From contig NZ_WRXM01000004.1 in the NCBI RefSeq assembly GCF_010119205.1, forward strand, positions 1-64,000: a DNA stretch of 64,000 nt. The letters run 5' to 3'. Every line of letters begins with the position of its first letter. Within the stretch, counting starts at the first letter, position 1. The notes under the pieces are model-generated. The model did no database searches. It was given only the letters and a program-made list of their open reading frames with translations, and was not told the DNA's origin. Origin of the DNA: Haloarcula limicola (GTDB lineage: Archaea > Halobacteriota > Halobacteria > Halobacteriales > Haloarculaceae). Positions 1 to 64,000 of the stretch are shown here, piece after piece. A program made the position numbers and the translations under genes.

Positions 1-75
1 GGGTCTGAACCCGTGCGACTAGCATGGCTAAATCGGACTCCGATAGCAATGGCCTCCGGCAGGATCAACCGGAAT
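1..75 (-). rRNA. rrs: 16S rRNA, 5' end (partial)
   Basis: The complement of 57-75 reads ATTCCGGTTGATCCTGCCG, the universal archaeal 16S rRNA 5' end, and the following bases continue as the conserved first 16S helices. The gene reads leftward, so only its first 75 nt lie in the window and the rest of the rRNA operon is off the left edge. The mature 5' end at 75 is placed by homology to known archaeal 16S sequences. Confidence 0.97.
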
Positions 76-630
76 GTGCTGATATACATCAGCGGCGGAA
101 GTGGTTGCACTCCGTCGGAAGCGTAACCCATCGACTCCTACGTCGATGGTGACTACTGTATGGGTCCGTGGGCTCACATCAGATTCCATCTTGACGGCGG
201 ACCGCAGGGGTGGAATCCTCATGGGTTAGTGGCTCGCCGCGCGATCGCGGCGGGCCGTGTCACCCCGGGCGACCCGGGGCGACCTTCGCATTTCATCCGA
301 TGGGAGGGGGACATATAAATGACTCGTCTCAGAGCCGCCCTGTGCAGACCCCACACGCCGCACACGTAACGTGAAGCCATCACATGAAGAATCGCAATGC
401 GGCACCGGTACCTGACTGAAAGAGGTAGTAAATTCACACTATTCTGAATTTTGATAAGAATTGGATCAAGAGCGAGCGAGCCTACAGATTGCTAATAGCG
501 CTCTAGAGAGCTCTATAGATGGCTAGGCCGGCACGTCCCAAAGCGGACTGCTGAAGACGGAAGACCGTGCGCTACCGCTGATATAACCAGTCGCTACGAG
601 ACTACGACGCGTGACTGCAGAATAGGTCGA
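76..630 (-). promoter_or_regulatory. rRNA operon leader and promoter region
   Basis: No protein gene is supported in these 555 bases. On the minus strand there is a strong TATA box at 311-320 (ATTTATATGT) preceded by a purine-rich BRE-like stretch; a transcript would start near 288 and give a leader of about 210 nt before 16S. A second TATA-like element lies at 581-590 (CTGGTTATAT). Multiple tandem promoters are normal for haloarchaeal rRNA operons. A perfect 7-bp GC hairpin (263-279, arms CCCCGGG/CCCGGGG) sits early in the leader. The 16S processing stem must lie here too, but I cannot fix its ends without the 3' half of the operon. Confidence 0.6.
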
Positions 631-927
631 TCAGGCGGTCAGGGAGTCGATGTGGCCTTCGGCGCGGAGCTGGTCCGCGTCCTGGCCCTTGTATCGCCAC
701 TCGATGTTGGCTTTCTCGTCTTGCCAGTCCCACGGCTCGGCGAGGACGATGTCGTCTTGTTCGATCCACGTTCGGAACTTCATCCGGCCGGGGATGCGCC
801 CGAGGCGGGTCTCGCCGTCCTCACAGCGGATGCGAACGTGGTTGCCGCCGAGGTGTTCAGTTACGACCGCGAACAGTTCGTCGTCTGTGGGCATGCGGAG
901 GTTCCGTCGCCCTGAATCTTCACTCAC
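631..927 (-). CDS. eif1A: Translation initiation factor aIF1A
   Basis: A 98-residue protein that fits archaeal aIF1A, the IF1/eIF1A homologue that binds the A site of the small subunit during initiation. An S1-like OB fold runs from about residue 17 to 90, with the family signatures [16 protein letters not shown] and ILVxPWDWQ-like segment ([19 protein letters not shown]). Length is the usual archaeal length. It stands alone, divergent from nothing and 120 bp from the next gene on the same strand. It lies directly upstream of the rRNA operon in the same orientation, both serving ribosome function, but rRNA has its own promoters in between. Confidence 0.96.
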
Positions 928-1050
928 AGGCGAACTACGGTTCCGAACCGTATAAGTGAACTGAGAGTTCCGATACCGTGTACCACGCGAGGTCGAAATA
1001 GCGGGAGCTATCGGGTAGAAGGGATGTCTGCGTGATCTGCGTGAGAATGC

Positions 1051-1287
1051 TCAGTCGGCAGTGAGCGTGAGCGGTTCGTCGCTCTCGGCGGCCATGTCCG
1101 ACGTGAGTCCGTCTGCGAGCGCGAAAACGGCGTCTTTGTGATCTGTCTTCGACTTGTGGATCGAGGTCGGCTTCACGCCGAGTTCGGCGTACTCGTCGTG
1201 TTCCACTTCCGAGCCTGTGTCGGCTTCGTAGCTGTGCTGTACCTGTGCGAGCAGGCTGTGAAGGTGGATGAGCTCCTGCTTCTTCAT
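1051..1287 (-). CDS. UPF0058 family protein
   Basis: A 78-residue protein beginning MKKQELIHLHSLLAQV, the signature of the small archaeal UPF0058 family, with the conserved YAELGVKPTSIHKSKTDHKDAV region. The function of this family is not known; it is widespread in haloarchaea. A TATA-like box in the complement at 1313-1322 (ACTATAACC) about 27 nt upstream of the start suggests a leaderless or nearly leaderless transcript. Confidence 0.9.
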   Translation of the reverse strand: MKKQELIHLHSLLAQVQHSYEADTGSEVEHDEYAELGVKPTSIHKSKTDHKDAVFALADGLTSDMAAESDEPLTLTAD

Positions 1288-1807
1288 GGATAGTACGGGC
1301 TAACAGACGAGGGGTTATAGTATTATCTTGCCACTTGTTACCAAGATAAGCCCGAGGGGCGCTCTGGAGCGCTGTTCCGCTACTTTGCATGTGTCGTTAC
1401 CGATCGTCGATGACACCGAGCGGAGAGGACCGAAGATTCCAGGCATATCGTGCTCATCTCGGTGGCATCTTCGACGAATCCCCAGGGTTCGACGTCGAAT
1501 AGGTTCGTTTCCGTGATCGCGGCACCCGATCGATATGCAGGATTTATCGTCCGGTTGCGTTCGTCTCTCCCCTGTTCTCGGTACGCCAGTTATGCATGAA
1601 CGACCACGACAAAGTATCAACATGCAAATACTTTTCAGCGTCGGCCGCGAAGGGAGAGCTACCATGAACTGGAAACACCCACGAGACGAGACGAAAGCGG
1701 CATCGAAAGAGCGGGAGACGGAGAGCGGAACGCGATGGTCCTTCATCGCTGCTGCGGGTATCGTCGCGTAAGCCACTCGGTTTCCCCGAGAGACCGAAGC
1801 GCGGTCG
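1288..1807. other. Intergenic region with no confident gene
   Basis: These 520 bases hold no gene I can support. A 35-codon plus-strand frame at 1663-1770 (starts MNWKHPRDETK, ends in a short hydrophobic tail) follows a TATA-like CAAATACTT stretch and could be a microprotein, but has no recognisable relatives. The longer open frame on the opposite strand is Arg/Ser-rich and looks like a by-product of base composition. The UPF0058 promoter lies at the left end. Confidence 0.4.
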
Positions 1808-1960
1808 TTATTTTTCGACGGCATCGTGTGGTGCTACTGGCCCGTGCGTGGGACAGGCACCGGCGATCGGCGTGGCGTTGAGACAGCAGTGTCGCTGCCC
1901 GGTCGCTAAGAGACCGGTCGCTAACGGTTCGTCACAGCGCCGGCAGCGCAGTTCGCCCAT
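1808..1960 (-). CDS. Small cysteine-rich protein (possible zinc finger)
   Basis: A 50-codon frame starting MGELRCRRCDEPLATG and containing C6-x2-C9, C25-C26 and C36, with His residues nearby. Haloarchaea encode many zinc-finger proteins below 60 residues, usually with paired Cys motifs, and this fits that style although the second Cys pair is not a clean CPxCG. It ends in a T-rich stretch (1808-1815) that could serve as a terminator. No clear promoter was found. It may instead be a chance frame; the cysteine spacing is the only positive evidence. Confidence 0.4.
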   Translation of the reverse strand: MGELRCRRCDEPLATGLLATGQRHCCLNATPIAGACPTHGPVAPHDAVEK

Positions 1961-2032
1961 ACGGTCAGTTGGAGCCGTCGGGGCGTAAGTCCTGTCCCCG
2001 ACCGCGCGTCGATAGTGAGCCGACTCTCGGAC

Positions 2033-2881
2033 TCAGCCGTCTAGTCCGAGTATCGAGCGAGCCTCGTCGGTGGTCGCGACCGGGCGGCCGAGTTCCTCGG
2101 CGAGGCGGACGACCCGTTCGACGAGCTGCACGTTGCTCTCTGCCGGTTCGCCGCGACGGTAGTAGACGTTGTCTTCGAGACCGACGCGGACGTGCCCGCC
2201 GAACAGGAGTCCCATCGCCGCGAACGGCAGTTGGTGCCGCCCGAACCCGAGCGTGTTGAACAGCGCACCGTCGGGCAGGTCACCGATAGCGGTGAGGAAG
2301 TTCTCCGGGCGCGGGCGCGTGAGCGTTCCCGGGCCGAAGATGAGCGTCGCGTAGACCGGATCGGCGAGGCTCCGGCGGTCGAGTAACCCGTAGACCTCGT
2401 TTCGGTGACCGTCGTTGAACACCTCCAGTTCCGGTTTGATACCGCGGTCGACCATCTCGGCGTGAAGCGAGTCCACTAGCCCGCGGGTGTTCTCGCTCGT
2501 GAGGTGGTCGTAGCGGTTCAGCGGCCCCATGTCGAGCGAGGCCATCTCCGGCGGCGGGTCGGTGCGGAGCGGGAGGTGCCGGTCGGCCTCGGGCGCGCCG
2601 GTCCCACCGGTCGAGTGCTGGATGACGACGTCGTCAGTGTGCCGGCGAACGGCGTCGTCGATCTCCTGAAAGCGTTCGGTCTCGAAGCTCCGTTCCCCGT
2701 TCGGCCGGCGCGCGTGGAGGTGGACGACCGACGCGCCGGCGGCCTCGACCGCTCCCGCCGCCCGCCCGATCTCCTCCGGCGTCTCCGGAACGTTCGGGTT
2801 GGCCTCCTTGCCGTGGACGCCGCCGGTCAGCGCCGCCGTGACGATGACCGGGTCGCCGGCGAGGTACGTCTCGTAGCTCAC
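2033..2881 (-). CDS. BKACE family (3-keto-5-aminohexanoate cleavage enzyme-like, DUF849)
   Basis: A 282-residue protein of the beta-keto acid cleavage enzyme family, TIM-barrel zinc enzymes that condense a beta-keto acid with acetyl-CoA to give acetoacetate and a new CoA ester. Family marks are VTAALTGGVHGKEANPNVP near the N terminus, the zinc motif HLHAR (residues 54-58), LEVFNDGH (152-159) and the C-terminal GLEDNVYY segment. The exact substrate cannot be read from sequence: only lysine-fermenting members are true Kce. Its start overlaps the stop of the upstream 65-residue gene by 4 nt, so the two are probably cotranslated. Confidence 0.88.
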   Translation of the reverse strand: MSYETYLAGDPVIVTAALTGGVHGKEANPNVPETPEEIGRAAGAVEAAGASVVHLHARRPNGERSFETERFQEIDDAVRRHTDDVVIQHSTGGTGAPEADRHLPLRTDPPPEMASLDMGPLNRYDHLTSENTRGLVDSLHAEMVDRGIKPELEVFNDGHRNEVYGLLDRRSLADPVYATLIFGPGTLTRPRPENFLTAIGDLPDGALFNTLGFGRHQLPFAAMGLLFGGHVRVGLEDNVYYRRGEPAESNVQLVERVVRLAEELGRPVATTDEARSILGLDG

Positions 2882-3075
2882 TCGCCCTCACCGCCCGATT
2901 CGGCGTGCGCGCGGTATATCTCGCAGTGGTGCTCGTGGTCGAGCGCGTACCGGTCGTTGCAGACGTCGGCGCGCATCGGCTGGACGAACTCGCCGGCGAC
3001 GGCACAGAACGCGCGAGCGGTATCGAACGACTGCTCGCCGTCTCGTTCGCGGTACTCTAGGTACGGACAGGGCAT
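2878..3075 (-). CDS. Conserved small haloarchaeal protein, Cys-containing
   Basis: A 65-residue protein with cysteines at 3, 24, 39 and 51 (MPCPYLEYR, AFCAVAG, DVCND, HHCEIY). The spacing suggests a small metal-bound or Fe-S-like fold, but no named domain is recognised. It is coupled to the BKACE gene by a 4-nt overlap (2878-2881), so the two share an operon. I recognise the general look (MxCPYLEYR, PMRADVCNDRY) as a conserved haloarchaeal small protein of unknown function. Confidence 0.8.
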   Translation of the reverse strand: MPCPYLEYRERDGEQSFDTARAFCAVAGEFVQPMRADVCNDRYALDHEHHCEIYRAHAESGGEGE

Positions 3076-3199
3076 AGCGCGGATACCGGCTCTTTCGTGT
3101 TAACAGTTCACTTGCCATCGGTGACGTAGTTACACCGACGTCCCCGGGTGACGTGGGAGTGAGGAAAGGGACACAAGCCGCGACGTCGTAACCGAACGC

Positions 3200-4168
3200 A
3201 TGGCACCCGATATACCTGGGCTTCACCACGTCACGGCCATCGCCGGCGATCCGCAGCGAAACGCCGACTTCTACGTCGGGACGCTGGGGCTCCGGTTCGT
3301 CAAGAAGACGGTCAACCACGACGACACCGGCACGTATCACTTCTACTTCGGCGACGGCGAGGGGACGCCCGGCACGAACATCACGTTCTTCCCGTGGACG
3401 AGCGAGGGGCGAGAGGGCCGCTTCGGCGCGGGCCAGACGCGGGACACCGCGTATCTCATCCCCGAGGACTCGGTCGGGTACTGGACCGAGCGCCTCGACG
3501 CAGACGGTGTCGCGGTCGAGCGGACCGAGCGGTTCGACGAGACGGTCCTGCAGTTCGAGGACCCGGACGGCATCGGCATCGAACTGATCGCGGCGGACGC
3601 CGAAACGGACGCGGTGCCGTGGACCGATAGTCCGGTGCCCGCGGAACACCAGCTACGGGGGTTTTACAGCGTCACGCTCGCCGTTCCCTCGGTCGAGCCG
3701 ACTGCGGAGCTGCTCACCGAGATGTTCGGCTACGAGCACGAGGCGACCGAGGGCGATCGTCACCGCTACCGGAGCGCGGCCGGCGGGTTCGGGTCGGTGG
3801 TCGATCTCGTCGAGACCGACGACGAGTACGGGCAAATGGGCGTCGGCACGGTTCATCACGTCGCGTTCAGAGCCGACGACGTCGAGGCGCTGGAGGCGTT
3901 CCGCGACGAATACCTCGAACGGGGGTTGCGCCCGAGCGAGGTCATCGACCGGGCGTACTTCCACGCGCTGTACGCCCGCGAGCCGAACGGCGTCCTCTTC
4001 GAGATCTCGACGATGGAGCCGGGATTCACCGCCGACGAGTCCGTCGACGAACTCGGTACCTCGCTCGCGCTCCCGGAGTGGCTGGAAGACGAGCGGAAGA
4101 CCATCGAACGGCAGCTCCCCGATTTCGACGGGCCGACGATTCCGGACGGGAGCGAGTCGACGGAATGA
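3200..4168 (+). CDS. Ring-cleaving dioxygenase, VOC superfamily (MhqO-like)
   Basis: A 322-residue two-module vicinal oxygen chelate protein. Module 1 starts GLHHVTAIAGD (His9/10) and module 2 has TVHHVAFRADD (His219/220) and NGVLFEIST (Glu268), the expected metal ligands; FVKKTVNHDD and FHALYAREPNG are typical of the MhqO/LinE-type extradiol dioxygenases that open hydroquinone-like rings. It is likely a cytosolic iron or manganese enzyme handling quinols. The following reductase starts inside its stop codon (ATGA), so they are translationally coupled. The substrate is inferred only from family resemblance. Confidence 0.88.
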   Translation: MAPDIPGLHHVTAIAGDPQRNADFYVGTLGLRFVKKTVNHDDTGTYHFYFGDGEGTPGTNITFFPWTSEGREGRFGAGQTRDTAYLIPEDSVGYWTERLDADGVAVERTERFDETVLQFEDPDGIGIELIAADAETDAVPWTDSPVPAEHQLRGFYSVTLAVPSVEPTAELLTEMFGYEHEATEGDRHRYRSAAGGFGSVVDLVETDDEYGQMGVGTVHHVAFRADDVEALEAFRDEYLERGLRPSEVIDRAYFHALYAREPNGVLFEISTMEPGFTADESVDELGTSLALPEWLEDERKTIERQLPDFDGPTIPDGSESTE

Positions 4169-5385
4169 CCGACGCAGCCGCGGACGACCGCGCCGCGCCC
4201 TTCCGCTTCGAGTACGACCCGGCCGCGCTCCGCTACGGGCCGAACTGCGTCGCCGACCTCGGTTCGGAGGTGGCCGCACACGACGGAAGCCGGGCGCTCG
4301 TCGTCACCGGGTCGACCGTCGGCGAGACGGCGGCGGTGATGGACCCCATCGAGGAAGGACTCGGCGACCGGCTCGCCGACGTGTTCGCCGGGACGACGCC
4401 GGCGAAGCGACTCGGGACCGCCATCGACGCGCTGGCGGCGTTTCGGGAGAGCGACGCGGACGCGATCGTCAGCGTCGGCGGCGGCAGTAGCCTCGACGTG
4501 GCGAAGGTGCTCGCGGTGCTGGTAGCGACCGAGCGCGATCCCGAGGCGGTCGGGGCGGAACTCGTCGAAACCGGGACTCTCTCGGTTCCCGATACCGAGC
4601 TCCCGCCCATCGTCGCCGTCCCGACGACGCTCGCCGGGGCGGACCTCACGATGGTCGCGGGCGTCACCGCCGACCCCGGGACCTGTCCCGTCGAGTCGGC
4701 GGTGAGCGGCGGTATCTCCGACCCGAAGTTGATGCCCGCTGCGGTGTGTTACGACCCGGAACTGGTCGCGACGACCCCTCGAAGCGTCCTTGCCGGGTCG
4801 GCGATGAACGGCTTCGACAAGGGTATCGAGACGCTGTACGCCCGCAACGCCACGCCGGTCACCGACGCGACGGCGATGCGCGGACTCTCCCTGCTACGGG
4901 AGGGGCTGCTCGCGTTCGGTGACGGCGAGGAGACGGACTGGGTGTACCAGACGCTGACTCGCGGGCTGGTGCTCGTCCAGTACGGCATCTCCCGGGCCGA
5001 GGGGACGACGCTCTCGCTGATCCATTCCTTCGGCCACGGCCTCACGCGCACGTACGAAATGCAACAGGGGGCCGCCCACGCCGTCGTCGCCCCGCACGCG
5101 CTCGACTACCTCTTCGACCGCGTCGACGGCAGGCGGGACCTCCTCGCGGACGCGTTCGGCACGGCCGACACAGAGGACCCGGCCGCGGCCGTCGTCGAAG
5201 CGGTCGCCAACGTCGCCGCGGCGCTTTCCCTCCCGACGCGCCTCCGCGACGTTGACGGCCCGTCCCCCGAGGAGTTCCCGGCGGTCGCCGAGGCCGTCCT
5301 GTCGGACTCGTTCATGGCCAACGCCCCGCCGGGGTTGGAACCGACGCGCGAGGATATCGAATCGGTACTGGACGCCGCGTGGTAG
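4165..5385 (+). CDS. Iron-containing alcohol dehydrogenase fold reductase (metal ligands mostly lost)
   Basis: A 406-residue Fe-ADH/maleylacetate-reductase family protein. The chosen ATG at 4165 overlaps the upstream stop; an earlier in-frame Met would run deep into the dioxygenase gene. The NAD(P) loop GGGSSLDVAK (105-114) is intact. In contrast the four residues that bind iron in this family appear changed: the DxxxH pair reads N215/K219 (AMNGFDKGIE) and the PHG His reads Gln301 (EMQQG), leaving only His287 in the HSFGH motif. It may therefore work without metal, as some maleylacetate reductases are reported to do, which would fit its coupling to a ring-cleaving dioxygenase. Cofactor and substrate are inferences. 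Confidence 0.85.
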   Translation: MTDAAADDRAAPFRFEYDPAALRYGPNCVADLGSEVAAHDGSRALVVTGSTVGETAAVMDPIEEGLGDRLADVFAGTTPAKRLGTAIDALAAFRESDADAIVSVGGGSSLDVAKVLAVLVATERDPEAVGAELVETGTLSVPDTELPPIVAVPTTLAGADLTMVAGVTADPGTCPVESAVSGGISDPKLMPAAVCYDPELVATTPRSVLAGSAMNGFDKGIETLYARNATPVTDATAMRGLSLLREGLLAFGDGEETDWVYQTLTRGLVLVQYGISRAEGTTLSLIHSFGHGLTRTYEMQQGAAHAVVAPHALDYLFDRVDGRRDLLADAFGTADTEDPAAAVVEAVANVAAALSLPTRLRDVDGPSPEEFPAVAEAVLSDSFMANAPPGLEPTREDIESVLDAAW

Positions 5386-5400
5386 CCCGCGTTCTCGCGT

Positions 5401-6822
5401 TCAGTCCAGTTCGCCGCGGAGGACCTTCGCCGCGACGAGGACGGGGTCCCAGACGGGACTGAACGGCGGCGCGTACGCGAGGTCCAGCCGTTCGAGTTCC
5501 GCGACCGTGAGGTCCGATTCGAGCGCCGTCGACAGCGTATCGATGCGAATCGCCGCCCGGTCACGGCCGACGAGTGCGCCGCCGAGGACTCTCCCCGTCC
5601 CCCGGTCGGCCGTCAGCGTTACCGTCGTCTCGTCGCCGCCGGGATAGTATCCGGAGCGCGACCCCGACGTGATCGTCGTCGAGACCGGTTCGAACCCGGC
5701 GTCGCGGGCCGCCTCGTCCCCGACGAACCCGACGCGGCCGCACTCCAGTTCGAGCGCCTTGACGACGGCAGTCCCCGCCACGTCCCCGACCGGTTCCGGA
5801 TCGCCGGCGACCGTCTGCCCGATGGCACGCCCGGCGCGGTTGGCAGTCAGCCCCAAGGGCACCCACGTCGGTTCGCCGGTGACGGCGTGGCGGTCCTCGG
5901 CGCAGTCGCCGGCGGCGTAGACGTGCTCGACGCTCGTCCGGCCGTATCCGTCCACGGCGACGGCTCCCGACTCGCCGAGTTCGACCGCCGTCTCCGAGAG
6001 CAGTTCCGTGTTCGGTTCGATGCCGACGCCGACGAGCGCGAGGCCGACGGGGACGCGCCCGTTCTCGTGGACGACGGCCTCGACGCCGTCCTCGCCGGCG
6101 AGTTCGGAGACGGCGGTATCGAGGTGGAGCTCGACGCCCCGCTCGCGGAGGTGCTCTGCCACCCGCTCGCCGACGGCCTCGCCGAACGGCGGCAGTGGGT
6201 GCGACGAACGCTGGAAGAGGTGGGTCTCCAGCCCGTGCGCGTGGAACGCCTCGGCCATCTCGATGCCGACGTAGCCGCCGCCGACCACGGCGACCCGTTC
6301 CGGCGGTTCCCGGTCGGCGTACGCCTCGACGAGTTCGGCGTCGACGTACTCGACGTCGGTGTCGACGGCTCGTTCGCCGGGGGACGACAGCGCCGCGCGT
6401 ACCGCCGCCGCCGAGTCCAGTCCGTGCATCGTGAAGACCATGTCCAGCCGACTGCCCGGAATCGGGTCGGTGACGGCGCGCGCGCCGGTTCCGACGAGCA
6501 AGTCGCCGTAGGGCTGTTCGAACGACTCGCCGCCGTCGCCTTCCACCGTGACGACCCGCGCGTCGGTGTCGACGGCGACTACCTCGTGTTCCCGGCGGAG
6601 GTCGATCCCGCGGTCCTCGACCTCGTCCGGCGACAGCGAGAGGAGGTCGGTGAGTCGGTCGACCTCGCCCTTCACGTAGTACGGCGTCCCGCAGTGCGCG
6701 TAGGAGACCCACCGCCCGCGTTCGAAGACGACGACGTCGCCGTCCGGGTTCTCGCGAGCGAACTTGCTGGCGGCGCTGAGGCCGGCGGCGTCGCCGCCGA
6801 CGACCACGAATGGCGCTGACAT
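5401..6822 (-). CDS. FAD-dependent CoA-disulfide reductase / NADH oxidase family protein
   Basis: A 473-residue flavoprotein with an N-terminal FAD Rossmann motif (VVVGGDAAG, about 6-14), a mid-protein NAD(P) motif (VAVVGGGYVGIEMAE) and a C-terminal dimerisation domain. The segment SYAHCGTPYYVKG places a redox Cys at 44, as in CoA-disulfide reductases and H2O-forming NADH oxidases rather than a CxxxxC disulfide reductase. It probably reduces low-molecular-weight disulfides or O2 with NAD(P)H. It converges with the Fe-ADH gene (16-bp gap) and is divergent from the HxlR regulator 140 bp away, suggesting a shared control region. Confidence 0.88.
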   Translation of the reverse strand: MSAPFVVVGGDAAGLSAASKFARENPDGDVVVFERGRWVSYAHCGTPYYVKGEVDRLTDLLSLSPDEVEDRGIDLRREHEVVAVDTDARVVTVEGDGGESFEQPYGDLLVGTGARAVTDPIPGSRLDMVFTMHGLDSAAAVRAALSSPGERAVDTDVEYVDAELVEAYADREPPERVAVVGGGYVGIEMAEAFHAHGLETHLFQRSSHPLPPFGEAVGERVAEHLRERGVELHLDTAVSELAGEDGVEAVVHENGRVPVGLALVGVGIEPNTELLSETAVELGESGAVAVDGYGRTSVEHVYAAGDCAEDRHAVTGEPTWVPLGLTANRAGRAIGQTVAGDPEPVGDVAGTAVVKALELECGRVGFVGDEAARDAGFEPVSTTITSGSRSGYYPGGDETTVTLTADRGTGRVLGGALVGRDRAAIRIDTLSTALESDLTVAELERLDLAYAPPFSPVWDPVLVAAKVLRGELD

Positions 6823-6961
6823 GGGAGTGCTGTCGGCCGCTAGCTACGTAACTTTTGAGCGAATCGGGGCGCTGCTGTCACCGGTCCCGGCGGGAAGTAG
6901 TTACTACTCGTTAGCCAGTTACCACGGGTAACGATTAGTCGCCGCGGCGAGTACGGGACGT

Positions 6962-7318
6962 ATGAGCGATTCGTCCGAGCGACTGGAAGTCTGGTGCGCC
7001 GGCGAAGAGTGGTGTCCGATCACCACGACGGCGACGCTGGTGGGAAAGAAGTGGCACCCGGTCATCGTCCACCGGCTGCTCGACGGTGGCCCGTCGGGGT
7101 TCAACGAGCTGAAAGACGACGTGGACGGTATCTCCTCGAAGGTGCTCTCGGACAGTTTAGAGGACCTCCAGGAGAAGGGGCTCGTCGCGCGAGAGGTGAT
7201 CAGCGAACAGCCCTTCCGCGTCCACTACTCGCTGACCGACCGCGGTGCGTCGCTGGAACCGGTCATCGCCGCGATGGCCGAGTGGGGTGCCGAACACCTC
7301 CGCGCACCCGAACAGTGA
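6962..7318 (+). CDS. HxlR family winged-helix transcriptional regulator
   Basis: A 118-residue DUF24/HxlR regulator: CPITTTATLVGKKWHPVIVHRL followed by the winged-helix FNELKDDVDGISSKVLSDSLEDLQEKGLV and the wing VHYSLTDRGASLEPVI. Cys12 and Cys18 near the N terminus resemble the position of the redox-sensing Cys of bacterial YodB/HypR-type members. The 139-bp gap to the divergent flavoprotein gene contains AT-rich stretches (6900-6935) suitable for two promoters and an operator. Likely target: its own promoter and the flavoprotein, perhaps also the dioxygenase/reductase pair. Redox sensing is inferred. Confidence 0.9.
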   Translation: MSDSSERLEVWCAGEEWCPITTTATLVGKKWHPVIVHRLLDGGPSGFNELKDDVDGISSKVLSDSLEDLQEKGLVAREVISEQPFRVHYSLTDRGASLEPVIAAMAEWGAEHLRAPEQ

Positions 7319-7791
7319 CGGCGGCGCTCGCACGCGCCGACCGCCCGCGGGCCCCGCCGACGAACCGGCGTGCGACGGAGACCGTTTCGACCGTTCGATT
7401 ATACCCCTCATAACCCGCTCTCGGGAAGTTATCATCGAACGAAACGCGGTGAGACGGTCGAAACGATGGGAACGTAACCGGGGACCGAACGACGCGGCGC
7501 GAACGAAAAGCCGAGAGACAGACCGCCACGAGCGAGATCGAGGTCCGGAACCAGTCGCGCGGACCGTCGTTCCACCGGAGTTACGAAGCGTCAAGCCGCC
7601 GCGGAACGGTCGGACGGAGCCAGCGACCGCCGCTCGGATCCGTCCGACGCGGCCGCCGCTGATCGGATAGTTATTGTTTGTCTCGCCCGTAGGGGCGCGG
7701 GCGAGGAGAAGCGCTCGATACGTCGGTAGCGACCGGTGAATCCGTGGCCGACGCGTCGGTGGCGGGCAGTGTCTCTCCCGCGGAGCCGCGG
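7319..7791. other. Intergenic region with a nested inverted repeat, no gene seen
   Basis: These 473 bases contain no credible coding frame; open frames here are Arg-rich shadows. The notable structure is a 12-bp perfect inverted repeat, CGTTTCGACCGT at 7383-7394 and its complement at 7454-7465, enclosing an 8-bp inverted repeat (CGTTCGAT 7392-7399, ATCGAACG 7434-7441). Between them lies an AT-richer stretch with TTATACCC. Right of 7665 the GTTATTGTTTG stretch may serve as a terminator or promoter for flanking genes. Confidence 0.45.
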
Positions 7792-7968
7792 TTACTGCCA
7801 CTCGTCGAGGCTCACGGAGACCGGGGACTGTATCCAGGCGTCCTCGATCTCGATGTCGTAGATGAGGGAGTCCTCGCCGGTGGTGACGTGTTGGTACCGG
7901 TCGAAGCGTTCGGTGTTCGGGCCGGTCGTCGCGTACCTGTCTTCGGTCTCGCTCGTGTTGGTGGACAT
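7792..7968 (-). CDS. DUF7331-like small haloarchaeal protein
   Basis: A 58-residue protein too short for most gene finders. It has a Thr/Glu-rich disordered start, then ERFDRYQHVTTG, LIYDIEIEDAWIQS and a short acidic tail. The combination (E)RYDRYEHV...YDxENEDAWIQSD is what I recall of the haloarchaeal DUF7331 family, whose role is unknown. The start ATG at 7968 is the first in frame. It is divergent from the ATP-grasp gene, with about 290 bp of AT-richer promoter DNA between them. Confidence 0.75.
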   Translation of the reverse strand: MSTNTSETEDRYATTGPNTERFDRYQHVTTGEDSLIYDIEIEDAWIQSPVSVSLDEWQ

Positions 7969-8260
7969 CTGTCGTGACTACGTCTACAGCGGGACGTACC
8001 ATTACTATCTACCGGCTATACCGTCTTAGACCCCGGGTAACCAGGTACTTACCATGTATCTGCGGGTGGAGTTCACCCGAGACAGGGACGTCCCTCGACT
8101 CGCGTTCTCCCGGGGAGTTCACTGTATCGCACCGTCATTTCGGAAAGTGAAATAATGGTGATACCGATGAAACCGAGGAACGTCGCTACGATAGGTTCTC
8201 GACATGACTAAATACCATAATGATAACACTTAATGCGGTCCGTTATCAGTTTCCGAGAGA

Positions 8261-9448
8261 ATGTCCTCCGAGTCCACCTCGCTCGCAACCCGCGCGATAA
8301 AGCGGTCGTTCCACGGAGTGAAGTCCGCGTATCAGTCTCTCTCTACCCGCATCAACGCGACGCTCGCCATGGCGAAGATCGAGCTGAAGACCGGGCGTGG
8401 GGTATCGATACCGATGAGCCGACGATTGTGGCTGTGGCGTCGCGGGTTCACCAGTCGATTCGACGGCCTGTTCGACGTCACCGAGGAGAACTACGACCAG
8501 TATCTCTCCGACTATCAGGAGTTCCGGTCCTACGACATCAACGAACCGTGGAAAGACGAGATGGACAACAAACTCACCGCACATCTCCTCATGCTCCCGT
8601 TCGAGGAGCACTTGCCGACGCTGTTCGGGGTTTTAGAAGGGGGCGAGGTTCGACGCCACCCCGCGTACGAAGGCGAGTCAGAGACGCCGGCCCTCGACGA
8701 CGCCGAGACCATCGAGCACTTCGAGCGATACGACGCGCGGACGTACGTCGATACGCTGCTCGAAGAAGAGGAGGCCGTCGTGCTGAAACCGCTGCTGGGG
8801 TCCGGCGGCCTGGGGGTGTACGTGGTCCGAGCCGACGATACCTCGAACGGGTACTCGATCAACGGGTCGACGTACACCGAGGAGCGCTTCGATTCGCTTC
8901 TCGACGATCTGGAGATGTACATGGTCACGGAGTTCTCAGAACAGTCGGCGTTTCTCGACGAGCTCTTTCCCGGCTCGGCGAACACGATCCGCGTCGTGAC
9001 GATGTGGGATTACGAGGCCGACGAACCGTTCATCGCGTGGGCACACCTCCGCGTCGGCACGGAGGAGTCCGCGCCGCTGGATAACCTCAGTCAAGGCGGA
9101 ATTCAGGCGGGGATAGATATCGATACCGGCGAGATGCGCTACGCCGCCAAGATAGGCGATAAATCGCCGCCGATCGGCGTCGACTGGTACGACGAACATC
9201 CGACGACCGGGGCTCGTCTCGCCGGACGCACGGTTCCGAACTGGGAGGCGGTCGCGGACGGAATCACCGAGATGGCCGAAGCGTACCCGCAGTTCCCGTA
9301 CGTCGGCTGGGACGTCCTGCTGACCGACGACGGGTTCGAGATACTGGAACTGAACTCCTCGCCCGGGATGATAAACACCCAGATCGAATCGAAGGTCCTC
9401 GACGAGCCGCGCGTCAGACGGTTCTACGAGCACCACGACGTTCTGTGA
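8261..9448 (+). CDS. ATP-grasp enzyme (sugar-transfer-associated / alpha-L-glutamate ligase-like)
   Basis: A 395-residue protein with an ATP-grasp fold: the nucleotide-binding strand VVLKPLLGSGGLGVYVV (about 171-187), the specificity segment MYMVTEFSEQSAFLDELFPGSANTIRV and the metal-binding strand YVGWDVLLTDDGFEILELNSSPG near the C terminus, whose acidic and Asn residues normally hold Mg. It resembles PF14397-type ATP-grasp proteins often linked to surface polymer synthesis. The substrate is unknown. It is monocistronic, with TATA-like AT-rich DNA at 8205-8240 upstream. Confidence 0.8.
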   Translation: MSSESTSLATRAIKRSFHGVKSAYQSLSTRINATLAMAKIELKTGRGVSIPMSRRLWLWRRGFTSRFDGLFDVTEENYDQYLSDYQEFRSYDINEPWKDEMDNKLTAHLLMLPFEEHLPTLFGVLEGGEVRRHPAYEGESETPALDDAETIEHFERYDARTYVDTLLEEEEAVVLKPLLGSGGLGVYVVRADDTSNGYSINGSTYTEERFDSLLDDLEMYMVTEFSEQSAFLDELFPGSANTIRVVTMWDYEADEPFIAWAHLRVGTEESAPLDNLSQGGIQAGIDIDTGEMRYAAKIGDKSPPIGVDWYDEHPTTGARLAGRTVPNWEAVADGITEMAEAYPQFPYVGWDVLLTDDGFEILELNSSPGMINTQIESKVLDEPRVRRFYEHHDVL

Positions 9449-9507
9449 TCCGCCCGGGGACGAGAGTTAATGTCCCTCGGGACGACTGTCCGGACGAGTG
9501 ATGTCCC

Positions 9508-10371
9508 GTGACTGACTCCGAGTTCGACCTCAGCGCCCCCGAACTGACCGCGACGGACTTTCTCGTCCTCGAAGACCCGTATTTCGCCTCGGAAAACGTG
9601 GCGCTCGTCACCGGCGCGGCCTCCGGAATCGGCCGCGCGACGGCCGTCGCGCTGGCGGCGAACGGACTCACCGTCGTCGGGGCCGACGTCGACGCCGACG
9701 GGCTCGACGAGACCGCCGACGTCGCCGCGAATTGCGACGTTCCCGGAACGTTCCACGGCGTCGAAACGGACCTCACCGACGACGGGGACGTCGAGGCCGT
9801 CGTCGACGCCGCCGCCGAGGAGGGAGACGTCCGCTTCGTCGCCAACATCGCGGGGATGCAACACATCGCGAGCATCCCGGAGTTCCCGATGGAGAAGTAC
9901 GACCTCTTATTGGACGTGATGTTGCGCGCGCCGTTCAAGACGGCACAGGCGGCGATGCCCCACATCCGCGAGACGGACGACGGCGTCGGTGCCATCGCGA
10001 ACATGTCTTCGGTCCACGGCCACTACGCCACGAAGGACAAGCCGGCGTACATCACCGCTAAACACGGCGTGAGGGGGTTGAGCCGTGCCATCGCCGCCGA
10101 AGGAGAGGGGACGTTGCGTGGGTTCTCGATCAGCGTCGGCTACGTGCTCACGCCGCTGATGGTCGACCAGATAGCGGACACCGCCGCCGAGCGCGGCCTC
10201 TCCGAACGGGAGGTCGTCGAGGACGTGATGCTCGGACAGGCCCGGACGAAGGAGATGATGACGCCGGCGGAGGTCGCGAACCTCTTCGTCTTCGGGTTCT
10301 CGAAGCACGCGAAGCATCTCAACGGCGCGGACTTGCTGTTCGACGGGGGCTACACGCACACGTATGAGTGA
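9508..10371 (+). CDS. bdhA: SDR family dehydrogenase, probable 3-hydroxybutyrate dehydrogenase
   Basis: A 287-residue short-chain dehydrogenase. NAD motif VTGAASGIG (34-42), NAG-like motif ANIAG, catalytic Ser168 in NMSSVHG and Y181-x3-K185 in AYITAKHG. The SVHGHYATKDKPAYITAKHG region and length fit 3-hydroxybutyrate dehydrogenases, which oxidise 3-hydroxybutyrate to acetoacetate. The start is GTG at 9508; the ATG 7 nt earlier is out of frame. Its end overlaps the patatin gene by 8 nt. In Haloferax mediterranei a patatin-type PHA depolymerase gene is reported next to bdhA, which supports this assignment; the gene symbol is tentative. Confidence 0.8.
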   Translation: MTDSEFDLSAPELTATDFLVLEDPYFASENVALVTGAASGIGRATAVALAANGLTVVGADVDADGLDETADVAANCDVPGTFHGVETDLTDDGDVEAVVDAAAEEGDVRFVANIAGMQHIASIPEFPMEKYDLLLDVMLRAPFKTAQAAMPHIRETDDGVGAIANMSSVHGHYATKDKPAYITAKHGVRGLSRAIAAEGEGTLRGFSISVGYVLTPLMVDQIADTAAERGLSEREVVEDVMLGQARTKEMMTPAEVANLFVFGFSKHAKHLNGADLLFDGGYTHTYE

Positions 10372-11377
10372 CGAGGCGGAGAGCGGCTCACCGGACCGCT
10401 CCGATGACGCGCCGACGCGAGTCGCTATCGCCTGTCAGGGCGGCGGGAGCCACACGGCCTTCACCGCCGGCGTCCTCCGAGCGCTGCTGGCCGACTGGGA
10501 CGACCGGTTCGACCTCGTCGGTATCAGCGGGACGTCCGGCGGCGCGTTCAACGCGCTCGCGGCGTGGTACGGCCTTCTCACCGACGGCCCGGAACGGGCG
10601 CGGACGCTGCTCGCGTCGCTGTGGGACGAACTGGCCGCGACGGACCCCACCGACCGGGCCGCGAACGACTGGATAACGGGTATCCGCCGGCTGGAGGGGG
10701 CGGGGTTCCCGCTCCCGCACGTGACGCCGTATCAGATTCCCGGCCCCGAGACGGGCAAGGACCGCATTAGAGGGATACTGGAGCGTCACATCGACTTCGG
10801 AGCGGTTCCCGACCTCTGTACCGCCGACGCGCCGGAGCTCGTCGTCGGGACGGTCAACGTCAACGAGGGGTATTTCGAGACGTTCACTAACGAGGAGGTC
10901 ACGGTCGATGCGGTGCTGGCGTCGGCCGCGGTCCCCGACCTCTTCGAGGCCGTCGAGATACACGGCCACCTCCACTGGGACGGCCTGTTCTCGCAGAACC
11001 CGCCGATAAACGACCTGATGCACGTCCCGCCGGCCCGGAAGCCCGAGGAACTGTGGATCGTCCAGATAAATCCACAGACCTTCGAGGGGGAGCCGCGCAG
11101 CGCGGAGGCCATCGCCGACAGGCGGAATCAGCTGTCGGGAAATCTCTCGCTCAACCAGGAGCTTCGCTTCATCGAACGCGTCAACGAGTGGGTCGAGGAC
11201 GGGACCCTCCCCGAAGGCCAGTTCACACACACGGCCGTCCGCCGGATCCAGCTGGGGAAGCAGCTTCGTTCGGCGACCAAGGTCGACCGCAGCCCCCGGT
11301 TCGTCGAGGAGCTACGGCGGTTGGGGCGTAAACGCGCAGAGACGTTCCTCGCTGACCATCCGAGAAGAGAGCCCTGA
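10364..11377 (+). CDS. Patatin-like hydrolase, candidate PHA depolymerase (PhaZh1-like)
   Basis: A 337-residue patatin-fold serine hydrolase: oxyanion loop CQGGGSHTAF (24-33), lipase box GTSGG with nucleophile Ser58, and catalytic Asp206 in the WDGLFSQNP motif. There is no signal peptide, so it acts in the cytosol. Overlap with the bdhA-like gene (10364-10371) shows a two-gene operon; together they could release and oxidise 3-hydroxybutyrate from storage polyester. A plain phospholipase or acyl hydrolase remains possible because the fold does not fix the substrate. No PHA synthase is seen in this window. Confidence 0.82.
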   Translation: MSDEAESGSPDRSDDAPTRVAIACQGGGSHTAFTAGVLRALLADWDDRFDLVGISGTSGGAFNALAAWYGLLTDGPERARTLLASLWDELAATDPTDRAANDWITGIRRLEGAGFPLPHVTPYQIPGPETGKDRIRGILERHIDFGAVPDLCTADAPELVVGTVNVNEGYFETFTNEEVTVDAVLASAAVPDLFEAVEIHGHLHWDGLFSQNPPINDLMHVPPARKPEELWIVQINPQTFEGEPRSAEAIADRRNQLSGNLSLNQELRFIERVNEWVEDGTLPEGQFTHTAVRRIQLGKQLRSATKVDRSPRFVEELRRLGRKRAETFLADHPRREP

Positions 11378-11396
11378 CGAAGCGTCGGCGCGCCCG

Positions 11397-11687
11397 TCAC
11401 TCTCGCGCCTGGACGAACAGGTAGCCGGAGCTATCGACAGTCACCCGCACGTGCTCGTAGGTGAACGACACCTGCACGTCGGTGCCGCGACCCGACCTGG
11501 TGAGTAGCGCGTTCAGCGCGTCCGCTTCGACGTATTCGTTCAGCGGCGGGAGTTCGTTCGCCGCGCGATCCGTCTCCGCCGCGACCGCGTCCGTGATCGC
11601 CGCCGTCGGTTCGTCGCTCGCCCCCCAGGCGCGGCTGCTCGATTCGTCGAAATCGCCGATGTCGATCTCTATCTCGTCGTTTGACAT
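11397..11687 (-). CDS. HalOD1 output domain-like protein
   Basis: A 96-residue acidic protein with the segment ELPPLNEYVEADALNALL and the closing strands VQVSFTYEHVRVTVDSSGYLFVQ, the pattern of the HalOD1 output domain found alone or attached to haloarchaeal response regulators. Its mode of action is unknown. It is transcribed toward the patatin gene, ends 19 bp from it, and has about 210 bp of AT-richer DNA upstream up to the CoA-binding gene. Confidence 0.82.
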   Translation of the reverse strand: MSNDEIEIDIGDFDESSSRAWGASDEPTAAITDAVAAETDRAANELPPLNEYVEADALNALLTRSGRGTDVQVSFTYEHVRVTVDSSGYLFVQARE

Positions 11688-11899
11688 ACTATGGCCTCGT
11701 CACACGTTTGTCGCACCGCGAACTCCGAAACGTCCCGCAGTCCGAGTTGAACCGCCTACTGCTTAGAAGGTTGTGCAGATGTGGCTCCTATATAGGCTCC
11801 AAGTAATCGTAATCGCTCTCCGAGCGGTCTTCAGTTAGTTTCCACTAGGCCGAGCGTCCCGCCGCATCTGTTTTGTCCGCCCGCGGCCTACGCTGGCGT

Positions 11900-12310
11900 A
11901 TGCCCGTCACCGACGACGACGAACTCCGCGAGATATTAGACCTGAACCGCGTCGCTGTCGTGGGGTGTTCCGCCACGCCCGGGAAGGACGCCCACGAGAT
12001 ACCGAAGTACCTCCTCGACCAGGGGTACGACGTGGTCCCGGTCAACCCCTTCGCCGACGAGATATTCGGCCGGGAAGCCTACGATTCGCTCGCGGACGTC
12101 CCCGGCGAGATCGACATCGTGGACGTGTTCCGGCCGAGCGAGGAAGTCGGCGAGATCGTCGACGCTGCGCTGGAACGGGACGACGTGAAGGTGATCTGGC
12201 TCCAACTGAATATCCACGACGACGACGCCGTCGCGCGCGCGGAGCGGGCCGGCCGCCGCGTCGTGCAGGACCGCTGTATGAAGCCGACGCACCAGCAGCT
12301 GAAGGCGTAG
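11900..12310 (+). CDS. CoA-binding domain protein (YccU-like)
   Basis: A 136-residue single-domain Rossmann protein of the CoA_binding_2 family: VAVVGCSATPGKDAHEIPKYL near the start, VVPVNPFADEIFG in the middle and VIWLQLNIHDDDAV with VVQDRCMKPTH at the end. Such proteins bind CoA and are proposed to regulate CoA-linked metabolism or respond to CoAlation. The ATG at 11900 was preferred to one at 11873, which adds an unconserved Arg-rich piece. Confidence 0.9.
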   Translation: MPVTDDDELREILDLNRVAVVGCSATPGKDAHEIPKYLLDQGYDVVPVNPFADEIFGREAYDSLADVPGEIDIVDVFRPSEEVGEIVDAALERDDVKVIWLQLNIHDDDAVARAERAGRRVVQDRCMKPTHQQLKA

Positions 12311-12379
12311 GGGAGCGCATCCCAGCAGTCGTTCCGTCCGACCGGTATCCATAACAGCGTCGCGGAGTCACCACCGGGC

Positions 12380-13840
12380 ATGGTCGAGTGGCTTCCCGAG
12401 AGCTACTGGCTCGTCCGCTTCCTCTTCCAGCGGTCGCTCGCGGTCATCTACCTGCTGGCCTTCCTCGTCGCCGCGACGCAGTTCCGGCCGCTGGCCGGCG
12501 AGAGCGGGCTCCTCCCGATCTCCCAGTACGTCGAGCGGAGCTCGTTCCGCGAGCGGCCGAGCCTGTTCTACTACTATCCGAGCGACCGCGTCATCGGTAT
12601 CGCGGCCTGGAGCGGGGTCGCCCTCTCCGCGGTTGCGCTCGCGGCCGGTCCCTACTGGCTCCCGGCCCCCTACGCCGTCCCCGCGTCGATGGCGCTGTGG
12701 CTCGTCCTCTGGGGGCTGTACCTCTCGTTCGTCAACGCCGGCCAGACGTTCTACGGCTACGGCTGGGAGTCGATGCTGCTCGAGACCGGCTTCCTGGCGG
12801 TGTTCCTCGGGGCCGGACCGAGCGGCCCTCCGGTCGCGGTCGTCTGGCTCATCAAGTGGGTGCTGTTCCGCAACATGTTCGGCGCGGGCCTCATCAAGAT
12901 GCGCGGCGACGACGTCTGGCGGAACCTCACCGCGATGGACTACCACTACGAGACCCAGCCGATCCCCAACCCGCTCAGCTGGTACGTCCATCACCTCCCC
13001 GACCGATTCCACCGCGTCGAGGTACTCGGCAACCACGTCGTCGAACTCGCGGTGCCGTTCCTCTACTTCGCTCCCCAACCGTGGGCCTCGGTCGCGGGCG
13101 CGGCGACGATCGGCTTCCAGGGGTGGCTCATGCTCACCGGGAACTTCTCGTGGCTGAACGCGCTGACGATCGTGCAGGCTATCGCCGCGTTCAGCGACGG
13201 CGTCCTCGCCTCGCTCGCCCCGGTCTCCGCGCCGACCGCTGCCGATCCGCCGCTGTACCTGCAGGTCCTCGCCATCGTACTGGCCGTCGTCGTCCTCGCG
13301 CGCAGCGTCCGCCCGGTCGGGAACATGCTCTCCGAGACGCAGGTGATGAACACCTCCTTCGACCCGCTGTCGCTGGTCAACACCTACGGCGCGTTCGGAT
13401 CGATAACGCGGGACCGCTACGAGCTCGTCGTGCAGGGGACGACCGACGAGACGATAACCGAGGACACGGAGTGGCGGACCTACGAGTTCGAGGGCAAGCC
13501 CACCGACCCGACGCAGCGACCCCGGCAGGTCGCGCCCTACCACCACCGCCTCGACTGGCAGCTGTGGTTCGCCGCGATGCGCCGGTCGCCGCGTCGCAGC
13601 CCGTGGTTCCCCGCCTTCCTAGAGCGGCTTCTCTCGGCCGACGAAGCGACGCTGTCGCTGCTCGCCGAGGACCCCTTCTCGGGGACCACACCCGAGCACG
13701 TCCGCGCGGTGCGCTACCGGTACCGATTCACGACGCCCGAGGAGCGACGGGAGACCGGGGAGTGGTGGTCGCGCGAGCGCGTGGGCGCGTACGTGAATCC
13801 AGTGAGTGCGGACGACCTGCGCCTGCGTTGGGGTCGCTGA
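12380..13840 (+). CDS. Lipase maturation factor (LMF1) family membrane protein
   Basis: A 486-residue polytopic membrane protein. Several hydrophobic helices lie in residues about 10-300, including FLFQRSLAVIYLLAFLVAAT and the conserved FYGYGWESMLLETGFLAVFLG, WLIKWVLFRNMFGAGLIKMRGDDVWRNLTAMDYHYETQPIPNPLSW regions characteristic of LMF1; a soluble C-terminal domain (about 340-486) contains PYHHRLDWQLWFAA. In animals LMF1 is an ER protein needed for lipase folding; the prokaryotic role is unproven. It converges with a DCC thiol-disulfide protein gene 48 bp away, a plausible redox partner. Confidence 0.9.
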   Translation: MVEWLPESYWLVRFLFQRSLAVIYLLAFLVAATQFRPLAGESGLLPISQYVERSSFRERPSLFYYYPSDRVIGIAAWSGVALSAVALAAGPYWLPAPYAVPASMALWLVLWGLYLSFVNAGQTFYGYGWESMLLETGFLAVFLGAGPSGPPVAVVWLIKWVLFRNMFGAGLIKMRGDDVWRNLTAMDYHYETQPIPNPLSWYVHHLPDRFHRVEVLGNHVVELAVPFLYFAPQPWASVAGAATIGFQGWLMLTGNFSWLNALTIVQAIAAFSDGVLASLAPVSAPTAADPPLYLQVLAIVLAVVVLARSVRPVGNMLSETQVMNTSFDPLSLVNTYGAFGSITRDRYELVVQGTTDETITEDTEWRTYEFEGKPTDPTQRPRQVAPYHHRLDWQLWFAAMRRSPRRSPWFPAFLERLLSADEATLSLLAEDPFSGTTPEHVRAVRYRYRFTTPEERRETGEWWSRERVGAYVNPVSADDLRLRWGR

Positions 13841-13888
13841 GCGACCGCGGACCGAGCGGCGCGCGGCGACGGAACCGCGGTCGCGGTC

Positions 13889-14278
13889 TCAACGCTTTCC
13901 GGACCGCTCCCGCCGGGCCGGCGGCGTCTTCGAGAGTATTTTTCCCAGCGTTCCGCGGTTGTCCGCCACCCAGTGGTAGCCTCGTTCGCGGAGGGTCTCG
14001 TACTCGCCGAACTGTCCGAGAAAGTCCGCGACGGGACGGGCCGGCCTCCCCGCCTCCGTCCTGACGAGCGCCGCCTCGATGGAGGCCCCACAGGAGTAGA
14101 CCCGGTCGTCGGTGACCAGATGGGAACACGACTCGTAGTCCTCGGGCAGGCGCGCGCGGAGGTCCTCGTCCAGTTCCGAGAAGCCGACCAGACGCAGGTC
14201 GGACCGTTCGGCGATGAACTCGGCCCACCACGTACAGAAGCCGCAGTCGTCGTCGTAGACGAGCGTCGCGTCGCTCAT
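13889..14278 (-). CDS. DCC1-like thiol-disulfide oxidoreductase
   Basis: A 129-residue DUF393/DCC protein with the defining start LVYDDDCGFCTWW, giving a CxxC redox pair at Cys12 and Cys15, followed by the conserved SHLVTDDRVYSCGASIEAAL and RGYHWVADNRG segments. The start at 14278 places the motif near the N terminus as in the family; a much longer upstream extension in the same frame is Arg/Pro-rich and not conserved. DCC proteins often occur with HTTM or LMF-like membrane proteins, matching its convergent neighbour. Confidence 0.9.
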   Translation of the reverse strand: MSDATLVYDDDCGFCTWWAEFIAERSDLRLVGFSELDEDLRARLPEDYESCSHLVTDDRVYSCGASIEAALVRTEAGRPARPVADFLGQFGEYETLRERGYHWVADNRGTLGKILSKTPPARRERSGKR

Positions 14279-14355
14279 ACTCGGAGAGAGGGACGCCAGC
14301 CTCAAACCACTTCGCCACCGACAGAGCTTTCCGGCCGCTGGCGACAGCCATCGAC

Positions 14356-14532
14356 ATGGAGCGGTTCGTCCGGCTGGTGGTCGCCGGCGGCCTCGCGCTG
14401 GTCGCCGGGCTCTGGATAGCGACGCTCGCGGTCCCGCAGACGCCGGGTTGGGTCGCCGGCGTCGCCCTCGCCGTCGCGGGCGTCGCGGGACTGGCGGCGG
14501 GTATCGGGCGGGAGATCCGGGTCGGAGAGTGA
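14356..14532 (+). CDS. Small two-helix membrane protein
   Basis: A 58-residue protein made almost wholly of two predicted transmembrane helices (about 5-24 and 32-50) joined by a short VPQTPGW turn and ended by a charged tail GREIRVGE. Gene evidence is the good ATG, sensible hydrophobicity pattern and its placement divergent from the DCC gene. No family is recognised. Confidence 0.6.
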   Translation: MERFVRLVVAGGLALVAGLWIATLAVPQTPGWVAGVALAVAGVAGLAAGIGREIRVGE

Positions 14533-14641
14533 ACTGGTCGGCGCGTGAACGGTCCTCGACCGGCGACGCGTCGAATCGCCGCCCGACAACGGCGAGCGCG
14601 GGAAGCCAACCGTTTTCCTCGCGGGCGTTCTTCGCCCCGAC

Positions 14642-14875
14642 ATGAACGCCGACGAAGTCGAGGCCCTCATCGAGTCCGAGATTCCCGACGCCGACGCCAC
14701 CGTGACGACGCCCCGCGACCCCGACGACGACAAGCACTACGCCGTCGAGGTGGTGTCGCCGGCCTTCGAGGGGAAGTCCCTCGTCGACCAGCACCAGCTC
14801 GTCCACGACGCGCTGGGCGAGCACCTCACGCGCGACATCCACGCCATCGAACTGACCACGTCGACGCCCGAGTGA
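14642..14875 (+). CDS. BolA family protein
   Basis: A 77-residue BolA protein: MNADEVEALIESEIPDADATV, the FEGKSLVDQHQLVHDAL helix-turn with the Fe-S ligand-region His, and the IHAIELTTSTP end. BolA proteins form [2Fe-2S]-bridged heterodimers with monothiol CGFS glutaredoxins and help Fe-S trafficking or iron sensing. The next gene, 73 bp on in the same direction, encodes such a glutaredoxin, so partnership is very likely. Confidence 0.93.
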   Translation: MNADEVEALIESEIPDADATVTTPRDPDDDKHYAVEVVSPAFEGKSLVDQHQLVHDALGEHLTRDIHAIELTTSTPE

Positions 14876-14948
14876 GCGGAGTTCGACCGGCGAGCGGACG
14901 GCGGGTCGCGGCGGTAGCCATTTCACTCCCGACCTGTTACGGTCAGTC

Positions 14949-15287
14949 ATGAGCTTCGAACCCGAGGAGCTGTCCCGCGAGGAAGTCCAGACGAAGGTCG
15001 AGGAGACGATCGAGGACAACGACGTCGCCCTGTTCATGAAGGGGACCGCGCTGATGCCCCAGTGTGGCTACTCCCGGAAGGCCGTCGGCCTCATCCAGCA
15101 GTACCGCGACGACGTGGAGACGGTGAACGTCCTCACCGCGACGGAGGCCTACCGCGAGGCCCTCTCGGAGTACAGCGGCCGCGAGACGATCCCCCAGACG
15201 TTCGTCGACGGGGAGTTCGTCGGCGGTAGCGACATCTTAGAACAGCTCGACGAGAACGGCGACCTGCGGGCGACGCTGAACGCGTAG
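14949..15287 (+). CDS. Monothiol glutaredoxin (Grx4/CGFS class)
   Basis: A 112-residue glutaredoxin-fold protein. The family motif appears as MKGTALMPQCGYSRKAV with Cys39 in CGYS, a variant of CGFS; the cis-Pro/GSH segment is ETIPQTFVDGEFVGGSDI. Such proteins hold a glutathione- or thiol-ligated [2Fe-2S] cluster and pair with BolA, encoded just upstream. Haloarchaea use gamma-glutamylcysteine instead of glutathione, so that thiol is the probable ligand (established for the group, not visible here). Confidence 0.94.
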   Translation: MSFEPEELSREEVQTKVEETIEDNDVALFMKGTALMPQCGYSRKAVGLIQQYRDDVETVNVLTATEAYREALSEYSGRETIPQTFVDGEFVGGSDILEQLDENGDLRATLNA

Positions 15288-15454
15288 GCGTCGCCGTCTA
15301 CTCGCACAGCGCGGAGCTGTCGCTGTCCGGTTCGAAAACAGCGGGGACGAAGCGGGCGGTCACGAACGTCGGTCGTTCTGCCAGGAGGACCTCACTCCTC
15401 TTCGGATCGTTCCGCTCCGTTTCGTCGAGAGTCCGCCCCTGAGTCGGACTCTCG

Positions 15455-15628
15455 CTACTCCTCGTCTTTCATCTCGCCGAGGCGGTCGACGAGGTCGCTC
15501 GTCGACGCCTCGGTGTCGAACGACACGCTCCCGTCGTGGTCGTTCTCGTGGACGGCGACGCCGTCGTCCTCGTCGGTGTCCACGTCCTGGTCCTTTTGCT
15601 CGGACTCGTCGTAGCTACCAAAACCCAT
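15455..15628 (-). CDS. DUF5786-like small acidic protein
   Basis: A 57-residue very acidic protein starting MGFGSYDESEQKDQDVDTDED, with a central HENDHDGSVSFDTEAST stretch and a C-terminal helix DLVDRLGEMKDEE. The MGFGSYDESEQ start and the overall pattern match the haloarchaeal DUF5786 family, of unknown function. Convergent with the glutaredoxin gene; upstream lies the aCPSF1 promoter region. Confidence 0.8.
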   Translation of the reverse strand: MGFGSYDESEQKDQDVDTDEDDGVAVHENDHDGSVSFDTEASTSDLVDRLGEMKDEE

Positions 15629-15837
15629 GTGTGACAGTCCGGACGCGAGCCACTAAAAACGGACGATAGGGACGCTCGTGTGCGTTTGGTACCGAATCAC
15701 AGGTCGAAATCGGGTGATTTCGCGGCCGGCGTCTGGAAGCAAAGGTTCTTATCCGTGCTCGCGTATCGATTAGGTAACGACATTCGATAGCCGTTGTTCT
15801 CCGACGGCTGCTGTCTTCAATCGTAATTTCCGCATCC

Positions 15838-17760
15838 ATGAGTACGGCAGACGAGGCGCTCGAGAAGATCAAAGCACAGGTCGAAGCAGAGACACCCGAG
15901 GACATCACTATCTCGTCGGTCACCTTCGAGGGGCCGGAGCTGGTCATCTACACGCCGGACGCACGAGAGATCGCCAACCGCGACGGCATCGTCCGCAACC
16001 TCGCACAGACGCTTCGGAAACGCATCAACGTCCGCCCGACGCCGGACGCGCTGGTCCCGCAGGCCGAGGCCGAAGCCCGCATCCAAGAGACGATTCCGGA
16101 GGACGCGGGCGTCCAGAACCTCGATTTCGATTCGTCGACCGGTGAGGTGTTCATCGAGGCCGAGAAACCCGGTCGCGTCATCGGTCGCCACGGCGAGACG
16201 CTGGACCAGATCGCCGCCGGCGTCGGCTGGACGCCCGAGGTCGTCCGCACGCCCCCGATGGAGTCCTCGACAGTCTCGAACGTCAGGAACTTCCTGAAAC
16301 AGGAGCGCGACGACCGGCGGGACATCCTAGAGCGCGTCGGCCGGCAGATCAACCGGCCGATGACCGCCGACGACGATTGGGTCCGACTCACGACGCTGGG
16401 CTGTTGCCGCGAGGTCGGGCGGGCCTCCTTCATCCTCTCGACGCCCGAGTCGCGCATCCTCGTCGACTGCGGCGACAAGCCCGGCGCGGCGGGCGAGGTG
16501 CCGTACCTTCAAGTTCCGGAGGCGCTCGCCGCCGGTCCGAACTCCATCGACGCCGTCGTACTGACTCACGCCCACCTCGACCACTCGGCGCTCATCCCCA
16601 TCCTGTTCAAGTACGGCTACGACGGGCCGATCTACACCACCGCGCCGACGCGGGACCTGATGGGGCTGCTCCAACTGGACTACTTGGACGTGGCCGCCAA
16701 AGAGGGCCGCGCCCCGCCCTACGAGAGCCAGCAGGTCCGGGACGCGCTCAAACACACCATCCCGCTGGAGTTCGGCAACGTCACCGACATCGCGCCCGAT
16801 ATCAAGCTCACGATGCACAACGCGGGCCACATCCTCGGCTCCGCGGTGTGTCACTTCCACATCGGCGAGGGCCGCTACAACGTCGCGTTCTCCGGAGACA
16901 TCCACTACAAGGACACTCGCCTGCTCGACGGCGCGGTCAACGACTTCCCGCGCGTGGAGACGCTCGTCCTCGAATCGACCTACGGCGGGAAGAACGACTA
17001 CCAGACCGACCAGGCTGACTCCGAGCGCGTGCTCAAGCGCGTCATCAACGAAGCCCAGGAGGAGGAGGGCCATATCCTCATCCCCGCCTTCGCCGTCGGC
17101 CGCTCCCAAGAGCTGATGCTCGTCCTCGAAGAGGCGATGCGAAACGACGAGATCCCGACGATGCCGGTGTATCTCGACGGGATGATTCGGGAGGCGACGG
17201 CCATCCACACGGCCTATCCCGAGTACCTGCGCGAGAGCCTGCGGAACCGCATCCTCTACGACGACGAGAACCCGTTCCTCGCCGAGCAGTTCCAGCAGGT
17301 CGACGGCGGCGAGGAGATGCGACAGGACATCGCCGACGGCGAGCCCGCCATCATCCTCACGACTTCGGGGATGGTCACGGGCGGTCCCGTCATGTCGTGG
17401 CTCCGCCTGCTCGGGTCGGACCCGGACAACACGATGGTCTTCGTCGGTTATCAGGCCGAGGGGACCCTCGGACGGCAGATCCAGCGCGGCCAGGACGAGA
17501 TCTCGCTCGGCGACACCAGCGGCCCCCGGGCCGAGCGCATGAGCCTGAACATGGCCGTCGAGACGGTCGACGGCTTCTCCGGTCACGCCGACCGGCAGGG
17601 ACTGGAGACGTTCGTCGAGACGATGCATCCCCGGCCCGAGAAGGTCCTCTGCGTCCACGGCGACGAGAGCTCGACCAACCAGCTCTCCTCGGCGCTCTAC
17701 CAGAACTTCAACATGCGGACGTTCAACCCGAAGAACCTCGAGACGTTCCGCTTCGTCTGA
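15838..17760 (+). CDS. fttA: aCPSF1 / FttA transcription termination ribonuclease
   Basis: A 640-residue archaeal CPSF73 homologue with two KH-type RNA-binding domains (about 1-165), a metallo-beta-lactamase domain starting near 190 with the metal motif HAHLDH (244-249), and an inserted beta-CASP domain followed by the late FSGHAD and VHGDE motifs. In archaea this nuclease cuts 3' ends at U-rich sites and terminates transcription with the polymerase. Full family length and all metal motifs are present. Single gene with its own upstream AT-rich promoter (15740-15830). Confidence 0.96.
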   Translation: MSTADEALEKIKAQVEAETPEDITISSVTFEGPELVIYTPDAREIANRDGIVRNLAQTLRKRINVRPTPDALVPQAEAEARIQETIPEDAGVQNLDFDSSTGEVFIEAEKPGRVIGRHGETLDQIAAGVGWTPEVVRTPPMESSTVSNVRNFLKQERDDRRDILERVGRQINRPMTADDDWVRLTTLGCCREVGRASFILSTPESRILVDCGDKPGAAGEVPYLQVPEALAAGPNSIDAVVLTHAHLDHSALIPILFKYGYDGPIYTTAPTRDLMGLLQLDYLDVAAKEGRAPPYESQQVRDALKHTIPLEFGNVTDIAPDIKLTMHNAGHILGSAVCHFHIGEGRYNVAFSGDIHYKDTRLLDGAVNDFPRVETLVLESTYGGKNDYQTDQADSERVLKRVINEAQEEEGHILIPAFAVGRSQELMLVLEEAMRNDEIPTMPVYLDGMIREATAIHTAYPEYLRESLRNRILYDDENPFLAEQFQQVDGGEEMRQDIADGEPAIILTTSGMVTGGPVMSWLRLLGSDPDNTMVFVGYQAEGTLGRQIQRGQDEISLGDTSGPRAERMSLNMAVETVDGFSGHADRQGLETFVETMHPRPEKVLCVHGDESSTNQLSSALYQNFNMRTFNPKNLETFRFV

Positions 17761-17796
17761 ACGGGCCGTCTCGGCGTCCGCCCGCGCTCTCTCTCG

Positions 17797-18858
17797 TCAC
17801 TCCGACTCGCCTTCGCCGTCTTTCCCGCCTCCGCTTTTCTCCTCGCGCTCTCGCTCTCTGATGTTGAGCGCCCCGAGCAGGCGGGCCGTGACGACCTGTT
17901 CGACGATGGGGACGAACTGCGCGTCGTCGTCGGTGTAGCCGGCGAAGACGCCAAGCGGGATCTCGCCGCCGGCCATCTCCCGGTGCCCGCCGGCGCTTCC
18001 GACGCCCTCGAAGGCATCGTGTAGTATCTCGCCGATGTTGCTCCGAGAATCCGTCGAGCGGGCGCTGAGCTGGATGGCGTCGTCGACGATGCCGAAGACG
18101 ATGGCCGTCTCGATGCCTTCGAGGGTTGCGAGGTAATCCGCCGCCTGGGGGAGCGCGTCGCGTTCGCTCGTTCGCCCGACGTGTGAGATGAGGACCGATC
18201 CGTGGACGGTTCGGTTGTCGATGGCGTCGGCGATGGCGTCGACCGTCGCGCCGCTGACGGCCGGGCTCGACAGCTGTCGGAGGAGGTCCGTGTCGGCGTA
18301 GTCGTGGAGGTAGGTCGCCGCCTCGTACTCCGCCCGCGTCACGCCGCGGAGAAAGCCGAGCGTCTCGCGGCGGATGGCGAAGAGGAGCGCGGTGGCGACG
18401 CGCGAGTTCGGGTCCATCGGCAGCTCGCGGACGTACTCGGCGAGGATGGTCGCCGTCGCGCCGATGTCCTCGCGGTGGTCGACGAACGTCGCTTCGATGT
18501 CCTCGGCCGGGTGGTGGTCGATGACGATGTCGACGGGCGTCTCCGGCGGGACCCGATTGTTCACGCCGGGCACCGAGTGGTCCACGAACGCCAGGAGCGA
18601 ACCGGAATCGCGGTTCCGGACGATGTCGGCGTCGAACGGCACCAGATCGACTTCGAGCAAGTTGACGAACGCCCGGTTCTGCTGGTGGGAGATGTCGCCG
18701 CTGTAGAGGATGCGCCGCTCGTCGATACCGGCGCTGGCGGCGATCTGTCCCAGCGCGACGGCGCTGGCCAGGCAGTCGGGGTCGGGGTTGTTGTGACAGA
18801 CGATCGTGAGGTCGTCGCCGGCTTCGAGGAGGTCCCAGAGCGTCTGTGCGCGGCTCAT
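17797..18858 (-). CDS. DHH/DHHA1 phosphoesterase (NrnA-like)
   Basis: A 353-residue DHH superfamily phosphoesterase: CHNNPDPDCLASA (21-33), the DHHPAED motif near residue 120, and a C-terminal DHHA1 region with GSAGGHREMAGGEIP. Members degrade short RNA oligonucleotides, cyclic dinucleotide products or pAp using Mn2+. The C terminus is a charged tail (EREREEKSGGGKDGEGESE) likely to be disordered. It converges with FttA, so both neighbouring genes act on RNA, though no joint function is shown. Confidence 0.9.
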   Translation of the reverse strand: MSRAQTLWDLLEAGDDLTIVCHNNPDPDCLASAVALGQIAASAGIDERRILYSGDISHQQNRAFVNLLEVDLVPFDADIVRNRDSGSLLAFVDHSVPGVNNRVPPETPVDIVIDHHPAEDIEATFVDHREDIGATATILAEYVRELPMDPNSRVATALLFAIRRETLGFLRGVTRAEYEAATYLHDYADTDLLRQLSSPAVSGATVDAIADAIDNRTVHGSVLISHVGRTSERDALPQAADYLATLEGIETAIVFGIVDDAIQLSARSTDSRSNIGEILHDAFEGVGSAGGHREMAGGEIPLGVFAGYTDDDAQFVPIVEQVVTARLLGALNIREREREEKSGGGKDGEGESE

Positions 18859-18935
18859 ACCCTCATCTTCGTGACGGTGCTACATGCCTCTGCTGGCGAG
18901 CGGCGGTCGCCCGTGACCGCCGGCGCACCGGCGGC

Positions 18936-19811
18936 TCACTCGTCCCCCGTGCGAGTCATCACCAGCGGGACGGGCGAGGCGCGGACGAGCTTCGAGCTCA
19001 CGCCGCCCAGCGCGTACCAACTGAAGTCCGTCTGGCCCTGCGTTCCGAGGGCGAGCAGGTCGATTTCCTCCGTGTCTATGTAGGTTCGGATCTCCCGATG
19101 GGGCGTCCCGTACCCGACCGTTCCGACGACGTCCGAGAGCGTCTCCTCGGCCGTCTCCACCGCCGAATCGACGATTTCCTGTGCGTGTTCGTCGAGTTGG
19201 TTCTCCCGGACGACCGATCGAGCGTCGGGACCGAGGCTGCCCGTCTCGACGACGTGGAGGACGTGTAACGTCGCGTCCGCCGCGGCCGCGATCTCGACGC
19301 CCTCTTCGAGCGCTCGCGCCGCCCCCGCGCTCCCGTCGGTGGGGACGAGCACGTCTCGCGGCGGATACCGATAGGTCCGGTCCCCGTCGGGGTTGACGAC
19401 GAGGACGGGCACCGGCGAGGTGTTGACGACGCGCTCGGTGACGCTGCCGAGCAGGACGCGTTCGAGTCCGGATCGGCCGTGGGTCGGCATCGCCACGAGG
19501 TCCGCGTCGATCCGGTCGGCGTACTCGACGACGGTCCGCGCCGGGTCGCCCTGTACCACGTCGCTCCTGACGTCGACGCCGTGGTCGCGGACGCGCTCGG
19601 CCGTCTCGGCGACGATTCGCTCGCCGGCGTCTTCGAGCGCGTCGACCACCTCGCCACGGATGGCGCTGACGCTGTCGCGGTTCGTATCGGCGACGTGGAG
19701 GACGTAGAGCGTCGCGTCGTGGGCCGCCGCGACGTCCGCGACGTACTCCAGAACCGATGCCGCCATATCGCTGCCGTCGGTCGGGAAGAGGATGTCGTCG
19801 TACATGGGCAC
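18936..19811 (-). CDS. Universal stress protein, tandem UspA domains
   Basis: A 291-residue protein with two UspA domains (about 1-145 and 150-291). Domain 1 starts MPMYDDILFPTDGSDMA and has MPTHGRSGLERVLLGSVTERVV, the G-x2-G-x9-G-S ATP-binding motif; domain 2 starts YPPRDVLVPTDGSAGA and has a weaker version, LGTQGQTDFSWYALGGVSSKLV, which may not bind ATP. The gene is 72 bp from the P-type ATPase on the same strand, and is likely part of a stress or ion-homeostasis group. Confidence 0.93.
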   Translation of the reverse strand: MPMYDDILFPTDGSDMAASVLEYVADVAAAHDATLYVLHVADTNRDSVSAIRGEVVDALEDAGERIVAETAERVRDHGVDVRSDVVQGDPARTVVEYADRIDADLVAMPTHGRSGLERVLLGSVTERVVNTSPVPVLVVNPDGDRTYRYPPRDVLVPTDGSAGAARALEEGVEIAAAADATLHVLHVVETGSLGPDARSVVRENQLDEHAQEIVDSAVETAEETLSDVVGTVGYGTPHREIRTYIDTEEIDLLALGTQGQTDFSWYALGGVSSKLVRASPVPLVMTRTGDE

Positions 19812-19883
19812 CTGTGGAACCGCTGCTGGGTGGACGTTGTCTCGAAAGGACGATAAAGGCCCGGTCGGGGTAACGCCGCGGCG

Positions 19884-22574
<2,691 letters not shown>

Positions 22575-22636
22575 CAAATTTGTTATCCGTTGACGGGAAC
22601 CGGAGGTTTACGTGGCCACCGAGTGGAGTGGGTGAC

Positions 22637-22927
22637 ATGGCCGCCGTTCGCCGCCTCGTCATGGACGTGTTGAAGCCTCACGACCCGACGCTGCTGTCGT
22701 TCACCGAGCGGGTCAGCGAGACAGAGAGCGTCGCGGGCGCGACCACGTCGCTCATCGAACTCGACCAGGAGGTCCAGAACGTCAAGGTCACGCTGGAGGG
22801 CGAGGACATCGACGTCTCGGCCGTCGAGGATACCATCGAGGGCCTCGGCGGGACGGTTCACTCCGTCGATCAAGTGGCCTGCGGCGACCGCCTCGTCACC
22901 GACCGACGGACCCTACAGGACGGGTAA
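22637..22927 (+). CDS. DUF211 family protein
   Basis: A 96-residue ferredoxin-like-fold protein of the archaeal DUF211 family (MAAVRRLVMDVLKPHDPTLLSF, ELDQEVQNVKVTLEGEDIDV, IEGLGGTVHSVDQVACG). Crystal structures of relatives show a homo-oligomer, with function unknown. The ATG at 22637 matches the family start. It lies 4 bp before a VIT-like transporter gene; that pairing is recurrent in my memory of archaeal genomes, and suggests a regulatory or accessory role in metal transport. Confidence 0.9.
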   Translation: MAAVRRLVMDVLKPHDPTLLSFTERVSETESVAGATTSLIELDQEVQNVKVTLEGEDIDVSAVEDTIEGLGGTVHSVDQVACGDRLVTDRRTLQDG

Positions 22928-22931
22928 CCCC

Positions 22932-23513
22932 GTGGTCGGCGCTCGCGAGTTGTTCGGCCGCCTCCTCGGGAAGGAGGACGTGCTGGCGATCTCCCGTCGG
23001 TACTTCATCTCCAACGGCTTCGACGGGACGCTGACCTGCATCGGCGTCGTCATCGGGGCCGTCCTCTCGGGCGTCCCCGACGGCCTGACGGTCGTGAAGA
23101 TCGGACTGGGCGCGGCGGTCGGACTCGGCACCTCCGCTGTCTGGAGCGTCTGGGAGATCGAGCGCGCGGAGACGCGAGCGGAGATCCGCCGCCTCGAACG
23201 GGCGATGCTCACCGACTTAGACGACACGCGAATCGAGCACGAACAGCGGGGTGCACGCCTGTTACACGCCGTCTCGAGCGGGCTCGGTCCCGTCGTCGGC
23301 GTCCTGATACCGCTCTCGCCGTTCCTCCTCGCGGGGACCGCCCTCTCGCTCGTCGAGGCCGCCGTCGCCGCCGTGAGCCTCGGTATCGGCATCCTCGGCG
23401 TCTTCGGCGCGTACATGGGCTCCATCTCCGGTCAGCGGTGGTACGTCGCCGCCGCGCGGATGGCGCTGGCCGGACTCGTCGTCGCCGCGATCAACGTCTT
23501 CCTCCCGGGGTGA
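22932..23513 (+). CDS. VIT1/CCC1-like metal transporter
   Basis: A 193-residue membrane protein with about five helices: the first after RRYFISNGFDGTLTCIGVVIGA, and a C-terminal cluster ending MALAGLVVAAINVFLPG. The N-terminal motif with SNGFDG and the cytosolic acidic stretch EIERAETRAEIRRLERAM correspond to VIT/CCC1 transporters, which move Fe2+ or Mn2+ across membranes. It starts with GTG 4 bp after DUF211, so the two form one operon. Metal specificity is not determined. Confidence 0.8.
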   Translation: MVGARELFGRLLGKEDVLAISRRYFISNGFDGTLTCIGVVIGAVLSGVPDGLTVVKIGLGAAVGLGTSAVWSVWEIERAETRAEIRRLERAMLTDLDDTRIEHEQRGARLLHAVSSGLGPVVGVLIPLSPFLLAGTALSLVEAAVAAVSLGIGILGVFGAYMGSISGQRWYVAAARMALAGLVVAAINVFLPG

Positions 23514-23550
23514 GTCGGCCGGTTCGAGTGATAACAGTCCGTCGGGCGAC

Positions 23551-24000
23551 TCAGACGTCCCTCGGCGACTCCACTCGGCCGGTCAGGTCCTCGGGCACGA
23601 GGCGGTAGAACTCGAAGGAGACCACGCGCGTCGGGTCCTCGAAGATGTCGACGAGCGGGATCTCGACCCGGTCGAGGCCGTCGAGCGTCTCCGTCTCGAT
23701 GCCCGACTCCTCGACGCCCTCCAATCGACCGGCGGCGACGACGCTCCGCCAGCGGTCGTCTTCCTCTCGGTGGACCACGAAGGAGACCGGCCGGTCGGCG
23801 AGGTCCGACTTCGAACTGTCCGCGCCGACGGAGAGACGGAAGTAGAACGTCCGCGTCTCCGCGTCGTAGCCGTACGAGACCGGTACTGTGTGGGGCGGTT
23901 CGTCGGCCGTCGTCGGGAGCGAGAGGACACCGGTGCCGCCGGACCCGAGAAACGCGTCGATCTCGTCGCGCTCCATCTCCACGGAATCGTCCGTTGCCAT
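23551..24000 (-). CDS. Pyridoxamine 5'-phosphate oxidase family protein
   Basis: A 149-residue split-barrel flavin-binding protein: MERDEIDAFLGSGGTGVLSLPT, the PHTVPVSYGYDAETRTFYFRLS strand pair and VSFVVHREEDDRWRSVVAAGRLEGVEE. This pattern is common in haloarchaeal PPOX-fold proteins that bind FMN, F420 or heme, so true PNPOx activity is unlikely. The start at 24000 follows an AT-rich promoter (24003-24031). Confidence 0.88.
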   Translation of the reverse strand: MATDDSVEMERDEIDAFLGSGGTGVLSLPTTADEPPHTVPVSYGYDAETRTFYFRLSVGADSSKSDLADRPVSFVVHREEDDRWRSVVAAGRLEGVEESGIETETLDGLDRVEIPLVDIFEDPTRVVSFEFYRLVPEDLTGRVESPRDV

Positions 24001-24030
24001 ACCACCACAATAGTTGTCGAAACTATAATT

Positions 24031-24080
24031 TCTATCGCCCGTTACGCCTCGCCCTTCTATCGCCCGTTACGCCTCGCCCT
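24031..24080. repeat. 25-bp perfect tandem duplication
   Basis: The 25 bases at 24031-24055 are repeated exactly at 24056-24080. The unit carries the last codons and stop (complement GAG GGC GAG GCG TAA) of the neighbouring minus-strand Usp gene, so a second copy of that gene end lies just past its stop codon. It is too recent to have diverged and is most likely replication slippage. Confidence 0.9.
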
Positions 24081-24966
24081 CCTCGTCGCTTCTGCGGACT
24101 GTGAGCACGGGCGTCGGCGACCGACGGACGAGTCGCTCCGCCGTGCTTCCCAGAAGCAGCCGATCCCACCCCGTTCGCCCGTGAGTCCCCATGACGACGA
24201 GGTCGATCGGGTTCTCCTCGACGTAGTCCAACAGCTCGCGGGCCGGAACGCCGCTGCTGACGGACGTCTCCACGTCGAGTCCCCTCTCCCGCGCAGCGGT
24301 CGCCACCGACACCACGGCCTCCTCGGCCAGCGTCTCGAACTGCTCGACGAACTCCGGGGGGACGCCCACGTCCGCGCCCGTAGCGATGTCGCCGAGGTTC
24401 ACGACGCTGACGGCGTGGACGCGCGCGCCGGCCCGTTCGGCGATCGCGAGAGCGTGGGCGACGGCGGCCGCCGCGTAGTCGCTGCCGTCCGTCGGGACGA
24501 GGATCTGGTCGTACCCCTCCTCCACCGCGCTTCGCTCGCTCGCTCGCACCGTGAGGACCGGGACCGGGGACTGCCGGACGACCCGCTCGGCGACGCTCCC
24601 CACGAGATACCGCGACAGCCCGCGTCGCCCGTGGGTCCCCATCGCGACGAGGTCGACATCGCGGTCGGCGACGTAGTCCAAAATGGCCGTCGACGGCTGG
24701 CCTGTCACGACCGACGACTGCACCGTCTCGACGGCCGAGACCGCGCCGTCGAGTGCATCGATGGCCGTCCGCGCCTTCGATTTGAGCCGTTCCACGTACT
24801 CCTCGTCGACGCCGCCGGCCGAGAACGGCCCCGCCGCCGCGTCGACGTCCACGACGGTGAGGAGGTGGAGCGTCGCGTCGAACGCGTCCGCGATATACGC
24901 CCCGTGCTCGGCCGCTCGGACCGCGTGTTCGCTCCCGTCGGTGGGAATCAAGATGTCGTCGTACAT
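24067..24966 (-). CDS. Universal stress protein, tandem UspA domains
   Basis: A 299-residue protein with two complete UspA domains: MYDDILIPTDGSEHA with GTHGRRGLSRYLVGSVAERVVRQSPVPVLTV, and YDQILVPTDGSDYA with GTHGRTGWDRLLLGSTAERLVRRSPTPVLTV. Both keep the full nucleotide-binding G-x2-G-x9-GS motif. It lies just downstream of the orc1 gene on the same strand, separated by 317 bp that hold two ORB repeats. Role in stress is from the family. Confidence 0.93.
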   Translation of the reverse strand: MYDDILIPTDGSEHAVRAAEHGAYIADAFDATLHLLTVVDVDAAAGPFSAGGVDEEYVERLKSKARTAIDALDGAVSAVETVQSSVVTGQPSTAILDYVADRDVDLVAMGTHGRRGLSRYLVGSVAERVVRQSPVPVLTVRASERSAVEEGYDQILVPTDGSDYAAAAVAHALAIAERAGARVHAVSVVNLGDIATGADVGVPPEFVEQFETLAEEAVVSVATAARERGLDVETSVSSGVPARELLDYVEENPIDLVVMGTHGRTGWDRLLLGSTAERLVRRSPTPVLTVRRSDEEGEA

Positions 24967-25062
24967 CCGTATCCGTCGATACGCGTTCGACCCCTGATAA
25001 TTTTGGGTCGTAGCGCTGCGAACACGCCGTCTCGGCGGTCGCGGGAGTGGCGAACGGACACG

Positions 25063-25088
25063 CCCACCCCACCGTGTCGAGTGTTTTC
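25063..25088 (-). repeat. ORB repeat 1 (origin recognition box)
   Basis: CCCACCCCACCGTGTCGAGT followed by GTTTTC: the complement reads as the ORB core with a G-string. First of two copies downstream of orc1. Confidence 0.85.
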
Positions 25089-25140
25089 ACGCGGCGGCGT
25101 GAGGGGGTGGCGGAAGCGGCCGAGCCAGAGGGTGGGGACA

Positions 25141-25167
25141 CACCCACCCCACCGTGTCGAGTGTTCT
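25141..25167 (-). repeat. ORB repeat 2 (origin recognition box)
   Basis: CACCCACCCCACCGTGTCGA followed by GTGTTCT: same orientation and core as copy 1, with one change (TTC for TTT) at the right end. Confidence 0.85.
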
Positions 25168-25283
25168 CGCGAAGGGGAGGGTGGGGGCCGATCTAACCGT
25201 CGACGGGAGAGCGACAGGGGACCTAATCCGTCGGCGGGGAAACAGAGGGAGAAACTGACGCGCCACCGAGGAACCGAGCAGAA

Positions 25284-26492
25284 TCAGATGCGGCGTGCGA
25301 CGCGGTCCGGCGGGACGATGTCTTCGAGTTCGCGGACCACGTCGCGAACGAGGTCCAGCGGCACGTCGAACTCGTACTCGTGGTACTGACCGCCCGCCCG
25401 CCCCTCGTTTCTGACGGTGCGCTGTAAGATGCCGACCATCGCCAGGTCGGCGAGGTGATCGTGCATCCGTCGGCGGACGAGCGGGTCCGTCCCCGAGTGG
25501 TCGGCGACCGTCCGGTACTCGGGGTAGATCTCGCGAACCCGGGCCGGCATCTCGTCTTCGAGCGCCAGCGAGAGCGTGGCGATGAGCGTCAGATGCCCGT
25601 GATGGGTCAGCTCGCGCATCCCGTGGCGAATCTGCCCGCGTTCGAGCGCCTGCGACGCCGCCCGGACGTGATCCTCGACGATCGGCGGGTCGCCCTCGGT
25701 CCGGGCAATATCGCCCGCTTTGTAGAGCAAGTCCAGCGCCTGGCGCGCGCTGCCGGTGTCCTGGGCTGCGATGGCGGCACACAGCTGCAGAACGCCCGTC
25801 GAGAGCGCGTCCTCCCGTAACGCGCCGTCGACGCGCTGTTTCAGAATCGACTCCAGTTCGGGAGCTTGATAGGGCGGGAAATGTATCTCCTCTTCACAGA
25901 GGGTGTCCTTGACCTTCGGCGAGAGCGTCTCGCGGAAGCCGAAGTCGTTGCTGATGCCGACGACGCCCGGTTTGACGCTGTCGAGGTACCCGTTCGAGCG
26001 CGCGCGTGGGAGCTCGTAGAGGATGTCGTCGTCCTGCCCGATGTGGTCGATCTCGTCTAAGACCAGCAACACCGTTCCGCCGATCGACTCCAGTTCGGAG
26101 TACAGCATGTCGAAGACGGTCTGCTGTGGATAGCCGGTCGTGCTGATCTGCTGGCTCGCCGGGCGGAGGAGATTGACGAGATTGGCGGCGACCTGATACG
26201 AGGAGGAGAAGTTCGTGCAGTTCAGCCAGTAGACGGAGAGGTCGACGTCGTCGTACGCCTCGACGTCCTGCTTCAGGTGCGAGAGGAGGAAGCGGGTGAC
26301 CGCCGTCTTGCCGACGCCGGCCTTCCCGTAGAGGAAGATGTTCCGGGGCTGCGCGCCGTTGATGACGGGCTGGAGCGCGTTCTCGTAGGCCTCCAACTCC
26401 TCGTCGCGGGCGGCGATGGAGTCCGGTTGGTAGTCCTCACGGAGCATGTCCTCGTCCCGGAAGATCTCCGTGTCCCTGGTGAACCGCGTCAT
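25284..26492 (-). CDS. orc1: Orc1/Cdc6 replication initiator
   Basis: A 402-residue AAA+ initiator. Walker A is GKAGVGKT (56-63), Walker [11 protein letters not shown] (near 145), sensor VGISNDFGF, and a C-terminal winged helix that would bind the ORB repeats. The preceding sequence [33 protein letters not shown] is the typical Orc1/Cdc6 N terminus. It loads MCM at the origin and recognises ORB DNA. The gene is flanked by seven ORB-like repeats, which makes it the cognate initiator. The promoter (TATA complement TTTATCAAC at 26514-26523, 22 nt from ATG, so a leaderless mRNA) abuts a degenerate ORB, suggesting autoregulation. Confidence 0.96.
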
Positions 26493-26524
26493 CGAACCAC
26501 TCTATGGACATGCGGTTGATAAAA

Positions 26525-26553
26525 CCACCGTGTCGGATGCGTCAAGTGTTTTC
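26525..26553 (-). repeat. Degenerate ORB overlapping the orc1 promoter
   Basis: CCACCGTGTCG and AAGTGTTTTC, the two halves of the ORB core, are separated here by an extra 8 bases (GATGCGTC). The repeat touches the orc1 TATA box, so an initiator bound here would block or bend the promoter. Confidence 0.6.
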
Positions 26554-26587
26554 CGACTAGAAAAAGACCACGGCTACGCGTCGGTCT

Positions 26588-26614
26588 CCCACCCCTTTGT
26601 GTCGAGTGTTTTCG
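26588..26614 (-). repeat. ORB repeat 4
   Basis: CCCACCCCTTTGTGTCGAGT followed by GTTTTCG. The ACCG of other copies is TTTG here. Forms an inverted pair with the copy at 26635. Confidence 0.85.
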
Positions 26615-26634
26615 TCCGCGGTCCGAAACGCCGA

Positions 26635-26662
26635 GAACACTCGACACGGTGGGGTGGGTGGG
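26635..26662 (+). repeat. ORB repeat 5
   Basis: GAACACTCGACACGGTGGGG followed by TGGGTGGG, the longest G-string among the seven copies. Right-facing partner of copy 4 across a 20-bp gap. Confidence 0.88.
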
Positions 26663-26796
26663 TCGGAACAAACCGGTAAACGTCGATATCTATCCGTGAG
26701 AGCGGTCTGAATGCAGATTCGCGACGAGCGCCGATCTCCGCCCGCCGCGCTAGCACTCCTCAAGGAACGAGCACCGCCGCGGTCGTGTCGGGACAG

Positions 26797-26824
26797 GAAC
26801 ACTCGACACGGTGGGGTGAGGGGG
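26797..26824 (+). repeat. ORB repeat 6
   Basis: GAACACTCGACACGGTGGGG followed by TGAGGGGG; the core is identical to copy 5. Confidence 0.88.
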
Positions 26825-26885
26825 TCGCCGACCGCCCCATTCTGTCCGTCTCGCCGTCTCTACGAGTGCGCCACCCGCCGCCTGC

Positions 26886-26911
26886 GAGAACATTCGACAC
26901 GGTGGGGTGGG
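26886..26911 (+). repeat. ORB repeat 7
   Basis: GAGAACATTCGACACGGTGG followed by GGTGGG; one core change (ATT for ACT). It marks the outer edge of the origin, 31 bp before the methyltransferase stop codon. Confidence 0.85.
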
Positions 26912-26941
26912 AGACGACGAACCCGACCCGACAATCGACCG

Positions 26942-27541
26942 CTACTCCCGGCGAAACACTCTGACCGTATCGCGCTTCTGGACGGACGACTCGACCTCTT
27001 CGAAGCCGCGCTCGGTGAACACGCGGTTCCAGTCCCGATAGTACAGCGGAACGTCCTCGTCGACGTAGTTGACCTCGCCGTGCTCGCCGCTCTCGTTCTC
27101 GACCGTTATCAACAGGTCGCCGGTGATCCGTGCGAGGTCGTCGAACACCCACTCGACGTCGGGATGGATGTGCTGGAGCGTCTCGACGGAGAAGACGGCG
27201 TCGAACGCTCCGTCGTCGACCGTCTCGACGTACTCCTCGATGGCGGCCGCGTGAAAGGTTCCGGTCTCGGCCAGTTCGGGGTACGTCTCGGCGAGGGCGT
27301 CGAGGGCGTCCGCGTTGACGTCGACGCCCGTCAGGTCCGAGAACCCGCCGTCGGCCAGCTCGGCGAGGTGCCGCCCGACGCTGCACCCGACCTCCAGCAC
27401 GCTCGCCTCGCGCCCGACGCGCTCTTCGAGGCGGGACCGCAGCAGTTCGCTCGTCTCGTCCGGGCCGTAGTGGGCGTAGTACGTCGGCGAGTACTCGCCG
27501 GAGCGCTCGGCCCACTCGTCTCGGACATCGTGAGAATCCAC
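26942..27541 (-). CDS. Class I SAM-dependent methyltransferase
   Basis: A 199-residue Rossmann methyltransferase: motif I VLEVGCSVGRHLAEL (48-62), acidic motif II LTGVDVNADAL, motif III-like FDAVFSVETLQHIHPD. Such Methyltransf_11/25-type enzymes act on small molecules or lipids, and the substrate is not readable. Its stop codon lies at the edge of the origin region. Downstream of the two-repeat protein on the same strand with 161 bp between. Confidence 0.88.
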   Translation of the reverse strand: MDSHDVRDEWAERSGEYSPTYYAHYGPDETSELLRSRLEERVGREASVLEVGCSVGRHLAELADGGFSDLTGVDVNADALDALAETYPELAETGTFHAAAIEEYVETVDDGAFDAVFSVETLQHIHPDVEWVFDDLARITGDLLITVENESGEHGEVNYVDEDVPLYYRDWNRVFTERGFEEVESSVQKRDTVRVFRRE

Positions 27542-27612
27542 GGTTAGTGAGGGCGACGACGGCCTAAAGGTCTGCCGACACGACGGCGGTTTTCGGCTCC
27601 CCGAGCCCGGAT

Positions 27613-27692
27613 CGCTATCGACTCCAACTCGACGCTATCGACTCCAACTCGACGCTATCGACTCCAACTCGACGCTATCGACTCCAACTCGA
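27613..27692. repeat. Four tandem 20-bp repeats
   Basis: CGCTATCGACTCCAACTCGA is present four times in a perfect head-to-tail array (27613, 27633, 27653, 27673), then the sequence diverges as CGTGATCGGA. It lies between two co-directional genes, 10 bp after the stop codon of the upstream one, and is not coding. Unit length (20 bp, not a multiple of 3) and perfection suggest recent expansion; the number of copies may vary between strains. Confidence 0.95.
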
Positions 27693-27702
27693 CGTGATCG
27701 GA

Positions 27703-28425
27703 TCACAGCTCGACGGTTCCGAGGTCGGACTCCAGCTCCTCGACGTGGTCGTTGTACGCGCGGACGAACTCGCGGAACTGCGGGGCGTACTCTCGGATGT
27801 CGTCGGCCGAGGGGGGTTCGTACTGCGAGAGGAGATACAGCCCGCTCGACCCGCCGACCCGGAGGTACGACGCCCCGTCGCGGTCCCACTTCAGCTCCCA
27901 GCGCGTCCCCGCGACGCGCTCCGTGAACGTCCCGTAGTCGCCGCCCTCGTAGCGCTGGAGTTCGCGAGCGATGCGGTCACAGACGTCTCGAATCCGACCG
28001 AGGACGCGGTCCCGTTCGCCGACGACGCCGTCGGTGGTCGTCACTTCCGGGAACTCCGTCGAGACGTCGTCCAAGACCCCCTCGTGTGAGGCGACGTAGT
28101 CGTTGAACCCGCTGACGAAGGCGTCGTAGTCGGTCAGCGCGTCCGCGAGCGGTTCGGGTTCGGGCGGTTGCTTCGTCGAGACGACGTAGACCTCGCTGCC
28201 GCGGCCCGGGTCGAACCTGAGATACGAGAGATCGCCGCCCTCGTACTTGACGGTCCACTCGCCGCGGTCGGTCTCGACGGTCGCCTGCCCGTAGTCGCCG
28301 CCTTTCAGCCGGGCCAGTTCGTAGGCGATGCGGCCGGCGTGGTCGCGCACGGCGGCGACCAGTTCGTCGCGTCGGTCGGCGACCGCCGCCGCGTCGTCGG
28401 GGTCCACCGGGGGCCAATCAGTCAC
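27703..28425 (-). CDS. Unknown protein with two copies of a ~100-residue domain
   Basis: A 240-residue acidic soluble protein of unknown function. Residues about 17-115 and 128-235 repeat the same pattern: a helix ending GRIAYELARLKGGDYG / DRIARELQRYEGGDYG, strands GEWTVKYEGGDLSYLRF / TRWELKWDRDGASYLRV, a strand EVYVVSTKQPPEPEPL / GLYLLSQYEPPSADDI, then a helix DYDAFVSGFNDYVASHE / QFREFVRAYNDHVEELE. This is an internal duplication. I chose GTG at 28425, since an upstream in-frame start would translate a 27-bp tandem repeat array into a low-complexity RYA-rich extension. No family name is recognised. Confidence 0.8.
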   Translation of the reverse strand: MTDWPPVDPDDAAAVADRRDELVAAVRDHAGRIAYELARLKGGDYGQATVETDRGEWTVKYEGGDLSYLRFDPGRGSEVYVVSTKQPPEPEPLADALTDYDAFVSGFNDYVASHEGVLDDVSTEFPEVTTTDGVVGERDRVLGRIRDVCDRIARELQRYEGGDYGTFTERVAGTRWELKWDRDGASYLRVGGSSGLYLLSQYEPPSADDIREYAPQFREFVRAYNDHVEELESDLGTVEL

Positions 28426-28446
28426 ACCGATTCCACGCGCGCGAAC

Positions 28447-28527
28447 GGCATAACGAGTGCGATACGCAGAAGCGGCATAACGGGTGCGATACGCAAAAAC
28501 GGCATAGCGGGTGCAGCACACGAACGC
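28447..28527. repeat. Three 27-bp tandem repeats upstream of the duplicated-domain gene
   Basis: Units start at 28447, 28474 and 28501. The first two (GGCATAACGAGTGCGATACG...) differ at two or three positions; the third is more diverged (GGCATAGCGGGTGCAGCACA...). They lie just upstream of the chosen GTG start of the minus-strand gene, where its promoter should be. Because 27 is a multiple of 3 they leave the reading frame open, which explains the longer apparent frame. Confidence 0.85.
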
Positions 28528-28676
28528 GGATCTCTTATACGCGAACGCAGCGCGTCGTTCCGTCTCGGTTCCGACTTGCGTTCCGGCCCGGAAGGCGACT
28601 CCTGCGAACGGAAATGAGCGCCTACCGATACCGGCATCGACTCCATAAATAAAGCCGGGGGCCTCGATCTACGGGT

Positions 28677-29204
28677 ATGGACGACGGTCGGACCGGACGC
28701 CGCTACCTCGCCCTCGCGCTCTGTTTCGCGCTCGTGACGCTGTCGCTCTCGATGGCAGTTTTCGCCGACACCGCCGCGGCGAAACAGGGATGGGCGGCGG
28801 GGTCCATCGACGGCGGCGACGATATCGCGAACGCAGTTCCCGCTGATTCCGGCCCCGCGGATTCCGGCGTCTATCCGCACGGGCGAGAGCCACACGGACC
28901 GCCGGCGACACCGACGGAATCGAAACCCGTCACGCCGACGCCGACCGAGGTGCCCAGAACGACTCCGACGGAATCGGCTCAGTCGGCATCAGCGACAGCG
29001 GAATCGGACTCGACGGCGACGACACCGACCGATTCGTCAATCGATCCAGCGATGAACGCAGCGAGCGAAACCACCGAGCCGGACGAAACATCCCACGGAA
29101 CGCCAGACCACGGCGGTTCGCTGTCGACCGCCGGCCCGCTCGCCGCTTTCCTCACCGCGCTGCTTCTCGGCAGCGCCCTCGTCGCGATTCGGCGTCGTCG
29201 ATAG
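28677..29204 (+). CDS. Secreted/membrane-anchored Thr-Ser-Pro-rich protein
   Basis: A 175-residue surface protein: N-terminal signal segment (RRYLALALCFALVTLSLSMAVF, about 9-30), a Thr/Ser/Pro-rich low-complexity middle (about 75-140) typical of O-glycosylated haloarchaeal stalks, and a C-terminal helix AGPLAAFLTALLLGSALVAI followed by RRRR, a stop-transfer anchor. The globular domain is missing, so its role could be a spacer or glycoprotein. TATA-like CCATAAATAAAG lies at 28643-28654, about 26 nt before the ATG (leaderless). Confidence 0.75.
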   Translation: MDDGRTGRRYLALALCFALVTLSLSMAVFADTAAAKQGWAAGSIDGGDDIANAVPADSGPADSGVYPHGREPHGPPATPTESKPVTPTPTEVPRTTPTESAQSASATAESDSTATTPTDSSIDPAMNAASETTEPDETSHGTPDHGGSLSTAGPLAAFLTALLLGSALVAIRRRR

Positions 29205-29229
29205 GCCCGCTCCGACCGCGACGAATACA

Positions 29230-29255
29230 ATTCACGATGCGTGAATACGTTTATA
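29230..29255 (+). promoter_or_regulatory. iclR promoter with palindromic operator
   Basis: A 7-3-7 perfect palindrome ATTCACGATGCGTGAAT (29230-29246) directly abuts the TATA box TTTATA (29250-29255), which lies 25-30 bp before the regulator's ATG at 29280, so the mRNA is leaderless. A dimeric IclR repressor binding this palindrome would cover the BRE, which predicts autoregulation. The same palindrome is not visible before the sulfatase or the ABC genes. Confidence 0.65.
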
Positions 29256-29279
29256 CAGCGGGAGGGAGTCACTACGGAC

Positions 29280-30062
29280 ATGGCCCGCCCGACGGTTCCG
29301 CCGGCCGAGGAGATGGAGGGGCAGATCGCCCGGACGACGGTCACCAGCTTCCGGGTCGTCGAGGCCCTGGAGGGGCGCGACCCGACCGGCGTGAGCGAAC
29401 TGGCCGACGACCTCGACATGGCCAAGAGCACCGTCCACAAGCACCTGAGCACGCTTCGTCAGTTGGGCTACGTCACCCGTGAGGACAGGAAGTACCGACT
29501 GAGCCTCGGTTTTCTGGGACTCGGGACCAGCGTCCGGGCGCGCATGGACCTGTATCAGGCCTCCTACGAACCCATCGAGACGCTGGCGGAGGCCACCGAG
29601 GAGGTGGCCAGCGTCATGGTGCCCGAGCACGGCCGCGGGGTCTACCTCCGGCGGGCGGCGAACGAGGCCGAACCGCCGACCGACCTCTACGAGGGCGAGC
29701 GGGTGCCCCTGACCGCGACCGCCGGCGGCAAGGCGATCCTCGCGTATCTCCCCGAGAACGAGCGGGACCGTCTCGTCGACGAGCCCCTGCCCGAGTTCAC
29801 CGAGAACACCATCACCGACCGCGACGCCCTGCTGGAGGAACTCCAGACGGTCCACGACGACCGGGTCGCCCGGGACCGCGGCGAGTTCGACGCCGACCGC
29901 CACTGCATCGCCGCGCCCATCACGGATACGAACAACGTCGCCGTCGCCGCCGTGACGGTCTCCGGCCCGGCCGACCGGATGCGCGAGAAGTCGCCCACGT
30001 ACGACTTCTCCAGCATCATCGGAAGCACCGCGACCTCGATACGGAACCGGGTGATTGAATAA
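29280..30062 (+). CDS. IclR family transcriptional regulator
   Basis: A 260-residue IclR protein: helix-turn-helix (about 15-75: TSFRVVEALEGRDPTGVSELADDLDMAKSTVHKHLSTL) and an effector domain with MVPEHGRGVYLRRA, LTATAGGKAILAYLP and HCIAAPITDTNNVAVAAVTVSGP. The ATG at 29280 fits the leaderless promoter; a start 13 codons earlier would overlap the operator palindrome. IclR proteins usually respond to a substrate of the adjacent pathway; here the downstream sulfatase and peptide-type ABC transporter on the same strand are the natural targets. Confidence 0.93.
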   Translation: MARPTVPPAEEMEGQIARTTVTSFRVVEALEGRDPTGVSELADDLDMAKSTVHKHLSTLRQLGYVTREDRKYRLSLGFLGLGTSVRARMDLYQASYEPIETLAEATEEVASVMVPEHGRGVYLRRAANEAEPPTDLYEGERVPLTATAGGKAILAYLPENERDRLVDEPLPEFTENTITDRDALLEELQTVHDDRVARDRGEFDADRHCIAAPITDTNNVAVAAVTVSGPADRMREKSPTYDFSSIIGSTATSIRNRVIE

Positions 30063-30162
30063 CGGCCGCGATACGACGCCGTACCACGAGAGGCAACCCA
30101 TACACGAGACGCCACCGTGCCGAAATCTCACTCACAGATCGACAACCTGCCGACTACCGCAC

Positions 30163-31503
30163 ATGACTTCCGAGACGCCACCCAACGTCCTCGCGGTGCT
30201 CACCGACCAACAGCGGTGGGACACCCTCGGCGCGTACGACTCGCCGATGGACCTGACGCCGACGCTCGACCGACTCGCGCGGGACGGGACGCTCGTCGAA
30301 CGGGCGATATCCCCGCAACCGGTCTGTCGGCCGTTCCGCGCCGCCTTTCACACCGGCCAGTTCGCCACGGAGGCCGGCGTCTGGCGCGAGGGACTGAAGC
30401 TCGGCGAGGAGAAGACGACGCTGGCTCATCGCTTCTCGGAGGCGGGCTACGACGTGGGATTCGTCGGGTCGTGGCATCTCGGCGGCACCTTCGACGAACC
30501 GGTGCCGACGGAGAACCGCGGCGGCTACGACGACTTCTGGCGCGGTGCCGACGTCCCGGAGTTCACCTCGAAACCCTACGAGGGCCACCTCTACGACGAG
30601 ACGGGCGAGCGCGTTCGCTTCGAGAAGTACCGGACGGACGCGTTTACCGACTTCGCCGCGACGGCGCTGGACTCCCTCTCGGAGCCGTTCTTCCTCGTCG
30701 TCGCCTATCTGGAGCCGCACCACCAGAACGACATGTGGACGTACGTCGCGCCCGACGGGTACGCCGAGCGATACGAGACCGACCCGTACGTCCCGGCCGA
30801 CCTCGAAAACCGGCCCGGGGACTGGTTCCGCGAACTCCCCGACTACTACGGCATCGTCGAGCGCCTAGACGAGTCGATTAGTGACTTACTCGACGCGCTC
30901 GAAACCCGCGGGCTGCGCAGGAACACCGTCTTCTCCTACACCTCGGACCACGGCTGCCACTTCCGGACCCGACCCGGCGAGTACAAGCGGACGCCCCACG
31001 AGTCGGCCGTCCGCGTCCCCGGTATCCTCGCCGGTCCCGGCTTCGAAGACGCGGGGGACGTGAGTCGCGTGACGAGCCTCATCGACTTCCCGCCGACGCT
31101 ACTCGACGCCGCCGGTCTCCCGGTCCCCGCGGAGATGCACGGGGACAGCCTCCTGCCGGTCGCCCGGGGCGAGGAGCCCGACGAGGACGGCGACGCGTTC
31201 GTCCAGGTCAGCGAGTCCCAGGTCGGCCGGGCGCTCAGGACCGACCGCTGGAAGTACGCCGTCGCCGCGCCCAAACAGACCGGCTGGCGCGGCGGTAACG
31301 GGCAACCGGCCAGCGACACCTACGTCGAACGCTACCTCTTCGACCTACACAAGGACCCAGCGGAACAGGTCAACCTCGCCGGCCGGCCGAACTACCGCGA
31401 CGTCTCGGACCGACTGAAAGAGCGGCTCCTCCAGTATATCTCCGAGGTCGAGAGCGCGGATCCGACGATAAAGCCGCGTGAACGCGGCTTCCCCGAGTAC
31501 TGA
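30163..31503 (+). CDS. Sulfatase family hydrolase with atypical FGly motif
   Basis: A 446-residue alkaline-phosphatase superfamily protein of the sulfatase branch: TPPNVLAVLTDQQRWDTLG at the N terminus (metal ligand region), YTSDHGCHFRTRPG later (metal Asp-His) and a C-terminal DLHKDPAEQVNLAGRPNYRDV sulfatase tail. The formylglycine site reads C55-R-P-F-R59, where the usual pattern is C/S-x-P/A-S-R; Cys is kept but Ser58 is Phe. No signal peptide, so it acts in the cytosol on imported substrates. The chosen ATG is 36 codons inside an open frame; the upstream part overlaps the IclR end. Confidence 0.87.
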   Translation: MTSETPPNVLAVLTDQQRWDTLGAYDSPMDLTPTLDRLARDGTLVERAISPQPVCRPFRAAFHTGQFATEAGVWREGLKLGEEKTTLAHRFSEAGYDVGFVGSWHLGGTFDEPVPTENRGGYDDFWRGADVPEFTSKPYEGHLYDETGERVRFEKYRTDAFTDFAATALDSLSEPFFLVVAYLEPHHQNDMWTYVAPDGYAERYETDPYVPADLENRPGDWFRELPDYYGIVERLDESISDLLDALETRGLRRNTVFSYTSDHGCHFRTRPGEYKRTPHESAVRVPGILAGPGFEDAGDVSRVTSLIDFPPTLLDAAGLPVPAEMHGDSLLPVARGEEPDEDGDAFVQVSESQVGRALRTDRWKYAVAAPKQTGWRGGNGQPASDTYVERYLFDLHKDPAEQVNLAGRPNYRDVSDRLKERLLQYISEVESADPTIKPRERGFPEY

Positions 31504-31554
31504 GGCCGGCGGACGACCGTCGGCGGGCCGTCCCGTCGACGACGCGGCGCGCTG

Positions 31555-32055
31555 TCACTCCCCGTCCGGTAGAAACCCGTCTGGGTCTCCGATGGTGAAC
31601 GTGAGGACGCGGCGCTCGTCGAGCGGCCGGACGTGGATCCGAACTTCGCCCTCCCGTTCGACCATCTCCACGAACTCGTCGTGTTTCTCTGGGCTGTAGT
31701 AGACGGGCGTCAGCACCGCCGTCGCCGCCGCCTCGTTCTCGAAGGCGACGACGGCGTAGACTGTCCCGCCGGTGTCCGCGCGGAACACCTCGGCTCGCTC
31801 GAACCCCGCCGTACTGTCGAACGCGTCGACCAGCGGGTCGAACTCGTTGTCCGGTGCCAGCAACTCGGCGCCGGTCCGTTCGACGTCGTCCGCCGTGATG
31901 GCGACGTCGCCCGGGTGGATCTCATGAGCGTCCCAGCCCCGGTCTCGGTACGCCGTCGCGGTCGCGGCCATGTCCTCGACGACCTGCTCCCAGCGCGGCA
32001 TCGCGTCGGCGGCGGGGTTGTCCGACTCGCCGGGCGTCTCTGGGTCGGTGGGCAT
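31555..32055 (-). CDS. Conserved haloarchaeal protein (DUF7529-like)
   Basis: A 166-residue soluble protein: W-containing helix [34 protein letters not shown], then [26 protein letters not shown] and a strand-rich end [22 protein letters not shown]. The pattern resembles the haloarchaeal DUF7529 family; function is unknown. It lies against the direction of the sulfatase and ABC genes and splits the presumed regulon. The ATG at 32055 is chosen because the frame upstream covers the ABC gene on the other strand. Confidence 0.75.
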
Positions 32056-32143
32056 ACATCGTGGGCCGGTAGCCTCCCGCAAAAGCCTTCCTCCCGAGAC
32101 TGCGGCGGAAGCTATATCCGTGACGTGGCGCCAGTGTGTGATA

Positions 32144-35100
32144 ATGACTGACCTGCTCTCGCTCTCCGACCTCAGGACGCAGTTCGACACGGACCGAGGG
32201 GCCGTGAAGGCGGTCGACGGGCTCGACCTGACAATCGAACCCGGGGAGACGGTCGGTCTCGTCGGTGAGAGCGGGTCCGGTAAGAGCGTCACGGCGCTGT
32301 CGGCAATGGGCCTCGTCGACGACCCCGGGGCGGTCGTCGGCGGCGGCGTCACGTTCGCCGACGACGCGCTCGCCGCGGAACTCGCGTCGAATCACGGCGA
32401 CGCCGTCTCGTCGTATCCGTTCGACCTCGTGACGGCCTGCCGCCGGGTGGCGGGAGACCTCAGAAGCGGCGAGTCGGCGGCGACGGCGGCCGACGAACTC
32501 CGCGGGATCGCCACCGACCTCGACGGGCGCGAAGACCCCGGCTCGCTCGGTCCCAACTGCCGGGAGTTCGGCGATCGGCTGGACGACGGCGACGACCCCG
32601 TCTCGGTCGGCGAGGCCCTCGACGACGCCGTCAATACGGCCCTCGACGGGTTCGTCTTCGTCGAGGCCGCGCACCTCGACCCGGACCCGGAGAGCGACGT
32701 CGAACCCGACGCCGACCCGTGGGCGGTCCTCCGCGACCGGGACGACGGCCACGAACACGTCCGGTTTGAGGGGGCCCGGATCGACCTCACGACGGCACCG
32801 GAGGGGGCGATGCGGGACGTTCGCGGCGGCGAGATGAGCATGATCTTCCAGGACCCGATGACGTCGTTAAATCCGGCGCTCCCGGTCGGCGAGCAGATCG
32901 CGGAGAGCCTGCGGCTCCACCGGTACGGCGGCAAGAAGTCGGACACGTGGCTGAACGGCGTTCGGGAACTCCTCGCCCGCGGCGACACCGACGAGGAGGT
33001 GGTACAGGACACCGTCGACATCCTCGACGCCGTCGGCATCCCCGAACCGGAGACGCGACTGGACGAGTACCCCCACGAGTTCTCCGGCGGGATGCGCCAG
33101 CGCGTGCTCATCGCCATCGCGCTGGCCTGTCGGCCGCAGCTGCTCGTCGCCGACGAGCCGACGACGGCGCTGGACGTGACCATCCAGGCCCAGATCCTGG
33201 ACCTGATAAACGACCTCCAAGAGGAGTTCGGCATGAGCGTCCTGTTCATCACCCACGACCTCGGGGTCGTCGCCGAGACCTGCGACCGGGTCGCCGTGAT
33301 GTACGCGGGCGAGATCGTCGAGGAGGGACCGGTCGACGAGATATTCCACAACCCGAGTCACCCCTACACCTACGCGCTCCTCGAATCCATCCCGAGAGAG
33401 GACAGGGACCGCCTCCAGCCCATCGAGGGGAACGTCCCCGACCTCATCGACCTACCCGACGGCTGTCACTTCGCGCCGCGCTGTCCGTGGGCGCGAGACG
33501 AGTGTACCTCCGGCGAGATCCCGTATCTCGACCACGGTCCGGAGGGCGTCGACCACCGCGCGAAGTGCGTCCTCGAATCGTTCGACACGTCCGAGTACGG
33601 CGAGGCGGCGACGGGACAGATGACCACCGAATCGGAGACGTTCACGGGCGAGCCGATGATGGAGGTCGAGGGGCTCAAGAAGCACTTCTCCAGGGCCGAG
33701 GGGTGGCTCGACGAGTGGTTCTCCGACGAGCCACAGACCGTCAGGGCGGTCGACGGCGTCGACTTCGACATCTATCGGGGCGAGACGCTCGGTCTCGTCG
33801 GCGAGTCCGGCTGCGGGAAGTCCACGACGGGGCGCTCCGTCCTCCGGCTGCTGGAGCCGACCGACGGCCGGGTGGTGTTCACCGGCGAGGTGCTCACCGA
33901 CCTCGGGGACGACGACCTCGGCGCGAAGCGCCGCGAGATGCAGATGATCTTCCAGGACCCGATGTCCTCGCTTGACCCCCGCCAGACGGTCGGGCAGACG
34001 GTCAAGGAACCGCTGGAGATACACGACCTCCCCGAGAGCGACGCGGCGGTCACCGGCCGCGCCGAGGTCACCGTCGACGGCATCGACCGCAGCGCCGTCA
34101 CCGTCGACGTCGCCGACGACGTGGACGCCATCGTCGGGAGCACCGACGGGGAGGCGGTCGTGAACGTGACTGTCACCGTCGAGGGCGACGACGTGGACGT
34201 CGAGGTCGCGGAACCGCTCGACGTCGACACCGCGGTCACTCGCACCGACGGACGAATCACGGCCGTCGACGTCGAGGTGACCGCGGGGAACAGCACGCGC
34301 GCGAGGCGACGGAACCGGGTCACGCAGCTGCTCGAGGCGGTCGGTCTCGAACCGGCGCAGTACGACCGGTACCCCCACGAACTCTCGGGCGGCCAGCGCC
34401 AGCGCGTCGGCATCGCTCGGGCGCTGGCGGTCGACCCCGACTTCATCGTCGCCGACGAACCCGTGAGCGCGCTCGACGTCAGCGTCCAGGCGCAGATCCT
34501 CAACCTCCTGGAGGACCTCCAGGAGCAGTTCGACCTGACGTATCTTTTCATCGCCCACGACCTCTCGGTCGTCCGCCACATCTGCGACCGCGTCGCCGTG
34601 ATGTACCTGGGGAAGATCGTCGAGACGGCCCCCAGCGAACGCCTGTTCGAGGACCCGAAACACCCCTACACGGAGGCCCTGCTCTCCTCGATTCCGGAAC
34701 CCGACCCGCGCGCGAGCGACGAGGGGCGCATCCTCCTGGAGGGCGACGTTCCCAGCCCCGTCGACCCGCCCTCCGGCTGTCGGTTCCGGACTCGGTGTCC
34801 GAAGGTCATCCCGCCCGAGGACGTGGACGTCGAGCAGGCGGCGTTCCGAGAGGTCATGGACTTCCGCGAGAGCGTCGAGAACCGGGACATCCCGCTGGAG
34901 GCGGTCTGGGAGGACGCCGAGATGGCGACCCGGGAGCCCGCGGAGACCGCCGAGGTGTCCGCCGACGGTGGTCGCGACGCCGACAGAGAGGCGTTCGCTC
35001 GGGAGATCTGGGACCGGGAGTTCGCGACCGAACCGTCGGGGCGCGTGCGCGACGTCGTCCGCGAGGCCATCGACGCCCTGGCGACCGAAGACTGGGACGA

Positions 35101-35215
35101 GGCCGAGGCGACGCTCCGGGAAGCCTTCGAGAGCCCCTGCGAGCGGGAGGAGCCACCGCTGCGGGGCGATGAACGACCGGTCGCCTGTCACCTCCACCAC
35201 GACGACAGCGTCTGA
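32144..35215 (+). CDS. Fused dual ATPase of a peptide-type ABC transporter (DppD-DppF fusion)
   Basis: A 1023-residue chain holding both ATP-binding subunits. NBD1: Walker A GESGSGKS (41-48), Q-loop [12 protein letters not shown] (233-244), signature FSGGM (313-317), Walker B VADEP. NBD2: Walker A GESGCGKS (553-560), Q-loop [12 protein letters not shown], signature LSGGQ (747-751), Walker B VADEP. Each is followed by the oligopeptide-type C-terminal Cys motif ([22 protein letters not shown]). Unusual insertions sit between Walker A and Q-loop of NBD1 (about 58-205, acidic) and after the Q-loop of NBD2 (about 632-715, Val/Asp-rich). A C-terminal tail (about 950-1023) is also extra. It energises the permeases encoded downstream. 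Confidence 0.93.
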
Positions 35216-35260
35216 TCGCCGACCTGATCGCCGTACGGGAGACCGCCCCCATCCCCCATG

Positions 35261-35270
35261 ATTTTAAGTG
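35261..35270 (+). promoter_or_regulatory. TATA box for the substrate-binding protein gene
   Basis: ATTTTAAGTG lies 23-32 bp before the ATG at 35293 in the 77-bp gap after the ATPase gene. This gives the binding protein its own leaderless transcript, in keeping with the need for more binding protein than ATPase. Confidence 0.55.
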
Positions 35271-35292
35271 ATAGAGCCATCCATTTGCTCTT

Positions 35293-36963
35293 ATGTCACG
35301 CGATAGCACTAGTCGTCGTCAGTTTCTGAAGGCCGCTGGTGCCGTAACAGTCACGGCCACGTCGACTGCCGGTTGCGCGAGTTTCGGTGGCGGCGGTGAC
35401 GGCGGCGGGACGCTCATCTACTCCCGCGGCGACCACCCGACGAACTACGACCCCCAGCAGACCACCAGCGGCGAGGTGGCGAAGGTCACCAACCAGGTGT
35501 TCGATACGACCATCGACTTCAAACCGGGGAGCGGCGGGAAACTCGTCGACGGCCTCGCCAAGGAGTGGGAACTCGACGGCAAGACCACGACGCTGACGCT
35601 CAAGGAGGGAATTACCTTCCACGGCGGCGACGAACTCACCGCCGAGGACGTTCGGGCGACGGTGCGACGGTTCATCGACACCGAGTACGAGTTCTTCCTC
35701 GGGGAGAAGCGCTCCGGGTACTCGTCGGTCACGTTCGGCGACTGGGTCGAGAGCGTCGAGGCGACCTCGAAGTACGAGGTGACGTTCACGCTCAAACAGC
35801 GCTACGCCCCGTTCGTCCGGAACCTCGCGATGTTCGCCGCCGCCATCCTCTCGAAGAGCCAGATCGAGGAGATGGGACAGGGGGCCGAGGCGCAGGCGGA
35901 ACTGGGAACCGACCCGCGGGGGACCGGCCCGTTCCAGTTCGAGGAACTGGACAACTCCAACGAGAAGATCAGGTTCAGCGCTTACGACGACTACTGGGGC
36001 GAGGGACCGCACGTCTCGCAGCTGATCATGAAGACCATCAAGTCCAACCAGACGCGGGCGCAGGACCTCATCAACGGCGACAGCCACATCACGGACAACC
36101 TCGGCGCGCAGGCGATAAAGCAGATCAAGGACTCGGACGCGGCGTCGGTCAAGAAGAAGAACGGCATCAACGTCGGGTACATGGCGTTCAACCAGTCCCG
36201 GAAGGCCGCGTTCCGAAAACCGAAGGTCCGGCGCGCCATCAGTTACGCCGTCGACACCGAGGCCATCGTCAACTCGATCTATCAGGGCTTCGCGAAACAG
36301 GCCGACCAGGCGCTCCCGCCGGACGTCCTCGGCCACAACGAGGACCTCGACCCGTACCCCCACGACCCGGAGAAGGCCCAGACGCTCCTCGAAGAGGCCG
36401 GCGAGACCGACCTCGAGTTCGAACTGGCGACCTTCTCGAACCCCCGTGGCTACAACCCGAGTCCGGTCGCCACCGCGAACCAGATCCGTTCGAACCTCGA
36501 GGACATCGGCCTCTCCGTCTCGGTCAACCAGTTCTCGTCGTTCGGCCCCTACATCGACTACACGTACGCCGGCAAGCACGACGCCGCGCTGCTCGGGTGG
36601 TACACCGACAACGCCGACCCGGACAACTTCCTCTACGTCCTCCTCCACCCCGGCGTGCCCGTCGAGGAAGTCCCGGACGGCCAGAGCTACGTGAGCTGGG
36701 ACAAGAAGGGGAACGCCTCGAACATCTCGTCGTGGGCCAACAGGGAGTACATGAAACTCGTCAACGAGGGACAGAAGACCTACGACGAGCAGAAGCGCGA
36801 GGAGATCTATCTCGAAGCCGCCAAGATGACCCACGAGCAGGCCCCGTGGGTGTTCCTCGACTACGCACAGCTCACGAGAGGTATCAACCAGGCGGTCCAG
36901 GCAGACAGCTACACCGTCAGCTCGGTGGGCGGTCCGTACCTGGAACTCGTCCAGATGAACTGA
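35293..36963 (+). CDS. ABC transporter substrate-binding lipoprotein, family 5 (Tat-exported)
   Basis: A 556-residue SBP_bac_5 protein. The N terminus has a twin-arginine motif (SRRQFLKAAGA, Arg 8-9) and a lipobox STAGC with Cys28, so it is exported folded and anchored by a lipid, as is normal in haloarchaea. The mature part has YDPQQTTSGEVAKVTNQVFDTTI, the DIKDGI-like LTLKEGITFHGGDELTAEDV and the DFTLK-type segments of dipeptide/oligopeptide binders. The actual ligand could be a peptide, a sugar or another solute; the sulfatase neighbour hints at a sulfated compound. Confidence 0.93.
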   Translation: MSRDSTSRRQFLKAAGAVTVTATSTAGCASFGGGGDGGGTLIYSRGDHPTNYDPQQTTSGEVAKVTNQVFDTTIDFKPGSGGKLVDGLAKEWELDGKTTTLTLKEGITFHGGDELTAEDVRATVRRFIDTEYEFFLGEKRSGYSSVTFGDWVESVEATSKYEVTFTLKQRYAPFVRNLAMFAAAILSKSQIEEMGQGAEAQAELGTDPRGTGPFQFEELDNSNEKIRFSAYDDYWGEGPHVSQLIMKTIKSNQTRAQDLINGDSHITDNLGAQAIKQIKDSDAASVKKKNGINVGYMAFNQSRKAAFRKPKVRRAISYAVDTEAIVNSIYQGFAKQADQALPPDVLGHNEDLDPYPHDPEKAQTLLEEAGETDLEFELATFSNPRGYNPSPVATANQIRSNLEDIGLSVSVNQFSSFGPYIDYTYAGKHDAALLGWYTDNADPDNFLYVLLHPGVPVEEVPDGQSYVSWDKKGNASNISSWANREYMKLVNEGQKTYDEQKREEIYLEAAKMTHEQAPWVFLDYAQLTRGINQAVQADSYTVSSVGGPYLELVQMN

Positions 36964-37048
36964 GCGGGCGCACCGGCCAGCGCGCCGGTCGCTCGAACCC
37001 GGCCGAAGACCCGCTCCGACAGCCGACCACGTGCTTCCGATCTAACCC

Positions 37049-38092
37049 ATGACCTCGAAACGATTCATCCTCAAACGACTGCTGTTGCTCGTCCCGGTGC
37101 TCCTCGGCGTCGCGACGTTCGTCTTCGTCATCCTCCACCTCTCGCCCGGGGACCCGGCCCGAGTGATACTCGGACAGCGCGCGTCGCAGGCGCGCGTGAT
37201 GGAACTCCAGCGCGAGCTGGGCCTGAACGATCCGCTGTACGTCCAGTACGGCCGCTTCCTGCTGGAGGCCGCGACGTTCGACTTCGGCCAGTCCTACAAG
37301 GTCGCACAGGGCCAGCCCGTTCGCAGCGTACTCGCGTCCCGGCTTCCGGTCACGATCGAACTCTCCCTGTACGGGCAGGCCATTGGACTCCTGCTCGGGT
37401 TACCGCTCGGCGTCATCTCCGCCGTGAAACAGGACACCCTTGTCGACCACTTCGGTCGCATCGGCGCGCTCTCCGGCATCTCCATTCCCATCTACTGGTC
37501 CGGACCGATGCTCATCCTGCTGTTCTCGACGTTCCTCGGCATCTTCCCGGCGAGCGGCCGGATCAGTTCGACGGTGTTCCTCCCCGATCACTGGATGCTG
37601 CTGGGCGTGGAACTGCCGCTGACCGGGATGGTGACCATCGACACGCTCCTGCTCGGCAAGCCCGGCGCGTGGCTCTCCGCCGTGCGGCACCTGTTCCTGC
37701 CCGCGGCCACCATCGGCATCTACTCGCTGGCGCTCATCTCGCGGATGATGCGCTCGTCGATGCTCGAAGTGGTCCGCCAGGACTACATGCGGACCGCCCG
37801 CGCGAAGGGCCAGGGCCAGAAGATAACGATCATGAAACACGGGTTCCGGAACGCGCTCATCCCCGTCGTCACCGTCATCGGCATCCAGTTCGGGACGTTA
37901 CTGGGCGGGGCCGTCCTCACCGAGACCGTCTTCGGCATCAACGGCATCGGCACCACCATCGTCGCCGCCATCAACGCCACGGATTACCCGCTCGTCCAGG
38001 GGACGGTCCTGACGTTCGCGCTGCTGTTCACGCTCGTGAACCTCGGCGTCGACATCACCTACAGCTACCTCGACCCCCGAATCCAACAGTGA
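37049..38092 (+). CDS. ABC transporter permease, DppB type
   Basis: A 347-residue membrane protein with about six helices. N terminus FILKRLLLLVPVLLGVATFVFVILHLSPGDPARVILG is the classic DppB start, and the coupling EAA loop reads DYMRTARAKGQGQKITIMKHGFRNALIPVVT. A family insert between helices 3 and 4 (GRISSTVFLPDHWMLLGVELP) is present. It pairs with the DppC-like permease that starts 1 bp after its stop, and with the fused ATPase. Confidence 0.94.
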   Translation: MTSKRFILKRLLLLVPVLLGVATFVFVILHLSPGDPARVILGQRASQARVMELQRELGLNDPLYVQYGRFLLEAATFDFGQSYKVAQGQPVRSVLASRLPVTIELSLYGQAIGLLLGLPLGVISAVKQDTLVDHFGRIGALSGISIPIYWSGPMLILLFSTFLGIFPASGRISSTVFLPDHWMLLGVELPLTGMVTIDTLLLGKPGAWLSAVRHLFLPAATIGIYSLALISRMMRSSMLEVVRQDYMRTARAKGQGQKITIMKHGFRNALIPVVTVIGIQFGTLLGGAVLTETVFGINGIGTTIVAAINATDYPLVQGTVLTFALLFTLVNLGVDITYSYLDPRIQQ

Positions 38093-38093
38093 C

Positions 38094-39035
38094 ATGAGCA
38101 CCGAAACCACCACTCAGACGCCGTCCGACGACCGCGGCTTCCTCGATAGACTCCGGTCCTCGCAGTTCCTCTCGGAACTGCTGTCGAACCGCATCGCGCT
38201 CACCGGCATCGTCCTCATCGCCGCGATGGTCGCGGTCGCGCTGTACGCCCGACTCTTCTTGGACCTCGCGCCGCTGGCCGACTCCCGACTCGGACAGGGG
38301 ATCCCGGACCGCGCGCCCCCGGGCTGGATCGGTCCGGCGGCGGCCGACCAGTTCCTCTTCGGGACCGACGCCGCCGCCCGTGACATCTTCAAGCGGACGC
38401 TGTACGGGGCGTGGATCGCGCTGAAGTTCGGGACGATCGCCGTCGCCGCCTCGACGGTCGCCGGCATCGCGCTCGGGACGATCGCCGCTTACTACAGCGA
38501 CGTCACGGACAACGTCATCATGCGGGCGATGGACGTCCTGCTCGCGTTCCCGTCGCTGTTGCTCGCGCTCGCGCTGGTCTCCATCTTCGGGGCCGGCATC
38601 TGGAAGGCCACGGCCGCGCTCATCCTCGTGTACACGCCGCGGTTCGCCCGCGTCGTCAGGGGCGCGGCGCTGAAGGTCCTCGAAGACGAGTACATCGAGG
38701 CCACCGAGGCGCTGGGCGCGAGGGATCCCCGCGTGCTCGCCCGGCACGTCGTCCCGAACTCGCTGGCACCCATCACCGTCCAGTCGACGCTGAACTTCGG
38801 CCTCGCCATCATCGACATCGCGGCCCTGTCCTTCCTCGGGTTCGGCGCGCAGGCCGGGACGCCGTCCTGGGGACTGATGCTCGCCAAGGGCGTCGAGAAC
38901 GGCCTGCTGACCGGGAAGTGGTGGATGTCCGTCTTCCCCGGGCTGTTCCTCGCCATCACCGTCCTCGGGTTCAACCTCCTCGGCGACGGGATGCGCGACG
39001 CGCTCGATCCCCGGATGCGGGAAGCCGTCGACTGA
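38094..39035 (+). CDS. ABC transporter permease, DppC type
   Basis: A 313-residue permease: a cytosolic N-terminal stretch, first helix RIALTGIVLIAAMVAVALYA, then the core with FGTDAAARDIFKRTLYGAWIALKFG and the coupling loop EYIEATEALGARDPRVLARHVVPNSLAPITVQST, ending in FLAITVLGFNLLGDGMRDALDPRMRE. It completes a heterodimeric channel with the DppB subunit; the start at 38094 lies 1 bp after the previous stop, so translation is coupled. Confidence 0.94.
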   Translation: MSTETTTQTPSDDRGFLDRLRSSQFLSELLSNRIALTGIVLIAAMVAVALYARLFLDLAPLADSRLGQGIPDRAPPGWIGPAAADQFLFGTDAAARDIFKRTLYGAWIALKFGTIAVAASTVAGIALGTIAAYYSDVTDNVIMRAMDVLLAFPSLLLALALVSIFGAGIWKATAALILVYTPRFARVVRGAALKVLEDEYIEATEALGARDPRVLARHVVPNSLAPITVQSTLNFGLAIIDIAALSFLGFGAQAGTPSWGLMLAKGVENGLLTGKWWMSVFPGLFLAITVLGFNLLGDGMRDALDPRMREAVD

Positions 39036-39037
39036 CG

Positions 39038-39391
39038 ATGTCGGCCGGCGTCGAAACCGAGGGGCGCGACTGGCGACTGCTCGCCCGCGCCGCCGGCGTC
39101 GGCTTCGCCGGTGCCGTCCTGCTGTTCTACGCGCTGGTCGCGTTCGGAACGTCGCCGCGGGACGCCAGCGAACTCGTGTTCCCGCTGGCCGCGCTCCCGT
39201 TCTCGCTCGGGCTGTTGGGGTGGTCCGCCGTGCTGCTATCCGGCGAGGCGATAGAGACGTTCTCCGCCGAACTGGGCGTCAGCGAGAGCTGGACCGTCGA
39301 GAGCGGCCGACAGGGGACGGCCCTCCTGGTCGTCTTCGGTCTCGGCGGGATGGTCGGCGCTGCCGTTGCCGGCGCTCCCTACGGCGTCTGA
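39038..39391 (+). CDS. Small three-helix membrane protein (DUF7268-like)
   Basis: A 117-residue membrane protein with three helices (about 15-35, 45-65, 92-115). The start ATG is 2 bp after the DppC stop, so it is probably the last gene of the ABC operon, but it has no known transport-related motif. Similar small haloarchaeal membrane proteins exist (possibly DUF7268). It may be an unrelated passenger. Confidence 0.65.
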   Translation: MSAGVETEGRDWRLLARAAGVGFAGAVLLFYALVAFGTSPRDASELVFPLAALPFSLGLLGWSAVLLSGEAIETFSAELGVSESWTVESGRQGTALLVVFGLGGMVGAAVAGAPYGV

Positions 39392-39448
39392 AGCGCCGAC
39401 GCGCTCGCGTTCGCTCGCAGCGCTCACTGTCGTTCGCGCAGAAATCAT

Positions 39449-39475
39449 GGGCGCTGAGGGATTTTCACCCGACTG
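39449..39475 (-). repeat. Partial copy of the tRNA-Arg 3' end (possible att remnant)
   Basis: GGGCGCTGAGGGATTT at 39449-39464 is identical to the tRNA-Arg 3' end at 39560-39575, and the next dozen bases also match with small indels (TCACCCGAC versus GAACCCCCGAC). The copy lies 84 bp downstream of the tRNA 3' end, in the same orientation, and includes the acceptor and most of the T arm. Duplicated tRNA 3' ends are what integrase-mediated insertion leaves behind. No integrase is visible nearby. Confidence 0.55.
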
Positions 39476-39531
39476 CGAGACTCGCTGTCGCTCGTCTCGC
39501 GTGGTTCAAATTCTCAGATTACCGAACCAGT

Positions 39532-39550
39532 CGCTCACGAGTTGTGAGCG
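39532..39550. terminator. Hairpin after the tRNA-Arg gene
   Basis: A perfect 7-bp inverted repeat CGCTCAC...GTGAGCG with a 5-nt loop lies 9 bp past the tRNA 3' end (minus strand). Archaeal termination is mainly by U-runs, so this may instead be a processing or structural element. Confidence 0.35.
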
Positions 39551-39559
39551 ACAGGATAC

Positions 39560-39633
39560 GGGCGCTGAGGGATTTGAACCCCCGACGGTTTGGTCCGAAG
39601 CCAAGCACTCTGTCCAGGCTGAGCTAAGCGCCC
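39560..39633 (-). tRNA. tRNA-Arg (anticodon TCG)
   Basis: Seventy-four bases fold as a tRNA: acceptor GGGCGCT/AGCGCCC, D stem GCTC/GAGT, anticodon loop CTTCGGA giving anticodon TCG (reads CGA, Arg), T loop TTCAAAT. The anticodon stem is CTTGG/CCAAA, so the outermost pair is a C-A mismatch. CCA is not encoded. A TATA box (complement of 39661-39668, GTTTAAAC) is placed about 28 nt upstream. No intron. Confidence 0.92.
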
Positions 39634-39969
39634 TGTGTTCAGACATAATCCACCAGTCCGGTTTAAACCAACCGATTCGGTTCCGCCGACTGCCATCGGG
39701 TAACGGGTCGCCGTCTCGCTGTCCCTGTCTAATTTCTTCGGACGGAAAAGAACGTATATCGATACGGAGAGAGACAACCGTCGCTGCCGCGCCGGTGGAG
39801 AGCCGAGTCGGTCACGATAATGTACGACCTCGGACCCCGCTTCAGGGAGACGTCGGTCGAGTCCGGGACGAATCTCCTCCTCCGGGGCCCGCCGCTGACG
39901 GGCAAACGCCAGTTAGCCGTGGAGATTCTCGCTGCCGGAGGGTCGACCTATAGGCGACGGGAATCCGTC
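39634..39969. other. Intergenic region with tRNA promoter and gene remnant
   Basis: These 336 bases hold the tRNA promoter at 39661-39668 and a truncated coding remnant at 39820-39950 (listed separately). The rest shows no gene. Confidence 0.6.
39820..39950 (+). pseudogene. Truncated RecA-superfamily (RAD55/KaiC-like) ATPase N terminus
   Basis: About 43 codons starting MYDLGPRFRETSVESGTNLL look like the beginning of a haloarchaeal RAD55/DUF7504-type ATPase: the Walker A is GPPLTGKR (residues 23-30), followed by QLAVEILAAGG. After about residue 43 similarity to that fold stops and the frame runs into Arg-rich antisense of the next gene. The catalytic rest is absent, so this is a truncated copy. 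It lies within 300 bp of the tRNA and its partial repeat, so loss may be related to recombination there. Confidence 0.5.
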
Positions 39970-40299
39970 TCAGTCGTCGCTCGACTTCGCGTTCGCGTCC
40001 GCCTCCGCCTCTCCCGTCTCCGCGGCCGCGTCCGACTCGGCCGTCGAGCCTTCGGCGTCCTCGATGAGCGCGTCGGTGAGAACGGCGTCGGTATCGACGC
40101 CCTGTTCGTCCGCGATCGCTTCGAGCAGCGCTCGCTGTTCGTCCAATCGGCCGTCGATCTCGTCGACTCGGGCGTTGGTCGCTTCGACCGTGCCGCGGAG
40201 GTCCTGCAACTGTGCTTTGAGTTCGTTGACCTTCGTGTAGAGGTCGTCGGCGATATCGGCGACTTTCTGTAGCTTCTTCGCCGTCGAACCTAATCCCAT
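39970..40299 (-). CDS. DUF5798-like coiled-coil protein
   Basis: A 109-residue protein that starts MGLGSTAKKLQKVADIADDLYTKVNELKAQLQDLRGTVEATNARVDEIDGRLDEQRALLEAI, a long coiled coil (about 5-65), then an acidic disordered tail rich in Ala/Glu. The first part fits the haloarchaeal DUF5798 family. Function unknown; the coiled coil suggests an oligomer. Confidence 0.85.
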   Translation of the reverse strand: MGLGSTAKKLQKVADIADDLYTKVNELKAQLQDLRGTVEATNARVDEIDGRLDEQRALLEAIADEQGVDTDAVLTDALIEDAEGSTAESDAAAETGEAEADANAKSSDD

Positions 40300-40378
40300 G
40301 GCCGTGGGTACGAACAGTAGCCATTTCGTCGTTTCGCTCGAACGTCGCCGTTAAGACGCCGCCGTCCGGACTGTGGCT

Positions 40379-40792
40379 ATGGACGACTTGCGGACCGCGC
40401 CGACCGTCGGCATCGTCGGCTGTGTGCTCTATCTCCTCGCGCTCGCGGTGCCGTATCTCCTCGTCGAGACGACGAGCGCCGTCGGAGCGTACTACGATTC
40501 CGGTGCCCTCTCTCCGGTGATCCCCGCCGTCTTCGCGCTCGTCGCGATCATCGTCTTCGCCGCCGGTCGCGAGGGGCGGACGGATCCGAGCGTCGCCGCC
40601 GGAGCCGCTATCGTGCTCGGGCTGTTCATCGTCGGTCTCACCCTCTTGTGGGCGACGACAGTTCCCGTGAGTCTCGTCCTCGGACTGACCGAATCGACGC
40701 TCATCGAGCACCACCGTTGGGCAGTGGTCGTCGTCGCCCTCTCTGTTCCGCTCGGCGCGGCGTGGTTCGCCCGCGCACTGCGGCTCTTCTGA
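40379..40792 (+). CDS. Four-helix membrane protein, conserved in haloarchaea
   Basis: A 137-residue protein with four predicted transmembrane helices (about 9-30, 45-62, 71-93, 112-133) and no recognised catalytic motif; LTESTLIEHHRWAVVVVALSVPLG precedes the last helix. Possibly the DUF7548 family, which I cannot confirm. The ATG at 40379 is preferred over a GTG two codons earlier; either is compatible with a leaderless transcript. It ends 77 bp before the SRP RNA. Confidence 0.7.
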   Translation: MDDLRTAPTVGIVGCVLYLLALAVPYLLVETTSAVGAYYDSGALSPVIPAVFALVAIIVFAAGREGRTDPSVAAGAAIVLGLFIVGLTLLWATTVPVSLVLGLTESTLIEHHRWAVVVVALSVPLGAAWFARALRLF

Positions 40793-40840
40793 GACTATCG
40801 TCGGCAATACGGGCGCAGTCCCCCGATGTTCCGAAAGGCC

Positions 40841-40850
40841 CTTATGTGGC
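40841..40850 (+). promoter_or_regulatory. TATA box of the SRP RNA gene
   Basis: CTTATGTGGC centred 24-26 bp upstream of the SRP RNA 5' end at 40870, at the expected distance for archaeal TBP. Confidence 0.5.
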
Positions 40851-40869
40851 GGCGGCGGATTTTCGGCGT

Positions 40870-41173
40870 GGACTAGGCCGAGGGGCTTGGCCCCCCTCGA
40901 CACCCGCACTATGGTCATCAGCGGGGGCCGAAACCCGGGGGCGTCCGGTCAGACGGACGTGGACCCCGTGAGCCAACGTCGAAGCCTCGTCCCACGGGGA
41001 CGGCGGTCCGCGTGGTCGCATCTGCAGGGATGCGCCCACGCGGTTAGTCGATGGCAGCCCGCCAGGCACGGAAGTGAGCAGCGGACCATCGAACACCCGT
41101 CGCTCGTGGGGTCGCGGGGTGGAGGAGGCAAACGGGATTACCCACGTCCGAACGCCGGGCAAACCCGGGGTCC
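40870..41173 (+). ncRNA. ffs: Signal recognition particle RNA (7S RNA)
   Basis: Archaeal 7S RNA. The S-domain core is GCCAGGCACGGAAGTGAGCA near 41068, with the SRP54-binding helix 8 GGAA(G) tetraloop and AGCAG symmetric loop. The terminal helix pairs GGAC at 40870 with GTCC at 41170-41173, so the length is 304 nt, exactly the length reported for halobacterial 7S RNA. The Alu domain begins GGCCGAGGGGCTTGGCCCCC. It targets membrane proteins with SRP54/SRP19. Confidence 0.95.
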
Positions 41174-41499
41174 ATCTCATTCATTCAACATTCCCTCCGG
41201 TAGCGACGCCGCCGTCACCGCGGCAAGTGTCACTGAAGCAACCACCGTCTTGTCGGAATACCGAGAGTGTCTCCGGACCACGGATGCCGTCGTTCTACCG
41301 GACCGGGCATTACGGAATCAGTCGACATCCGTGATTCCAGCCGGCCGCCTCACGGCATTATAACGGTCTTTACTGTCGTTTCTCGGGCGAAGACGCTACC
41401 GAGCGAGACCGGGTTTCGAGAATAACACGTAACTAACTGAGCTACGAGCAGGAGAGACTGGCCATTAGTGTCTTTTAACTTACACTCGGCGAGTCAGTC
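41174..41499. other. Intergenic region after SRP RNA
   Basis: No gene seen in these 326 bases. A TATA-like CTTTTAACTT (41471-41480) lies 20-29 bp before the next small membrane protein start. The remaining sequence has no repeat or RNA structure I can support. Confidence 0.5.
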
Positions 41500-41673
41500 A
41501 TGGAGATAGTCCACTGGACCGTGTTCACCTCGCTGTCCGCCGTCGGAACGCTTCCGCTGATAATCACGCTGACGACGCAGTTCGCACCCATCGTCCTCGC
41601 GGGAGTGTTCTTCGCGATTCTGGGGTTCAGTATCGTCGCGTTTCACGAACACCGAAGCGACGGTATCGTGTGA
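41500..41673 (+). CDS. Small two-helix membrane protein
   Basis: A 57-residue protein with two hydrophobic helices (about 7-24 and 30-47) and a short charged tail HEHRSDGIV. The upstream TATA-like box at 41471 and the clear helix pattern support a real gene, although no family is recognised. Confidence 0.6.
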   Translation: MEIVHWTVFTSLSAVGTLPLIITLTTQFAPIVLAGVFFAILGFSIVAFHEHRSDGIV

Positions 41674-41792
41674 GGGCGGTTTCGACCGTACTCGTACTGA
41701 ACGTGGGGCGACTGTCGTGTCTGGTCGGAGAAGCCGAAAACCCGACAGAGAGTACGGCAACTACCGTCGTCGAATGTGAGAAAATCGATCGC

Positions 41793-42677
41793 CTAGTCGT
41801 CCGCGGGTTCGACGACGCCGTCCAGCCCGGCCAGTTCGAGGCCACCGCCGACGGTGCGGTTCGGGTAGGGGATGTCGATGCCCTCCTCGTCGAACCGCTC
41901 CTTCACGGACTGGACGTACTCGCCGCGGGTCTTTATGAAGTCGGCGCGGCTGGGGTTGTCGATCCAGATGCGCGACTGGAGACCGACGGAGGAGTCACCG
42001 AGTTCGATGAGCCGAACCGAGGGCGCGGGGTCGTCCAAGATGCCGACGTGTTTGTGCGCCTCCTCGATGATGATGTCGGTCGCCTTGTCGATGTCGTCGT
42101 CGTAGCCGATGCCGAAGACGAACTTCAGGCGGAGCTGGTCCTTGGCGACGGGGTTCTTGATCACGCCGTCGGTGAGCTGTGAGTTCGGGACCGTCAGGAG
42201 TTCGTTGTCGAAGGTCCGGACGCGGGACACGCGCAGGCTGATGTCCTCGACGACGCCGGCGTGGTCGTCCCACTCGATCCAGTCGCCGATGCGGAACGGC
42301 TTGTCGGTGAAGATGAAGACGCCCGCGACGAAGTTCGAGATCGTATCCTGCATGGCGAGGCCGAGCGCGAGCGTCGCCGCGGCGGCGATGGTCGCGAGCG
42401 ACTGCAGGAAGTCGCCGTACTGCGCGAAGCCGAACGCCACCGCGACGGCGACGAAGACGATGGCGATGAGGGTGAGTTTCTTTATCGGGTTCCGCGCGTG
42501 TTTATCGAGGTCTCGGGACTGGAGCGAGCGGTCGACGATGGGGACGACGATAGCCCGTCCGAGCAGATAGACCGCGAGGAAGACGGCGACGAAGACGATG
42601 GCCTGCGCCAACGTCAGCGCGAGTCCCTCCGGCATGAACTGCTCTAAGAGGTTGGCGACCGGCGCGACCTGCATCAT
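41793..42677 (-). CDS. Mechanosensitive ion channel MscS family
   Basis: A 294-residue channel protein with three N-terminal helices, pore helix AAAATLALGLAMQDTISNFVAGVFIF (Gly/Ala-packed TM3), and the MscS beta domain PFRIGDWIEWDDHAGVVEDISLRVSRVRTFDNELLTVPNSQL. It releases solutes on hypo-osmotic shock. Its start overlaps the end of the YhbY gene by 4 nt, so it is the last gene of an rnp4-yhbY-mscS cluster. Confidence 0.94.
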   Translation of the reverse strand: MMQVAPVANLLEQFMPEGLALTLAQAIVFVAVFLAVYLLGRAIVVPIVDRSLQSRDLDKHARNPIKKLTLIAIVFVAVAVAFGFAQYGDFLQSLATIAAAATLALGLAMQDTISNFVAGVFIFTDKPFRIGDWIEWDDHAGVVEDISLRVSRVRTFDNELLTVPNSQLTDGVIKNPVAKDQLRLKFVFGIGYDDDIDKATDIIIEEAHKHVGILDDPAPSVRLIELGDSSVGLQSRIWIDNPSRADFIKTRGEYVQSVKERFDEEGIDIPYPNRTVGGGLELAGLDGVVEPADD

Positions 42678-42922
42678 TTCTCGAACACCGCCGTGTGGCC
42701 GCGGACCTGCACGACCTCGGCGTTGACGTGTTCGGTGAGTTCCTCGGCCAGTTCCTCGCTGGTCGTGCCGCCGCGGGCCGACCGGAGGAACCGGACTTTC
42801 ACGAACTCGCTCTCCTCGAGTTGGGAGTCCAGTTCGTCGACGACGGACTCGATGCCGTTCTTCCCGACGCGGAGCGTCGCGTCGAGGTCGTGTATCCGCT
42901 GTTTGCGCGACGTATCAGTCAT
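42674..42922 (-). CDS. YhbY-type (CRM domain) RNA-binding protein
   Basis: An 82-residue CRM-domain protein: QRIHDLDATLRVGKNGIESVVDELDSQLEESEFVKVRFLR and the glycine-rich GG linker followed by VNAEVVQVRGHTAVFEK. In bacteria YhbY associates with the pre-50S ribosome. It is the middle gene of the RNase P component 4/YhbY/MscS group, a linkage of RNA genes seen in other haloarchaea. It overlaps MscS by 4 nt. Confidence 0.93.
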   Translation of the reverse strand: MTDTSRKQRIHDLDATLRVGKNGIESVVDELDSQLEESEFVKVRFLRSARGGTTSEELAEELTEHVNAEVVQVRGHTAVFEK

Positions 42923-42974
42923 GTGCCGAGGTAAAGTCCGTGGGACTCATAAAACCAACAGTCACGGAAACCAC

Positions 42975-43262
42975 TCAGCGGTACGGGTACCGGGAGTGTT
43001 CGCCACAGGAACAGGTGACGACGACGTGGCCGGACTGGGTCCGGACGCGGGCGTTCCGGCCCGGAACGAGGAAGGTATCACAGGAGCGGCAGATAGACCG
43101 TTCGAACTCCCGCGGGAGGCGGAGTCGGTGGCGTTCGGCGATCCGCCGCGCCGTATGGACGTACTCGCGGGCGCGGTCCTCGCGGCCCTCGCCCACTGCT
43201 TCGCGGGCCATCGCGCGGAGGCGGTCGATGCGCTCCCGGGCGATGGTCGTCTCGTCGGGCAT
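42975..43262 (-). CDS. rnp4: Ribonuclease P protein component 4 (Rpp21)
   Basis: A 95-residue protein with an N-terminal helical part (ARERIDRLRAMAREAV) and a zinc ribbon with Cys58, Cys61, Cys84 and Cys86, as in archaeal Rpp21. It helps the RNase P RNA cut tRNA 5' leaders. ATG at 43262; the gene is 52 bp upstream of yhbY on the same strand. Confidence 0.94.
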   Translation of the reverse strand: MPDETTIARERIDRLRAMAREAVGEGREDRAREYVHTARRIAERHRLRLPREFERSICRSCDTFLVPGRNARVRTQSGHVVVTCSCGEHSRYPYR

Positions 43263-43362
43263 CGCCGGTACTGAGACCCGAGCGCGGAAACCCCTTCCGA
43301 ACCGCGAGATTCCCGGCGGCGGAGTCGGTACAGTTTTGCTCGCGGCGGCGGTCGGGCCGGGC

Positions 43363-44433
43363 GTGCGCGTCCTGAACTACCTCGAACTCGCCGACCGGTT
43401 AGAGCGGTCGGGTATCGCCACGTCTGTCGACCACCAGCGACGGGCGCTCGCCGACACCGACGTCTCCGTGCTCACGACGCCGTGGGCAGACGGGCACCCC
43501 GCGTGGGCGCTGGGGGGCAACCTCGCCTTCGACGATCCGATCTTCCGAGAGTACGACGTCGCTCACTGCAACATGATCGGGCCGGGGTCGGTCGCCGTCG
43601 CCCGCCACGCGAACCGGAACGACGTCCCGCTCGTCCTCCACGCTCACGTCACCCGCGAGGACTTCGCCGGGAGTTTCCGGGGGTCGAACCTCGTCGCTCC
43701 GGCGCTCGGCGAGTACCTCGAGTGGTTCTACTCACGGGCCGACCTCGTGCTCTGTCCCTCCGAGTACACCAAGGGCGTCCTCGAATCGTATCCCGTCGAC
43801 GCGCCGATTCGCTCGGTCACCAACGGCGTCGATACGGAACCCCTCACCGGATTCGAGTCGTTCCGCGAGGAGTACCGCGAGCGCTACGACCTCTCGGGGA
43901 TGACCGTCTTCGCCGTCGGCAGCGTCTTCGAGCGCAAGGGACTGACGACGTTCTGTGAACTCGCACGGCGGACCGACTACGACTTCGCGTGGTTCGGGAC
44001 CTACGACGACGGGCCACAGGGGTCGAAAACGGTCAAGCGCTGGACCTCGGACCCGCCCGAGAACGTGACGTTCACCGGCTGGGTCGAGGACATCCGGGGA
44101 GCCTACGGGGCCGGCGACGTCTTCCTGTTCCCCTCGAAAGTCGAGAATCAGGGCATCGTCGTCTTGGAGGCGATGGCCTGCGGAAAGGCCGTCGTCCTCT
44201 CGGACATCCCGGTCTTCCGCGAGTACTACGAGAACGGCCACGACTGCCTCATCTGCGAGGACGAAGCCGAGTTCGAGGCGGCGCTGGAACGCCTCGAAGC
44301 GGACCCCGAACTCCGAGAGCGACTGGGTGAGAACGCCCAGCGAACGGCCCGCGAGCACGGACTCGACCGCGTCGGCGAGGAGTTGGTCGCGGCCTACGAA
44401 GACGTGTGCGGAGTCGATCAAAGCCCGGTTTGA
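43363..44433 (+). CDS. Glycosyltransferase family 4 (GT-B)
   Basis: A 356-residue GT-B enzyme. N-terminal acceptor half starts VRVLNYLELADRLERSG and contains HAHVTREDFAGSF; the C-terminal donor half has FAVGSVFERKGLTTFCELA, VTFTGWVEDIRGAYGAGDVFLFPS and the ENQGIVVLEAMACGKAVV E-x7-E-like site. A GTG at 43363 is the start that fits the fold, since the earlier in-frame sequence is the antisense of rnp4. Acts on nucleotide sugars, possibly for surface glycans or glycolipids. Confidence 0.9.
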   Translation: MRVLNYLELADRLERSGIATSVDHQRRALADTDVSVLTTPWADGHPAWALGGNLAFDDPIFREYDVAHCNMIGPGSVAVARHANRNDVPLVLHAHVTREDFAGSFRGSNLVAPALGEYLEWFYSRADLVLCPSEYTKGVLESYPVDAPIRSVTNGVDTEPLTGFESFREEYRERYDLSGMTVFAVGSVFERKGLTTFCELARRTDYDFAWFGTYDDGPQGSKTVKRWTSDPPENVTFTGWVEDIRGAYGAGDVFLFPSKVENQGIVVLEAMACGKAVVLSDIPVFREYYENGHDCLICEDEAEFEAALERLEADPELRERLGENAQRTAREHGLDRVGEELVAAYEDVCGVDQSPV

Positions 44434-44475
44434 GCGTCCGAGCGCTATTACTGTGTCGCCGCTCACAGGGCGACT

Positions 44476-45441
44476 ATGGACCGCCGCTGTTTCTTAGCCA
44501 CCGTCGGGTCCCTCCTGCCGACAGCCGCCGCCGGCTGTCTCTCCGGTGGCGCGCCCTCTGGTAACGACGCCGCGTACGGCGTCGCGGAACTGCCCGCCGC
44601 TCGAATAGCGATGACGCCGGTCGAAGACGTCGCCCTCGCCGAGCGCGTCACCTACTCGGTGGACGAGAGCGAGGACCGCGCCGAACTCCTCGACCGCATC
44701 TTGGACGGCGGAGCGACCGTCGAGCGGACTCGGCCGCCGCTTCCGGAAGGCCGTCACATTAACTACCGGGACGCGGTGTACGTCCTCGACCACGAAGTCG
44801 TCGAGACGACGCCGGGGACGACGTACTCCGTGCGGGTCGATATCCTCCAAGAGACTGTTACCGACTCGCGGTCGATCGGGTTTTCCGACCTCCCGGCCGT
44901 CGACCGCGAGCGATTCGCCGCGAAGGGATTGGCCGACGGCGACCCCGTCGGCGTCGGGACGGCGTTTCACTACACCGACGCAGAGACCGAAGCGTCGGTA
45001 CTGGTTCCCGAATCGGAGTACGAGGCGATCGTCTGGGAGAACGGTTCGGAGGCCGAGTGGATCGTAGACGACAGCTACGACGCGCCGCTGTACGCCTACG
45101 AGTACGCGATCGAAGAGGTGGCGACGGTCGCCGAGTACGGTCGGCGGATGCGTGAGGCGGTCGCGTTCGAACTAACCGACCTGCCGTCGGCACAGCGGGA
45201 GGTCGTCGAGGCCGCGATCTCGACCAAGAGCGGGTATTCGGTCGGACCCGATGAGACCGTTCCCGACGCCGTTCGCTCGCTCGCCGAGCGGTTCCGCGAC
45301 CGGAAGCAGGCCCACGCGCTCGACGGCACCGGTGAGGACGACCTCGACGGGCGATATCTCGTCGACTACGACGGGACGGTCTACTGGACTCAGCTGTCTG
45401 TCCGGGAAGAGCGGCTGGCGACGGCGACGGCCGCCGAGTGA
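44476..45441 (+). CDS. Haloarchaeal lipoprotein of unknown function
   Basis: A 321-residue protein with a signal peptide with twin Arg (MDRRCFLATVGSLLPTAAAG) and a lipobox ending Cys21 (AAAGC), so it is lipid-anchored outside the membrane. The mature protein has mixed strands and helices with an acidic composition and no recognised domain; related sequences with PLPEGRHINYRDAVYVLDHEVV look conserved in haloarchaea. It follows the GT gene by 42 bp, perhaps with its own promoter. Confidence 0.8.
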   Translation: MDRRCFLATVGSLLPTAAAGCLSGGAPSGNDAAYGVAELPAARIAMTPVEDVALAERVTYSVDESEDRAELLDRILDGGATVERTRPPLPEGRHINYRDAVYVLDHEVVETTPGTTYSVRVDILQETVTDSRSIGFSDLPAVDRERFAAKGLADGDPVGVGTAFHYTDAETEASVLVPESEYEAIVWENGSEAEWIVDDSYDAPLYAYEYAIEEVATVAEYGRRMREAVAFELTDLPSAQREVVEAAISTKSGYSVGPDETVPDAVRSLAERFRDRKQAHALDGTGEDDLDGRYLVDYDGTVYWTQLSVREERLATATAAE

Positions 45442-46764
45442 TCAATCGGCGGCGGCGACGCCCTCCGCCGTCGCTCGCGGGGATCGCCACCAGACGACGG
45501 CGACCAGCGCGGCACCGACGAGGACGAAGCCGCCGGCGACGCCGAAGGTCAGCGCGAACCCGTAGCCGGCCAGCCAGCCGCCCGCCACCGAGCCGACGCC
45601 GCTCGCCAGCCCGGACAGCGCGGTGTAGAGGCCCAGCGCCTGCCCGCGGATCGGCGGCGGTGCCAGTCGGGTCACGATGCTGGCGGCCGTGACGGCGATG
45701 ACGGCCCACGCGACGCCGATGCCGACGAAGACGACGCCGTTGACCGCGAGTCCGAGCGCCGTCAGGGGAAAGAGCGCGGCGACGACGGCGACGGCCGGAT
45801 GGAGGACGGCGCGAGCCAGCAGGCCGCCCGTCTGGAGGCCGGTCACGTCGTATTGCTCGGCGAGGCGCCCCGCTCCGCCGTAACACACGGCCGACCCGAG
45901 GCTGGAGACCAGATACAGCGCGAAGACGGTGCCCGAGTCGTAGCCCAGCGTCGTCGAGAGGTACGACGGCAGCGGTCCCCAGAACACGCCGAAACCGGCG
46001 AAGAAGCAGGCGACGGCCCCGAAGTACAGTGACAGCGCCGGGGTGAGCCTATCGGCGAACGCGCGGGGACGGAGCGAACGAGTGAGCCAGTAGACCCGTC
46101 CCGGGCCGACGGGGAAGGTCGCGCTCCGGACCGGAAGCCGACGCGAGCGGGCGATCGCGTCGGCGAGGCGGTTCCTGCGCGGTCGGTCGAGGGCGGCCGT
46201 CTCGACGGGGAGCCACGCCGTCGCCGACAGCGCCGCCGCGACGAGGACGCCCGCACAGACCCACAGGAGCGTCCGCTGGGCGAACTCGGTCCCGAGCGGC
46301 CCCGAGAGGAGCGCGGTCCACGCCAGTCCGAGGACGAGACCGCCGGCCCACCCCCATCCCTGATACCGGTTGAGCGTGGCGAACCGCTTCGGCCAGTCGC
46401 GCTCCGGCGAGCCGACGGTGACCAGGAGCGTCAACACCGGCGCGACCGCGCCCGCGGCGAACCACAGCAGAGCGTTGCCGGCGATCACCAGCCACTGCCG
46501 TTCGGACAGCGAGACGAGCGCCGTCGCCCCCGCCGCCAGCGCCAGCGCGAGGAGGACGAGCGACCGCCGCTTGCCGGTTCGGTCGGCGATCCGGCCGAAG
46601 ATGATGGCACCGGGCGCGCCCGCCGCGGCGGCGACGCCCGCGAGGACACCCAGCAACAGCGTACTCCCGCCGATCGTGACGAAGTACAGCGGTACGAGCA
46701 ACGACGCGGCTCCGAGCGCAACAGATCCCACCGCCCACGCGTAGAGCCACCGATCCGACGTCAT
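45442..46764 (-). CDS. Major facilitator superfamily transporter
   Basis: A 440-residue, 12-helix MFS protein with a loop-2 motif GRIADRTGKRRSLVLLAL and the repeated GLPIR-like motif in the second half (GAGRLAEQYDVTG). Its C-terminus (LAGYGFALTFGVAGGFVLVGAALVAVVW) ends next to the lipoprotein gene with no gap. A drug or sugar efflux role is a guess from the family. Divergent from the glycosyltransferase gene to its right by 110 bp. Confidence 0.87.
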   Translation of the reverse strand: MTSDRWLYAWAVGSVALGAASLLVPLYFVTIGGSTLLLGVLAGVAAAAGAPGAIIFGRIADRTGKRRSLVLLALALAAGATALVSLSERQWLVIAGNALLWFAAGAVAPVLTLLVTVGSPERDWPKRFATLNRYQGWGWAGGLVLGLAWTALLSGPLGTEFAQRTLLWVCAGVLVAAALSATAWLPVETAALDRPRRNRLADAIARSRRLPVRSATFPVGPGRVYWLTRSLRPRAFADRLTPALSLYFGAVACFFAGFGVFWGPLPSYLSTTLGYDSGTVFALYLVSSLGSAVCYGGAGRLAEQYDVTGLQTGGLLARAVLHPAVAVVAALFPLTALGLAVNGVVFVGIGVAWAVIAVTAASIVTRLAPPPIRGQALGLYTALSGLASGVGSVAGGWLAGYGFALTFGVAGGFVLVGAALVAVVWWRSPRATAEGVAAAD

Positions 46765-46874
46765 GAGACGTTGCTCAATCGGGGGGCTGAAAAGCGCTCC
46801 GACGGAGCGTCGCGCGGGCGGGCGACGGCGGCCAATAGCAAGGGTTTACCCGCTGGTCTGATTACGCCGCGGCG

Positions 46875-47978
46875 ATGGCACTGCCGCAGGTGGCCGCGTT
46901 CACCGACACGTATCTGCCGACCGTCAACGGCGTGACCTACACGGTCAAGACGTGGCGGGACCGCTGGAACGCCCGCGGCGGCCGCATGGACGTGGTCTAC
47001 CCCCGGAGCGACCACGACCCCGAACCGGGCGAGTTCCCGGTCCGGAGCCTCCCGTTCCCGTTCTACGAGGGATTCCGACTGGGAATGCCGCAGATCCCCG
47101 ACGCCGTCGAGGGGGCCGACCTCGTCCACGCACACACGCCCTTCAGCCTCGGGATGGGGGGGCAACGACTCGCTCGCAGGCTCGACGCGCCGCTCGTGGT
47201 GTCTTATCACACGCCGACGGGCGAGTACGCCGAGTACCTCTCCTCGAACGGGGCCGTCGAGTCCGCGGTCCAGTCGAGCGCCGAACACTACGAGCGCTGG
47301 TTCCTCGACCGCGCCGACGTCATCGTCGCCCCCAGCGACCGCGCCGCGTCCCACGTCCGTGAGACGGTCGGGACCGACGCCGCCGTCGAGATCATCTCCA
47401 ACGGCGTCGACATCGACTTCTTCGGGCCGGTCGAGACGGCGGCGTTCAGAGAGCGCCACGGCCTCCCGGACGGGCCGCTGGTGGGGTACACCGGCCGCCA
47501 CGGGCACGAGAAGTGTCTCGACGACATCCTCGCGGCCTGTGACGGACTGGACGTGACCGTCGTCTTCGGTGGCGACGGCCCGGCCAGGGACTCGCTCGAG
47601 GCGAAAGCCGCCGAGATGGACCTCGACGTCCGCTTTCTGGGTTTCCTCGACCGCGAGGAACTGCCCGAACTGTACGCGGCCCTCGACGTGTTCGCCTTCC
47701 CGAGCCCCGTCGAGACGCAGGGGCTGGTCGCGCTCGAAGCGAACTGCTGTGGCACCCCGGTCGCCGCCGTCGACGCCGGTGCGCTCAGCGATACCATCGA
47801 CGAGGGCGAGACCGGCTACACCTACCCCGAAGGAGACATGAGCAGGTTCCGTGAAGCGATCGAGCGGACGCTCGACGAGCGCGAGCGGCTCCGTGAGAAC
47901 TGCCTCGCTCGCCGCGAATCAGTGAGCGTCGAACACGCCGTCGACCGACTGGGAAGCGTCTACGAAGGCGTCCTGTAG
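46875..47978 (+). CDS. Glycosyltransferase family 4
   Basis: A 367-residue GT4 enzyme: N-terminal VAAFTDTYLPTVNGVTYTVKTWR, donor half beginning GRHGHEKCLDDILAA and the motif SPVETQGLVALEANCCGTPVAA with E and G of the nucleotide-sugar site. The N-terminal start resembles the mannosyltransferase PimB/SQD2-type enzymes that modify glycolipids. Divergent from the MFS gene. Donor and acceptor unknown. Confidence 0.92.
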   Translation: MALPQVAAFTDTYLPTVNGVTYTVKTWRDRWNARGGRMDVVYPRSDHDPEPGEFPVRSLPFPFYEGFRLGMPQIPDAVEGADLVHAHTPFSLGMGGQRLARRLDAPLVVSYHTPTGEYAEYLSSNGAVESAVQSSAEHYERWFLDRADVIVAPSDRAASHVRETVGTDAAVEIISNGVDIDFFGPVETAAFRERHGLPDGPLVGYTGRHGHEKCLDDILAACDGLDVTVVFGGDGPARDSLEAKAAEMDLDVRFLGFLDREELPELYAALDVFAFPSPVETQGLVALEANCCGTPVAAVDAGALSDTIDEGETGYTYPEGDMSRFREAIERTLDERERLRENCLARRESVSVEHAVDRLGSVYEGVL

Positions 47979-48027
47979 CGGACGCCGCCACCGAGCGAGC
48001 GCACGCTATCGCACGCGCTCTACCGGC

Positions 48028-48354
48028 TCACTCCATCGAGACGCTCTCGGCGACGACGCAGTTCGTCGTCGCGTCGTAACGGAGGAGGTCGGCGTCTTCC
48101 ATCCGCGGCAGGTGGTTGTGGTGCAGCGTGACGGCGACTCGCTCCACCGCCTCGTCGTCGCCCGCGTCGACCCCCTCCTCGCGGGCCGCGACTTCCGTCG
48201 CCAGCGAGGCAAGAGCGGTCGGTACTGTCGTCTCTTTGAGAGCGTCTAAGAGGACGCGCCGCCGATCGGACGCCAACAGGCGATACCGCTCGTTCGCAGA
48301 GAGGTGAGCTAGCTCACCCCACCCGTCTGACCGCACTGTTGTTGTGTTCGACAT
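48028..48354 (-). CDS. Winged-helix DUF7344-like regulator
   Basis: A 108-residue protein containing the haloarchaeal winged-helix pattern LSANERYRLLASDRRRVLLDALKE followed by TALASLATEVAAREEG and VAVTLHHNHLPRMEDADLLRYD. The family regulates genes by DNA binding in haloarchaea, often next to sensor or transport genes. Preceded by 121 bp of AT-richer DNA (48355-48475). Confidence 0.85.
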   Translation of the reverse strand: MSNTTTVRSDGWGELAHLSANERYRLLASDRRRVLLDALKETTVPTALASLATEVAAREEGVDAGDDEAVERVAVTLHHNHLPRMEDADLLRYDATTNCVVAESVSME

Positions 48355-48475
48355 GGATATTGACCGGACGTGTGCCAGCGCTCACCGGCACCTGTACGAT
48401 GTATTGTCAGCGATACCGGTAAGAGTGTAGCCTAGGTGACTAGGTTGCACCTTCCGGCGAAACGCCGTCGAGTCG

Positions 48476-48655
48476 TCACGACCGGGTGTAGGAGTGACCG
48501 ATACCGAACGCGACGCCGTTGACCAGCCCGAACAGGACGCCGAAGACGAAGTCCTGTAACATCACCGCGAGAATCATCCCGATGCCGACGCCGGCGACGG
48601 CGGCTTTCGCCATCGTCGGCCAGTGAATCCATCCCAACGGCCCGTCGTCTGCCAT
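48476..48655 (-). CDS. Small membrane protein
   Basis: A 59-residue protein with one or two helices (about 15-33, 36-52: AAVAGVGIGMILAVMLQDFVFGVLFGLVNGVAFGIG). Start ATG at 48655. It precedes gatA by 59 bp (gatA ends at 48715) and runs in the same direction. Family unknown, gene support is only the hydrophobic pattern and codon use. Confidence 0.6.
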   Translation of the reverse strand: MADDGPLGWIHWPTMAKAAVAGVGIGMILAVMLQDFVFGVLFGLVNGVAFGIGHSYTRS

Positions 48656-48714
48656 AGTGACTCGACGACCGCCAGTAGGTAAACTGTGTCGCCCTCGCAG
48701 AACGAGCGCGACCC

Positions 48715-49992
48715 CTACGCGAGCGCGCTTCCGGCCCGAATGATCGTCTCCTCGTCGAAGGCCGGCCCGACCAGTTGGAGGCCGACCGGCAGTCCCTCGC
48801 TCGTCTCGCCCGCGGGCACGGAGATCGCGGGGAGGTTTGCGAGGTTGACCGGCGTCGTGTTGGCGTCGGCTAAGTACATCGTCAGGGGGTCGTCCAGGCT
48901 CTCGCCGCGCTCCATCGGCGGGACCGGCATCGTCGGGGAAGCAAGCACGTCGGCGTCGGAGAGCGCCTCGTCGAAGTCCCGTTTCACCCACGCGCGGGCG
49001 TCCTGAGCCTTCTTGTAGTATTTGTCGTGATAGCCCGCAGAGAGCGCGTACGTCCCCAGCAGAACTCGGCGCTTGACCTCCTCGCCGAAGCCCTCCTCGC
49101 GGGCATTGGCGAACGACTCGTTCCAGTTGCCGTCGTAGCCACCCGATTTGCCGTACCGGACCCCGTCGAACCGCGCGAGGTTCGAGGAGGCTTCGGACAT
49201 GGCGATGACGTAGTACGCTTCGACGGCGTGTTCGACGCTCGGGAGGTCGACCTCGTGGTAGGTCGCGCCCCGCGATTCGAGGTCGGCTATCGCGTCCCAG
49301 AACGTCTCGACGACGGCCTCGTCGGCCCCCTCGACGAGCTCGGTCGGGACGCCGATAGAGAGGCCGTCGACGTCGCCGTCGGCCGCTTCGGCGTACTCCT
49401 CGCCGGCGGCGGGCGCTTCCCGCGTGGTGCCGTCGCGCTCGTCCGGGCCGGCGATGACGTCGAGCAGTTCGGCGGCCTCCTCGACGGTCGGCGCGATCGG
49501 CCCGATCTGTTCGAGGCTGTTGGCGTAGGCGACGAGGCCGTAGCGCGAGACCAATCCGTACGTGGGCTTGATGCCGACGACGCCGCAGAAGGCGGCGGGA
49601 CAGCGGATCGACCCGCCGGTGTCGCTGCCCAGCGCCATGTCGGCGTCGCCGGCCGCGACGACGGCCGCCGACCCGCCCGAGGAGCCGCCGGGGACCCGCC
49701 CCTCCGCGACCGGGTTCTCGACGGCCCCGAACGCCGAGGTCTCCGTGGTGGTTCCCATGCCGAACTCGTCCATGTTCGTCTTCCCGGGGATGGTCGCGCC
49801 GGCCGCCTTCAGCCGGCTGACGACCGTCGCGTCGTACGGCGGGACGTAGTCTTCGAGCATCTCCGACCCGCAGGTCGTGCGGACCCCCTCCGTCGAGATG
49901 TTGTCCTTGACCGCGACCGTCCGGCCGGCGAGCGGGCCGTCGTCGTCGCCCTCGATGGTCTCGGTGGCGATGTAGCCGTTGTAGTCGGTCAT
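48715..49992 (-). CDS. gatA: Asp-tRNA(Asn)/Glu-tRNA(Gln) amidotransferase subunit A
   Basis: A 425-residue amidase-family protein with the complete Lys-cisSer-Ser triad: Lys29 (AVKDNIS), Ser104 (GGSSGGS) and Ser128 (TGGSIR), with the same spacing as in bacterial GatA (75 and 24 residues). It supplies ammonia to convert Asp-tRNA(Asn) or Glu-tRNA(Gln). It follows gatC by 1 bp; gatB is not in this window. Confidence 0.96.
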   Translation of the reverse strand: MTDYNGYIATETIEGDDDGPLAGRTVAVKDNISTEGVRTTCGSEMLEDYVPPYDATVVSRLKAAGATIPGKTNMDEFGMGTTTETSAFGAVENPVAEGRVPGGSSGGSAAVVAAGDADMALGSDTGGSIRCPAAFCGVVGIKPTYGLVSRYGLVAYANSLEQIGPIAPTVEEAAELLDVIAGPDERDGTTREAPAAGEEYAEAADGDVDGLSIGVPTELVEGADEAVVETFWDAIADLESRGATYHEVDLPSVEHAVEAYYVIAMSEASSNLARFDGVRYGKSGGYDGNWNESFANAREEGFGEEVKRRVLLGTYALSAGYHDKYYKKAQDARAWVKRDFDEALSDADVLASPTMPVPPMERGESLDDPLTMYLADANTTPVNLANLPAISVPAGETSEGLPVGLQLVGPAFDEETIIRAGSALA

Positions 49993-49993
49993 C

Positions 49994-50272
49994 TCACGAC
50001 ACCTTCGGCCCCTTGAACTGCCCCGCCTCCGATTCCGGCGCGTTCCGGAGCGCCTCTTCCTGTGTCAGCCCCTCCCGAATCTCGTCGGGGCGCATCACGT
50101 TCGTCAGCTCGGTCTCGCGGTCGGTCTCGGGCACCTCGTCCAGGGCCTCGAAGGCGGCCAGGATCTCGCCGAACTGCTCGGTGAACCGCTCGACCTCCGC
50201 GTCGTCGAGGTCGACGCGGGCGAGATCGGCGACGTGTCGGACCTCGCCGGGTTCGACGGCGTTGTCGCTCAT
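49994..50272 (-). CDS. gatC: Aspartyl/glutamyl-tRNA amidotransferase subunit C
   Basis: A 92-residue GatC protein: VEPGEVRHVADLARVDLDDAEVERFTEQFGEILAAFEALDEV and a C-terminal belt ending RNAPESEAGQFKGPKVS. It wraps GatA and stabilises the complex. The start at 50272 was chosen because the ORF beyond it lacks conserved sequence. Divergent promoters of gatC and tfb share the 220-bp gap. Confidence 0.95.
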   Translation of the reverse strand: MSDNAVEPGEVRHVADLARVDLDDAEVERFTEQFGEILAAFEALDEVPETDRETELTNVMRPDEIREGLTQEEALRNAPESEAGQFKGPKVS

Positions 50273-50493
50273 GTCCGGCCGGAGTAGCGGCCCAGCGGTA
50301 AGCGTTTCGAAACTTGCGGCCAAACTGTTTGGGCCGGTTCATTCATTCGCAGTATTCCATATAGAATGGTGAAGAGACTTTTCCGAAACGCCAAGATTAG
50401 CTTGCAATGCAAGCAAAGGATTTAAGTCGCTCACCCTACAACAAAAGAGCACAAAGAGCTTTTTCGGGTTCCCAGACCCGGCTGTCCCCACCA

Positions 50494-51462
50494 ATGACTG
50501 ACACCACCATCCGCCGATACACGAGCGAGCGCGAAACCGAAGACGAGCAGACAGCGGACGAGGAGACCGCCGTCTGTCCCGAGTGTGGCGGTTCTCTGGT
50601 CTCCGACAGCGAGCGCGGCGAGACGGTCTGTGAGGACTGCGGTCTGGTCGTCGAAGAGGACGAGATCGACCCCGGTCCCGAGTGGCGCGCGTTCGACTCC
50701 AAGGAGAAAGACGAGAAGTCCCGCGTGGGCGCGCCGACGACGAACATGATGCACGACAAGGGGCTCTCGACCAACATCGGCTGGCAGGACAAGGACGCCT
50801 ACGGCAACTCCCTGTCCTCGCGCCAGCGCGAGAAGATGCAGCGGCTACGCACTTGGAACGAGCGCTTCCGCACCCGCGACTCCAAGGAGCGCAACCTCAA
50901 GCAGGCGCTGGGCGAGATCGACCGCATGGCGAGCGCGCTCGGCCTCCCCGAGAACGTCCGCGAGACCGCCTCGGTCATCTACCGCCGAGCGCTGGACGAG
51001 GACCTCCTGCCCGGCCGCTCCATCGAGGGCGTCTCGACGGCGTCGCTGTACGCCGCCGCTCGGCAGGCCGGGACGCCCCGGTCGCTCGACGAGATCGCGA
51101 ACGTCTCCCGGGTCGGGAAAGACGAGATCGCCCGGACCTACCGCTACGTCGTCCGGGAACTGAGCCTCGAGATCCAGCCCGCGGACCCCGAGAGCTACGT
51201 CCCCCGGTTCTCCTCGGACCTCGAGCTCTCCGAGGAAGTCGAGCGCCGGGCCCGCCAGCTCCTGAAGAACGCCAAGGAGGAGGGCGTCCACTCCGGGAAG
51301 TCGCCGGTCGGCCTCGCCGCCGCCGCGGTGTACGCCGCCTCGCTGTTGACCAACGAGAAGGTCACGCAGAACGAGGTGAGCGAAGTTGCCAACATCTCCG
51401 AGGTCACCATCCGCAACCGCTACCACGAACTGCTCGAAGCCGAGGACAGCGTCCACCCCTAA
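50494..51462 (+). CDS. tfb: Transcription initiation factor TFB
   Basis: A 322-residue archaeal TFIIB homologue: N-terminal zinc ribbon with Cys28, Cys31, Cys46, Cys49, the B-reader/linker (EWRAFDSKEKDEKSRVGAPTT), two cyclin folds (about 125-215 and 220-315) with the final HTH that touches BRE. Haloarchaea carry several tfb genes; this one is of the canonical full type. A TATA-like AAGGATTTAAGTCGC at 50413-50427 lies about 70 bp upstream, so its mRNA has a leader. Confidence 0.95.
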   Translation: MTDTTIRRYTSERETEDEQTADEETAVCPECGGSLVSDSERGETVCEDCGLVVEEDEIDPGPEWRAFDSKEKDEKSRVGAPTTNMMHDKGLSTNIGWQDKDAYGNSLSSRQREKMQRLRTWNERFRTRDSKERNLKQALGEIDRMASALGLPENVRETASVIYRRALDEDLLPGRSIEGVSTASLYAAARQAGTPRSLDEIANVSRVGKDEIARTYRYVVRELSLEIQPADPESYVPRFSSDLELSEEVERRARQLLKNAKEEGVHSGKSPVGLAAAAVYAASLLTNEKVTQNEVSEVANISEVTIRNRYHELLEAEDSVHP

Positions 51463-51552
51463 ACGCGGTCGAACGCGGTCTCTTCTCCGTTCCGCCGTCG
51501 CGAATATCGAGGCGATCCCGCCCTTCAGACGCTGTCCCCCGAGACAGCGACG

Positions 51553-53013
51553 CTACTCGGCGACGCTCTCGACGACGGCCACGTTCTCGAACTCGAAGCG
51601 CGCGCCGCCGCTCTCGCTCTCGATCACCGTACACGTCCAGTCGTAGACGTCGGCCATCTCGCGGACGAACGTCAGCCCCAACCCCATCCCGCCGCGCTCG
51701 CTCGCCGTCGTGTACCCCGTCTCGAACACTCGCTCCCGGAAATCGGCGGGGATGCCGGACCCGTCGTCCTCGACGTAGAAACCGGTTGGTAAGCCGCCCA
51801 CGGTGATAGCGACGCCGCTCCCCCCGTGCTCCACGCTGTTCTCGAACAGGTTCCGAAACAGGTGTCGGACGTACGTCTCGTCGGCCCGTATCGTCGCCTC
51901 GACCGCCACCGCGAGCGTCGCGTCGGGAGCCGTCACCTCGTCCCACGCGGCCTCGGCGACGTCGGCGAGCGAGACCGACGAGGGAGACGAAACCGCCTCT
52001 CGCCCCCGCGTCACGACCAGCATGACGTCGATCATGTTGTCGATGCGGTCGAACGCCTCTGTGACGTACTCGACGGCTTCGGGGTTCGTCTCCCGCGGGA
52101 GTCGGTTCGAGTATATCTGTCCGATGTTGACCGGGTTTCGCAACTCGTGTGCGAGCATCCCGGCGAAGCTGTCCAGTCGCTCGTTCTGTTCTTCGAGCCG
52201 CCGCTCGCGCTCGTTGCGTTCGGTCACGTCTCGGACCACGCCGACTCTGTCGTACGGGCCGCCGTCCGTCCCCGGCAGCCGCGCGACGTTCGCCTCGATG
52301 TCTCTCCGCTCGCCGCCCGCCGTCTGCATCGTCGCGGAATAGGTCTGCCGTCCGGCGATGTCGGCGTCCAGATCGCTTCGGATCTCCGCTGTCACCGACG
52401 TCTCGTCCAAGACGAGCGAGACGTGTGAGCCGACGAGTTCCTCGCGGTCGTAGCCTGTCATGTTGGCGTACGCCCCGTTGACGAGCGTGAACCGGTCGTC
52501 GCAGTCGGCGACGTAGATGCCGTCGTTGACCGTCTCGACGATGGTGTGATAGCGTTCGAGTTCCCGGCTGTAGCGCTCGGCCTCGCGCTGTCGTTCCTCG
52601 GCGTCTAACGCCCGGGTCTTCGCTCGCGCGTCGTGGTTTCCCATCCCGAACCCGGCGAGGCCGGCGAGCGACGTGAGGACGAACACGTTCGCGGCGACGT
52701 CGTTGAGGCCGGCCACTAACTGTATGAACCCCAGGATGGCGAGCATGACCCCGATACCCCGAACACACCACTCCGCGATGTCGCCGTAGAGGTCGGCTCG
52801 GATGTCGGTTCGCGGGAGCCGGTAGCCGCCATAGAGAAGCGCCAGACCGGCCGCGCCCGTGAGAACGGAGATGATACCGACCGAGTTCGCGGTTCTGTCA
52901 CCGAGGAGGAGCGCGGCGGGGAAAACCGCGGCGACGAGGACGTAGAGCCCGCCCAGACCCAAGAGCAATCGCCGCCCACCGACGCCGTCGATGACCCGCG
53001 AAGCGTACCCCAT
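51553..53013 (-). CDS. PAS sensor histidine kinase with four TM helices
   Basis: A 486-residue kinase with four N-terminal helices (about 15-37, 44-62, 87-105, 108-124), a PAS domain (about 150-265, containing IYVADCDDRFTLVNGAYANMTGYDREELVG), HisKA with LAHELRNPV and phospho-acceptor His289, and an HATPase (NSVEHGG, DGSGIPADF, GMGLGLTFV). No periplasmic loop large enough for ligand capture, so sensing is by the TM or PAS part. Response regulator not adjacent. Confidence 0.92.
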   Translation of the reverse strand: MGYASRVIDGVGGRRLLLGLGGLYVLVAAVFPAALLLGDRTANSVGIISVLTGAAGLALLYGGYRLPRTDIRADLYGDIAEWCVRGIGVMLAILGFIQLVAGLNDVAANVFVLTSLAGLAGFGMGNHDARAKTRALDAEERQREAERYSRELERYHTIVETVNDGIYVADCDDRFTLVNGAYANMTGYDREELVGSHVSLVLDETSVTAEIRSDLDADIAGRQTYSATMQTAGGERRDIEANVARLPGTDGGPYDRVGVVRDVTERNERERRLEEQNERLDSFAGMLAHELRNPVNIGQIYSNRLPRETNPEAVEYVTEAFDRIDNMIDVMLVVTRGREAVSSPSSVSLADVAEAAWDEVTAPDATLAVAVEATIRADETYVRHLFRNLFENSVEHGGSGVAITVGGLPTGFYVEDDGSGIPADFRERVFETGYTTASERGGMGLGLTFVREMADVYDWTCTVIESESGGARFEFENVAVVESVAE

Positions 53014-53184
53014 ACCACGTCCAATCGAAGTAAGTAGTAATTATGCTTAGGGGTCTGGCCCGCCGCTGCCGGCGGCGACCGAGCGGTGTGTCGCGTTCAC
53101 CTCGGCGGTCGCTCTCGGCGAGCGCCATCGACGCGCGGGTAAGGTGGTGGTAACTAATCGCACACCGGCCGTCTCTTCGACGCT

Positions 53185-53595
53185 ATGTACCACGTCTTGC
53201 TCCCTCTCGACGACAGCGAGGAACGGACGCGAGCCCAGGTGGCTGCGACGGTCGCGCTCCCTCACGCCGAGGAGTCGGTGACGGCGACGGTCCTGCACGT
53301 CTTCCGGGACGAGGAGACCGCGGAGAAGACCGCCGTCGAGCAGACGAGCGCCGGGAAGGTAGCGATGAAGGAGTTGCGGGAGGCCGGCGTCACCGCGAAC
53401 GCGCGCTCCGGCCACGGCGACCCGGAGAGACAGATAATCGCCGTCGCCGAGGAACTCGACGTCGACATGATCGTCCTCGGCGGGCGCAAGCGCTCGCCGC
53501 TGGGCGCGCTCGTCTTCGGGAGCGTGAGTCAGGCCGTCATCCTCGACTCCGAGCGGCCGGTCGCCGTGACCGGCCGCGGCGCGTCCGCGGAGTAG
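53185..53595 (+). CDS. Universal stress protein, single domain
   Basis: A 136-residue UspA protein: MYHVLLPLDDSEERTRAQ and the nucleotide motif GGRKRSPLGALVFGSVSQAVI. Unlike the two tandem Usps in this window it has one domain. The motif has the G-S pair retained. It is convergent with the asparagine synthase-like gene (no gap, 53595/53596). Confidence 0.9.
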   Translation: MYHVLLPLDDSEERTRAQVAATVALPHAEESVTATVLHVFRDEETAEKTAVEQTSAGKVAMKELREAGVTANARSGHGDPERQIIAVAEELDVDMIVLGGRKRSPLGALVFGSVSQAVILDSERPVAVTGRGASAE

Positions 53596-54678
53596 TCACT
53601 CGACCAGCGATTCGACGTACTGCGTGACGTGGTCGTCCATCCGCCGCTTGTAGCCGGCCTGTCGGGCCAGTCGGTCCAGTTCCCGCGAGGCCAGCGAGCC
53701 GTACTGGGCGGCTTTCTTCTCCCGGGTCGCGATCGCGTCCGGCAGGGAGCGACGCGCCGCCTGCCGGAGCGTCCACTTGCGCGTCTCGCCGTCGACCAGC
53801 ATGTCGTCATCGAGGCGGAGCGCCGCCGACACCACCTGGTCGCGGAGCAGCGGCGTGACTGGTTCGACGCCCGCGGCCCGCAACGCCGACACGTCCCGTG
53901 GGAGTTGCTCGGGGAGCGTTTCGAGCACCTCTCGCTGTGCGCCCCGAACCGTCTCGGCCTCGACCCGGGGGTCTTCGGGCGCTTTCGCGACCTTCGCGTA
54001 CCCGCCGAACAGCTCGTCCGCGCCCTGTCCGAGCGCGAGCCGGTCGAAGCCGTCCGCGGCGACCCGCTCGGCGGTCAAATACAGCGGCAGGGCGATCTGG
54101 ACGGCCATCGCGTTCGTCCGCCCCGTCGCGGCGGCGATCTCGGGGACCGCTCGCTCGATGGCGTCGTGGGTCAACTCCACGACCCGTAGCTCTCGGTCCA
54201 GCAGGTCGGCGGCCGACCGAGCGGCCTCGACGTCGTGGCTCTCCGGGAAGCCGGCGACGTACAGCGGGGTGTCGAGTCGAGCGGCCAACAGCGCCGAGTC
54301 GAGCCCCCCGGAGAAGGCGATAGCGAGACCGTCGGCGTCCACGGCGTCGATACTCGTCTCGACGGCTTCTCGGACCGCGTCGACCGCGCGCTCGCGGTCG
54401 GCGAAGGGATCGGGGTCGGGAAGCGTCCAGAGTCTGCGTCGACCGTCGGCGTCCCACGCGTGGCCCGCCGGAACCGGTACCGGGTCGTCGAGCGCCGCCG
54501 GGTCGTGGGTCCACGCGTCGGCCGGGTCCGAAACCCCTCGCTCGGCGTACAGCGGATACCGTCCCAGCACGTCACGGACGAGCGCCCCGTCCAGTTCTCC
54601 GGCGAAACCGCCCGTGCCCGGAAGCGCGTCGCCGCTCTCGACGGCTTCCCGGACGACGCGCTCGTCGGCTCCCCGCAT
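53596..54678 (-). CDS. Asparagine synthase-like protein lacking the glutaminase domain
   Basis: A 360-residue protein with the PP-loop SGGLDS (123-128) and asparagine synthase C-domain sequences GQGADELFGGYAK and PLLRDQVVSAALRLDDDMLVDGETRKWTLRQAARRSLPDAIATREKKA. The N-terminal glutamine amidotransferase domain with its nucleophile Cys2 is missing and replaced by about 90 residues of unrelated sequence. Glutamine-dependent activity is therefore not expected; it could use ammonia or another amine. It lies downstream of a PHP gene with a 3-bp gap. Confidence 0.88.
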   Translation of the reverse strand: MRGADERVVREAVESGDALPGTGGFAGELDGALVRDVLGRYPLYAERGVSDPADAWTHDPAALDDPVPVPAGHAWDADGRRRLWTLPDPDPFADRERAVDAVREAVETSIDAVDADGLAIAFSGGLDSALLAARLDTPLYVAGFPESHDVEAARSAADLLDRELRVVELTHDAIERAVPEIAAATGRTNAMAVQIALPLYLTAERVAADGFDRLALGQGADELFGGYAKVAKAPEDPRVEAETVRGAQREVLETLPEQLPRDVSALRAAGVEPVTPLLRDQVVSAALRLDDDMLVDGETRKWTLRQAARRSLPDAIATREKKAAQYGSLASRELDRLARQAGYKRRMDDHVTQYVESLVE

Positions 54679-54681
54679 CGC

Positions 54682-55368
54682 TCAGCCCAGAAAACTCCCG
54701 ATGCGGCTCTGGACGCGGCGCTTGGCCCCGCCGGCGGCCTGCCGGAAGCTGATGCGCCACGGCGTTCGCTCGCCCTCGACGGTCGTCTGCCCCTCGCGGA
54801 TGGCGTCGAGGATCGCGCCGACGGACTGCTCGTCGGCGTCGACTTTCGTCACCGCCTGACCGACCATCTCGGCGATGTGGGCGTCGCTCCCGGCGGTCAT
54901 CGGCAGCCCCCGGCGGCGCGCGAACCGCTCTGCCTGTCGGTTCGATCGGCCGGTCAGCAGCCGGGAGTTGTACACCTCGATGGCGTCAGCCTCGGCGAGT
55001 TCGTCCTTCGAGATGTGTTCGAGGACGCCGTGGCGGGACTCCTGAAAGGGATGAGGGACGACGGCGAGGCCGCCCTGTTCGCGGATGTGGTCGAGCGTCT
55101 CGGCGAAGGAGAGCCCGGCCGGAACCGCCTCGTCGATCCCCAGCGCGAGGACGTGGCCCGCGGTGGACGTGACCTCCATCCCGGTGATCCCGACGATGCC
55201 GTACTCCGGCGCGAGTTCGGCCGCCCGCTGACTCGCCCCGATCTCGTCGTGGTCGGTGATGGCGAGCGCGTCCAAGCCGATACCGCTCGCTTGCTCTAAC
55301 AGCAGCTCGACGGAGTCCCGGCCGTCGTGAGAGAGCGCGGAATGCGTGTGTAGCTCGACCGACAGCAC
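54682..55368 (-). CDS. PHP domain phosphoesterase
   Basis: A 228-residue PHP protein: VELHTHSALSHDGRDS gives the first metal motif HxH, followed by LAITDHDEIG, GMEVTSTAGHVLALG, VPHPFQ and AGSDAHIAEMVG. Members hydrolyse phosphodiesters or phosphates (for example nucleoside 3',5'-bisphosphate or histidinol phosphate). GTG at 55368 places the first metal motif right after the start; an earlier in-frame codon would extend into noncoding DNA. Operon with the asparagine-synthase-like gene. Confidence 0.88.
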   Translation of the reverse strand: MLSVELHTHSALSHDGRDSVELLLEQASGIGLDALAITDHDEIGASQRAAELAPEYGIVGITGMEVTSTAGHVLALGIDEAVPAGLSFAETLDHIREQGGLAVVPHPFQESRHGVLEHISKDELAEADAIEVYNSRLLTGRSNRQAERFARRRGLPMTAGSDAHIAEMVGQAVTKVDADEQSVGAILDAIREGQTTVEGERTPWRISFRQAAGGAKRRVQSRIGSFLG

Positions 55369-55661
55369 GCTCCTCTCTACTGGGGGACGGGCCAAAAGCA
55401 ACTCGGTCCCCGTTTACCACGGGTCCGTCTCTCCGCACCGCCGTCGCTGCTCGCGGCTGGGCCGCTCGTTTGGTCTGAGGGCTTCCCTACGGTCATCCTT
55501 CGTGACTCACGGGTCGCTTCGCTCCCCGTTCGTCTGTAACGAGGGTTTCGCTTCGATCAACCCTCGCTGCTCGCGGGTCGGACTCGCGGTTCCACCGCTC
55601 GTCGTCGAGGCGCGAAGCGCCTCGCTCTCCCCGCTCGCTCGTTCCGAAGGCTTCGTTTCAC
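55369..55661. other. Intergenic region with degenerate TCGC-rich repeats
   Basis: About 293 bases with no gene. Runs such as GCTGCTCGCGG, GCTCGCTCG and CGAAGCGCCTCGC recur, and short inverted CTTCG motifs are frequent (for example GAGGCGCGAAGCGCCTC at 55608). No promoter is evident for either side. Confidence 0.5.
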
Positions 55662-56807
55662 TCAGCCTTCGTACCCCGCGTACTCCATCAACTGCTTGAA
55701 GATGTCCGTGCCCATCGCTTCCTTGTAGACGAGGCCGGTCACCATCCCGCCGGGGTACGCCGTTCCGTTCATGGCGTGGTTGACCTTGTGGCAGTGCATG
55801 AGGTAGATGCCGGGGTCGGCGTCGGCCGTGAACTCGATGGTCCGGCGGCCCGCGGGCGGGACCGAACAGACGTCCTGCTCGTGGCGGGCGACGTCGGGGA
55901 TCTCGCCGCCGTCCTTGTGGGTCACCTGATAGCGGTGGTTGTGGATGTGCATCGGGTGGTCCATGTAGCCCGCGTTGACCATGTGGATGCGGACCGTATC
56001 GCCCTGTTCGACGATGACGGGCGACCCCTGTTCGGGGTGGAGGGTATGGGGAGCGGACTTCCCGTTGATGGTGAAGGTGTCCGGGTTGCGGTTACGCGGG
56101 TTGTAGGTGGCGTCCATCCCCGCCATCTGGCGGTTGAGCCGGGAGTCCCACTCCTTCAGCGTCATGAAGTACTCCTTGTCGGCGGGTTCGTACCCCTTCG
56201 GGTCGACTCGGAAGATGCCGTACATCCCCATGTCGATGTGTCGGTGAGTCTGGTAGTGGCAGTGATAGAGGTGCGTCCCGGGCACGTCCGCGGGGATGGT
56301 GTAGGTGTGGCTGTCGCCGGGGTCGACGCGGACGCCCGTCGTCGTCGGGACGCCGTCGTCCTCCCACTTCTTCGAGACGGCGTGGAAGTGGATCGTGTGC
56401 GGGCGCATCCCGTCCGTGTTGTCGAGGGTCACTTCCATGTCCTCGCCCTCCGTCGTCCGGAGGATGGGACCGGGAACGCTCGGGTTCCCGTCGTCGGCCT
56501 TGAACGCCCACACCTGCGGGAGTTCGACGGGGCCGCCCATCGAGTCGCCGGGATGGGCGTCGTGACGGGCGGGGACCGACGAGAGCGTCACCTCGCCGCC
56601 CCGCTCGTCGACGTCGACGACCTCCGGCGGCGACGTGGTCGGCAGGTCGCTGCTGGCGGCGTTGGCGTTCGTCGCCGTGCCGACCGATTCCTTCGGCGAG
56701 CCGGGGGCCGTACAGCCCGCGAGCGCGAGCGTGCCGCCGAGACCGGACGCCTTCACGAAGTCGCGACGCGAGATACCTGAACCGGGTGCACCGATGCGTT
56801 CACTCAT
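55662..56807 (-). CDS. Two-domain multicopper oxidase, Tat lipoprotein
   Basis: A 381-residue multicopper oxidase. Export: twin Arg 14-15 in SRRDFVKASGLGG and lipobox ending Cys32 (ALAGC). Copper motifs: domain 1 has HTIHFHAVS and LYHCHYQTHRHIDMGMYG; domain 2 has HPMHIHNHRYQV and LMHCHKVNHAMNGTAYPGGM, both with type-1-like HCH...H...M pattern. This suits a 2-domain MCO or nitrite-reductase-like fold. The start at 56807 is an ATG followed by the Tat motif; the earlier frame is unconserved. Divergent from an HTH gene, with a 207-bp gap. Confidence 0.9.
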   Translation of the reverse strand: MSERIGAPGSGISRRDFVKASGLGGTLALAGCTAPGSPKESVGTATNANAASSDLPTTSPPEVVDVDERGGEVTLSSVPARHDAHPGDSMGGPVELPQVWAFKADDGNPSVPGPILRTTEGEDMEVTLDNTDGMRPHTIHFHAVSKKWEDDGVPTTTGVRVDPGDSHTYTIPADVPGTHLYHCHYQTHRHIDMGMYGIFRVDPKGYEPADKEYFMTLKEWDSRLNRQMAGMDATYNPRNRNPDTFTINGKSAPHTLHPEQGSPVIVEQGDTVRIHMVNAGYMDHPMHIHNHRYQVTHKDGGEIPDVARHEQDVCSVPPAGRRTIEFTADADPGIYLMHCHKVNHAMNGTAYPGGMVTGLVYKEAMGTDIFKQLMEYAGYEG

Positions 56808-57014
56808 TACAGGTGGACGTAGACGAGCCACCCATAAACCCCCAGAGGGGCGTTCTCGCGCCGGTAGAACCGTTCCCAGAAACTGAGAATGGCCCGGCCG
56901 TTTAGTAATCCGCTCTCTCGAACGCTTCGGCACTAACCGGTCGATATCCCCGACGGACTCGTATGCCACGAGTCGGTGACATTAAAAGCGGGGACTGTCG
57001 ACTTTCAGACAAGG

Positions 57015-57392
57015 ATGGTCCGGAACCCGTTCGGTGACGACGACTCACCCGAGTTAACGACAGTTCTCGACGCCTTGGACGACGAGGACTGTCGCGACAT
57101 CGTCAGCGTCCTCGACGAACCGATGACGGCGAGCGAGATATCCGACGAGAGCGGCGTCCCCCTCTCGACGACCTATCGGAAGCTAGAACTGCTCACCGAG
57201 TCCTCGCTGCTCTACGAGGGCGTGGAGGTCCGCCCGGACGGCCAACACGCCAGTCGCTACGACATCGACTTCGAGGAAGTCGTCATCCTCCTCGACGAGA
57301 ACAACGCCTTCGACGTCGAGATCGCCCACCGGGCGCGGACCCCGGACCAGCGCCTCGAGAACATCTGGTCGGAGGTCCGAAAGGAGACGTAA
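57015..57392 (+). CDS. Winged-helix regulator
   Basis: A 125-residue protein with PELTTVLDALDDEDCRDIVSVLDEPMTASEISDESGVPLSTTYRKLELL (winged HTH, about 10-60) and a wing with VRPDGQHASRYDIDFEEVVILLDE. It resembles ArsR-like haloarchaeal regulators. It is 3 bp upstream of the DUF7521 membrane gene, and divergent from the multicopper oxidase, so it may control both. Confidence 0.85.
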   Translation: MVRNPFGDDDSPELTTVLDALDDEDCRDIVSVLDEPMTASEISDESGVPLSTTYRKLELLTESSLLYEGVEVRPDGQHASRYDIDFEEVVILLDENNAFDVEIAHRARTPDQRLENIWSEVRKET

Positions 57393-57394
57393 CC

Positions 57395-57694
57395 ATGCCA
57401 CACATCCCAAGCTCGCAAATCGGCGTCGTCGTCGCACAGACCCTCATCCTCGTCATCGGCGGTCTCATCACGTACTACTCGTACAAGGCCTACAGCAGGA
57501 CCGGCTCGCCGGAACACAAGTGGCTCACCGCCGGGTTCGGCATCGTCACGCTCGGCGCGGTGCTCGGCGGCGTCCTCGACCTCGGCGTCGAGCGATACAC
57601 GGCCGGCGACCTCATCTACACGAGCGTCTTCGTCTCCAGTTCCCTGACCGCCATCGGTCTCGGCATCATCCTCTACTCGCTGTACGTCCGCTGA
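57395..57694 (+). CDS. DUF7521 family membrane protein
   Basis: A 99-residue protein with three helices (about 9-29, 41-60, 71-95; VVVAQTLILVIGGLITYYSY and the last ending ILYSLYVR). The composition and short loop KAYSRTGSPEHKWLTAGFG match DUF7521, a haloarchaeal family often encoded together with such HTH genes. Role unknown. Confidence 0.85.
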   Translation: MPHIPSSQIGVVVAQTLILVIGGLITYYSYKAYSRTGSPEHKWLTAGFGIVTLGAVLGGVLDLGVERYTAGDLIYTSVFVSSSLTAIGLGIILYSLYVR

Positions 57695-57937
57695 ACGCGG
57701 ACCGTCTTCCCGTCTCGATCTCCCGTTTTGTCGGTTCCGAATCGGTTTCGAGCCGCCGGTCCACGTCGGGTCGATCACGGTTCGGTATCTCGGTATGACG
57801 TTTATCGACGCGCCGCTGTCGTCCCCGTTGCTCGGCGGCGACAGCGCCGGCGAGGCGGAGAGGGCCGTCTCCGCGCGGCGAGCCGCGACGCGGGCGCATG
57901 GAAAGCGATTTAGCCGGCCGGGGGCCACCACCACCTA

Positions 57938-60100
57938 ATGAGCCTGTCCGACGCTGACCGCGATATCGTGGTCGAGGAGATCGGTCGGGAGCCGACGCGA
58001 GCGGAGGCCGCTCTCTTCGAGAACCTCTGGAGCGAGCACTGCGCCTATCGCTCCTCGCGGCCGCTGCTCTCGGCGTTCGACTCCGACGGAGACCAGGTCG
58101 TCATCGGCCCCGGCGACGACGCCGCCGTCGTCTCGCTCCCGAGCCACGACGGCGAGGAGATGTACATCACGATGGGCGTCGAGTCCCACAACCACCCCTC
58201 TTACGTCGACCCCTTCGACGGGGCAGCCACCGGCGTCGGCGGCATCGTCCGCGACACCCTCTCGATGGGAGCCTACCCCATCGCGCTCGCGGACTCGCTG
58301 TACTTCGGCGACTTCGAGCGCGAGCACTCCCGCTATCTCTTCGAGGGCGTCGTCGAGGGCATCTCGCACTACGGCAACTGCATCGGCGTCCCGACGGTCA
58401 CGGGGTCGGTCGCGTTCCACGACCGCTACGAGGGGAACCCGCTCGTCAACGTCTCCTGTATCGGCCTGCTGGAACCCGATCGGACCATCACCGCCGAGGC
58501 ACAGGAGCCGGGCAACAAGCTCGTCCTCGTCGGCAACTCGACCGGGCGCGACGGCCTCGGCGGAGCCTCCTTCGCCAGCGAGGACCTCGCCGAAGACGCG
58601 GAGACCGAGGACCGCCCCGCGGTGCAGGTCGGCGACCCCTACACGGAGAAACTCCTCATCGAGTGCAACGAGGCCCTGCTGGACGAGGAACTCGTCGAGT
58701 CGGCCCGCGACCTCGGCGCGGCGGGGCTGGGCGGTGCCTCCTCCGAACTCGTCGCCAAAGGCGGGCTCGGCGCGCGCATCGAACTCGATCGCGTCCACGA
58801 GCGCGAACCGAACATGAACGCGATGGAGTACCTGCTGGCCGAGAGCCAGGAGCGGATGGTCTACGAGGTCGCACCCGAGAACGTCGACCGCGTCGCCGAA
58901 CTCGCCGAGCGCTACGACCTCGGCTGCTCCGTCATCGGCGAACTCACCGAGGCGGGGACCAACTACATCTGCACGTTCGACGGCGAGATCGTCGTCGACG
59001 TGGACGCCGAGTTCCTCGGCGACGGCGCGCCGATGAACGACCTGCCCGCCGAGGACCCGCCCGAACGGGAGCGGGACCTGCCGACGGTCGATCTCGAAGA
59101 GGCCTTCGAGCGCATCGTCGCCAGCCCCAACACCGCCTCGAAGCGGTGGGTCTACCGCCAGTACGACCACGAGGTGCAGGTCCGGACGAGCGTCCTGCCC
59201 GGCGACGACGCCTCCCTGCTCGCGATACGGGAGGCGGGCACGGGACTGGCCTTCTCCGCGGGCGCGGACCCCAACTGGACCGACGCCGCGCCCTACGAGG
59301 GCGCGCGGGCCGTCGCCCTTGAGAACGCCACCAACGTCGCGGCGAAGGGGGCGCTCCCCCACGCCGCCGTCGACTGCCTGAACGGCGGCAACCCCGAGAA
59401 GCCCGACGTCTACGGCGGCTTCAAGGGGATCGTGGACGGGCTGGCCGACATGTGCACCGAACTCGACGTGCCCGTCGTCGGCGGCAACGTCTCGCTGTAC
59501 AACGACTCGAACGCGGGTCCCATCCCGCCGACGCCGACGCTCGCGCTGGTCGGCGTCAAGGAGGGCTACGACGCGCCGCCGGCGAAGCTCTCCGGCGAAG
59601 GGACGCTCGTCGTCGTCGGCGACCGGGCGCTGGAAGGCGAGGCCGACCCGTGTCTCGGCGGTTCGGAGTACACCGCGCAGTTCGGCGGCACCGACGCCTT
59701 CCCGAAACTGCCCGCGGACCCCGCGAGCCTGATCGAGACGATCGCCGACGTGGCCGACGCCGACCACGTGCTGGCGAGCCACGACGTGAGCCACGGCGGC
59801 CTCGCGGTGGCGCTCGCGGAGATGGTCCACGAGGACGCCGGTGCCGACGTCGAGATAGAGACCGTCGACCGCGGCACGCGAAAGCGCCTCTTCTTCAACG
59901 AACAGCCCGGCCGCGTCGTCTTCGAGACGACCGACCCCGACGCCCTCTACGAGACGTTCGACGGCGTCGCGCCGGTGACGGAACTGGGCGAGGCGAACGG
60001 GTCGAACCACCTCGATATCACGGTCAACGACGACACGCTGCGGTACGACGCCGAGGAGATCGCCGCGCTGCGCTCGACGATCACCGACGAACTGGCCTGA
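57938..60100 (+). CDS. purL: Phosphoribosylformylglycinamidine synthase II (small PurL)
   Basis: A 720-residue FGAM synthetase subunit II, the size of the PurL that works with PurS and PurQ. It contains the N-terminal [14 protein letters not shown] motif, the ATP site [11 protein letters not shown] and the structural repeat [18 protein letters not shown]. It converts FGAR plus ammonia to FGAM in purine synthesis. Preceded by a 243-bp intergenic gap; the start ATG at 57938 is the first in frame. Confidence 0.96.
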
Positions 60101-60283
60101 TAACGCGGAAAGCAGCGTCGTTTGGCCTTATTAGGCCCCTTTCAATTCGATAGGTTTCAGCAGTACTGCATACAAGGCGCGGATCTATCGGAAATACCCA
60201 GAACGGTTAGTATTTTGTATTGAAGACCGGTCGGCTGAAATAGCCGATATAGTTACCTCATCTCACAAACACAGAGGGCACGA

Positions 60284-60742
60284 ATGGGAATATTTCGAAG
60301 TGACAAGTGGGAATGTTATCGTTGCGGGGAGACTTATCGGTCAAATCCATCCGAATGTTCTGAGTGTGGTTATACTGTCCTCACCCAATATCACGAAGGC
60401 GAGGGGAAGCCGTCGAAGAGTTGGAAAACGAAACCTGTATCGGACCAAGAATCACAGAAGGTTGTCTGGTACTGTGATAAGTGCAAGCAGAAACACATAG
60501 ACGATCCAAAACAATGCAAAGTCTGTGGTACAGAGGAGTTCAAAAAGGTTGGCGGGAAATACGTTGAACCCGATGAAAACCACCAATACACACGCCCTGA
60601 CGATGATGTCGAGACGATCTCAAATGTCCGTGAGGCCACGAGTTCTCCAGTCCAGCCGGGGTCCGATGATAGCAATCTCGGCCTCTATGCTGGAGTCCTA
60701 CTGCTCGTGATTTTCGTCGCACTCATTCTTTACCTGCTCTAG
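60284..60742 (+). CDS. Tandem zinc-ribbon protein with C-terminal membrane helix
   Basis: A 152-residue protein. Two zinc ribbons have the same Cys spacing: Cys11, 14, 25, 28 and Cys64, 67, 78, 81 (C-x2-C-x10-C-x2-C). A Ser/Asp-rich linker (about 100-130) leads to a single C-terminal helix NLGLYAGVLLLVIFVALILYLL with nothing after it, so the zinc part is cytosolic and tail-anchored. Codon use is AT-rich. A paralogue with the same spacing lies at the right edge of the window. Function is unknown; a scaffolding or sensing role with the CAP protein is conjecture. Confidence 0.8.
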   Translation: MGIFRSDKWECYRCGETYRSNPSECSECGYTVLTQYHEGEGKPSKSWKTKPVSDQESQKVVWYCDKCKQKHIDDPKQCKVCGTEEFKKVGGKYVEPDENHQYTRPDDDVETISNVREATSSPVQPGSDDSNLGLYAGVLLLVIFVALILYLL

Positions 60743-60926
60743 CTTTCATGGAAACGACGTGTTTCGGCAGGAAGGGATAGGTTCGTTACTATGTGCGATT
60801 ATTCCTCCCACTAGTACAATCTCTTCAACGAACGGTCGTCATATATCGTTCTCTACTGACACTACACGTTCCTTCGAGTCAGTCATAATATTGATATCAA
60901 TTCGGCGTACATATTCGGAATAATGG

Positions 60927-62261
60927 ATGTCTAAATGTAATATCTGTGGGGAAGATAGCGGACTCTCCAATAATTGCACGTACTGTGAAGGAACATTCTG
61001 TTCTGAGCACGTTCTTCCTGAAAGGCACGATTGTCCTGCTCTTCGTTCAGCAGAGACCTTGGGCCCTGAATTTCGCCAAGCAAAGCGGGATGTTGTTCTT
61101 GGGGAAGACGATGATAGCCAATTAAGGAATTCATCTGAACAACCGAAGAAACCAGATACCGACGATTTTGGAATCAAAGATGAGGAGAGTGAAGTTCGAG
61201 AACCAACGCAACCAAAGACCGCTCCAAACTCCCCTTCGAGAGAAGCAGAATACGAGAGCAGTCCTGATGTAGCTACCGACGGGAGTATTGTAGGGAGAGA
61301 AGCAGCGGAATCTACATCCCAAACAGTAAACAATCTTGCTACGCCAATTCAGATACTCTTTGCTGGTGCTACCGCAGGTCCACGATACAGCGGCGATTGT
61401 CCATACTGTGGGAAGTGGGTCTCACGACGGCGAACAGATCGATTCACAACCTGCCACCGCTGTGGCTGGAAGTCAGGGCTACCACTACTCCGTATCGCCA
61501 CCCATTGGCCCAACTGGCTGCTGTGGAGACGACGCGGAATTCGGTGGACGAAGCGGCTGTTAATCGCCTCACTGATCCTCGCACTTGTCGCTGGTCTCGT
61601 GGGGTCAACTGTTGGGACAGGTATTGAACCAGTAGATAGGGTGTCGACGGAGATCGCTAAACAGGCTGGTGTCTACCAGCCTCTCTCGGCATTTGTTGCT
61701 AACCTGTCTACGAATGAATCAGCGAATGTATCGACGGCATCTAGTAGCTCCACTAAAGCCACGTACACTACAGCCGATCCCGAAGACCAGACGACGAATA
61801 GTGGTTCCAATGAAATTGACATTTCGGCCGTTGAGATGGCGATTCATGAGGAAGTCAACCAGCGACGGACCGCAAACGGGCTTGGTCAATTAGAGTATCG
61901 CTCTGACCTTGTAGAGGTCGCTCGCTATCATTCGAAGGATATGGCCAGTAAGGGATACTTCTCACACGACTCACCGAATGGTGAATCCCTCGGAGACCGC
62001 TATCAACGATTCGGTATCAACTGTGCTGGTGGCGAAAACATCGCCTACACCTATTGGGAAGAGAATATTCAATCGGAAGGTAGGCTGCTATACTATGACT
62101 CAGAACAGGATGTGGCGATTGGACTCGTTAATCAGTGGATGAATTCGACCGGTCATCGAGAGAACATCCTCAGAGAGCGATTTCAGTCAGAGGGTATTGG
62201 AATCTCCGTTGCGGAGGTCGACGGAGCAACTCGAATATACGCTACGCAGAATTTCTGTTGA
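60927..62261 (+). CDS. AN1 zinc finger / zinc ribbon / TM / CAP-domain protein
   Basis: A 444-residue protein. An AN1 finger fits perfectly: C4, C7, C17, C20, C25, H28, H34, C36. A disordered Ser/Glu stretch (40-150) leads to a second zinc ribbon (C158, C161, C176, C179), a basic stretch, one membrane helix (about 209-230), a Ser/Thr-rich linker and a C-terminal CAP/SCP domain (about 300-444) with H335, GGEN E370 and MNSTGH H410. AN1 fingers bind ubiquitin-like modifiers or proteins in the cytosol, and CAP domains act outside cells; joining them through a membrane is unusual. Codon use is AT-rich. Confidence 0.88.
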   Translation: MSKCNICGEDSGLSNNCTYCEGTFCSEHVLPERHDCPALRSAETLGPEFRQAKRDVVLGEDDDSQLRNSSEQPKKPDTDDFGIKDEESEVREPTQPKTAPNSPSREAEYESSPDVATDGSIVGREAAESTSQTVNNLATPIQILFAGATAGPRYSGDCPYCGKWVSRRRTDRFTTCHRCGWKSGLPLLRIATHWPNWLLWRRRGIRWTKRLLIASLILALVAGLVGSTVGTGIEPVDRVSTEIAKQAGVYQPLSAFVANLSTNESANVSTASSSSTKATYTTADPEDQTTNSGSNEIDISAVEMAIHEEVNQRRTANGLGQLEYRSDLVEVARYHSKDMASKGYFSHDSPNGESLGDRYQRFGINCAGGENIAYTYWEENIQSEGRLLYYDSEQDVAIGLVNQWMNSTGHRENILRERFQSEGIGISVAEVDGATRIYATQNFC

Positions 62262-62422
62262 TCGGCATTTAGTAGTTGGATATCACTACGACAATACCTT
62301 CAATAGGCATTGAAATCTCCCTCAATCGGTGACAAAGGTCAATAGTCGGGTTAAATACAGCCCTCTATATCTCGCACGCGGATTTTATCCGGTGCTGAGG
62401 GGTGCAACAGAGACAGTCGTTT

Positions 62423-62614
62423 CTACACGAGCACCAGCGCGATGCCGAACGTGAGAACCAGGCCGACGAGCATGACGGCGAATCCCTGTCCGACCTGTCC
62501 CATCGTAAACGGGCTCTGTGGCGACGTGGAGCGCAGCGGGGCCTGTTTGTCCGGTAGCTCGACGTGTTCGGGGTCGTAGTTCGGACGGTTTTCCTCGGCG
62601 TGTTCGTCTGCCAT
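62423..62614 (-). CDS. DUF7550-like small membrane protein
   Basis: A 63-residue protein: an acidic cytosolic N-terminal part (MADEHAEENRPNYDPEHVELP), then PFTMGQVGQGFAVMLVGLVLTFGIALVLV, one C-terminal transmembrane helix. The pattern matches the haloarchaeal DUF7550 family, whose function is unknown. It returns to the GC-rich codon use of the main chromosome. Confidence 0.8.
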   Translation of the reverse strand: MADEHAEENRPNYDPEHVELPDKQAPLRSTSPQSPFTMGQVGQGFAVMLVGLVLTFGIALVLV

Positions 62615-62721
62615 GTTCGCGTCTACCGGGAGCGGGCACGTGTAGCTGTCGGAATCCCGGCGCGCGCAATTGCACCAGCCGAAACCGTCAAACGGCCCTG
62701 TAGCGAACTCCCGGGTACTGA

Positions 62722-63537
62722 ATGACGCTCACGAAACGCATCATCCCCTGTATCGACGTGGACGTCGACGAGAACGGGGACGCCGCCGTCTACACCGGCG
62801 TCAACTTCGAGGACTTAGAGTACACCGGCGACCCGGTGGAGATGGCGAAGGCCTACAACGAGTCGGGGGCCGACGAGTTCGTCTTCCTCGACATCACCGC
62901 CTCCGCCGACGGCCGCGAAACGATGCTCGAAACCGTCTCGTCGGTGGCCGACGAGGTGTTCATCCCGCTGACCGTCGGCGGCGGCATCCGCACCCGCGAG
63001 GACATCAAGGAGACGCTGCGGGCGGGCGCGGACAAGGTCTCGATCAACTCCGGCGCGATCGCCGAACCGGACCTCATCGGCGAGGGCGCGGCCGCCTTCG
63101 GCAGCCAGTGCATCGTCATCTCACTCGACGCCCGCCGACGCTTCGACGAGGAGGGCGAACACTACGCCGAGGTCGACGGGGAGTCCTGCTGGTTCGAGTG
63201 CACGGTCAAGGGCGGCCGCGAGGGCACCGGGCTCGACGCCGTCGAGTGGGCGATGGAGGCCGAGGAGCGCGGCGCGGGCGAGATCTTCGTCAACTCGATC
63301 GACGCCGACGGCACCAAGGACGGCTACGACATCCCGCTGATGAAAGCCGTCTGCGACGCCGTCTCGACGCCCGTCATCGCCTCCTCGGGGTGTGGTAGCC
63401 CCGCCGACATGGAAGAGGTGTTCGTCGAGGCCGGTGCCGACGCCGGGCTGGCGGCTTCGATCTTCCACTTCGGCGAGTACTCCATTGAGGAGACGAAGGA
63501 GTATCTGGATAGCAAGGGCATCCCCGTGCGGCTGTGA
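62722..63537 (+). CDS. hisF: Imidazole glycerol phosphate synthase cyclase subunit HisF
   Basis: A 271-residue (beta/alpha)8 barrel: catalytic Asp12 in [10 protein letters not shown] and the second acid Asp in ISLDARR (about 135), with phosphate motifs VGGGIRT (89-95) and SSGCG. It makes ImGP and AICAR with HisH in histidine synthesis. The start ATG is 20 bp or so after a promoter-like AT-poor gap; no other his gene is in this window. Confidence 0.96.
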
Positions 63538-63638
63538 AGCCGAGCGGGACCCTCGACAGCTAGAGACCGATAGCGCCGAGAGCGCCCAGAGAACCGCGTC
63601 CGCGCACTCTTTGTAGCTCGGTCACCTACGGTAACCCA

Positions 63639-64000
63639 ATGGAATGGCGGTGTAAGTGGTGCGGGAAGCCACACGAGGAGAACGACCCTCCCTGCGACAA
63701 CTGCGGCCACGGCACCTTCGAGCGGGCGGTCGAACAGGTCAGCCACGAAGTGGTCGAGGGCGGGCCGGTGTGGGTGTGTCAGGACTGCGGCCGCGAGCAT
63801 CAGAAGCACTCGCCGCCCTGCAGTCGCTGCGGCGGCTCCGACTTCGAGCGCCGCATCGGCCCGCCCGAGACCGACCCGCTGGACGAGATCGGCACCGGCT
63901 GGCTGGACGTCCTCGAAGCGAAGTACGTCCTCGGCTACGCCGCCGTCGCCGTCGTGCTCGGGGTCGTCCTCCTCGGCCTCCTCGGCGTCGTCTCCCTGCC
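63639..64000 (+). CDS. Tandem zinc-ribbon membrane protein (partial, runs off the window)
   Basis: The first 121 residues: two zinc ribbons with Cys5, 8, 19, 22 and Cys47, 50, 61, 64 in the same C-x2-C-x10-C-x2-C spacing as the protein at 60284, then a helix beginning near 97 (AKYVLGYAAVAVVLGVVLLGLLGVVSL) still open at the window edge. Codon use is GC-rich, unlike its paralogue in the island. The remainder is unseen; an extracytosolic C-terminal domain (possibly CAP, as in the 60927 protein) would fit the arrangement but is conjecture. Confidence 0.8.
   Translation, partial: MEWRCKWCGKPHEENDPPCDNCGHGTFERAVEQVSHEVVEGGPVWVCQDCGREHQKHSPPCSRCGGSDFERRIGPPETDPLDEIGTGWLDVLEAKYVLGYAAVAVVLGVVLLGLLGVVSL

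Follow-up and report, generated by a model that had tools for sequence, protein, structure and literature searches.

A gene for a single-pass membrane protein of 444 residues, in which an AN1 zinc finger, a zinc ribbon and one transmembrane (TM) helix are followed by a CAP domain, was identified in Haloarcula limicola. The AN1-TM-CAP order appears to be a real and recurrent archaeal design of known domains, and the design itself appears to be undescribed. The gene lies on a horizontally acquired segment of the window, which is the whole stretch of DNA that was analysed (64,000 nucleotides). The features of the locus are as follows.

60101-62423, no strand: acquired AT-rich segment between purL (end 60100) and the small TM gene ahead of hisF
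60284-60742, plus strand: tail-anchored protein of 152 residues with two zinc ribbons and a C-terminal TM helix (open reading frame; sub-cut-off DZR and zinc-ribbon Pfam matches; relatives)
60927-62261, plus strand: AN1/zinc ribbon/TM/CAP protein of 444 residues (open reading frame; Pfam; full-length homologues)
60936-61043, plus strand: AN1 finger, residues 4-39 (Pfam PF01428, E 1.2e-8; ligands C4, C7, C17, C20, C25, H28, H34 and C36)
61257-61289, plus strand: cytosolic motif SSPDVATDGSI, residues 111-121 (common to 23 finger proteins; motif-only search)
61398-61463, plus strand: zinc ribbon, residues 158-179 (CPYC...CHRC; sequence)
61557-61613, plus strand: TM helix, residues 211-229 (hydropathy, positive-inside count, model)
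61815-62258, plus strand: extracytoplasmic CAP domain, residues 297-444 (Pfam CAP; model; structure match 4ifa)
62423-62614, minus strand: small TM gene that precedes hisF (open reading frame)
63639-64000, plus strand, continuing to 64481 in contig C4 (L006 8640-9482): resident gene for a double zinc ribbon, a TM helix and a degenerate CAP domain (280-residue open reading frame)

Domain organization and topology of the AN1-CAP protein

The AN1 finger scores 35.4 bits with zf-AN1 (PF01428; Pfam cut-off 27.9), and its C6H2 pattern, CxxC-x9-12-CxxC-x4-CxxH-x5-HxC, is complete with all eight ligands. Seven of the eight ligands are invariant among 12 homologues, and the position of H28 is occupied by cysteine in two. 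The AlphaFold pLDDT over the finger is 50-78, and structure matches span residues 295-444 only. The zinc ribbon at residues 158-179 is also present in the proteins of loci L009, L011, L012 and L013 and is missing from the other AN1-CAP members.

The CAP domain (PF00188, residues 308-443) was matched with an E of 1.2e-18 and 68.5 bits (Pfam cut-off 21.1), and the AlphaFold model has a pLDDT of 96-99 across it, the linkers being disordered. The top PDB match is 4ifa, an SCP-domain protein of Bacillus anthracis (Z 20.5, rmsd 1.7, 124 residues, 37% identity), followed by BB0689, SAV1118, GAPR-1 and many more. Residues H335, H347, E370 and H410 (His/His/Glu/His) are invariant in the 12 homologues and are presumably the polar cavity-lining residues of the bacterial CAP type. 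The NCBIfam YkwD family (TIGR02909) gave an E of 5e-24 but only 84.6 bits, below its cut-off of 171. The CAP domain is of the bacterial YkwD/SCP type with the conserved polar residues intact. The bacterial proteins of this type named here (4ifa, TIGR02909) have the CAP fold in common with the Haloarcula protein but are without an AN1 finger or cytosolic zinc domains.

The AlphaFold model contains a helix at residues 197-227 (pLDDT ~81-91), which overlaps the TM helix called by hydropathy. Six lysine or arginine residues are found in the 15 residues before the TM helix and one in the 15 after it, and these residues are richer before the helix than after it in all 12 homologues. Because of this bias around a single TM helix, an N-in/C-out topology is predicted. 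Exactly two cysteines lie on the outer side in each of the 12 homologues, and N-X-S/T sequons number 35 outside, against 22.7 expected from shuffled sequences, and 12 inside, against 17.6. The predicted topology of a single-pass membrane protein, with the AN1 finger, an acidic linker and the zinc ribbon in the cytosol and the CAP domain outside, is thus well supported. An earlier note on this DNA, made from the sequence alone, had proposed the same order of domains and the same sidedness, and both stand.

Horizontal acquisition of the segment

The segment of ~2.3 kb has a GC content of ~0.50, whereas that of the surrounding chromosome is 0.67. The third-position GC (GC3) is 0.51 in the gene of the 152-residue protein and 0.46 in the AN1-CAP gene, compared with 0.93 in purL and hisF. 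At the nucleotide level, the sequence is homologous to that of congeners up to 60100 and again from ~62424 onward. The 20 congener purL-hisF intervals examined all lack the two genes and retain purL, hisF and the small TM gene; the interval is only 365 bp in genome G327. In the closest relative (G392, hisF 99% identical), the site is occupied by genes for a FIST-like and a histidine-kinase-like protein, both named by eye. The segment was therefore horizontally acquired, as is seen from its foreign GC3 and its absence from the site in close relatives, and the AT-rich codon use that the earlier note had taken as a sign of transfer is borne out by the synteny comparison that it proposed.

The purL-hisF interval varies across the genus, and many congeners hold the pair of FIST-like and histidine-kinase-like genes (e.g., L145 7200-10100). 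At the borders of 60101-62423, neither an integrase among the open reading frames, nor attachment or end repeats of note, nor a tRNA was found, and an integrated mobile element with attachment-site or tRNA borders was rejected for this reason.

A two-gene unit matching window positions 60163-62289 at 84-88% is carried on a plasmid-like 64-kb contig of genome G348, beside an Orc1/Cdc6 gene. The AN1-CAP gene of this unit is interrupted by an insertion of ~1.07 kb that contains HTH-rich transposase-like open reading frames, with TA repeated at the junction, and it also has a frame change. Between the focal genome and G348, dN/dS is 0.17 for the 152-residue zinc-ribbon gene. For the AN1-CAP gene it is 0.36 in the 5' part, the value for the 3' part being unreliable because of the frameshift in the G348 copy. 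For the AN1-CAP genes of G191 and G286, dN/dS is 0.19. These values (0.17-0.36) indicate purifying selection, which supports both open reading frames as real genes.

Many AN1-CAP genes are poorer in GC than their flanks (0.47 vs 0.61, 0.50 vs 0.62 and 0.53 vs 0.66) and others are not. The AN1-CAP gene is an accessory gene that has moved between haloarchaea. Its accessory distribution and its low GC in several hosts would also suit a surface protein of a mobile element, in which a displayed CAP domain controls cell contacts or incoming elements (surface exclusion, mating control) and the fingers only anchor or regulate it. The G348 contig with its Orc1/Cdc6 gene argues in the same direction, as does the gene next to the AN1-CAP gene in G191 and G286, whose product matches a TrwB-type coupling protein (E 5e-6), but this transfer-gene neighbour is limited to one genus and other AN1-CAP loci adjoin chromosomal genes. 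PrgA, a protein of an enterococcal conjugation plasmid, has a role in surface exclusion. Its CAP domain, displayed at the surface and encoded on a mobile element, matches the focal model with a Z of 10.7, yet CAP matches are numerous and at least one (4ifa) ranks above it, and PrgA itself differs from the Haloarcula protein in having no AN1 finger, in its chain of 744 residues (6z9l) and in its Gram-positive host. One contig of the IMG/VR collection (L245) carries a CAP gene among phage structural genes, but the phage, plasmid and IMG/VR collections gave CAP-only matches and no AN1-CAP protein. A viral or plasmid origin was rejected on the same result, and a role as a mobile-element surface protein is considered unlikely.

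The zinc-ribbon neighbour

The 152-residue protein has four CxxC pairs and ends in a TM helix, in agreement with its earlier description as a tail-anchored double zinc-ribbon protein. The zinc ribbons are less certain by profile, since all zinc-ribbon Pfam matches are sub-threshold, including that of DZR (19.7 bits; cut-off 27.3). Relatives occur in G348 (two copies), G301 (with a stop codon inside) and G136. A solitary paralogue of 128 residues, also with a double zinc ribbon and a TM helix (GC 0.45), is encoded elsewhere in the focal genome (C4:196640-197026; L086 6640-7026), and further solitary relatives are found in G348 (C32) and G136. The pairing of a zinc-ribbon gene with an AN1-CAP gene was seen only in the focal genome and G348, most AN1-CAP genes being without such a neighbour. 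An obligate two-gene module was rejected on this distribution. The 152-residue protein probably travelled with the AN1-CAP gene and is not an obligate partner of it; the link between the two is weak.

The earlier note had also offered defence as a function of the pair. Both genes lie on an AT-rich accessory island, and in G301 cas-like genes, identified by eye, are found in the vicinity of CAP lipoprotein genes and of a zinc-ribbon pseudogene. PADLOC, however, has no family for the AN1-CAP protein and returned only noise for the 152-residue protein (E 0.07-0.5), and most copies have no adjoining defence gene. In view of this and of the lack of consistent defence neighbours, a defence module is highly improbable and was rejected.

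A recurrent family across archaea

Among 392 Halobacteriales genomes, CAP matches were found in 229, and the architecture was read from the open reading frames of part of these matches. Intact AN1-TM-CAP proteins are encoded in at least 15 of the 392 genomes (G000, G177, G191, G286, G262, G363, G382, G364, G296, G237, G066, G136, G142, G124 and G031). The broken copies of G348 (interrupted) and G162 (fragments only) stand outside this count. The members include proteins of Halobacteria archaeon HArc-gm2 (L165) and Halorubrum sp. CSM-61 (L184).

The design extends beyond the haloarchaea. In Methanoregula sp. UBA471 (L179), a gene for an AN1-TM protein of 107 residues (4001-4324) is followed after 23 bp by a TM-CAP gene (4348-5136), and five other genomes of the same genus code have the AN1-TM gene with no CAP gene within 1.5 kb. 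A fused AN1-TM-CAP protein of 348 residues was found in G447, whose genus code (g127) is that of the genomes in which the Methanoregula AN1-TM protein has its closest homologues. An AN1-multiTM-CAP protein was found in G441, and an AN1-TM part is joined to a divergent CAP domain in L372 and L373 (G509 and G528). The absence of any described AN1-CAP coupling, which the earlier note had asserted, holds in so far as no paper on an external CAP domain linked to an AN1 finger in the cytosol was found in the open-access literature; searches there on archaeal AN1, AN1-rhomboid, Haloferax AN1, archaeal CAP-AN1 and PrgA CAP also gave no relevant paper. The implied uniqueness of the protein is not supported, because the architecture recurs in archaea, in haloarchaea and in methanogens.

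The same N-terminal AN1 finger also precedes other membrane-associated domains. It stands ahead of a transglutaminase-like domain in L378, which has a TM helix (PF04473, E 4.9e-49), and ahead of a rhomboid domain in L377 (PF01694, E 2.7e-33). Archaeal AN1-rhomboid proteins (e.g., L377 and L007 3852-4808) resemble the focal protein in having an N-terminal AN1 finger followed by a membrane part, but this part is a multi-TM rhomboid protease and there is no external CAP domain. Some relatives of the AN1-CAP proteins lack the AN1 finger and have zinc ribbons or nothing in its place. The AN1 label is scattered in the CAP tree, where at least four gains or losses are forced by the starred branches, which indicates that finger and CAP domain were joined or separated repeatedly.

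Several other architectures were observed in the survey. Further archaeal AN1-TM-transglutaminase-like proteins are encoded in L381 and L371. The multi-TM CAP gene of the IMG/VR contig mentioned above (L245 592-2028), which lies amid phage-like structural genes, resembles the membrane part of an AN1-multiTM-CAP protein (L376). A woesearchaeotal protein of 821 residues (L190 2003-4468) consists of a DnaJ domain, a Cys-rich region, a TM helix and a CAP domain, and so combines a cytosolic chaperone-type domain with an external CAP domain. This DnaJ-Zn-finger-TM-CAP protein has no Pfam AN1 match and was not counted as a member.

A cytosolic motif shared by zinc-finger membrane proteins

The linker of the focal protein includes YESSPDVATDGSI. 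A motif-only search of the 392 genomes with a Cys-free peptide query of 27 residues gave 25 places. In 23 of these, the motif SSPDVxxDGS[IV] lies behind an AN1 finger or a zinc ribbon and in most cases ahead of a TM helix; the remaining two are an AN1-CAP remnant and a protein without a finger. The finger pattern is present in 22 of 422 flanking open reading frames (5%), and the binomial test of the association used 22 of 24 matches, before the last case was read. The frequency of fingers in the motif proteins, set against this background, indicates that the motif marks a class of zinc-finger membrane proteins and that it is likely to be a docking site. No description of this motif was found in the open-access literature on archaeal AN1 or CAP proteins.

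In haloarchaeal AN1 or zinc-ribbon proteins, the motif often has GTxPxPDY/F upstream. The motif proteins are encoded in L005 (1330-1746), L397-L400 and L407-L422. Most have one C-terminal TM helix, and those of L407, L411, L412, L414 and L420 have none.

Possible function of the AN1-CAP protein

AN1 fingers are best known as eukaryotic proteasome and p97 partners, and archaea possess ATPases homologous to those of the eukaryotic proteasomal and p97 type. On this analogy, a role of the AN1 finger in docking a cytosolic partner, combined with an action of the CAP domain on the envelope, is tentatively preferred here. The AN1 finger and the SSPDVxxDGSI motif would together dock the partner, which by analogy would most likely be an AAA ATPase of protein quality control, of the PAN or Cdc48 type. 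Cytosolic proteolysis could in this way be coupled to the activity at the surface, or the turnover, of the CAP domain or of its envelope target. The occurrence of the same finger before rhomboid and transglutaminase-like domains agrees with a cytosolic adaptor that can be reused by proteins that modify the envelope.

In eukaryotes, ZFAND5 places its AN1 finger on Rpt5, an ATPase of the proteasome, and ZFAND2B/AIRAPL, which is associated with the ER membrane, works with p97 (PMC11799193). Cuz1 binds the proteasome in a zinc-dependent manner, and the AIRAP/Cuz1 subfamily has the signature LDFLP after the first cysteine pair (PMC5035049). These three proteins share the AN1 finger with the focal protein, and AIRAPL also acts at a membrane (PMC11799193, PMC5035049). 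The eukaryotic AN1 proteins differ in their C-terminal CAAX membrane attachment and in having neither a TM helix nor an external domain, and the ubiquitin-linked domains of the ZFAND/Cuz1 group are absent from the focal protein.

Several results count against docking. The FLP segment of the LDFLP signature is absent from the focal finger, which has GLSNNC there (methanogen relatives have LPF), and the finger is dispensable in some relatives. No partner of any archaeal AN1 protein was found in the open-access literature. No conserved neighbour pointing to a pathway was found at the AN1-CAP loci. Nor, to our knowledge, do most prokaryotic CAP domains have an assigned molecular activity.

Transmembrane signalling and surface adhesion, both suggested in the earlier note, are candidate functions. 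A single TM helix that separates an inner zinc finger from an outer part resembling a sensor, together with the presence of AN1-rhomboid proteins in the same genome, would be compatible with transmembrane signalling. Ligand binding or processing at the CAP domain would then release or alter the fingers, which would in turn act on transcription or translation in the manner of zinc-finger membrane proteins of the anti-sigma type. Signalling of this kind is improbable, given that AN1 fingers are mainly protein-binding and that no regulator gene is consistently adjacent.

The preferred docking role may be part of a more general and so far undescribed archaeal class of membrane proteins, in which the AN1 finger and SSPDVxxDGS[IV] recruit proteasomal or Cdc48-type ATPases to the inner face of the membrane and swappable CAP, transglutaminase-like and rhomboid parts work on the envelope. 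Such a class is an unlikely extension. If it exists, it would be an archaeal counterpart of the membrane-linked quality control of the AIRAPL type, and a membrane-mounted AN1 class would offer a simple system for the original role of AN1 fingers and for the coupling of cytosolic quality control to the envelope.

The resident gene after hisF

The product of the gene after hisF matches the AN1-CAP family profile with a probability of 98.4%. It has no Pfam CAP match and has lost the CAP polar residues, while the zinc ribbons and the TM helix are kept. A zinc-finger-TM-CAP design was thus already resident beside the insertion site. The gene extends beyond the end of the window and for this reason was missed in the earlier note.

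The retention of zinc ribbons and a TM helix in this paralogue would suit a constitutive envelope protein, the CAP domain of which binds lipid, glycan or metal at the surface while the fingers are no more than anchors, structural or regulatory, and have no specific partner. Haloarchaeal CAP domains follow varied N-termini (lipoprotein, TM, zinc ribbon and AN1), which is also in keeping with such a function. Against it stand the strong conservation of the AN1 ligands and the SPDV motif across proteins with no more than 33-48% identity to the focal protein, and the repeated combination of the AN1 finger with different outer domains. These suggest a specific internal partner, and a constitutive envelope protein without one is regarded as doubtful.

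The gene after hisF is retained near hisF in nearly all congeners examined, and proteins similar to its product occur across the order.
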